Positions 1 through 24,730 of a DNA stretch of 24,730 nucleotides are shown here, piece by piece; position 1 is the stretch's first letter, and every line of letters begins with the position of its first letter. The translations under genes were made by a program, and so were the position numbers. The stretch lies in IMG/VR virus record IMGVR_UViG_3300030103_000200, positions 1 through 24,730 of that record. One strand, written 5' to 3'. The DNA comes from a virus. The notes beneath the pieces were generated by a model, which had not been told where the DNA came from, searched no databases, and saw nothing but the letters and a program-made list of their open reading frames with translations.

Positions 1-600
1 CTTCAAGAGATGGAGGAAGACGGATTTATTGAGATGATTAAGATGCCAAAACCTAGACCAACAAAGAACAGTAAGGTGCATTACCTAACCAAAGATATGG
101 AGGACGAGCTACTAAATTATTTAGAAACCAATTCTCATTATCAAGCTAAATATATTATCACTTGTCTTATTGATCTTGGTTGCAGAGTGAATGAACTTCT
201 TAATCTAGAAAAAAGATTTGTTGATTATGATAACAACCAAATTAATTTCAACGATAGAAAGAACGATCAAGCTGTAGCTGTACCTATGACTAACAGGGTT
301 AGAGAAACAATGCAAAGTTATTACAATCACAGTAAAGACTTTGATACTATCTTTAGCTATGACTACAGCGAACTAAATGCTATATGGCAGAAGGCTAGGA
401 ACGAGTTAGGCTATGCCGATAAGAAGTTTTATACTATCCACCTATGCCGACATACCTGCGCATCAAGGCTAGTACAAAGAGGAGTACCGATACTGTTAGT
501 CAAGGATTGGCTAGGGCATGAGGACATAGAGAACACCATGATCTATGCACACTTAGCACCAAAGGCTTTGCACTCTGTAGTTGATGTATTAAATGACTGA
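1..600 (+). CDS. int: Tyrosine recombinase (phage integrase), C-terminal part, cut by left window edge
   Basis: Catalyses site-specific recombination between phage and host attachment sites. The reading frame is open to base 1 and the first in-frame ATG (base 10) has no ribosome binding site, so the gene probably begins upstream. Counting from that ATG, the catalytic set of the tyrosine recombinase family is present: R59 (GCRVNELL), H144-x-x-R147 (HLCRH), H170 (WLGHE) and the nucleophile Y179 (MIYAHL). About 199 residues are visible. Phage integrases usually exceed 300, so the arm-binding and core-binding N-terminal domains must lie outside the window. The stop overlaps the start of the RNA polymerase gene by 8 nt, so the two are probably co-expressed. 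An integrase next to the RNA polymerase is known from some marine T7-like phages and suggests a temperate capacity. No tRNA-derived attP is visible in the window. Confidence 0.93.
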   Translation, partial: LQEMEEDGFIEMIKMPKPRPTKNSKVHYLTKDMEDELLNYLETNSHYQAKYIITCLIDLGCRVNELLNLEKRFVDYDNNQINFNDRKNDQAVAVPMTNRVRETMQSYYNHSKDFDTIFSYDYSELNAIWQKARNELGYADKKFYTIHLCRHTCASRLVQRGVPILLVKDWLGHEDIENTMIYAHLAPKALHSVVDVLND

Positions 601-2989
601 GCCTAGCAAGAAACAACTAGAGCTAGAGCAAAGTATCTCTAGTATCTCAGCCTATAACAAGATCAGTAAACAAAACAAAAACATAGAGAAGGGCAGAGAG
701 TCCGAAAACTATTATGCTCGCAACATCATAGAGTCAGGACTACAGAAGTTAAGCAAAGCAATACAAGATCATATAGATGAAAGTCTTAGCGGTAAGGTAG
801 GAGTCAAAGCTGTCTCTGCTTTGTTTCTTTCTCAGTTCCCAGACGTAGATGTAGTTGCCTTTATTGCTTTCAAAGTATTACTAGATAATGCTTCGCAGTT
901 AAAGACAACTGTATCTACTGCACTCAAGATAGGGCAGATGCTAGAAGACGAACTTAGGTTTACTAAGTTTGAAGAGCTAGACCCTAAACATTTTAAGAAC
1001 ATAAAGAAACATACCAGAGATACCAAGAACGAAGGCTATAAAAGAAACCTTATGGTCTATCACATGAACAGTAAAGGCCATGAGTTTAAGACTTGGACAA
1101 GGGGTAATAAACTTAAGGTTGGGCTTAAGTTGATTGAGTTGATAATGATAAAAATTAATATGGTCAACCTTATAAACAAGAGGGTAGGCAAAGCAACTAC
1201 AAGTTATGTTGTCTTTACTGATAGGTTTATGAAATATATAAGGCAGGGAAGATCAAATAGAATTGCTGCTTTTCCTATCTACCTACCTTGTCTTGATGTA
1301 CCTAGACCTTGGAAGTCTATAGATGATGGTGGTTACTTTACAGACAGATTAAAAACAAAAGCAATCAAGAGTTCTAATCAAGACTACCTAAACACACTAC
1401 GAGCAGAAGACTTAACAACAAGTCTGAAAGCGTTAACTCTGGCGAGTCAGACAGCTTGGGGTGTAAATCAATTTGTATTAGAAACTCTTGAATACTGTTG
1501 GGAGGAACGAATAGAGGTTGGTTCATTGATTGATAGGGAGCTTGCAGAACTGCCAACAAAACCACTCGATATAGATACCAATAAGGAAGCACGAAAAGAG
1601 TGGAGATACTTAGCTTCTTTAATCCATGATATGAACGCACAGAATATGGTCAAGCGGTATCAAATACTATCCATGATTGATACAGCAAAAAGATATTGTG
1701 ACGAAAAATTTTATCACGTTTATCAGTTTGATTTTACTGGTCGTATGTACCCACTTACTGCACACTTCCACCCACAAGGTAATGACATAGCTAGAGGGCT
1801 ACATAGATTCCATCAAGGTGTAGCGATTAATAATAAACAACAACTTAATTGGTTAGCCATAGCAGGTGCAAACCATTGGGGTATGAATAAACATACCTAT
1901 GAGGAAAGATTAGAGTGGGCTTACATAGAAGGTACTGACTTTGCTGAAGAAGTTTATAAAGACCCGATTGGTAGCGTTGGTATCTGGGGTAAAGCAAAAG
2001 AACCTTTTCAGTTTCTTGCTTGGTGTAAAGAGTGGTCAGAGTATCAGCTTCATGGTTGGGGTTATAAGTCTCATCATGTCTGCTGTCTTGATGGTACGAA
2101 CAATGGCTATCAACACATAGCAGGTCTTATATCTAATCAACATCTAGCTAACAAAGTTAACCTACAAAATGTTAATGAACCACAAGATTTATATAAACAA
2201 ATACTTGATGTTCTCTTGATGCTGTTGAAGTATGACAAAGCTGAACAGGCTGAGGTCTGGTATGCACAGAAAGATATGTTGACTAGAAAGTTTATAAAGA
2301 AACCTGTACTTATGATTCCATATAACTCAACTACATTCGGCATAGCTAACTACATAGAAAAATATTTTGTAAATGAAAATGTTTCTATGGCAAAAAATTT
2401 TAAGAATAATTTTTATTTAGCAACCATGATTGAACAGGCAGTTAAGTATGTAACCCCAGAAAGCTATGAAGTATTAAAGTACTTGCAGACTACAGCGTTA
2501 TGTTTCAATAAAGAAAACAAACCTATCTCTTGGCATACACCATCAGGCTTTCTTGTACAACAAAACTACTACAAGAATGATGTTAAAAGAGTGAAGACTA
2601 AACTAAGTAACTCAAGTGTAAGGTTAAGTCTGGCTGAACCTGATACAACTAAGGTAGATAAACGCAAACAGGCACAGGGTTTTCCTAGTAATTATATTCA
2701 TAGTCTTGATGCTGCACATTGTCACATGAGTTTAGTTGAAGCTAGTAAACATGGACTAAAAAACTTTTGTGTTATACATGATTGCTATGGCAGTCCAGCT
2801 AGTGAGCTTCAAAGATTTATCGAATGTGTAAAGCAAAGTTTCTTTAACATTTATAGTGACAACAATCTTGATAATCTATACCACCAAACAACACAACAAT
2901 TAAGCGATACAAGTAAGTTACCAGCAGCACTAGATATGGGAGACTATAACATTACAGATGTGTTGACAGCACCATATATATTTACATGA
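593..2989 (+). CDS. 1: Single-subunit T7-like DNA-directed RNA polymerase
   Basis: Transcribes the phage middle and late genes from phage-specific promoters; this gene defines the T7-like group. It is 798 residues, somewhat shorter than T7 gp1 (883). The palm and finger motifs of the family are intact: metal-binding D500 in CLDGTNNGYQH, K569 and Y577 in KKPVLMIPYNSTTFG (equivalent to T7 K631 and Y639), and the second catalytic aspartate D730 in CVIHDCYGS (equivalent to T7 D812). The preceding helix PSNYIHSLDAAH is also typical. ATG 593 overlaps the integrase stop (ATGACTGA), which suggests translational coupling. The N-terminal promoter-binding region is diverged from T7, so its promoter cannot be predicted from the T7 consensus. 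The assignment is firm. Confidence 0.97.
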   Translation: MTEPSKKQLELEQSISSISAYNKISKQNKNIEKGRESENYYARNIIESGLQKLSKAIQDHIDESLSGKVGVKAVSALFLSQFPDVDVVAFIAFKVLLDNASQLKTTVSTALKIGQMLEDELRFTKFEELDPKHFKNIKKHTRDTKNEGYKRNLMVYHMNSKGHEFKTWTRGNKLKVGLKLIELIMIKINMVNLINKRVGKATTSYVVFTDRFMKYIRQGRSNRIAAFPIYLPCLDVPRPWKSIDDGGYFTDRLKTKAIKSSNQDYLNTLRAEDLTTSLKALTLASQTAWGVNQFVLETLEYCWEERIEVGSLIDRELAELPTKPLDIDTNKEARKEWRYLASLIHDMNAQNMVKRYQILSMIDTAKRYCDEKFYHVYQFDFTGRMYPLTAHFHPQGNDIARGLHRFHQGVAINNKQQLNWLAIAGANHWGMNKHTYEERLEWAYIEGTDFAEEVYKDPIGSVGIWGKAKEPFQFLAWCKEWSEYQLHGWGYKSHHVCCLDGTNNGYQHIAGLISNQHLANKVNLQNVNEPQDLYKQILDVLLMLLKYDKAEQAEVWYAQKDMLTRKFIKKPVLMIPYNSTTFGIANYIEKYFVNENVSMAKNFKNNFYLATMIEQAVKYVTPESYEVLKYLQTTALCFNKENKPISWHTPSGFLVQQNYYKNDVKRVKTKLSNSSVRLSLAEPDTTKVDKRKQAQGFPSNYIHSLDAAHCHMSLVEASKHGLKNFCVIHDCYGSPASELQRFIECVKQSFFNIYSDNNLDNLYHQTTQQLSDTSKLPAALDMGDYNITDVLTAPYIFT

Positions 2990-3063
2990 CAAGAGATCAA
3001 GGTATAGTTAGGGAACGTCTTTTATAGACGCAATAAAACGGAAACCAAACCAAGGTAACAAAC
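2990..3063 (+). promoter_or_regulatory. Leader region between RNA polymerase and ssb genes
   Basis: This 74-nt gap is one of the few in the early module. It holds a small inverted repeat, CGTCT (3016-3020) and AGACG (3026-3030), around a 5-nt loop. It also holds the stretch TATAGTTAGGGAAC (3003-3016), which loosely recalls the TATAGGGAGA initiation end of T7-type promoters. An AAGG purine run at about 3051 could serve as the ribosome binding site of the ssb gene. A phage promoter would be expected here, but the resemblance is weak and this is an inference. Confidence 0.3.
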
Positions 3064-3720
3064 ATGGAAGAACTCAAGGCTGAGACTATTAAGATAGTCA
3101 CACCTAACCCTACTAATTTTAGGTATTCATATCTTGTAACCCCTGACGAGTACAAGGGTATCAAGAAATATAAAGCAGAATGTCTTATCAAGAAAGGCAT
3201 AATGATGAAAGACAGTATGGGTAGAGAAGTTGATGCAGTAGAACATATCTACTCACAGCTAGAAGAACTACTTGATAGATGGAAGGTTTCATTAAAAGAA
3301 CATTATCCAGATAGAAAGTTTACTCTTACCAAGAATAAGTTTGGCGAACCTGCACTACCTTATTACTTAGAAGATGATTACCTAGTCATCAAGACAAGCA
3401 AGAAAGCTGGTGGAGTAAAACAAAATGGAGAAGTATGGACTAATCCACCTGTTACTTTCTGGGCTAATGAAGACCCACTACGTCTAATGACAGACGAAGA
3501 AAAAGAACAGTATGAAAAGATTAGTCCTATGACAGAAGGGCAGATGTCTATGAAGTGTAGTGGCTATGACGCAGGTGCTAATGGTGTCGGTATAAGATGC
3601 CAACCTTTACAAGTCATAGTTAGAAAGCACGTTGAATGGACAGGCAGCCCAGACTTTCAAGCAGAAGCACCGAGTAGTTATGAAGAGAAAAGCACTGCGT
3701 CATCAGCAGCCGACTTCTAA
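3064..3720 (+). CDS. 2.5: Single-stranded DNA-binding protein, T7 gp2.5 type
   Basis: Binds ssDNA during replication and recombination and coordinates helicase, polymerase and exonuclease. Its 218 residues compare with 232 in T7 gp2.5. The N-terminal segment (KIVTPNPTNFRYSYLVTPDEY) and the central strands around PPVTFWANEDPLRLM fit an OB-fold of this family. The C-terminus ends in Asp-Phe. In T7 the terminal aromatic residue and acidic tail mediate partner contacts. The tail here is less acidic (EEKSTASSAADF) but keeps the final Phe. It lies after the RNA polymerase and before the junction endonuclease, exactly the T7 order, and overlaps the start of the endonuclease gene by 41 nt. Assignment rests on position, size and pattern rather than a catalytic motif. 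Confidence 0.85.
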   Translation: MEELKAETIKIVTPNPTNFRYSYLVTPDEYKGIKKYKAECLIKKGIMMKDSMGREVDAVEHIYSQLEELLDRWKVSLKEHYPDRKFTLTKNKFGEPALPYYLEDDYLVIKTSKKAGGVKQNGEVWTNPPVTFWANEDPLRLMTDEEKEQYEKISPMTEGQMSMKCSGYDAGANGVGIRCQPLQVIVRKHVEWTGSPDFQAEAPSSYEEKSTASSAADF

Positions 3721-4096
3721 ATACAAGAGTAAGTTTGAAGCTACGTTTGCTGACAACTTAACCAAAAAGAAAATTGTATTTACCTATGAAACAATCAGCA
3801 TTGACTATGAAATTACTTGCTGCTACAAGCCTGACTTTATTCTCGACAATTTCATTGTTGAAACGAAGGGCTACTTCTCCAAAGAAGATAGACGAAAACA
3901 TCTTGCGATTAAGAAGAAACGACCCGAATTAGATATAAGGTTCTGCTTTCAAAATAGTAGAACCAAACTATCTAAAGCTAAGAACTCTATCTCGTATGCC
4001 GATTGGTGTACGAGACATGGGTTCCAATACTGCGACAAATTTATTCCTGATGATTGGTATGAAGAGCCAATACAAAAACAAAATAGTTTGCCCTGA
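3680..4096 (+). CDS. 3: Endonuclease I, Holliday-junction resolvase (T7 gp3 type)
   Basis: Cleaves branched DNA; in T7 it resolves replication and recombination intermediates and helps degrade host DNA. From ATG 3680 the product has 138 residues (T7 gp3 has 149). The catalytic set is intact: E20 in SKFEATF, D52 in YKPDFIL, E61 and K63 in VETKGYF. E20 falls at the same residue number as in T7. The downstream signature RRKHLAIKKKRPELDIRFCF and SRTKLSK matches the family. An upstream in-frame ATG at 3632 would add 16 residues lying wholly within the ssb gene and aligning with nothing in T7 gp3, so I prefer 3680. Neither start has a clear ribosome binding site. Re-initiation after ssb is plausible. 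The 3' end overlaps the primase-helicase gene. Confidence 0.93.
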   Translation: MKRKALRHQQPTSKYKSKFEATFADNLTKKKIVFTYETISIDYEITCCYKPDFILDNFIVETKGYFSKEDRRKHLAIKKKRPELDIRFCFQNSRTKLSKAKNSISYADWCTRHGFQYCDKFIPDDWYEEPIQKQNSLP

Positions 4097-5663
4097 GTGC
4101 GGTAAAAAAAACTGTGCAGTCTTTGATGATGGACACCACCATTGCTTCACTATGGACTGTGGCTACACTTACTACCCAGATAAAAAAGAAAAACCAGTGA
4201 CCACTAAAATCATTCCTATATATAAACCAAACCCACAGCTATTAAAGGTAACACCAATAGCTTTACCTAAACGTGGGATCACTAAGGAAACTTCAGAACT
4301 ATTTGGATATGGTATGTCAGAGTACAGAAGACAACCAGTACAGGTAGCTACATATAAAGATCAGAAAGGTAATGATGTTGCACAACATATACGCTTTCAA
4401 GATAAGAAGTTTATATGGATAGGAGATATGTCAAAGGTACAGCTATGGGGTCAGCATCTATGGAGACAACATGGAGGTAATGGTTCTGTCTTTATAACTG
4501 TTTGCGAAGGAGAGATAGATTGCATGAGTGCTAGTCAAATACAAGGTAATAAGTTTCCCTGTGTTTCTATACCATCAGGAGTGCAGTCAGCAGCTAAGTA
4601 TCTAGCAGCTAACTACAAATGGCTTGATAGTTTTTGTCGTATCGTTATCTGCTTTGATAATGATGAAGCTGGTAATAAAGCAGCAGAGAAATGTATGGAG
4701 GTATTACCAAGAGGTAAGGCAGCCATAGCAAGACTAGATCGTAATGATATAAACGATCATCTTGTATTAGGAGAAGGTGATCTTATTAAAGACAGACTAT
4801 GGAAAGCTAGACCAGTAAGACCTGACTCTCTTATTAATGCAGCAGACGCTTGGGATTTGTTTACCAAAGAAACAAGTAAACCTGTATCAGACTTTCCATT
4901 TCCAAAGCTAAACGAATACACAAGAGGTTTGTTTCCTAGTCAGCTATTCACAGTAGCAAGTGCTAGTGGTGCAGGTAAATCCACGATATGCAGAGAACTA
5001 TGCCACCACTTCCTCAAAAGAAATCTAAAGGTTGGTTACATTGGGTTGGAAGAATCAGTACAAAGAACTCTTCAAGGTCTTGTAGGTATTGACTTGAATA
5101 TTCCTTTGCACTTAAATGAAGATGTCATAACTAAAGATGATCTGCGGATTGCGTTTGATAACCTCACATCAACACGCAATCTTTTTTTATACAATCACTT
5201 CGGAAGTCTTGAGCCTGATGTATTACTAGAACAAATAAGATATTTAGCTACTGTTGATGGAGTAAAGGTAGTCATACTAGATCACATAAGCATAGTCTTG
5301 TCTGGTCTTGAACTAGATAATGAACGCAAAGCAATAGATATAATAATGACCAAGCTTAGAAGTTTAAGTGAAGCAACTGGTATAGCTATCGTATTGGTCA
5401 GTCATCTACGCAGACCACAAGGACAATCACATGAGTCTGGAAGAGAAGTAGATACATCAGACTTGAGAGGATCGCATAGTCTTCTTCAACTTTCTGATGT
5501 TGTACTTTCTGCATCAAGAAACCAGACAGGAGATGCTAGTGAAAGGCAGAGACTACAGTTAAAAGTATTGAAGTCTAGACATACTGGTATGACAGGAGAA
5601 GTAGATAAATTATTGTACGACCAGAAGACAGGTCGGCTTGTTGTATATGAGGATTTTATTTAG
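4059..5663 (+). CDS. 4: DNA primase-helicase (T7 gp4 type)
   Basis: Unwinds the fork as a hexamer and synthesises RNA primers. From ATG 4059 it has 534 residues (T7 gp4A has 566). Domains in order: an N-terminal zinc ribbon with C11-x2-C14 and C29-x4-C34 (T7 has CxxC for the second pair, so the spacing is a variant); a TOPRIM primase core with E150-G-E152 and D200-N-D202; and a RecA-like helicase with Walker A SASGAGKS (K307), Walker B VVILDH (D408) and the sensor SHLRRP (H449). The frame is open further upstream, with ATGs at 4050 and 3996. The latter would overlap the endonuclease by 101 nt and place 21 extra residues before the zinc ribbon, so 4059 or 4050 is more likely. No start has a good ribosome binding site. 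The stop is 2 nt before the exonuclease gene, leaving no room for the gene 5 DNA polymerase found here in T7. Confidence 0.95.
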   Translation: MKSQYKNKIVCPECGKKNCAVFDDGHHHCFTMDCGYTYYPDKKEKPVTTKIIPIYKPNPQLLKVTPIALPKRGITKETSELFGYGMSEYRRQPVQVATYKDQKGNDVAQHIRFQDKKFIWIGDMSKVQLWGQHLWRQHGGNGSVFITVCEGEIDCMSASQIQGNKFPCVSIPSGVQSAAKYLAANYKWLDSFCRIVICFDNDEAGNKAAEKCMEVLPRGKAAIARLDRNDINDHLVLGEGDLIKDRLWKARPVRPDSLINAADAWDLFTKETSKPVSDFPFPKLNEYTRGLFPSQLFTVASASGAGKSTICRELCHHFLKRNLKVGYIGLEESVQRTLQGLVGIDLNIPLHLNEDVITKDDLRIAFDNLTSTRNLFLYNHFGSLEPDVLLEQIRYLATVDGVKVVILDHISIVLSGLELDNERKAIDIIMTKLRSLSEATGIAIVLVSHLRRPQGQSHESGREVDTSDLRGSHSLLQLSDVVLSASRNQTGDASERQRLQLKVLKSRHTGMTGEVDKLLYDQKTGRLVVYEDFI

Positions 5664-5665
5664 CT

Positions 5666-6400
5666 ATGACTTTACTTATTGATGCTGATTGGTTGGTTTA
5701 CAATTCTTGCTGTGCTTGTGAGCAAGACACAAAATGGAATGAGTGGGAGCATACTCTTCACTCTGATGAAAGAGACATACTTAATTTGATAGAGAACAGA
5801 CTAGATGTGTATAGAAGTATTGCTGACAGCAAGCATGACATAGTTATGTGCTTTACTTCCTATCCTACATTTCGACACGAGATATTTCCTGAGTACAAGA
5901 TCAACAGGATAGGTAAACGTAAACCACTTGCACTCAAGAGTGTTATCAAAGAAGTAAAAGAAAGATATGAAACTGTTGCCTATGAAAACCTAGAAGGAGA
6001 TGACGTACTAGGTTTGCTTGCTACCAATGGCAGATACAAAGACCCAATAATAGTTTCAGTAGATAAAGATATGAGAACACTACCATGCAAACTTATAGCT
6101 GATGATTCGATAGAACATATCACAAACAAGAAAGCAACTAGACATTGGTTTGAGATGTCGTTAGCTGGTGATGCTGGTGATGGGATACTAGGTATCAAAG
6201 GTATGGGTATGGTTACTGCTTCAAAGACTTTGGCTAGTACACCTGATACTAAAGAAGCACTATGGTCTAAGGTACAGGAGACATATACTAAAAAAGGTTA
6301 TACGATTGCTGATGCTATCTTGAATGCAAGGCTTACAAGGATACTGCGAGAAGGAGATTATGATTACAATACAGGAGAAGTAAAACTTTGGAACCCATAA
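5666..6400 (+). CDS. 6: 5'-3' exonuclease, flap endonuclease family (T7 gp6 type)
   Basis: Predicted to remove 5' ends and RNA primers and to degrade host DNA; T7 gp6 is essential for these roles and for recombination. It has 244 residues against 300 in T7. The metal-binding motifs of the 5'-nuclease/FEN family are visible: D6 and D8 in LLIDADWLVY, E110-G-D112-D113 in NLEGDDVLG, D133-K-D135 in VSVDKDMRT, and the helix-hairpin-helix-like DNA-binding segment SLAGDAGDGILGIKGMG. It directly follows the primase-helicase with a 2-nt gap. It is the last gene of the DNA-metabolism block and is followed at once by a terminator-like hairpin. An alternative reading as the 5'-nuclease domain of a PolA-type enzyme is unlikely, because no polymerase domain follows. 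Confidence 0.9.
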   Translation: MTLLIDADWLVYNSCCACEQDTKWNEWEHTLHSDERDILNLIENRLDVYRSIADSKHDIVMCFTSYPTFRHEIFPEYKINRIGKRKPLALKSVIKEVKERYETVAYENLEGDDVLGLLATNGRYKDPIIVSVDKDMRTLPCKLIADDSIEHITNKKATRHWFEMSLAGDAGDGILGIKGMGMVTASKTLASTPDTKEALWSKVQETYTKKGYTIADAILNARLTRILREGDYDYNTGEVKLWNP

Positions 6401-6439
6401 AGAAAACCCCAAGAGGAACCACACCCTTGAGGTTTTCTT
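6400..6439 (+). terminator. Candidate (bidirectional) intrinsic terminator after the exonuclease gene
   Basis: A 14-bp inverted repeat with one mismatch pairs 6400-6413 with 6426-6439 across a 12-nt loop. The GC core (CCCCAAG against CTTGAGG) is flanked by an A-run on the left and TTTTCTT on the right. This is the layout of a bidirectional Rho-independent terminator. It begins within the stop codon of the exonuclease gene and separates the DNA-metabolism block from the virion block. Confidence 0.6.
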
Positions 6440-6513
6440 AGCGTTGCAACAAGGTAACCACTCCTTGCTATCTACAGGCTAACATATAATATAAATATAG
6501 CTCTTTAACTTTT
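6440..6513 (+). promoter_or_regulatory. Candidate promoter region upstream of the late (virion) block
   Basis: This is an AT-rich gap directly after the terminator. TATAAT occurs at 6485-6490, within TATAATATAAATATAGCT (6485-6502). A bacterial -35 at a proper distance is poor (TTGCTA, 6465-6470, spaced 14). A similar block, ATAGCT followed 10-11 nt later by TGTCT, recurs upstream of the 10648 gene (10614-10635). A promoter is expected here because the virion genes start after a terminator, but sequence support is weak. Confidence 0.35.
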
Positions 6514-6708
6514 GTGTCTTTACCAGTAATTACTGACGAACTTATACAAGCTTTAGATGCTGTGTTTCCTAACAGATGCCCAGACCTATCGCTATCAGAT
6601 CGAGAAGTGTGGTATCGTGCAGGGCAAAGGTCTGTTGTTGATTATCTTATTGAACAGCAACTAAGACAAAAAGAAACCATGTTGACTAACAGAGTATTGG
6701 AGAACTAG
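6514..6708 (+). CDS. Small conserved phage protein upstream of the portal
   Basis: A 64-residue protein starting at GTG 6514. The core CPDLSLSDREVWYRAGQRSV followed by an amphipathic C-terminal helix resembles a short protein I recall from marine T7-like phages at the same place before the portal gene. Its function is unknown. There are no membrane segments and no signal peptide. It has one Cys (C22) and a charged C-terminus. No clear ribosome binding site precedes the GTG, and no in-frame ATG lies before the conserved core, so the start rests on the open frame and on the gene beginning just after the candidate promoter. It lies 2 nt before the next gene and is probably co-transcribed with the portal operon. 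Confidence 0.75.
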   Translation: MSLPVITDELIQALDAVFPNRCPDLSLSDREVWYRAGQRSVVDYLIEQQLRQKETMLTNRVLEN

Positions 6709-6710
6709 CT

Positions 6711-7040
6711 ATGTGTCTTGGTGGTGGAGGTAGAATGACTACACCTAAACGTGAATATCAGAACAGACCTGTAACTGTAACTGGTTCACAGACAGGAGTT
6801 GATGAACCTAAAGATACAACAAAAGCGACAGAGACTTTAAAGATAAAAAGACAGAAAGAAGAAGGAACTTATGTAGACCCTAACCTTACAACTACTGAGA
6901 AACTTACAAGTAGTGGTGGAGGTGGTAATAAAACTGCACAACAAAAAGCTAACCTTGCTAAAAATAAAGCAAAGGCAAAAAGCCTAGCAAAGGCTAGAAT
7001 GAATAACAAGTCTATGTCTAGATCCGCAGGGAGAGTTTAA
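6711..7040 (+). CDS. Small basic protein with MCLGGGG start, virion operon
   Basis: A 109-residue, Lys-, Thr- and Gly-rich, probably disordered protein of unknown function. It begins Met-Cys-Leu followed by four glycines and has a short Gly run near residue 65 (SSGGGGNKT) before a Lys/Ala-rich C-terminal helix. ATG 6711 has a GGAG 8 nt upstream (6699-6702). A second in-frame ATG at 6735 also follows a GGAGG, but only at 4 nt, and that GGAGG encodes the Gly run, so 6711 is preferred. The next gene also begins Met-Cys and both precede the portal. The N-terminal Cys might be modified after Met removal, but no lipobox signal peptide is present. A head or connector accessory role is only a positional guess. 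Confidence 0.7.
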   Translation: MCLGGGGRMTTPKREYQNRPVTVTGSQTGVDEPKDTTKATETLKIKRQKEEGTYVDPNLTTTEKLTSSGGGGNKTAQQKANLAKNKAKAKSLAKARMNNKSMSRSAGRV

Positions 7041-7042
7041 TT

Positions 7043-7303
7043 ATGTGTTTCAGAAGCCCATCACCCCCACCATTACCAGATCCAGAACCAGTTGATTCTC
7101 CTATAGAACCTACTGCAACAAAGGTTGCGATTAGTGATGATAGAACTATGGGTCAACCCAAAGTTAAGAGAAAGAAAACAGGTCAGAAAGTTACAGGTGG
7201 AAGAATGGCTAGAGCTATAGCCCCAAGACGATTAGGTACTAGGTCTTTACAAATACCTTTGCTTGCTAATAGCACAAACGCTGGTAATCTAAACTACTCA
7301 TAA
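7043..7303 (+). CDS. Small proline-rich/basic protein with MCFRSP start
   Basis: An 86-residue protein of unknown function. The N-terminus MCFRSPSPPPLPDPEPVDSP is proline-rich and acidic. The C-terminal half is basic (KVKRKKTGQK, then a Gly/Arg-rich stretch) and ends in RSLQIPLLANS, a tail that recalls other small marine-phage proteins beside portals. ATG 7043 is preceded by a GGGAGAG purine run about 8-10 nt upstream (7030-7036), a good ribosome binding site. It lies 2 nt after the previous gene and ends 1 nt before the portal ATG. Translational coupling with the portal gene is likely, since the portal has no good binding site of its own. A portal or connector accessory role is inferred from position only. 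Confidence 0.72.
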   Translation: MCFRSPSPPPLPDPEPVDSPIEPTATKVAISDDRTMGQPKVKRKKTGQKVTGGRMARAIAPRRLGTRSLQIPLLANSTNAGNLNYS

Positions 7304-7304
7304 A

Positions 7305-8918
7305 ATGGAATACTCCGCACAAGGAACAACAGCAGCAGGTAGATATGAAGCACTTGTTAGTAGCAGGTCTGTCTATGATAGAGAAGCGAAAGAATCTTCT
7401 AAGCTAACCATACCTAGTCTGATACCAGAACAGACATCAGGTACTAGAGCTAGAATCAAGACACCCTTTCAAGCAACAGGTAGTCGTGGTGTAAATAGTT
7501 TATCGAATAAATTATTAATGACTCTGCTACCACCAAGCACAGCATTTTTTAAATTAGAAATAGATGATCTTGAGATAAGAAAGCAAGGACAAGAAGCACT
7601 ACAAAGTGAGATAGATAAAGGACTACGCACAATAGAAAATGCTTTGATGAATCAGATAGAAATATCTAACGATAGAGTTGCTATGTTTGAAGCACTCAAG
7701 CATCTTGTAGTATCAGGGAACGTCTTGTTATATCTGACAGATAAAGGACTGAAAGTATATCCACTATCTAAGTTTGTTTGTAAGCGTGATGAGGTTGGTA
7801 ATGTTTTAGAAATACTTATCAAAGAAACAGTACACCCACAGGCTCTACCTCTTGAGTTCTTAGAACAGATCAAGAAGAAAGAGAACTATGACGCAGAAAC
7901 AATGAAGGGAGACTTGGATATATATACATCAATCAAAAGAATGAATGATGACTTCTTTTGGTTTCAAGAATGTAAAGGAGAAAAGATACCAAACACAGAT
8001 GGCAGATCAAAGGTAGATGTTACTCCTTTCATACCTCTTAGATTTATTAGAGTTGATGGCGAAGATTATGGTAGAGGATATGTAGAAGAGTATCGTGGTG
8101 ACTTGATTAGTCTTGAGTCTTTAATGCAAGCAATAATTGAAGGTGCTGCTGCTAGTGCAAAAACATTATTTCTTGTTAACCCCAATGGAATTACAAGGGC
8201 AGCGACTATAGCTAAAGCACCGAATGGAGCTATTCGTGAAGGGCAATCCTCAGATATTTCTGTCATGCAAGTTGGCAAGAGTGCAGACTTCTCTGTTGCT
8301 TTTAGTGCAATACAAAGAATAGAAGCAAGACTTGAGTTTGCTTTCTTAATGGCAAGATCAGTTCAACGTGATGCAGAAAGAGTAACAGCAGCCGAGATAA
8401 ATCTTATGGCACAAGAACTAGAGAATAGTCTTGGTGGTATCTACAGTATCTTGACTCAAGAGTTTCAACTACCATATCTAAGAAGACGTATGCACTTATT
8501 AGTAAGACAAGGTAAAGTTCCCAAACTGCCTGATGAACTGGTCAAACCCAAGATAGTAACAGGACTTCAAGGTCTTGGTAGAGGTAACGATAGAAATAAA
8601 CTGATTGAGTTTATTGGAACTGTAGCTCAAGCATTAGGACCAGATGTGATGAGACAGTACGTAAATGTAGATGAAGCGGTGAAAAGACTAGCTACCAGTA
8701 TCGGTATAGATACTGCTAACCTAGTAAAAACACAAGAACAAATCCAAGAAGAACAACAAGCTGCTGCACAACAACAGCTTATTCAAAGTCTTGGACCTGC
8801 TGCTTTAGGGTCACGATTACTTGATCCTAAAGTAAATGCAGAAGCAGGTTTAGCTGATGCACAAGCACAACAATTACAACAACAAGGAGGAACACCTGAT
8901 GCCAACCAAGAAGCCTAG
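7305..8918 (+). CDS. 8: Portal (head-tail connector) protein, T7 gp8 type
   Basis: Forms the dodecameric portal ring through which DNA is packaged and ejected and on which the internal core and tail assemble. At 537 residues it is almost the same length as T7 gp8 (536). Family-like segments include the N-terminal SRGVNSLSNKLLMTLLPPS helix region, the RVDGEDYGRGYVEEYRGDL segment (residues about 249-267) and the ARSVQRDAERVTAAEIN clip/stem region (about 350-366). The C-terminal tail is rich in Gln and Ala, which is usual for these portals. ATG 7305 follows the previous stop by 1 nt and has no Shine-Dalgarno of its own, so coupling is likely. The next small gene starts inside its 3' end. Confidence 0.94.
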   Translation: MEYSAQGTTAAGRYEALVSSRSVYDREAKESSKLTIPSLIPEQTSGTRARIKTPFQATGSRGVNSLSNKLLMTLLPPSTAFFKLEIDDLEIRKQGQEALQSEIDKGLRTIENALMNQIEISNDRVAMFEALKHLVVSGNVLLYLTDKGLKVYPLSKFVCKRDEVGNVLEILIKETVHPQALPLEFLEQIKKKENYDAETMKGDLDIYTSIKRMNDDFFWFQECKGEKIPNTDGRSKVDVTPFIPLRFIRVDGEDYGRGYVEEYRGDLISLESLMQAIIEGAAASAKTLFLVNPNGITRAATIAKAPNGAIREGQSSDISVMQVGKSADFSVAFSAIQRIEARLEFAFLMARSVQRDAERVTAAEINLMAQELENSLGGIYSILTQEFQLPYLRRRMHLLVRQGKVPKLPDELVKPKIVTGLQGLGRGNDRNKLIEFIGTVAQALGPDVMRQYVNVDEAVKRLATSIGIDTANLVKTQEQIQEEQQAAAQQQLIQSLGPAALGSRLLDPKVNAEAGLADAQAQQLQQQGGTPDANQEA

Positions 8919-9051
8919 AGAAAGAGATGAAGACGGAAAGTTTGTCTCTGAAAAAGCAGTCGTTAGCGAACTAGGTGTTAACGATACACCCGAACCAACA
9001 GAACCAAAGGTGGTCAAGACCAAGAATGGTAATACAATGACGTTTAACTAA
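8899..9051 (+). CDS. Short charged protein overlapping the portal gene end
   Basis: A 50-residue, charged and probably disordered protein (MPTKKPRERDEDGKFVSE...) of unknown function. The frame is open from 8857, but the extra 14 residues there would be only an Asn/His-rich reading of portal DNA. ATG 8899 has a strong GGAGG at 8886-8890 with an 8-nt spacer, so 8899 is the real start. It overlaps the portal stop by 20 nt and is followed by the scaffold gene 12 nt after its stop. Its place between portal and scaffold corresponds to small accessory genes in related phages, but no function is recognised. A shadow ORF is unlikely because of the strong ribosome binding site. Confidence 0.68.
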   Translation: MPTKKPRERDEDGKFVSEKAVVSELGVNDTPEPTEPKVVKTKNGNTMTFN

Positions 9052-9063
9052 CCAAAAAAAATT

Positions 9064-9906
9064 ATGACTTCATCACAAGTACAGGTATCTGAAACACCAC
9101 CAATGTCTCAACAAGATCTTGAAGGTCTTAAAGATGAGAATGGTTTGTATGCTGGTAAGTTTAAAACTGTAGAAGATTTAGCAAACAGCTACAAAGAACT
9201 AGAAGGTAAGCTTGGTTCTGTTACAGAAGAAGATCAAGTATCTGAAGAAGAAACTACAGAAGTACCAGAATCGTATAAAGATTATTACCAAGAAGATGGA
9301 ACTGTAGATTACAATTCTGTAAATGAAAACTATGGAGAAATTTTAGGAGAACTATTTAAAGAAAACAATATAGATCCATATAAGATAGCTGCTGAGTTTG
9401 ATAAGAATGAAGGAGAGATACCAGAAGAAATGTATCAATCTTTATTAGATGCTGGCTTATCTGCAAATGCTGTTGATTCTTACTTAAAAGGAGTAGCAGT
9501 TGAGAGAGGATACATTGAAGGTGAAGAAGGTGCAGCAGAAGAACTAGCACAAGAAGAAGTAAAAGGTATTAGAGATTCTATAGGTGGAGATGAAGCCTAT
9601 GGCAAGATGGTTAGTTGGGCTTTAGAAAATCTATCCAAGCCAGAGATAGAAGCTTTCAATGAAGCAACAAACACAATGTCTGGACCACAACTTAGTATGA
9701 TGGTACAAGGACTATATACTAGATACCAAAACGCTATGGGAGTTGAACCAAGTCTTTACTCTGGTCGTGCTGCAACAAGTGGACCTACACCTTATAGGTC
9801 AACACAAGAAGTAGTAGCTGCTATGTCTGATAAGAGATATGGTAAAGATGTTACCTACACAGAAGACGTACAAAGACGTTTAGCTGGTAGTGATGTATTC
9901 GGCTAA
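9064..9906 (+). CDS. 9: Capsid assembly scaffolding protein, T7 gp9 type
   Basis: Directs procapsid assembly and leaves before DNA packaging. It has 280 residues (T7 gp9 has 307) and is very acidic through most of its length, with Glu-rich blocks (EEDQVSEEETTEVPE) and predicted helices, and a basic C-terminal end (SDKRYGKDVTYTEDVQRRLAG). A conserved LKDENGLYAGKFKTVEDLANSYKELE-type segment lies at residues about 21-46, and the tail segment YRSTQEVVAAMSDKRYGKD near the end is typical of T7-like scaffolds. It sits between portal and capsid as in T7. Its stop overlaps the ATG of the next small gene (TAATG), so translation is probably coupled into the small-protein cassette. Confidence 0.9.
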   Translation: MTSSQVQVSETPPMSQQDLEGLKDENGLYAGKFKTVEDLANSYKELEGKLGSVTEEDQVSEEETTEVPESYKDYYQEDGTVDYNSVNENYGEILGELFKENNIDPYKIAAEFDKNEGEIPEEMYQSLLDAGLSANAVDSYLKGVAVERGYIEGEEGAAEELAQEEVKGIRDSIGGDEAYGKMVSWALENLSKPEIEAFNEATNTMSGPQLSMMVQGLYTRYQNAMGVEPSLYSGRAATSGPTPYRSTQEVVAAMSDKRYGKDVTYTEDVQRRLAGSDVFG

Positions 9907-10079
9907 TGACTAAGTTATGTGCTAGAGGTAAGTCAGCAGCAAAGCGTAAGTTCAAGGTTTACCCTTCTGCTTACGCTAATGCTTATGCTGTTAAAGTCTG
10001 TAAAGGACAGGTCAAAGGACCAGATGGCAAGAAGCGAACTGCCTCTGGCTACACAAGAAAATCATTAAGGGTTGCCTAA
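9906..10079 (+). CDS. 57-residue basic protein with two cysteines (small-protein cassette 1)
   Basis: Starts at ATG 9906 within the TAATG overlap with the scaffold stop. It is rich in Lys, Arg, Ala and Tyr, with the core KFKVYPSAYANAYAVKVCKG and Cys at residues 5 and 32. Proteins with this core are common in marine phages and algal viruses as conserved proteins of unknown function; I recall the family from memory only. The C-terminus (GPDGKKRTASGYTRKSLRVA) is strongly basic. The sequence is too ordered and conserved-looking to be a chance ORF. It is the first of five small basic genes between scaffold and capsid. A nucleic-acid-binding or head-accessory role is possible but inferred from charge and position alone. 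Confidence 0.8.
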   Translation: MTKLCARGKSAAKRKFKVYPSAYANAYAVKVCKGQVKGPDGKKRTASGYTRKSLRVA

Positions 10080-10081
10080 TC

Positions 10082-10207
10082 ATGCCACTAAAAGGAAAAC
10101 AGTACAAACTAGATGTTGATGGTGATAAGAAAATTACCAGAAAAGATTTTATGATCTTGTCTAAAAATTCCAAAAAGAAAAAGAAGAATGGCAAAGCTAA
10201 CACCTAA
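10082..10207 (+). CDS. 41-residue lysine-rich protein with an EF-hand-like loop (cassette 2)
   Basis: Starts 2 nt after the previous stop. It has 13 lysines in 41 residues, including a run of five near the C-terminus. Residues 11-22 read D-V-D-G-D-K-K-I-T-R-K-D. This fits the acidic positions 1, 3, 5 and 12 and the hydrophobic position 8 of a Ca2+-binding EF-hand/dockerin-type loop, and a short helix-like KDFMILSK follows. Position 6, usually Gly, is Lys, and position 12, usually Glu, is Asp. Only a single loop is present. Its 3' end overlaps the next gene by 20 nt. Function is unknown. The loop is visible in the sequence; metal binding is an inference. Confidence 0.65.
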   Translation: MPLKGKQYKLDVDGDKKITRKDFMILSKNSKKKKKNGKANT

Positions 10208-10340
10208 ACAGATAGTTACTCTCAACAAACATTCAAAGCATCATTCCAAAAAACACATGGACATGATGAAGAAGCTTATGCGTGAGGGTTCTTCATTTAA
10301 AGCTGCACATACAGCAGCACAAAAACAAGTAGGCAAATGA
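10188..10340 (+). CDS. 50-residue His/Lys/Met-rich protein (cassette 3)
   Basis: Starts at ATG 10188 inside the 3' end of the previous gene and ends in an ATGA overlap with the next one. The sequence has the pattern LTPKQIVTLNKHSKHHSKKH then MDMMKKLMREGSSF then KAAHTAAQKQVGK. This is a conserved small protein that I recall from many marine podo- and myovirus genomes, of unknown function. It is predicted to be helical, with a His- and Lys-rich first half. No Cys and no signal peptide. The conserved pattern and the tight overlaps on both sides support a real gene. A head-associated or DNA-binding role is a guess from charge and location. Confidence 0.75.
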   Translation: MAKLTPKQIVTLNKHSKHHSKKHMDMMKKLMREGSSFKAAHTAAQKQVGK

Positions 10341-10597
10341 GTTTACGCAGATGGTTTAAAGAAGAATGGGTAGATGTAAAAACAGGTAAGCCTTGTGGTC
10401 GGCAGAAAGGAGAGAAGCGTGGTGGCTACCCTGCTTGCAGACCTTCAAAAAGAGTTAGTAAAGATACTCCAAAGACTACAAAAGAAATGAGTAGTGGAGA
10501 GAAGAGAAGATTTAAAGCAAGCAAGACCAGTTCAAAGAAGATAGCCTACCAGCACAGACGTAAGAAAAATAATCGCAATAGTTTAAAGATTGCGTAA
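10337..10597 (+). CDS. 86-residue basic protein of the RWFKEEWVDVKTGKPCGR type (cassette 4)
   Basis: Starts in an ATGA overlap with the previous gene. The N-terminus SLRRWFKEEWVDVKTGKPCG with a second Cys 12 residues later (GGYPACRPSKRVSKDTPKT) matches a small conserved family of unknown function found in marine phages and large algal viruses, recalled here from memory. The C-terminal half (SGEKRRFKASKTSSKKIAYQHRRKKNN) is extremely basic. The two-Cys N-terminal part is probably a small folded domain and the tail a nucleic-acid-binding extension; both points are inference. The gene is followed by a 32- to 50-nt gap and the last gene of the cassette. Confidence 0.8.
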   Translation: MSLRRWFKEEWVDVKTGKPCGRQKGEKRGGYPACRPSKRVSKDTPKTTKEMSSGEKRRFKASKTSSKKIAYQHRRKKNNRNSLKIA

Positions 10598-10647
10598 TAG
10601 TGTTATATTTTAAATAGCTTACATTTTTTATGTCTAAGGGCGTATCA
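10598..10647 (+). promoter_or_regulatory. AT-rich gap with a possible promoter element
   Basis: The AT block TTATATTTTAAATAGCT (10603-10619) resembles the one before the virion block (6485-6502): ATAGCT, then about ten bases, then TGTCT. An AAGGG at 10636-10640 lies 7 nt before ATG 10648 and could be the ribosome binding site of the next gene. No terminator hairpin is visible. Weak evidence for a promoter. Confidence 0.25.
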
Positions 10648-10893
10648 ATGACTAAGAAGGATAAAGACCCTACTGGTGGTCTTACTGCTTCTGGTCGTAG
10701 AAAATACAACCGAGCAACAGGTGGAAACTTGCAAGCTCCTGTTACTAAAAAGACAGGTCTTTCTCCTAGACAGAAAGCAAGAAGAAAATCTTTTTGTGCA
10801 AGAATGTCGAAGGTAAAAGGACCATTAAAAAAAGATGGCAAGTTAACTCGCAAAGCTCTTGCACTACGCAAGTGGAATTGTGGGTCTGTATAA
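10648..10893 (+). CDS. 81-residue basic protein of the GGLTASGRRKYNRATGGNL type (cassette 5)
   Basis: A conserved small family of unknown function, common in marine phages as I recall it (possibly catalogued as DUF6321). Visible signature: DPTGGLTASGRRKYNRATGG, then SPRQKARRKSFCARMSKVKG, then the C-terminal TRKALALRKWNC. There are two cysteines and a high Arg/Lys content. An earlier in-frame ATG at 10630 would give 87 residues, but it has only a T-run upstream. ATG 10648 has AAGGG 7 nt upstream and starts close to the conserved part, so I chose 10648. It is the last small gene before the capsid leader and is separated from the capsid gene by 117 nt. No function can be assigned; a virion or nucleoid accessory role is a positional guess. 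Confidence 0.82.
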   Translation: MTKKDKDPTGGLTASGRRKYNRATGGNLQAPVTKKTGLSPRQKARRKSFCARMSKVKGPLKKDGKLTRKALALRKWNCGSV

Positions 10894-11010
10894 ATTAACA
10901 GAGTAGAAATCTAAATATCCTTGTGCCTGATGCGTCAGATACCACTTGAGAGAAAGGATTGAAACGAAGTTAGTTTCTCAAATTTGTAAATTTTATCAAG
11001 GAGTTTTCCT
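10894..11010 (+). promoter_or_regulatory. Leader of the major capsid gene with strong ribosome binding site and hairpins
   Basis: This 117-nt gap ends in AAGGAG (10998-11003), 7 nt before the capsid ATG, one of the strongest Shine-Dalgarno sites in the window. Inverted repeats are visible: CTGA/TCAG around TGCG (within 10927-10938), and TTGAGAGAAA (10946-10955) against TTTCTCAA (10974-10981). A late promoter or an RNA-processing hairpin upstream of the most highly expressed gene would fit T7-like biology. The hairpins are seen; the function is inferred. Confidence 0.4.
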
Positions 11011-11997
11011 ATGGCTAACGCCACAGTATCACGTCTTGGTTTGGTCAACAATTCAGGTACATCATTTGATGCCCTGTTTTTAAAGGTTTTCTCTGGGGAA
11101 GTGCTAACTGCGTTTGCCAGAAACAACATCTTTAACGAGCAACTTCATTCAGTTCGTACTATCACAAGTGGTAAATCAGCCCAGTTTCCTGTATTAGGAA
11201 CTGCGACTGCTGCCTACCATACAGTAGGAACTCCTCTTGTTGGTGCTAACCAAATCAAGGCAAACGAAAAGATTATCAACATTGATGATCTTCTAATTGC
11301 ACAGAGTTTCATTGCTAACATTGATGAACTCAAGAATCATTATGACGTAAGAGCAACTTACGCTGATGAGCTAGGTAAGGCACTTGCTAGAACCTATGAC
11401 CAGAACGTAGCCAAGCAAATTGCTAATGCTTCCAGAGCTTCTACTAACCTTAGTGGTGGTAATGGTGGTATTGTTTTAACACTTGGTTCTGGTAATACTA
11501 CTTCTTCTGCTGTATCAGGTGATGAGATAGCTGCTGCTATCTATGACATTGCACAGACAATGGACGAAAGAGACATTCCTCCAACAGATCGTTTCTGTGT
11601 ACTACCACCTGCTGAGTATTACAAGCTTGCTGAGTCTGCTACAAGAACTGTAGATGTTGACTTCAACCCACAGGGTAATGGTTCGTTTGCTTCTGGTAGG
11701 GTACAACAAGTTGCTGGCATACCAATAATGATGTCAAACAACGTACCTCAAAGTAACGTATCTTCTAACCCAACTGGTGCGAACAATACTTACTCAGGTG
11801 ACGATAGTAAAACTATTGGTCTTGTCTTCCATAAGTCTGCTGTTGGTACAGTAAAACTAATGGATATGACTACTGAGATCTCTGGTTCTGACTACGGAAT
11901 TATGTATCAAGGTACATTAATGGTTGCTAAGTATGCACTTGGTCATGGAATCTTAAGACCAGAATGTGCAGCTACTATTAAGCTTGCTGCTTCTTAA
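11011..11997 (+). CDS. 10: Major capsid protein, T7 gp10A type
   Basis: Forms the icosahedral shell (HK97 fold in this family). It has 328 residues; T7 gp10A has 345. Family-like segments include KVFSGEVLTAFARNN near residues 26-40, the SGKSAQFPVLGTATAAYH strand region at about 54-71, ARTYDQNVAKQIANASRAS at about 129-147 and MYQGTLMVAKYALGHGILRPE near the C-terminus. The gene has a strong AAGGAG ribosome binding site and is followed 12 nt after its stop by a strong terminator, the same arrangement as T7 gene 10 with its terminator. The terminator makes a T7 10B-like frameshift extension unlikely. Codon composition looks less AT-rich than the ejection-protein genes, consistent with high expression. 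Confidence 0.95.
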   Translation: MANATVSRLGLVNNSGTSFDALFLKVFSGEVLTAFARNNIFNEQLHSVRTITSGKSAQFPVLGTATAAYHTVGTPLVGANQIKANEKIINIDDLLIAQSFIANIDELKNHYDVRATYADELGKALARTYDQNVAKQIANASRASTNLSGGNGGIVLTLGSGNTTSSAVSGDEIAAAIYDIAQTMDERDIPPTDRFCVLPPAEYYKLAESATRTVDVDFNPQGNGSFASGRVQQVAGIPIMMSNNVPQSNVSSNPTGANNTYSGDDSKTIGLVFHKSAVGTVKLMDMTTEISGSDYGIMYQGTLMVAKYALGHGILRPECAATIKLAAS

Positions 11998-12008
11998 TTT
12001 CAATTTAT

Positions 12009-12039
12009 AGGGTATCTTATTATTAGATACCCTTTTTTT
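12009..12039 (+). terminator. Strong intrinsic terminator after the major capsid gene
   Basis: A perfect stem of 8-9 bp, (A)GGGTATCT at 12009-12017 with AGATACCC(T) at 12025-12033, encloses a 7-nt loop and is followed at once by seven T residues (12033-12039). It stands at the position of the T7 late terminator downstream of gene 10 and probably sets lower expression for the tail and ejection genes. Confidence 0.92.
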
Positions 12040-12045
12040 ATCATC

Positions 12046-12117
12046 ATGTATTCATCAAAGAAAAAAAAGAAAAAGAAAAAAGGTGGGAGGGATTCACTTA
12101 AAATAAAAAAGTATTAA
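12046..12117 (+). CDS. Possible 23-residue polylysine peptide
   Basis: A tiny ORF, MYSSKKKKKKKKGGRDSLKIKKY, lies wholly between the capsid terminator and the tail tubular A gene; residues 5-12 are all Lys. It has no recognisable ribosome binding site and begins only 6 nt after the terminator T-run, so it would need readthrough. The purine-rich DNA may instead be an untranslated leader; its AAAAAAGGTGGGAGG stretch is 24-38 nt before the ATG of the next gene. It shares a strong basic character with the cassette before the capsid. Low confidence that it is a gene. Confidence 0.3.
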   Translation: MYSSKKKKKKKKGGRDSLKIKKY

Positions 12118-12120
12118 ACA

Positions 12121-12729
12121 ATGGCTGTAGCTGCAACCACTGAGCTTGAAGCAATCAACATTATGTTGGCTGCTATTGCGGAAGCTCCAATAAATAGTTT
12201 GACAGGCACACTTCCAGTAGATGCTGTGACTGCTAGATCAACTCTTGCTGAATTTAACAAAGAGATTCAATCAGAAGGCTGGTCTTTTAATACTGAAACA
12301 GATGTAACTCTTACAAGAAATGGGTCAAACCAGATAAGCTTGCCAGCAAATGTATTAAGAGTAGATGCAAATATACATCAACACCCAACTATTGACCCTA
12401 TTCAACGTGGATTGAAGCTATACGATAGACAGAACAATAAGTATGAATTTGATGAGGACTTGATTTGTACTGTTGTTTATTTCAGAGACTTTGATGAAAT
12501 ACCAGAACAGGCAAGAAGATATATCAACATTAAAGCTGCAAGAGTTTTTGTTGACAGATTGGTAGGAGATCAAGGGCTAAGAACATATACACAAGAAGAT
12601 GAAACAAGAGCAAGAACTATACTTACAGAGACAGATTATGCAAATGCAGATCACAACTTACTAAGAGGTGATCCTTCTCTTACCAGTATCTTTGATACTT
12701 ATAATCCTTCTAGTGCATTAATTAGATAG
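12121..12729 (+). CDS. 11: Tail tubular protein A (adaptor, T7 gp11 type)
   Basis: Forms the ring that joins the portal to the tail nozzle. It has 202 residues against 196 in T7 gp11. Characteristic features are the N-terminal ELEAINIMLAAIAEAPINSL helix, the segment EIQSEGWSFNTETDVTL at about residues 48-64, and the C-terminal helix RRYINIKAARVFVDRLVGD (about 137-155) typical of the gp11 family. It is followed 2 nt later by the nozzle gene, matching T7 order. The start is the first ATG after the capsid terminator gap. Ribosome-binding support is modest, from a purine-rich upstream stretch. Confidence 0.92.
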   Translation: MAVAATTELEAINIMLAAIAEAPINSLTGTLPVDAVTARSTLAEFNKEIQSEGWSFNTETDVTLTRNGSNQISLPANVLRVDANIHQHPTIDPIQRGLKLYDRQNNKYEFDEDLICTVVYFRDFDEIPEQARRYINIKAARVFVDRLVGDQGLRTYTQEDETRARTILTETDYANADHNLLRGDPSLTSIFDTYNPSSALIR

Positions 12730-12731
12730 CC

Positions 12732-15182
12732 ATGCCTGTTATATCAAGAGCTATACCTACATTATTGAGAGGTATATCACAATCTTCTGATGCTTTAAAG
12801 CAACCAGATCATGCTGATATACAAGACAATGCTGATAGTAATCCTGTTCTTGGTCTTACAAAACGCAGTGGTTTTCAGTTTGTGACAGCATTACAATCTT
12901 CAACTCTTGGTAATGTTCACATACAAACTATAAATAGAGATGCAAATGAAAGATATGTAGCAATATTCAGCAATGGCAATGTAAGAGTATTTGAATTAGA
13001 TGGTACTGAACTAACAGTAAACAAACCTGATGGTACTGCCTACTTAAATACTTCTACACCTAGAAGTGTGATGAAGACAGTTACTATTGCTGACTTTACT
13101 TTTGTCGTTAATACAAGTATTACAGCAGCTATGGACTCTACACTTAGCGGTGGTACTGGCACTAAGGCGATTATATTTATTAACCAAGCAACAGCAAGTA
13201 CAACTTATTCTGTGACGATAGATGGAGTGACAGTTACCGATAACACCCAAACCGATTCTACTCTCAGCACAGATACAATAGCTGCTGATTTAAAATCTGG
13301 TCTTGATGCTGGTCTTACTGGTTTTACTATTGCTAGAAATGGTCCTGTTTTATATGTAAGAAAGAATGATAATTCTAATTTTTCTATAGATGGTAGTGAT
13401 ACACAAGGCGATACAAAGATGACAATAATAAAAGATTCAGTACAAAGATTTACTGATCTGCCTACTGTTTCTCCTGATGGTTATGTTGTAGAAATAAAAG
13501 GAGATGACGATACAAACTTTGATAACTATTACGTTAAGTTTGTTACTAACAATGGTGGTGCATTTGAAGAAGGCCAATGGGAAGAAACTGTAGAAGCAGG
13601 TATTCCTTTTAAGTTTGATTATGCAACAATGCCACACGTTCTTATACGTCAGGCAGATGGTAATTTTAGATTTGCAAGAGTAGATGGAGATACATATACA
13701 GCAGGTGGTCAGTCATTTACCTTACCAAAATGGGGAGAGAGAACTGTTGGTGATGTTATATCTGCACCTGACCCTTCTTTTATTGGCAATAAAATTAATA
13801 ATGTATTCTTTTTTAGAAACAGACTTGGGTTTCTTGCAGGGGATAATGTAGTTCTTTCAAGAGTATCAGAGTTTTTTAACTTCTTCCCTGAGACAGTTGT
13901 ATCTGTTTTAGATAATGAACCGATAGACGTAGCTGCTTCTCATACAAAAGTTGCAATACTAAAAAGTGCAGTAACTATGGGAGAAAAACTTATTCTGTTC
14001 TCTGAACAGACGCAGTTTGTATTGACCAGTTCAGCAGATAACCTTACTCCTAAAACAGCTAACGTGATAGTTGTAACTGAATTTGAAAGTAGTGCAGCAG
14101 CACAGCCTGTAGGTTCTGGTTCTTCTATTTATTTCTTAACTCAAAAAGGTTCTTTCGCAGGTATTAGAGAATATATTTTACAGGGAGAATCACAGATAAG
14201 AGATGCAGCAAACGTCACTATTCATGTACCAAGACTCATACCAAGTAATGTATTTAAGATGGCTGTATCTACCAACCAAGATATTCTTGTAGTCTTGGGT
14301 TCAGATAATGCCAATAAATTATATGTATATAGATGGTTATATGGAGATGGTGGACAAAAAGCTTTGAGTGCTTGGTTTACCTACAGCATCAATACAAACA
14401 GGTCTATATTAAATGTTGATTTTATTGGTACAGATTTGTTTGTTGTTATAGAAGAAGCTAATAAAGTAACACTAGAAAAGATACCATTTGAAACTGAGTT
14501 TAGAGAACCTAATGCTAGTTTTGAATATCATCTTGACCATAAAGTAACTGAAGCAACTACAGGAGTATCAGTATCTTATAGCTCTGGTACTGGTCTATCT
14601 ACCTTTACAGTTCCATATCGACTAAGAGCCAACATGAATATTGTTGGTAGATATTTAGGCAGTGGAGAGACAAGCACATTTGTAGATGCTCAAGGAAATA
14701 CAAAGACTCTTACATCAGGACAGGTACTATCAACATCTAACGCAATCAATGGCTCTACTTCTACCATTACAGCGATAGGAGATTACAGAAATAGTAAGTT
14801 TATTATTGGTGAACCTTATGAAATGCACTATAGATTTAGTAAACAAAGGCTAACAGAACAAGGTGCTGGTTCACCTGAGTATGTAGGAGCAAGACTACAG
14901 CTACATCATTTTTATATTAAATACGAAGATGCTGGATTCTTTAAAGTAGAAGTAACACCTGAGAATAGGAATACAAGTACGCATAAATTTACTGGTCGTT
15001 TGCTTGGTGCTGCGTCTGCTGCTATTGGTCAGATAAACCTAGATACAGGTACATTTAAAGTACCGATAATGAGTAAATCTGACAGAGTAGATATAGATAT
15101 AAAAAACGATACATTTCTTCCTACACGTTTAGCCAGTGCAGAATATGAAGGTACATTCCATATAAGGAGTAGAAGAATATAG
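12732..15182 (+). CDS. 12: Tail tubular protein B (nozzle, T7 gp12 type)
   Basis: Forms the tail nozzle through which DNA leaves and to which fibres attach. It has 816 residues; T7 gp12 has 794. The N-terminus (SRAIPTLLRGISQSSDALK) and ITPs such as HADIQDNADSNPVLGLTKRSG are typical of the family. The middle (FFFRNRLGFLAGDNVVLSRV, about residues 357-376, then the segment LFSEQTQFVLTSSADNLTPK) carries the beta-propeller-type signature shared with T7 gp12. The C-terminus ends in beta-rich FHIRSRRI. Residues about 145-230 form a Thr/Ser/Asp-rich beta insertion. The stop overlaps the next gene's GTG start by 1 nt. Confidence 0.95.
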   Translation: MPVISRAIPTLLRGISQSSDALKQPDHADIQDNADSNPVLGLTKRSGFQFVTALQSSTLGNVHIQTINRDANERYVAIFSNGNVRVFELDGTELTVNKPDGTAYLNTSTPRSVMKTVTIADFTFVVNTSITAAMDSTLSGGTGTKAIIFINQATASTTYSVTIDGVTVTDNTQTDSTLSTDTIAADLKSGLDAGLTGFTIARNGPVLYVRKNDNSNFSIDGSDTQGDTKMTIIKDSVQRFTDLPTVSPDGYVVEIKGDDDTNFDNYYVKFVTNNGGAFEEGQWEETVEAGIPFKFDYATMPHVLIRQADGNFRFARVDGDTYTAGGQSFTLPKWGERTVGDVISAPDPSFIGNKINNVFFFRNRLGFLAGDNVVLSRVSEFFNFFPETVVSVLDNEPIDVAASHTKVAILKSAVTMGEKLILFSEQTQFVLTSSADNLTPKTANVIVVTEFESSAAAQPVGSGSSIYFLTQKGSFAGIREYILQGESQIRDAANVTIHVPRLIPSNVFKMAVSTNQDILVVLGSDNANKLYVYRWLYGDGGQKALSAWFTYSINTNRSILNVDFIGTDLFVVIEEANKVTLEKIPFETEFREPNASFEYHLDHKVTEATTGVSVSYSSGTGLSTFTVPYRLRANMNIVGRYLGSGETSTFVDAQGNTKTLTSGQVLSTSNAINGSTSTITAIGDYRNSKFIIGEPYEMHYRFSKQRLTEQGAGSPEYVGARLQLHHFYIKYEDAGFFKVEVTPENRNTSTHKFTGRLLGAASAAIGQINLDTGTFKVPIMSKSDRVDIDIKNDTFLPTRLASAEYEGTFHIRSRRI

Positions 15183-15634
15183 TGGGATATTTAAGAAAAT
15201 CAAAGCTAGAAGATTTTAAATATGTAGTAGAAAACATGAGAGTCATGGACAAGATTGAAGCTTTGTATCAAACAGGCATGAGTCCAGAAGATGCTCTTAG
15301 CTATACCTTTTTAGGTAGTAAGACTAATATGACTATTGCTGATGATGAAGGTCAACCTATAGGTCTATGTGGAGTACAGAAAGATGGTTGTATATGGTGC
15401 GTTGCTACAGATGATTTGTTTGATAATAAAAAATATAGAATACAATTAATAAGACAAGGCAGAAAATGGGTTGATAATCTACTTGAGTCTTATAAAATAC
15501 TTTATAATTATGTATATGCAGAAAACACTTCTGCTATAAAATGGTTAAAAGCTCTTGGGTTTACATTTGTAAATTTACATGAGAGTTATGGTTATCAAAA
15601 AAAACCTTTCTACGAATTTTTAAGGATTGCCTAA
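15182..15634 (+). CDS. 13: gp13-like internal virion protein with GNAT-like fold
   Basis: A 150-residue protein at the position of T7 gene 13, between nozzle and gp14. T7 gp13 is needed for virion assembly and shows remote similarity to GCN5-type acetyltransferases. The same is visible here: NMTIADDEGQPIGLCGV resembles a GNAT beta strand region, and AENTSAIKWLKALGF (residues 113-127) matches the C-terminal GNAT motif. Whether acetyl-CoA is bound is unknown; no clear Q/RxxGxG/A pyrophosphate loop is seen. The start is GTG 15182, overlapping the nozzle stop by 1 nt, with AAGGAG 12 nt upstream (15164-15169), a slightly long spacing. The next gene begins directly after the stop, which favours coupled translation. 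Confidence 0.8.
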   Translation: MGYLRKSKLEDFKYVVENMRVMDKIEALYQTGMSPEDALSYTFLGSKTNMTIADDEGQPIGLCGVQKDGCIWCVATDDLFDNKKYRIQLIRQGRKWVDNLLESYKILYNYVYAENTSAIKWLKALGFTFVNLHESYGYQKKPFYEFLRIA

Positions 15635-16204
15635 ATGTGCGTTACTTCTTTAATACCTGCATTAGAATTAACAGGTAAAGCTGCTGCCGCATTTAATATA
15701 GGCTTGGGTCTTACTGCTGCCAATGCTTTTGTTGGTAGGGCTGCTGCACAGCAAAGAGCAGATCAAACATATAATCAAGCATTAATAGCTAACAGGTCAG
15801 CAGAAGCCGATAAAAGACAAAAACAATTAGCTCTTTCAGAAAGAAAAGCAGAAGAAGAAAAATTTGCAGCACAAGATAAGTTTGCAAAAACTATTGATGC
15901 TTTACAAGCTAGTCGATCTATAATAGCTTCAGAACAAGCAGGTACAACTGTAGGATTATTATTAATGGATCAAGATAGACAAGCTGCTAACTATAGAGAG
16001 AAAGTAAATCAAAGTATTGAATCAATGCAAAGACAGTATCTATTTAATATTCAATCAACAGAGTCACAGTTTGAAGGTAGAAGAAATCAATTACAAAGTA
16101 ATATTAATGAAGCTTATAACGCTATACCAAGTCTAGGTCAAACATTATTAAATATCGGCACTCAAGGTGTTGGTATGTATCTTTCTGCACTTCCAACTGG
16201 TTAA
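15635..16204 (+). CDS. 14: Internal virion (ejection) protein, T7 gp14 type
   Basis: T7 gp14 is the first internal core protein to leave the virion and is thought to form the channel through the outer membrane. This protein has 189 residues (T7 has 196). Like T7 gp14 it begins Met-Cys, followed by a short hydrophobic Ala/Gly-rich N-terminal segment (residues about 5-38) and then a long, Gln/Ala/Lys-rich helical region with coiled-coil character (about 40-150), ending in a hydrophobic Gly-rich tail. It starts immediately after the gp13-like stop (no gap) and is 2 nt before the gp15-like gene. Assignment relies on position, size and composition, and agrees well with T7. Confidence 0.85.
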   Translation: MCVTSLIPALELTGKAAAAFNIGLGLTAANAFVGRAAAQQRADQTYNQALIANRSAEADKRQKQLALSERKAEEEKFAAQDKFAKTIDALQASRSIIASEQAGTTVGLLLMDQDRQAANYREKVNQSIESMQRQYLFNIQSTESQFEGRRNQLQSNINEAYNAIPSLGQTLLNIGTQGVGMYLSALPTG

Positions 16205-16206
16205 TT

Positions 16207-18900
16207 ATGGTTTTACAAGTAGGCACTACAAATTTTCAAAGTACAGCAGGTCAAAGCTCTAGAACTCCTGTAGAAACCTTTGTTAACCCTGTAACTGTTT
16301 TACCTAAAACTGGCTTGATGGGTTTGGCTGAAACCTTATCAGACATCAATCCTACACTACAGAGATTTGTTAACTTTCAAATTGATAAAGCAAAACAAGA
16401 AGGTGTATTAGAAGGACAGAATTTACTTTTAGGTGCTGATGATAAACAAATTACACAGATAAAAAAAGAATTATCTGAAAAGAAAGGCAACAGAATTATG
16501 AGAAATTTTGTTGGTGGAAATATGTATATAGAGTATGGAATTGAAAAACAACTTGCTATGAATTTAGGAAATATAGCAGAAGGTAAAACTAATCAATTCT
16601 TTGCAAATCATATTGTTCAAGTACCAAATAAAGAAGGTGGTACTACTGCTATACCTTTATCTCAGTTTGATGTTAACTCTAAAGAGTTTCAAGGAGCTAT
16701 AAACGAATTTAAAGAAACTCAATTATTAGATACCAAAGGAATAAGACCACAGCTTTTAAATCAATTTTTCTTTCCACAACAAAATGCAGCTTTACGCAAA
16801 GCAATAACTAAACAGGTAGAAGCAAAAGCAGATGCAAACATACAAAATTATACAAGTATGCTTACAGACAGTTCGTTGCTGTATTTTCGTAATATTGATA
16901 AATACAATGAAAATATTGAAGAGAATATTATTGATGCAGATTTTCAAGATGGAGAAAGCTATGCATTATCTTTACTTCAAGAAGATACAAACTATACATA
17001 TAGATTAGGTTTATCAGAGGTCGTTTCTCCGTCAGGTATGATTGAGATAATTAAAAAAAATGGTTATAGAATTTTAAATGATTTTGAAAGAGGAAATATT
17101 TCTTGGGTAGAAGCACAATCTGAGTTAGACGATTATATAGATTTTATGTCAGCAGTATCAGTAGGACCAAGTGGTACTACAAAAGAAGGATTACCAGTAC
17201 AAAAAACACTAGGAGAGTTTTTAGATCAAGATGATAGTATCTTAGAACTTAAAAAAGAAATATATGAAAAGATAAAAGATGCAAACAAAGAAGAACAAGA
17301 CCTTGCAAGCCTATTAAATAAAAAAGATATAACACAAACTTTAGGTAGTATGGATTGGACTTCTATGGATCAGACAACGTATGTCAATAATGTCAAAACT
17401 CTCAAAGCTTTAGTTGCAAGACACAAGGATTTAAAACAATTTATTGTTCAAGAATATAATTTAAGAAATGATAATGTTGATCTTTGGTTTGATAGATTTG
17501 TAAGAGACTATAACAATGGCAAGTTTGGCGATAGAGATAAAGCAAGAGTAAGGCTTGATAGTTTTATGGCTGTACTAGGCTCTACTGCAACTGATGAAGA
17601 TAGAACAAGATATGAAAAAGCTTTGAAATTAATTAATAGAGAAAACTCTCAAGGGGTGTTGTCTTCGTACCCAGAGTTTGAAACTACTCTTAAGAACATG
17701 AAAGAAGCTTTGAGAGAAGATAATAAGTCTGGATATACAGTAGTAAAAGTTGGTTATACAAATGCCTTTAATGACCTCTCAAAACGATATAGAGATAAGA
17801 TTGATAAATGGGCTACAACAGACTATGTAACTCAAAAAGAAAAAGATGAAGCAAAAGATGAAATTATTAAATTTGTGCAATTACAAACAATAAAAATTGT
17901 AGATGGTAACTACATATTTGAAAATCCTTTACTCGAAACTTTATATTATAAAGCAAATCCAAATTTAAAAAAGGAAAATAACAAGAAAATTAAGAACGAA
18001 ATAGAAAAAATGAAAGGATTAGCTGATGGTGGTCCTGTTAAAAAAGATGAACCTGTTATTGTTGGAGAAGAAGGCAGAGAAGTTTTTGTACCAAAAAGTG
18101 ATGGTAAAATAGTATCTAATGAAGTGATACAAAATTCAAATCAAGAAGCTTCTAAAGAAACAGAACAAGAAACTATTTATGAAGTACAAAGTGGAGATAC
18201 TTTAAGTTCTATTGCCGATAAGTTTGAAGGTGTAAATTATTTGAATATTGCTGAATTAAATAATTTAGATACTGAAGAAAAACAAAATAATATTAGTGTT
18301 GGTCAAAAATTTAAAATACCAAAAATAACAATACAAAAATCTAAAGGAGAAATTACACCACTTATAGAAACAAAAACAAATTTATGGAAAGGATTTAATG
18401 GTGCTACTGCTTATGGAAGTGGAGAAAGAAAAGTTGAATTAGAAAAAGATACTAAATATATTAAAAGTGTTATAAATCATGCTTATGCAGATAGTTCAAC
18501 TCCTGAGATACAACAAGAAGCTACAAAGATATATTCTGAATTATTTTATAGCAATAAGCCAGAAGACATCAAAACAAAAAATGCAATAGTTAATATGGTT
18601 TTAACAGAAGCTACCTTAAGTAGTCCAGAAGATATAGCAGGTGTAGTTCAAAGTGTATTTATGAGAGTGGCTAGAGCAAGATTAAATACCATTGACAGAG
18701 ATCGTTTTAAAGAAAATATAATAGAAGAATTAACTAGAAAAGAATTAAATAAAAAAGGTATATTAGTACCTATGTATCAAGGAATAGAAAAGTTTACAGT
18801 AGAAGAAATTACATCTAACAAACCAGTTAAAGAAAGTCAGGAGACTTATAATAAGATCTTTAGTATGTTATGGGAAGATACTTCTCAAAAAGATAAGTAA
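16207..18900 (+). CDS. 15: gp15-like internal virion protein with tape-measure-type motif, LysM and possible cell-wall hydrolase domain
   Basis: Lies in the place of T7 gene 15, whose product (747 residues) is a core and ejection protein; this one has 897 residues. Residues about 1-600 are a largely helical, Lys/Glu/Asn-rich region as expected for gp15. Residues 606-638 carry ADGGPVKKDEPVIVGEEG then REVFVPKSDGKIVSN, a motif usually found near the end of siphovirus/myovirus tape-measure proteins. Residues about 658-705 are a LysM peptidoglycan-binding domain (YEVQSGDTLSSIADKF, ending VGQKFKIPKI). Residues about 785-880 contain MVLTEATLSSPEDIAGVVQS and FMRVARARL, which resemble the core of SleB-type cell-wall hydrolases with E801 as the candidate catalytic residue; this last call is tentative. 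The gene is visibly more AT-rich than the head genes. Its stop overlaps the ATG of the next gene (TAATG). Confidence 0.85.
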   Translation: MVLQVGTTNFQSTAGQSSRTPVETFVNPVTVLPKTGLMGLAETLSDINPTLQRFVNFQIDKAKQEGVLEGQNLLLGADDKQITQIKKELSEKKGNRIMRNFVGGNMYIEYGIEKQLAMNLGNIAEGKTNQFFANHIVQVPNKEGGTTAIPLSQFDVNSKEFQGAINEFKETQLLDTKGIRPQLLNQFFFPQQNAALRKAITKQVEAKADANIQNYTSMLTDSSLLYFRNIDKYNENIEENIIDADFQDGESYALSLLQEDTNYTYRLGLSEVVSPSGMIEIIKKNGYRILNDFERGNISWVEAQSELDDYIDFMSAVSVGPSGTTKEGLPVQKTLGEFLDQDDSILELKKEIYEKIKDANKEEQDLASLLNKKDITQTLGSMDWTSMDQTTYVNNVKTLKALVARHKDLKQFIVQEYNLRNDNVDLWFDRFVRDYNNGKFGDRDKARVRLDSFMAVLGSTATDEDRTRYEKALKLINRENSQGVLSSYPEFETTLKNMKEALREDNKSGYTVVKVGYTNAFNDLSKRYRDKIDKWATTDYVTQKEKDEAKDEIIKFVQLQTIKIVDGNYIFENPLLETLYYKANPNLKKENNKKIKNEIEKMKGLADGGPVKKDEPVIVGEEGREVFVPKSDGKIVSNEVIQNSNQEASKETEQETIYEVQSGDTLSSIADKFEGVNYLNIAELNNLDTEEKQNNISVGQKFKIPKITIQKSKGEITPLIETKTNLWKGFNGATAYGSGERKVELEKDTKYIKSVINHAYADSSTPEIQQEATKIYSELFYSNKPEDIKTKNAIVNMVLTEATLSSPEDIAGVVQSVFMRVARARLNTIDRDRFKENIIEELTRKELNKKGILVPMYQGIEKFTVEEITSNKPVKESQETYNKIFSMLWEDTSQKDK
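18178..18321 (+). other. LysM domain inside the gp15-like protein
   Basis: Residues about 658-705 of the gp15-like product show the LysM pattern: YxVxxGDTLxxIA at the start, a middle NIAELNNLD, and the closing VGQKFKIP. LysM domains bind GlcNAc-containing glycans such as peptidoglycan, which fits a role in wall crossing during DNA ejection. Confidence 0.88.
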
Positions 18901-21900
18901 TGACTTTTACACCATCAAACAACAACATAGGTTATGAAAACGAAGAAAAGCCTACTGTTGATATAGGCATTGAAAATGAAAAGAAACCTACTTTAGATAT
19001 AAATATAGATCAAAAGTTTCAAGAAATAATTTCTGAAAATCAAACAACTGATAATACAACAGAAGAACAGCAGCCAGAAGTTGAGTTTGAAAATGTCTTT
19101 GATAATAAAAAAATATTTAATATGGATAAAAGTTGGATAGATTGGGATACAGAATATAACTTTAGTGATTACACAAATACTTTTTTACAAGATGGTGAAG
19201 AGCCATTTGATTTATATGCAGAACCAAATGATAAGACAAGAAATATATTCAATAAAACTATAGACTTTTCAGTTGGAGAAGATACTGTACCAAACCTTGA
19301 AGCACGTTTAAAATTTTTAAGTGTTTATGATTTTATAAAAGGTAATCAGTTTACTAACTTAGGTTTTAATAATAAACCAATTAAAGGTTTAAGAGATAGA
19401 CAGCAGTTTTTCAAGTTAATAAAACAAGAAACAGGTTTTACAGGTGAAGAGTTTTTAGGAAACAAGATACCTAGAGAAAAAGTAGAAAGCGAAGAGTTCC
19501 AAAAAGGTCTTGCAAATGTAATGAAACATTATGAAGACAAAGGTTTTACTATTAATATGCTTGAAGCTGATGACGAGTCACAACTAAATAAGTTAGCAAA
19601 AGGTTTAGGTATAGAGATAGGTGTAGGTATAACAGCAGATTATGTATTTGCACCTTTACTAATGGGTAATGGTTGGTCTAAAGCTATATATGCTCTTGGT
19701 CAATTTTCAGTAGGTTATACAGCAAATATAGAAGCACAAAAACAAAGAGTAAAAGAAGAAGACAGAGTAAATTTTAAACCTAATCAGAATGAAGCTGTTG
19801 CAGCAGGTTTTACACAAATTATTCCTTTTGGTGTAACTCTAAAAGGTTGGAAAGGTGTAGCTGCGTCAGGTGGTTATGGTGGAACGATTGCTACTACTGA
19901 AACTTTTTTAAGAGATATATTAGGAGATGACGTAACTTTAGATGAATACTATGCTTCATTTGGTTTAGGTGCTGCTTTTGGTACTGGATTTAAAGTCTCT
20001 ATTGACGGATTAGATAAGATATTTACTAAATATAAAAATTATAAATTTGATAAAACAAACAACATATTTAACTTGAACAAAAAAGAAGTTCAAGTTGTAG
20101 AGGAAGCAAACGAAAACATAACTAAAGCAAATAAAGTTTTAAAAAATGATATAGAAAGTAAAGGAGAAAATTACGACAACATTGGAGAAAAGTTAAAAAA
20201 CGAAGGTTCTGGTACAAGTAGTCAAACAAATACAAGACCTATAGATGGTTCTGTCAGAACATATATAATGCCTAATCAATTTAAAAATACAAAACCTAAC
20301 TATGGAGATGCACCAATAATTTTTCAATCTGATTTTGATAAGATGGCTTGGTATTTGAGATATAAGAAAACAAAACCACCAAAGTACGCAGATAAAATTT
20401 TAGAAAGTTTTATTACTCAAGGTTTTACCGAAGCAGAAATAAGACAACATGGAACTAACATACATGAAAAAATAAAACAGATAGTTATTGATAAAACAGG
20501 TAACGCAAAAGCAGGTCAAGGTAACACAGTAGGACTAACAATAGAAGTACCTGCTGATGCTAAATATTCCCAAGAAGTGCAAACAAGTATTACTGGCAAA
20601 AAACAAAACTTAGGCGATCTTACAAAGAATCCTCAATCAGTTGCTTTTATTAAAGAATTTAAACCAAGACAACAAGAATTAGTAGAATCAATAATCAGGC
20701 AATTAAAAGATGAAGATGTTTTTGTAGGCTCTAAAAGCCAAGTACAAACAAGGCTTGAAGGTCTAGGTATGTTTGATAAAGGAGTTGTTAAGTTATCTAA
20801 TACAAGTGCGATAAAAGAATATGCAGAAATGTATGCAAAGATGTATAACCTAGTTCCTAGTGATTCTTTAAATTTTGCAGTTGCACAAGTTATAACACTC
20901 GCAACAGAAAACGTAGCTAATAAGAACCAAATAATGATGGACCTTATTAAGACAAAAGATTCTGCAAAGATACAGAAAAGTATTGATGATCTGTTTGAAG
21001 CACTAACAGATGTAGAAGAATGGTTAACACTAGGTCTGCCACTAAGAACACAAGCAGGTAGAACTGTTAAGTCTTTTGGTATGAAGACAGAGCAAGGTAT
21101 AGAAGGCAAAACAGTTGAAGAGATAACAGGTATGACACCTGCTGAGAAAGCTGCTGCTACTGCTAAAGTACCTGAGTTACAAATAGATATTGATGACGCA
21201 ATATCAAGAAATCAATTATTAAAAACTAGACTTACAGAAGCTTTAGAGGAAGCTACAAAAACAGGAGATTATTCAAAGTTAAATCAAGCAGCAGTTACTT
21301 TAAAAGCAGCAAGTGGTGATCCTAGAAAACTTGTTGCAATACAAAATCAAGATGCTATCTCTACTTCACTTATAAAAGGATTAGACAAAGGTGCAAGAAT
21401 TATAAATGAAATTGGTATTAATGCTGTTCTTTCTGGTCCTAATACACAAGCAATAAATTTATATTCTGGTGCAATGATGACATTTATGAAAGCAATGAAT
21501 AATTTTGTAGGTGCTAGTAGTGTTCAAGAATTAAGGGCAGCACAACAATATATGTCTTATTTATTTTATAACTTAGATTTTGGTGTAAATGCTTGGAAAA
21601 GATCATGGGATATGGAAGACAATTTTATCAATGTTGGAAATGTTAAAGGAGATACAGGTCAACGATTTATTATATCTTCAGATTCTAGCTTCTGGCCTTT
21701 AAGAGCTTATGACGAGTTTGGAAGAATCATAAGACTACCTAGTAGATTAATGACAGCTAATGATGCCTTAATACAAGCACCTAATATTATTGCTGCTACT
21801 GCATTTGAAGCTTTTAATGAAGGTGTTGGTAGAAATTTAGAAGGAGAAGATTTAACAAAATATATAAAAGGAACTGTAGATGGTGTTATATCTTATTTAC

Positions 21901-23768
21901 TTAGAGGTCAAGAAGGAACTTTAGGTAGAATTGATCCATTAGATGAAGGAGTAGTTGGACCAAGACAAATGCAACCAACTGATGCAGTAATACAAAGAAT
22001 ACTTACAAGAGCAAAAGAAGTTGGTAAAACTATTACCTTTACTCAAGACATAAGAACAGACAGTTATTTTGGTAAAGGTGCAAAGTTTATAAATGATGCA
22101 GCTATAAACAATCCAGCAGTTAGATTTTATTTTAAATTTACAAGAACTCCAACCAATATGTTTTTAGAAACTGCAAGATACTTGCCAATAGTAAATATGC
22201 CAATACAAGTTACATTACCAAGTGGACAGAGAGTAAACCTAAATCGTGTCAATCAGTTTCTTTTGCCTGATATGGTTGCTGACTTAAATAGTCCAGACCC
22301 TTATGTTCGTCAACAGGCAAATGGTCAAATAAGAATGGGTGCTGCACTTGGTACTTTAATGTTATTTCTAACTAATAAACAATTTGAAGATGTAGATGAC
22401 GAATATAAAAAAGAATTTTTAACAGGTGGTGGTCCTAATTTTTATACCAAAGAAGGTGCTGCACAATGGATTTCTATGTATAAAAATGGTTGGCGACCTT
22501 ATAGTAAAGCTGTTTTACAGTATGACGAGAATGGCGATCCTTTGCTAAGAAATGGTAAGCCTGTATATATCTATAAGAGTCTTGAGTTTATACCCGATCC
22601 ACTAGCTTCTTTAGTTAGAACTTGGTTAGATTTTGCTGAGATGCAGCCGTGGTTGCCTGATGAAGGAGAAGGAGTAATGGAATATGTAGGAACTTGGTTT
22701 GCTTTTGTTGGTCGTAATATGTTTGGTAAAACATATACAAGTCAAATATCAGAGCTATTGAAAATTCTTTCAGCAGGTGGACAACTAACTGAACAAGGTA
22801 TAGATGAAGGTTTGAAATATCGAGACAAAAAACTTCTTGATTATATTGGTAGGCAAGTATCCGCTAACTTCCCTTATTCAAGTTTGTTTAAAAGACTTGC
22901 AAGAGTACCAGCAGCTATAAAAGAAACAATGGGATTTAATGAGGAAGATGCTAAAGCTTTGTTTGAATCAACAGGCGATCCTACACAATTAAGAAAATTT
23001 ATAAAACGTGATTCAAAAACATACTCAGGAGATGGTGCTAATGAAAGCTTGCCATATAGTGACGAAGATTTTAATAAAGCAAATTATATAGTACAAGCTC
23101 TTGAAAATACAGTAGATAAGATGTTTAAAGAAATCGTACCTTTAAATGTAGGAGGTAAGCTTCCTTCACAAGTAGAGCATATAACTAATAATGTAATAAC
23201 TTATCCACGTAAAGAAGGAGGTCTTTTTCAATTTATCTACAATAGACCTATAGGAGAAAGTCAAAACTTTTTAGTTCTTGATGTGCAAGCTGAAATAGGT
23301 AAAATGTTACCTCCACCGCCAGATATTATAAGAGGATCAGTATTACCTAATTTAAGATCAGCAGACTTCATACCAAAAAAATTAGATAGAAATGAATATA
23401 ATACTTTGAAAAAAATTACAAACCTTGTAGAACTAAAATATAAAGGTAGAAATATGAATATAAAAGAAGCTATCAATGCAGAGATAAATACAGATTATAT
23501 ACAACTACGAAGAAATACTATTAAAAATTATGGATTACAAAGTGAAGAAGGACAAAGAGCATCAGAAGAAATATTCCAAGAATTATCTAAGATAAATACC
23601 AAATATATAAAAGCAGGTATGATAGAGTATATGCAAACTGAAATGACAGAAGAAGATAGAAATAATAGAATAAATGCAGTTGAAGAAAAGAATCAAAACT
23701 TTAATGATGTATTGCTTAAAGAGTTTGATAAACTTAACTTAGGTACATTTAACAATAGTTCCTTTTAA
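18900..23768 (+). CDS. 16: gp16-like internal virion (ejection) protein
   Basis: The largest protein of the window, 1622 residues; T7 gp16 has 1318. T7 gp16 forms the inner part of the internal core, enters the host cell and helps pull in DNA. The N-terminus has a 12-residue tandem repeat (residues 11-22 and 23-34) inside an acidic, disordered stretch. Residues about 235-370 hold several Gly/Ala-rich hydrophobic segments (GIEIGVGITADYVFAPLL, AVAAGFTQIIPFGVTLKG, YYASFGLGAAFGTGFKVSI), consistent with membrane insertion. The rest is helical, with conserved-looking segments such as VLSGPNTQAINLYSG and PSRLMTANDALIQAPN. I see no lytic transglycosylase (SLT) motif where T7 gp16 carries one. Composition is AT-rich. 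The start is the TAATG overlap with the gp15-like gene; the tail fibre gene follows 2 nt after the stop. Confidence 0.85.
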   Translation: MTFTPSNNNIGYENEEKPTVDIGIENEKKPTLDINIDQKFQEIISENQTTDNTTEEQQPEVEFENVFDNKKIFNMDKSWIDWDTEYNFSDYTNTFLQDGEEPFDLYAEPNDKTRNIFNKTIDFSVGEDTVPNLEARLKFLSVYDFIKGNQFTNLGFNNKPIKGLRDRQQFFKLIKQETGFTGEEFLGNKIPREKVESEEFQKGLANVMKHYEDKGFTINMLEADDESQLNKLAKGLGIEIGVGITADYVFAPLLMGNGWSKAIYALGQFSVGYTANIEAQKQRVKEEDRVNFKPNQNEAVAAGFTQIIPFGVTLKGWKGVAASGGYGGTIATTETFLRDILGDDVTLDEYYASFGLGAAFGTGFKVSIDGLDKIFTKYKNYKFDKTNNIFNLNKKEVQVVEEANENITKANKVLKNDIESKGENYDNIGEKLKNEGSGTSSQTNTRPIDGSVRTYIMPNQFKNTKPNYGDAPIIFQSDFDKMAWYLRYKKTKPPKYADKILESFITQGFTEAEIRQHGTNIHEKIKQIVIDKTGNAKAGQGNTVGLTIEVPADAKYSQEVQTSITGKKQNLGDLTKNPQSVAFIKEFKPRQQELVESIIRQLKDEDVFVGSKSQVQTRLEGLGMFDKGVVKLSNTSAIKEYAEMYAKMYNLVPSDSLNFAVAQVITLATENVANKNQIMMDLIKTKDSAKIQKSIDDLFEALTDVEEWLTLGLPLRTQAGRTVKSFGMKTEQGIEGKTVEEITGMTPAEKAAATAKVPELQIDIDDAISRNQLLKTRLTEALEEATKTGDYSKLNQAAVTLKAASGDPRKLVAIQNQDAISTSLIKGLDKGARIINEIGINAVLSGPNTQAINLYSGAMMTFMKAMNNFVGASSVQELRAAQQYMSYLFYNLDFGVNAWKRSWDMEDNFINVGNVKGDTGQRFIISSDSSFWPLRAYDEFGRIIRLPSRLMTANDALIQAPNIIAATAFEAFNEGVGRNLEGEDLTKYIKGTVDGVISYLLRGQEGTLGRIDPLDEGVVGPRQMQPTDAVIQRILTRAKEVGKTITFTQDIRTDSYFGKGAKFINDAAINNPAVRFYFKFTRTPTNMFLETARYLPIVNMPIQVTLPSGQRVNLNRVNQFLLPDMVADLNSPDPYVRQQANGQIRMGAALGTLMLFLTNKQFEDVDDEYKKEFLTGGGPNFYTKEGAAQWISMYKNGWRPYSKAVLQYDENGDPLLRNGKPVYIYKSLEFIPDPLASLVRTWLDFAEMQPWLPDEGEGVMEYVGTWFAFVGRNMFGKTYTSQISELLKILSAGGQLTEQGIDEGLKYRDKKLLDYIGRQVSANFPYSSLFKRLARVPAAIKETMGFNEEDAKALFESTGDPTQLRKFIKRDSKTYSGDGANESLPYSDEDFNKANYIVQALENTVDKMFKEIVPLNVGGKLPSQVEHITNNVITYPRKEGGLFQFIYNRPIGESQNFLVLDVQAEIGKMLPPPPDIIRGSVLPNLRSADFIPKKLDRNEYNTLKKITNLVELKYKGRNMNIKEAINAEINTDYIQLRRNTIKNYGLQSEEGQRASEEIFQELSKINTKYIKAGMIEYMQTEMTEEDRNNRINAVEEKNQNFNDVLLKEFDKLNLGTFNNSSF
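18930..19001 (+). repeat. Tandem 12-residue coding repeat at the N-terminus of the gp16-like protein
   Basis: Two adjacent 36-nt units encode GYENEEKPTVDI (18930-18965) and GIENEKKPTLDI (18966-19001), 8 of 12 residues identical and the rest mostly conservative. They lie in an acidic N-terminal extension and may be a short binding motif in duplicate. Confidence 0.75.
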
Positions 23769-23770
23769 TC

Positions 23771-24730
23771 ATGGCTACTAACACCACAGCGACAGCAACA
23801 ACACATACTGGTAATGGTAGTACCAATAATTTTGCAATATCTTTTTCGTTCTTAGCCAACAATGAGGTAGATGTAACAGTAGCAGGGGTCTTAAAAACAT
23901 TAGATACTCATTACACAATAAGCGGATCAACAGTTACCTTTACTTCTGGTAATACCCCTGCTAATGGTGCTGCTGTTAAGTTTCAAAGAGATACAAATAT
24001 AAGTGCAAAGAAAGTAGATTTTCAAGATGGTAGTGTTTTAACAGAAACAGATTTAGATACAAACAGCGATCAGGTATTATTTGCTCAACAAGAAATTACA
24101 GATAAATTAGGTGGTATTGAAGAAGGAGCTACAGGAGATCAGACAGCAGCAGAGATCAGAACATTAGTAGAAAGTGCAACAGATAGTAATGTCTTTACAG
24201 ACGCAGATCATACAAAGCTTAATGGTATAGAAACTGCTGCTACAGCAGACCAGACTGCTAGTGAAATAAGAACACTTGTTGAAAGTGCTAGTGATAGCAA
24301 CGTGTTTACTGATGCAGACCATACTAAGTTGAATGGTATTGAAGCAAGTGCAACTGCTGACCAAACTGCTGCTGAGATAAGAACCTTAGTAGAGTCAGCA
24401 ACAGACTCTAATGTATTTACAGATGCAGACCATACAAAACTAAATGCTATTGAAGCAGGTGCTACCGCAGATCAAACAGTATCAGAAATCAAAAGTCTTA
24501 TAGCTGGTAGTCCTCTTGATGCAAGTCATCTTGCAGCAAACTCAGTTACTACTTCTGAAATAGCAGATGCAGAACTAACAACACTAGCTGGTATGCAATC
24601 AGGTACAGCTTCTAAGTTAGCTGATAGTACCGCCCTAACTGCTGACCTTGCCGATCTAAACCAGTTAGATGGTATGGCAAAGCAGACAACTATAACTGAT
24701 GATGATACAAAGTTTCCTACCTCTGGTGCT
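23771..24730 (+). CDS. 17: Tail fibre protein, T7 gp17-type N-terminus, cut by right window edge
   Basis: Receptor-binding fibre attached to the nozzle. 320 codons are open to the last base, so the gene is incomplete at its 3' end. Residues about 1-115 (THTGNGSTNNFAISFSFLAN, then VDFQDGSVLTETDLDTNSDQ) match the pattern of the T7 gp17 N-terminal tail-attachment domain: GxxxxFxIxFxFLA, then FxDGSVLTExDL. Residues 115-225 are three tandem 37-residue repeats, followed by a degenerate fourth and the beginning of a Ser/Thr/Ala-rich shaft. The receptor-binding tip lies beyond the window. It follows the gp16-like gene by 2 nt, as in T7 order. No good ribosome binding site is visible, so coupling to the upstream gene is likely. 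Confidence 0.93.
   Translation, partial: MATNTTATATTHTGNGSTNNFAISFSFLANNEVDVTVAGVLKTLDTHYTISGSTVTFTSGNTPANGAAVKFQRDTNISAKKVDFQDGSVLTETDLDTNSDQVLFAQQEITDKLGGIEEGATGDQTAAEIRTLVESATDSNVFTDADHTKLNGIETAATADQTASEIRTLVESASDSNVFTDADHTKLNGIEASATADQTAAEIRTLVESATDSNVFTDADHTKLNAIEAGATADQTVSEIKSLIAGSPLDASHLAANSVTTSEIADAELTTLAGMQSGTASKLADSTALTADLADLNQLDGMAKQTTITDDDTKFPTSGA
24113..24556 (+). repeat. Three 111-nt tandem repeats plus a degenerate fourth in the tail fibre gene
   Basis: Units 24113-24223, 24224-24334 and 24335-24445 each encode 37 residues of the pattern GIExxATxDQTAxEIRTLVES then AxDSNVFTDADHTKLN. A fourth unit (24446-24556) starts AIEAGATADQTVSEI and then diverges. Protein identity between the first three is very high, while many third codon positions differ. 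The repeats probably form part of a trimeric fibre shaft. Confidence 0.9.

Follow-up and report, generated by a model that had tools for sequence, protein, structure and literature searches.

The window analysed here, a 24,730-base stretch that makes up the entire virus record IMGVR_UViG_3300030103_000200, very likely comes from an uncultured T7-like cyanopodovirus of the MPP-C clade, phages that would borrow the DNA polymerase of their host. The absence of a phage polymerase gene is real and is an effect neither of the fragmentary record nor of the assembly. Cai et al. 2022 isolated 18 polymerase-less phages, named the clade MPP-C and published its lack of a DNA polymerase gene together with the hypothesis that a host polymerase is used (PMC9860041). 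The polymerase-less kind is therefore already described, and the window adds another, uncultured member to it. A preliminary description of the sequence had considered that the use of a host polymerase would be a notable change for a T7-like replisome; the absence stands, but its novelty is lower because the kind had been reported (PMC9860041). The MPP-C isolates infect Prochlorococcus MED4 without a polymerase gene of their own (PMC9860041), and Prochlorococcus as the host of the window phage is inferred from its relatives only.

The record is a fragment in which the integrase gene is cut at the left end and the tail fibre gene at the right end. Its replication region reads as follows.

1..600, + strand: integrase, 5' end lost at the record edge (PF00589, E 1.7e-24)
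593..2989, + strand: T7-type single-subunit RNA polymerase (PF00940, E 9.4e-77; phrog_414, E 2.1e-190)
3064..3720, + strand: gp2.5-type ssDNA-binding protein (SSB), C-terminus SSAADF (phrog_112, E 6.2e-6)
3632..4096, + strand: gp3-type endonuclease I (PF05367, E 1.5e-37), frame taken from the TTG at 3632, true start maybe later
3996..5663, + strand: gp4-type primase-helicase, 555 aa as called (phrog_239, E 4.4e-161; DnaB_C, Toprim and Helic-prim_T7_N)
5640..5663, + strand: C-terminal end of the helicase, VVYEDFI-stop, where Phe, the last residue of the T7-type polymerase-binding tail, is not at the end
5664..5665, no strand: 2-nt junction where relatives have gene 5 and small ORFs (from the sequence and the loci of relatives)
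5666..6400, + strand: gp6-type 5'-3' exonuclease (PF02739, 5_3_exonuc_N, E 2.2e-14; phrog_107, E 2.8e-47)

Matches to Pfam and PHROGs confirmed that the gp2.5, gp3, gp4 and gp6 types named in the preliminary description are present; the SSB was recognised by a weak PHROGs match alone (E 6e-6), and Pfam recognised the other T7-type replication proteins. The window thus has the primase-helicase, SSB, endonuclease I and 5'-3' exonuclease of a T7-type replisome and has no phage family A polymerase beside the primase-helicase. The Walker A, Toprim and zinc-ribbon residues of the helicase are all there, and its true start is likely to be the ATG at 4059. The first ~22 codons of the called helicase ORF (3996-4058) match the beginning of a small ORF that stands by itself upstream of the helicase in P-SCSP2 (5558-5764) and S08-C159; most of this small gene has apparently been lost from the window, where its start is now in frame with the helicase. 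On the 3' side of the exonuclease are a Bbp19-like small protein (under its Pfam cut-off), two small ORFs and the portal gene.

The junction was read directly from the sequence. The helicase ends with GAG GAT TTT ATT TAG (stop 5661-5663), followed by CT and the exonuclease ATG at 5666, so that the two genes are indeed 2 nt apart as noted before. We classified the same locus in 317 sequences, from which we removed 10 that had no helicase match and 15 whose C-terminus was cut. Among the 292 loci kept, each with a complete helicase C-terminus, 176 were polymerase-bearing, 98 were polymerase-less and 17 were undecided, and the remaining one (L205), with 1241 nt available, showed no polymerase over that length. 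In the 98 polymerase-less loci, which include the window and its named relatives, the exonuclease gene lies directly 3' of the helicase gene. A separate listing of gaps gave 2 nt for nearly all of its polymerase-less loci and a 4-nt overlap for a few. The gap of 1610 listed for L060 and L061 is due to an upstream in-frame stop, and the junction is direct there too; the listing gives no gap value for L003, which is on the minus strand, and L074 is partial. In the polymerase-bearing relatives fetched, gene 5 was at the same place, nearly always beside small ORFs. The comparison with related phage genomes suggested in the preliminary description gave the same picture, P-SCSP2, P-SCSP1u and S08-C159 sharing the polymerase-less junction.

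The many independent contigs of close relatives with the same direct junction rule out an assembly deletion, which had been feared at 5640-5690. With a record that is a 24.7 kb fragment, one could still argue that the polymerase only appears to be missing, through such a deletion or a position beyond the window. The chance of this is close to nil, as no polymerase occurs at any of the 98 direct junctions and the complete isolate genomes agree with the window.

Since the record is a fragment, the absence had to be examined in fuller relatives, and since a chance estimate is inapplicable to the absence of a gene, polymerase-bearing relatives served as the relevant control. The family A search matched all 13 polymerase-bearing relatives at E <= 4.1e-32, and the same search found nothing in three polymerase-less records. 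PF00476 (DNA_pol_A) had no match in the whole 24,730-base window, in agreement with the preliminary description, nor in the two complete isolates (P-SCSP2 and P-SCSP1u) or in any of 32 virus records, which are a subset of 80 loci; even at E <= 10 it was found in 0 of 13 records. PF00136 (DNA_pol_B) and PF07733 (DNA_pol3_alpha) likewise gave 0 of 13, with controls matching. PF03175 (DNA_pol_B_2, family B type 2) also gave 0 of 13 records, but it says nothing on absence because no control genome matched either. A family A, B and C search beyond the window, as the preliminary description had proposed, was thus run on complete and long relatives, and none was found in the two complete isolates and ten virus records of 31-39 kb. 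This disfavours the first of the two alternatives offered there, namely a recognisable polymerase elsewhere in the genome.

We also examined ORFs of at least 200 aa in three long relatives, G001, G003 and G005, each read in halves. G001 (36,015 bases) is 89.8% identical to the window across the aligned part of the latter (16,117 of 24,730 bases), and its ORFs without an assignment reach at most 268 aa. Set against the P-SCSP2 proteins compared, the longest unmatched ORFs were 268 aa (G001), 221 aa (G003) and 339 aa (G005); polymerase frames in relatives measure 569-710 aa, and the split P-SSP7 part 424 aa. A profile built from 13 gp5 sequences reached a best E of only 0.06 in these three records, on the gp12 tail protein.

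Two large late proteins of the window deserve description. The 897-aa protein (16207-18900) contains a LysM domain, matches transglycosylase/endolysin PHROGs weakly and is perhaps an ejected virion protein. The 1622-aa protein (18900-23768) has no PHROG match, and its sole Pfam line is at chance level. In G001 and G003, the matches that assign these two proteins are weak (23-29% identity). Since hardly any family matches the two, the LysM domain of the first aside, one of them might in principle contain a polymerase of a very divergent or new kind, and Cai et al. kept such a reading open (PMC9860041). We consider it highly improbable: neither the family A, B and C searches nor the gp5 profile, with its best score on a tail protein, pointed to a polymerase, the 897-aa protein has its LysM domain, and both large ORFs belong to the virion block, whose large genes in P-SCSP2 were suggested to encode internal virion proteins (PMC9860041).

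The position of the window within MPP-C was examined with the helicase. Its amino acid identity is 80.5% to P-SCSP2, 79.5% to S08-C159 and 52.6% to the P-SCSP1 isolates; the next relatives, at ~40-44%, are roseophages, pelagiphages, a few other phages and Synechococcus phage S-TIP28. In a tree of 44 helicases, built without undecided loci, short helicases or near-duplicates and drawn with a midpoint root for display, the five polymerase-less representatives formed one group (support 100/100) and the polymerase label changed once. This group holds the window, P-SCSP2 and P-SCSP1u, and the helicase nearest to that of the window is from S08-C159. These sequence relationships fit a single loss of the polymerase in the clade. 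HTVC119P and HTVC200P may be the sister group, with weak support (91/40) and a long-branch warning. No further polymerase-less T7-like lineage appeared among the best 80 matches of each of two scans; from these 156 further loci, 29 had no helicase match and 2 ended early, and the other 125 comprised 121 polymerase-bearing and 4 undecided loci.

The features given for MPP-C can be compared directly. No identifiable DNA polymerase gene is present in the window or in its fuller relatives, and the window was seen to group with P-SCSP1 and P-SCSP2, separately from MPP-A and MPP-B, on the tree of the helicase, one of nine core genes. MPP-C genomes are described as 37.3-37.9 kb long and as free of auxiliary metabolic genes (PMC9860041); no psbA, hli, rnr, talC, thyX or mazG was found in the part of the ORFs scanned in the 24.7 kb fragment. 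P-SCSP2 (OM416780) and P-SCSP1a-u (e.g. OM416779) have the gene order of the window, RNA polymerase, primase-helicase, exonuclease, portal and capsid, with no DNA polymerase. An integrase is common to P-SCSP2 and the window, and in P-SCSP2 it is likewise upstream of the RNA polymerase. Endonuclease I (3632-4096) is kept by the window although P-SCSP2 is reported to have none (PMC9860041). In the uncultured phage MedDCM-OCT-S08-C159 (GU943031, Jalkavirus S08C159), the exonuclease gene directly overlaps the primase gene and no polymerase separates them; unlike the window, this 10.3 kb fragment lies on the opposite strand in its record, and its annotation is silent on the missing polymerase. MPP-A and MPP-B phages (Syn5, P-SSP7) share the T7-like block of RNA polymerase, SSB, endonuclease, helicase, polymerase and exonuclease, but in them gene 5 separates the helicase and exonuclease genes, and the last residues of the helicase are DF. 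Escherichia phage T7 has the gp2.5, gp3, gp4 and gp6 types in common with the window, whereas its gp5 polymerase, coupled to gp4, has no counterpart in the window, where the short helicase tail ends in YEDFI.

With the gene absent from the clade, the use of a host polymerase follows, as the second alternative in the preliminary description had it; this reading is supported as the one left over, and it agrees with the hypothesis published for MPP-C (PMC9860041). We propose that an ancestor lost the gene 5 region, that is the family A polymerase with its flanking small ORFs, from between helicase and exonuclease and would have retained the rest of the T7-type replication set. Primers would come from phage RNA polymerase transcripts or from the phage primase, the phage helicase would open the fork, the phage SSB would coat single strands and a host polymerase would carry out synthesis. 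The phage exonuclease would take away RNA primers and break down host DNA, as its counterpart does in T7. The longer latent period of MPP-C phages (PMC9860041) fits a borrowed polymerase, and other causes are possible.

The terminal Phe of T7 gp4 has a role matching that of the C-terminal Phe of gp2.5, which is reportedly essential. In our first sample, 174 of 176 polymerase-bearing helicases ended in Phe, versus 0 of 98 polymerase-less ones, which show 13 distinct 10-residue tails. Since all polymerase-less cases form one clade, this tail change counts as one event. All 52 polymerase-less loci in which the SSB is complete have kept its terminal Phe, as have 150 of 153 polymerase-bearing loci. 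Considered as a diagnostic for polymerase loss, the helicase tail was rejected: in the broader sample, taken from the best 80 matches of each of the two scans, 82 of 121 polymerase-bearing helicases have Phe at the end, 9 have Tyr and 30 another residue. With the terminal Phe lacking in 39 of the 121, the tail serves as no more than a hint. In the polymerase-bearing phages HTVC119P and HTVC200P the helicase terminates with HEEI and the SSB with EDFI, so that neither protein has a terminal Phe. The second zinc-binding pair of the helicase ribbon (~residues 32-55 of the called ORF in the window) was not found in 34 of the polymerase-less loci; in 48 of them it reads CxxxxC and in 16 CxxC; among the polymerase-bearing loci it reads CxxC in 146 of 176 and was not found in 30.

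In T7, gp4 and gp5 are coupled through acidic C-terminal tails (PMC12593628, PMC8472574). The options proposed for MPP-C were host Pol I, host Pol III and an unrecognised phage polymerase (PMC9860041). We lean slightly towards the host Pol III holoenzyme as the partner, because it is the replicative enzyme of the host and the tail change speaks weakly against another family A enzyme. The sequence gives no positive pointer to Pol III: the clamp-binding motif, in its simple form, had no site in 11 replication proteins (4 from the window and 7 from P-SCSP2 and P-SCSP1u), where shuffling expects 0.01-0.28 sites per protein, so that zero is uninformative. Host DNA polymerase I, perhaps modified by a phage factor, might instead replace gp5 at the fork. 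It is of the same family as the lost enzyme and was raised by Cai et al., who also describe it as mainly a repair enzyme (PMC9860041). The loss of the helicase terminal Phe is not expected for a simple family A swap, an argument that is weak given the broader sample; we regard Pol I as an unlikely partner. If Pol III is the partner, a rather doubtful extension is that a T7-type fork was refitted to it in steps, the helicase losing its docking Phe first and gene 5 being deleted later, so that helicase and Pol III holoenzyme would cooperate with no tether of the T7 type; HTVC119P and HTVC200P would then be a surviving intermediate.

The loss of the Phe on the helicase and its retention on the SSB offer a testable entry into the question of which host polymerase joins the phage primase-helicase. 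Later literature on MPP-C yielded a P-SCSP1u structure paper, and among the titles listed in the searches none concerned the replication mechanism of the clade. Because the absence is real and widespread, DNA polymerase is a poor marker for counting MPP-C phages, as was already argued in 2022 (PMC9860041), and the window contributes another lineage. Note that a P-SCSP2 gene annotated as hypothetical (35301-36251) matches ArdC-type anti-restriction proteins (ArdcN, MPTase-PolyVal).

Follow-up and report, generated by a model that had tools for sequence, protein, structure and literature searches.

In T7, a periplasmic tunnel is formed by gp15 and the transglycosylase is brought by gp16 (PMC8954989). 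In K1E and K1-5, a lysozyme is borne on the gp15-like protein (K1E gp35), so that a hydrolase carried by gp15 rather than by gp16 already has a precedent (PMC8954989). Indeed, Pfam locates a phage lysozyme domain (PF00959, E=3.9e-10) at residues 776-910 of the 982 residues of K1E gp35, and the gp16-like protein of K1E is without hydrolase. Among cyanophages, g20 and g21 of P-SCSP1a and g29 and g31 of P-SCSP2 were left unannotated in the paper reporting the isolation of MPP-C phages (PMC9860041). A survey of domain shuffling in phage proteins does not mention ejection proteins by that name (PMC10684548), and a search of the open-access literature found no description of an ejection protein with alternative hydrolase cassettes.

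The window analyzed here is a 24,730-base IMG/VR virus record having a T7-type gene order. Pfam models match the tube (PF17212), the nozzle (PF25675), gp13 (PF11090), and gp14 (PF24072), which are followed by a gp15-like and a gp16-like gene. This gives the order gp11-gp12-gp13-gp14-[gp15]-[gp16]-fibre, and the gp15-like gene occupies the gp15 position of a T7-type ejection cluster (Table 1). The label gp15-like refers to gene order and size. In the same region, the gp13-like protein has weak additional matches to acetyltransferases, one of the GNAT type (PF00583, E=0.0068) and one in PHROGs (phrog_1249, E=2e-4). At the end of the window, a fibre-like open reading frame (23771-24730) that runs off the contig contains several near-identical copies of a unit of about 36 amino acids, ATADQTASEIRTLVESASDSNVFTDADHTKLNGIE.

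Table 1. Position of the gp15-like protein, of its parts and of neighboring genes in the window.
Feature	Position	Strand	Basis
gp13-like protein (context)	15182..15634	+	PF11090 E=9.1e-11; phrog_308 E=9.7e-35
gp14-like internal virion protein (context)	15635..16204	+	PF24072 T7_gp14 E=3.8e-7, above cut-off
gp15-like ejection protein, 897 aa	16207..18900	+	ORF between gp14-like and gp16-like genes; homologue of P-SCSP2 g29
Conserved N-terminal core, about residues 1-604	16207..18018	+	common to all relatives, whatever the C-terminal domain
Tape-measure-type motif, residues 608-638	18028..18120	+	DNA identity of relatives with differing cassettes stops within or just after the motif
LysM domain, residues 658-705	18178..18321	+	PF01476 E=2.7e-11
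C-terminal domain, residues 706-897, putative wall hydrolase	18322..18897	+	family alignments; AF2 models; replacement by GH73/SLT_3
E801, candidate catalytic glutamate, helix end	18607..18609	+	invariant; AF2 model; paired with SleB Glu
R820, 19 residues past E801	18664..18666	+	in SleB proteins, the Arg of 'NR' lies equally far past the Glu
gp16-like protein, 1622 aa, no detectable hydrolase domain	18900..23768	+	Pfam, PHROGs

The gp15-like protein is homologous to g29 of P-SCSP2 across most of its length, with 29-32% identity. The initial annotation concerned its residues 606-897, in which a tape-measure motif, a LysM domain and a SleB-like segment had been described. The motif reads GGPVKKDEPVIVGEEGREVFVPKSDGKIVSN. 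A tblastn search with the stretch that carries it (residues 600-652) retrieved 66 records from phages under an E-value limit of 1, the best one at 2e-5. Many of the top matches are annotated as tape measure proteins, and the matches include siphophage tape measure proteins from Vibrio, Pelagibacter, and Roseobacter phages and from cyanophages, which bears out the proposed identity of the motif. The LysM domain was recovered at exactly the residues first given for it, with 43.7 bits for a cut-off of 20.9 and a match to the full-length model (1-43 of 43).

Relatives were gathered by searching with the whole gp15-like protein, with the gp16-like protein and with the core. The first ~640 residues are common to these proteins, which then have differing endings. 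Besides that of the window, two endings are found, both above Pfam cut-offs: a glucosaminidase of family GH73 (PF01832, E=1.8e-13) and a LysM domain followed by an SLT_3 transglycosylase (E=2e-9). Among 48 distinct 3'-complete proteins, 34 have the window-type ending (a number biased upward, since this domain itself was the query that retrieved some of the loci), 11 have GH73 and 3 have SLT; none is devoid of an ending. In the subgroup of the window, the core of ~600 residues leads into the tape-measure-type motif, after which comes one of the three endings. In the P-SCSP2 subgroup, the window-type domain occurs without LysM and without the motif. Mapped on a tree of the shared core, the endings require at least eight changes, and the well-supported branches force at least three to four changes per type.

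Comparisons of close relatives locate these changes. The DNA of L005 (LysM and window-type domain) and that of L009 (GH73) are 98.2% identical from the start of gp15 up to the motif, a stretch of 1869 nt. Past the motif the cassettes are unrelated, and 98-100% identity resumes near the start of gp16. The same break of identity is seen in L004/L008 and in L041/L040. The pattern in these three pairs is cassette exchange, and the gp16-like partner stays ~90% or more identical while the gp15 cassette swaps. As all 48 proteins end in one of three domains and at least eight changes are counted on the tree, the view that the end of the gp15-like protein is a wall-hydrolase slot is supported. Such a three-way exchange of endings seems unreported. 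It shows that a podovirus can swap its likely entry enzyme like a cassette while the gp16-like partner stays nearly constant, a pattern consistent with tunnel and hydrolase being loosely coupled. The genes at L005:5551-8232 and L009:7521-9953 form a natural near-isogenic pair over the gp15 region with unrelated C-terminal cassettes, and pairs of this kind make it possible to examine whether the enzyme is selected by the chemistry of the host wall.

The gp16-like protein had been described as free of any wall-degrading motif, and this holds. Pfam detects no hydrolase in the protein of the window or in nine relatives, whereas with the same library T7 gp16 gives SLT at residues 15-127 with E=1.7e-31. 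The verdict rests on Pfam, since small-profile hhalign of T7 gp16 against an SLT set failed as a positive control. An alternative is that gp16 holds a hidden transglycosylase, the ending of gp15 being merely auxiliary. N-terminal segments of gp16 do match the SleB profile locally at P=0.0014 in one narrow alignment. However, this match weakened to P=0.06 once the alignment was widened, no sensible active site was aligned, and ten gp16 proteins are silent in a search that readily finds the T7 enzyme. The match is best read as chance, and the hidden enzyme appears highly improbable. Since near-identical relatives carry an unambiguous GH73 or SLT domain on gp15, and since gp16 of the group has no detectable hydrolase, wall degradation appears to sit on the gp15-like rather than on the gp16-like core protein, a placement that is well supported. 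The initial suggestion that wall crossing had moved to another core protein stands as to location, but the putative enzyme of the window itself is not recognized by any family model.

Some observations concern gp16 and other genes of the cultured phages. In P-SCSP1a, g21 (L148:6789-14504) lies in the gp16 position and encodes ~2570 amino acids, about twice the size of T7 gp16. In P-SCSP2, g31 (L002:25387-28698) was proposed to be an internal virion protein (PMC9860041); its N-terminus matches the T7 tail fibre model (Phage_T7_tail, PF03906, E=5.7e-18), so that g31 looks like a tail-fibre protein and g30 is the gp16-like gene. Also in P-SCSP2, a protein annotated as hypothetical (L002:35301-36251) has an ArdC anti-restriction N-domain (PF08401, E=1e-15) and an MPTase-PolyVal domain (PF18818, E=1e-28).

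The C-terminal domain of the gp15-like protein, ~190 amino acids long and conserved from about residue 729 onward, contains E801, which is invariant across all aligned family members. In IMG/VR, two subfamilies of the domain, ~40% identical, both have E801 and many other invariant residues. Among annotated phages, Prochlorococcus phage P-SCSP2 alone has a clear homologue, and no relative of the domain was found in the genomes of 84,980 species. A match to Vibrio phage 1.090.B (E=5) was judged to be due to chance. Residues 706-897 taken alone and 25 family members gave no hydrolase match in Pfam or PHROGs. An M15-type peptidase, considered from a 'SHAYAD' stretch, was dropped, the spacing being wrong with respect to the motif.

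AlphaFold2 gave a poor model for the sequence of the window (pLDDT 64), with which structure search was uninformative. For the domain of L024, which is 43% identical to that of the window and identical to P-SCSP2 over the C-terminal stretch, the model is confident (pLDDT 88.6, pTM 0.87). It predicts a small sheet followed by helices, the equivalent of E801 (residue 86 of the model) ending helix 70-86. A Foldseek search of PDB and BFVD with this model returned nothing convincing, be it a solved structure or a hydrolase. The domain has a confident predicted fold whose solved counterpart was not found by Foldseek. The initial annotation had itself named a structure prediction with no hydrolase fold as a result that would speak against its hydrolase call, and the confident model indeed has no hydrolase fold match.

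Could the domain be a true SleB (Hydrolase_2) enzyme, with E801 as its catalytic acid and perhaps a truncated or rearranged C-terminal part? A SleB profile was built from SleB-type domains, 90 in all, of phages and viral contigs; a CwlJ-like seed served solely to fetch annotated phage SleB proteins. With hhalign, the C-terminal domain aligns with this set at P=0.007, the 55 aligned columns lying in the first half of SleB, whereas SLT and GH73 profiles give P=0.35 and 0.44. E801 and R820 fall on the conserved Glu and Arg of SleB in the expected register, 19 residues apart in both. In the E-A...NR context of SleB, E801-A802 and R820 are in register, with M in place of N. Among 400 column shuffles, 4 score as high against the SleB profile and 3 match both residues; none combines the SleB score with the Glu match. 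On the other hand, the Pfam model PF07486 (Hydrolase_2, cut-off 27 bits) was run on four phages of the group and matched nothing at E<=10, and SleB in PDB was not matched by Foldseek with the L024 model, a search that could miss a fold that is permuted or truncated. The alignment is limited to the first half of SleB; its core G and N, and its downstream tail with H.F, have no counterpart in the domain. Placing the C-terminal hairpin of SleB first, as in a circular permutation, produced a resemblance that was visually convincing (GA..Y...H.[YF]) and gave no signal in the profile test: the N-terminal half scored 7.28 against the SleB tail, compared with a mean of 6.8 for shuffled versions, 32 of 100 being as high. 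In addition, the unrelated gp16 segments mentioned above scored higher in their narrow alignment, before fading with the wider one.

The similarity to the SleB profile is marginal and near chance, suggestive but not proof. As this marginal signal comes with no structural match, assignment at the family level is unsupported: SleB membership of the domain of the window is not supported, and a true SleB enzyme can be put forward only tentatively. The 'SleB-like segment' of the initial annotation, on which Pfam, including PF07486, and PHROGs are silent, does not stand as a family call. Its candidate catalytic residue is an invariant Glu that pairs with that of SleB.

In spite of this, the reading that we prefer, and that we consider probable, is that the gp15-like protein ends in an exchangeable wall-crossing module in which the domain of the window most likely acts as a peptidoglycan hydrolase, be it a strongly diverged relative of SleB or a new family. 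The domain is probably a wall hydrolase of an unrecognized or highly diverged family because the slot is filled by GH73 or SLT in relatives; replacement by enzymes means equal position, not equal activity. The LysM domain, the hydrolase-free gp16, the similar placement of enzymes in P-SCSP1a, S-CBP3, and K1E and, weakly, the SleB profile with its Glu and Arg in register point the same way; the silence of every family model and of the structure search goes against it. That same silence would be expected if the domain were a non-enzymatic wall- or receptor-binding or assembly domain that stands in for the hydrolase in some phages and has LysM as its binding partner; the P-SCSP2-type version, which lacks LysM, suggests that the domain may itself bind. 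We regard this as rather unlikely: the domain alternates with two known enzyme families in near-identical phages, and a scan of the gp16-like protein and of ten further P-SCSP2 proteins revealed no other wall hydrolase. Within the hydrolase reading, it is conceivable, if somewhat doubtful, that the domain is a new hydrolase family with a new fold, so far seen only in marine T7-like phages and competing with GH73 and SLT for the slot. If so, natural phage pairs would differ only in the wall bond that is cut on entry.

With a hydrolase in the slot, we infer that the gp15-like core would deliver its own enzyme on a C-terminal arm. The core would be packaged in the virion, exit through the tail and line a periplasmic tunnel like T7 gp15, while the arm would take the hydrolase into the periplasm. 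There, LysM, in those members that have it, could anchor the hydrolase on peptidoglycan, and the enzyme would open the wall locally for the tunnel and the DNA. Ejection proteins that were left unannotated in abundant cyanophages (PMC9860041) thereby acquire a candidate function.

Two further proteins of cultured cyanopodoviruses in the gp15 position, P-SCSP1a g20 (L148:3925-6786) and S-CBP3_0051 (L149:5694-8669), are annotated as 'hypothetical' and yet have SLT_3 near their C-termini, at residues 838-930 of 953 (E=1.1e-13) and 774-856 of 991 (E=5.4e-13), respectively. No recognizable hydrolase was found in gp15 or gp16 of HTVC200P, CRP-227, and P-SSP7.

The group of the window shares features with several known systems. 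As in T7 gp16, a wall hydrolase would be carried by the ejection core; however, the T7 transglycosylase is N-terminal on gp16, whereas the module of the window's group is C-terminal on gp15. K1E gp35 is closer, being a gp15-like protein that bears its hydrolase toward the C-terminus, next to a gp16-like protein that has none, but its enzyme belongs to the phage lysozyme family, no LysM was found in it, and no exchange of cassettes between close relatives is described for it (PMC8954989). Among cyanophages, P-SCSP2 g29 is homologous along most of the protein and shares the ending of the window, but without LysM, and the C-terminal enzyme of P-SCSP1a g20, SLT_3, differs from the ending of the window. 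With SleB/CwlJ (PF07486), the domain shares the Glu and the Arg 19 residues later, in register, and a marginal profile similarity; yet it lies below every family threshold, has no structural match and is devoid of the SleB C-terminal part. Finally, the motif GGxV..PVIVGExGxEVFVP is shared with siphophage tape measure proteins, whereas the rest of the protein is gp15-like, that of a podoviral ejection protein and not of a tail tape measure.
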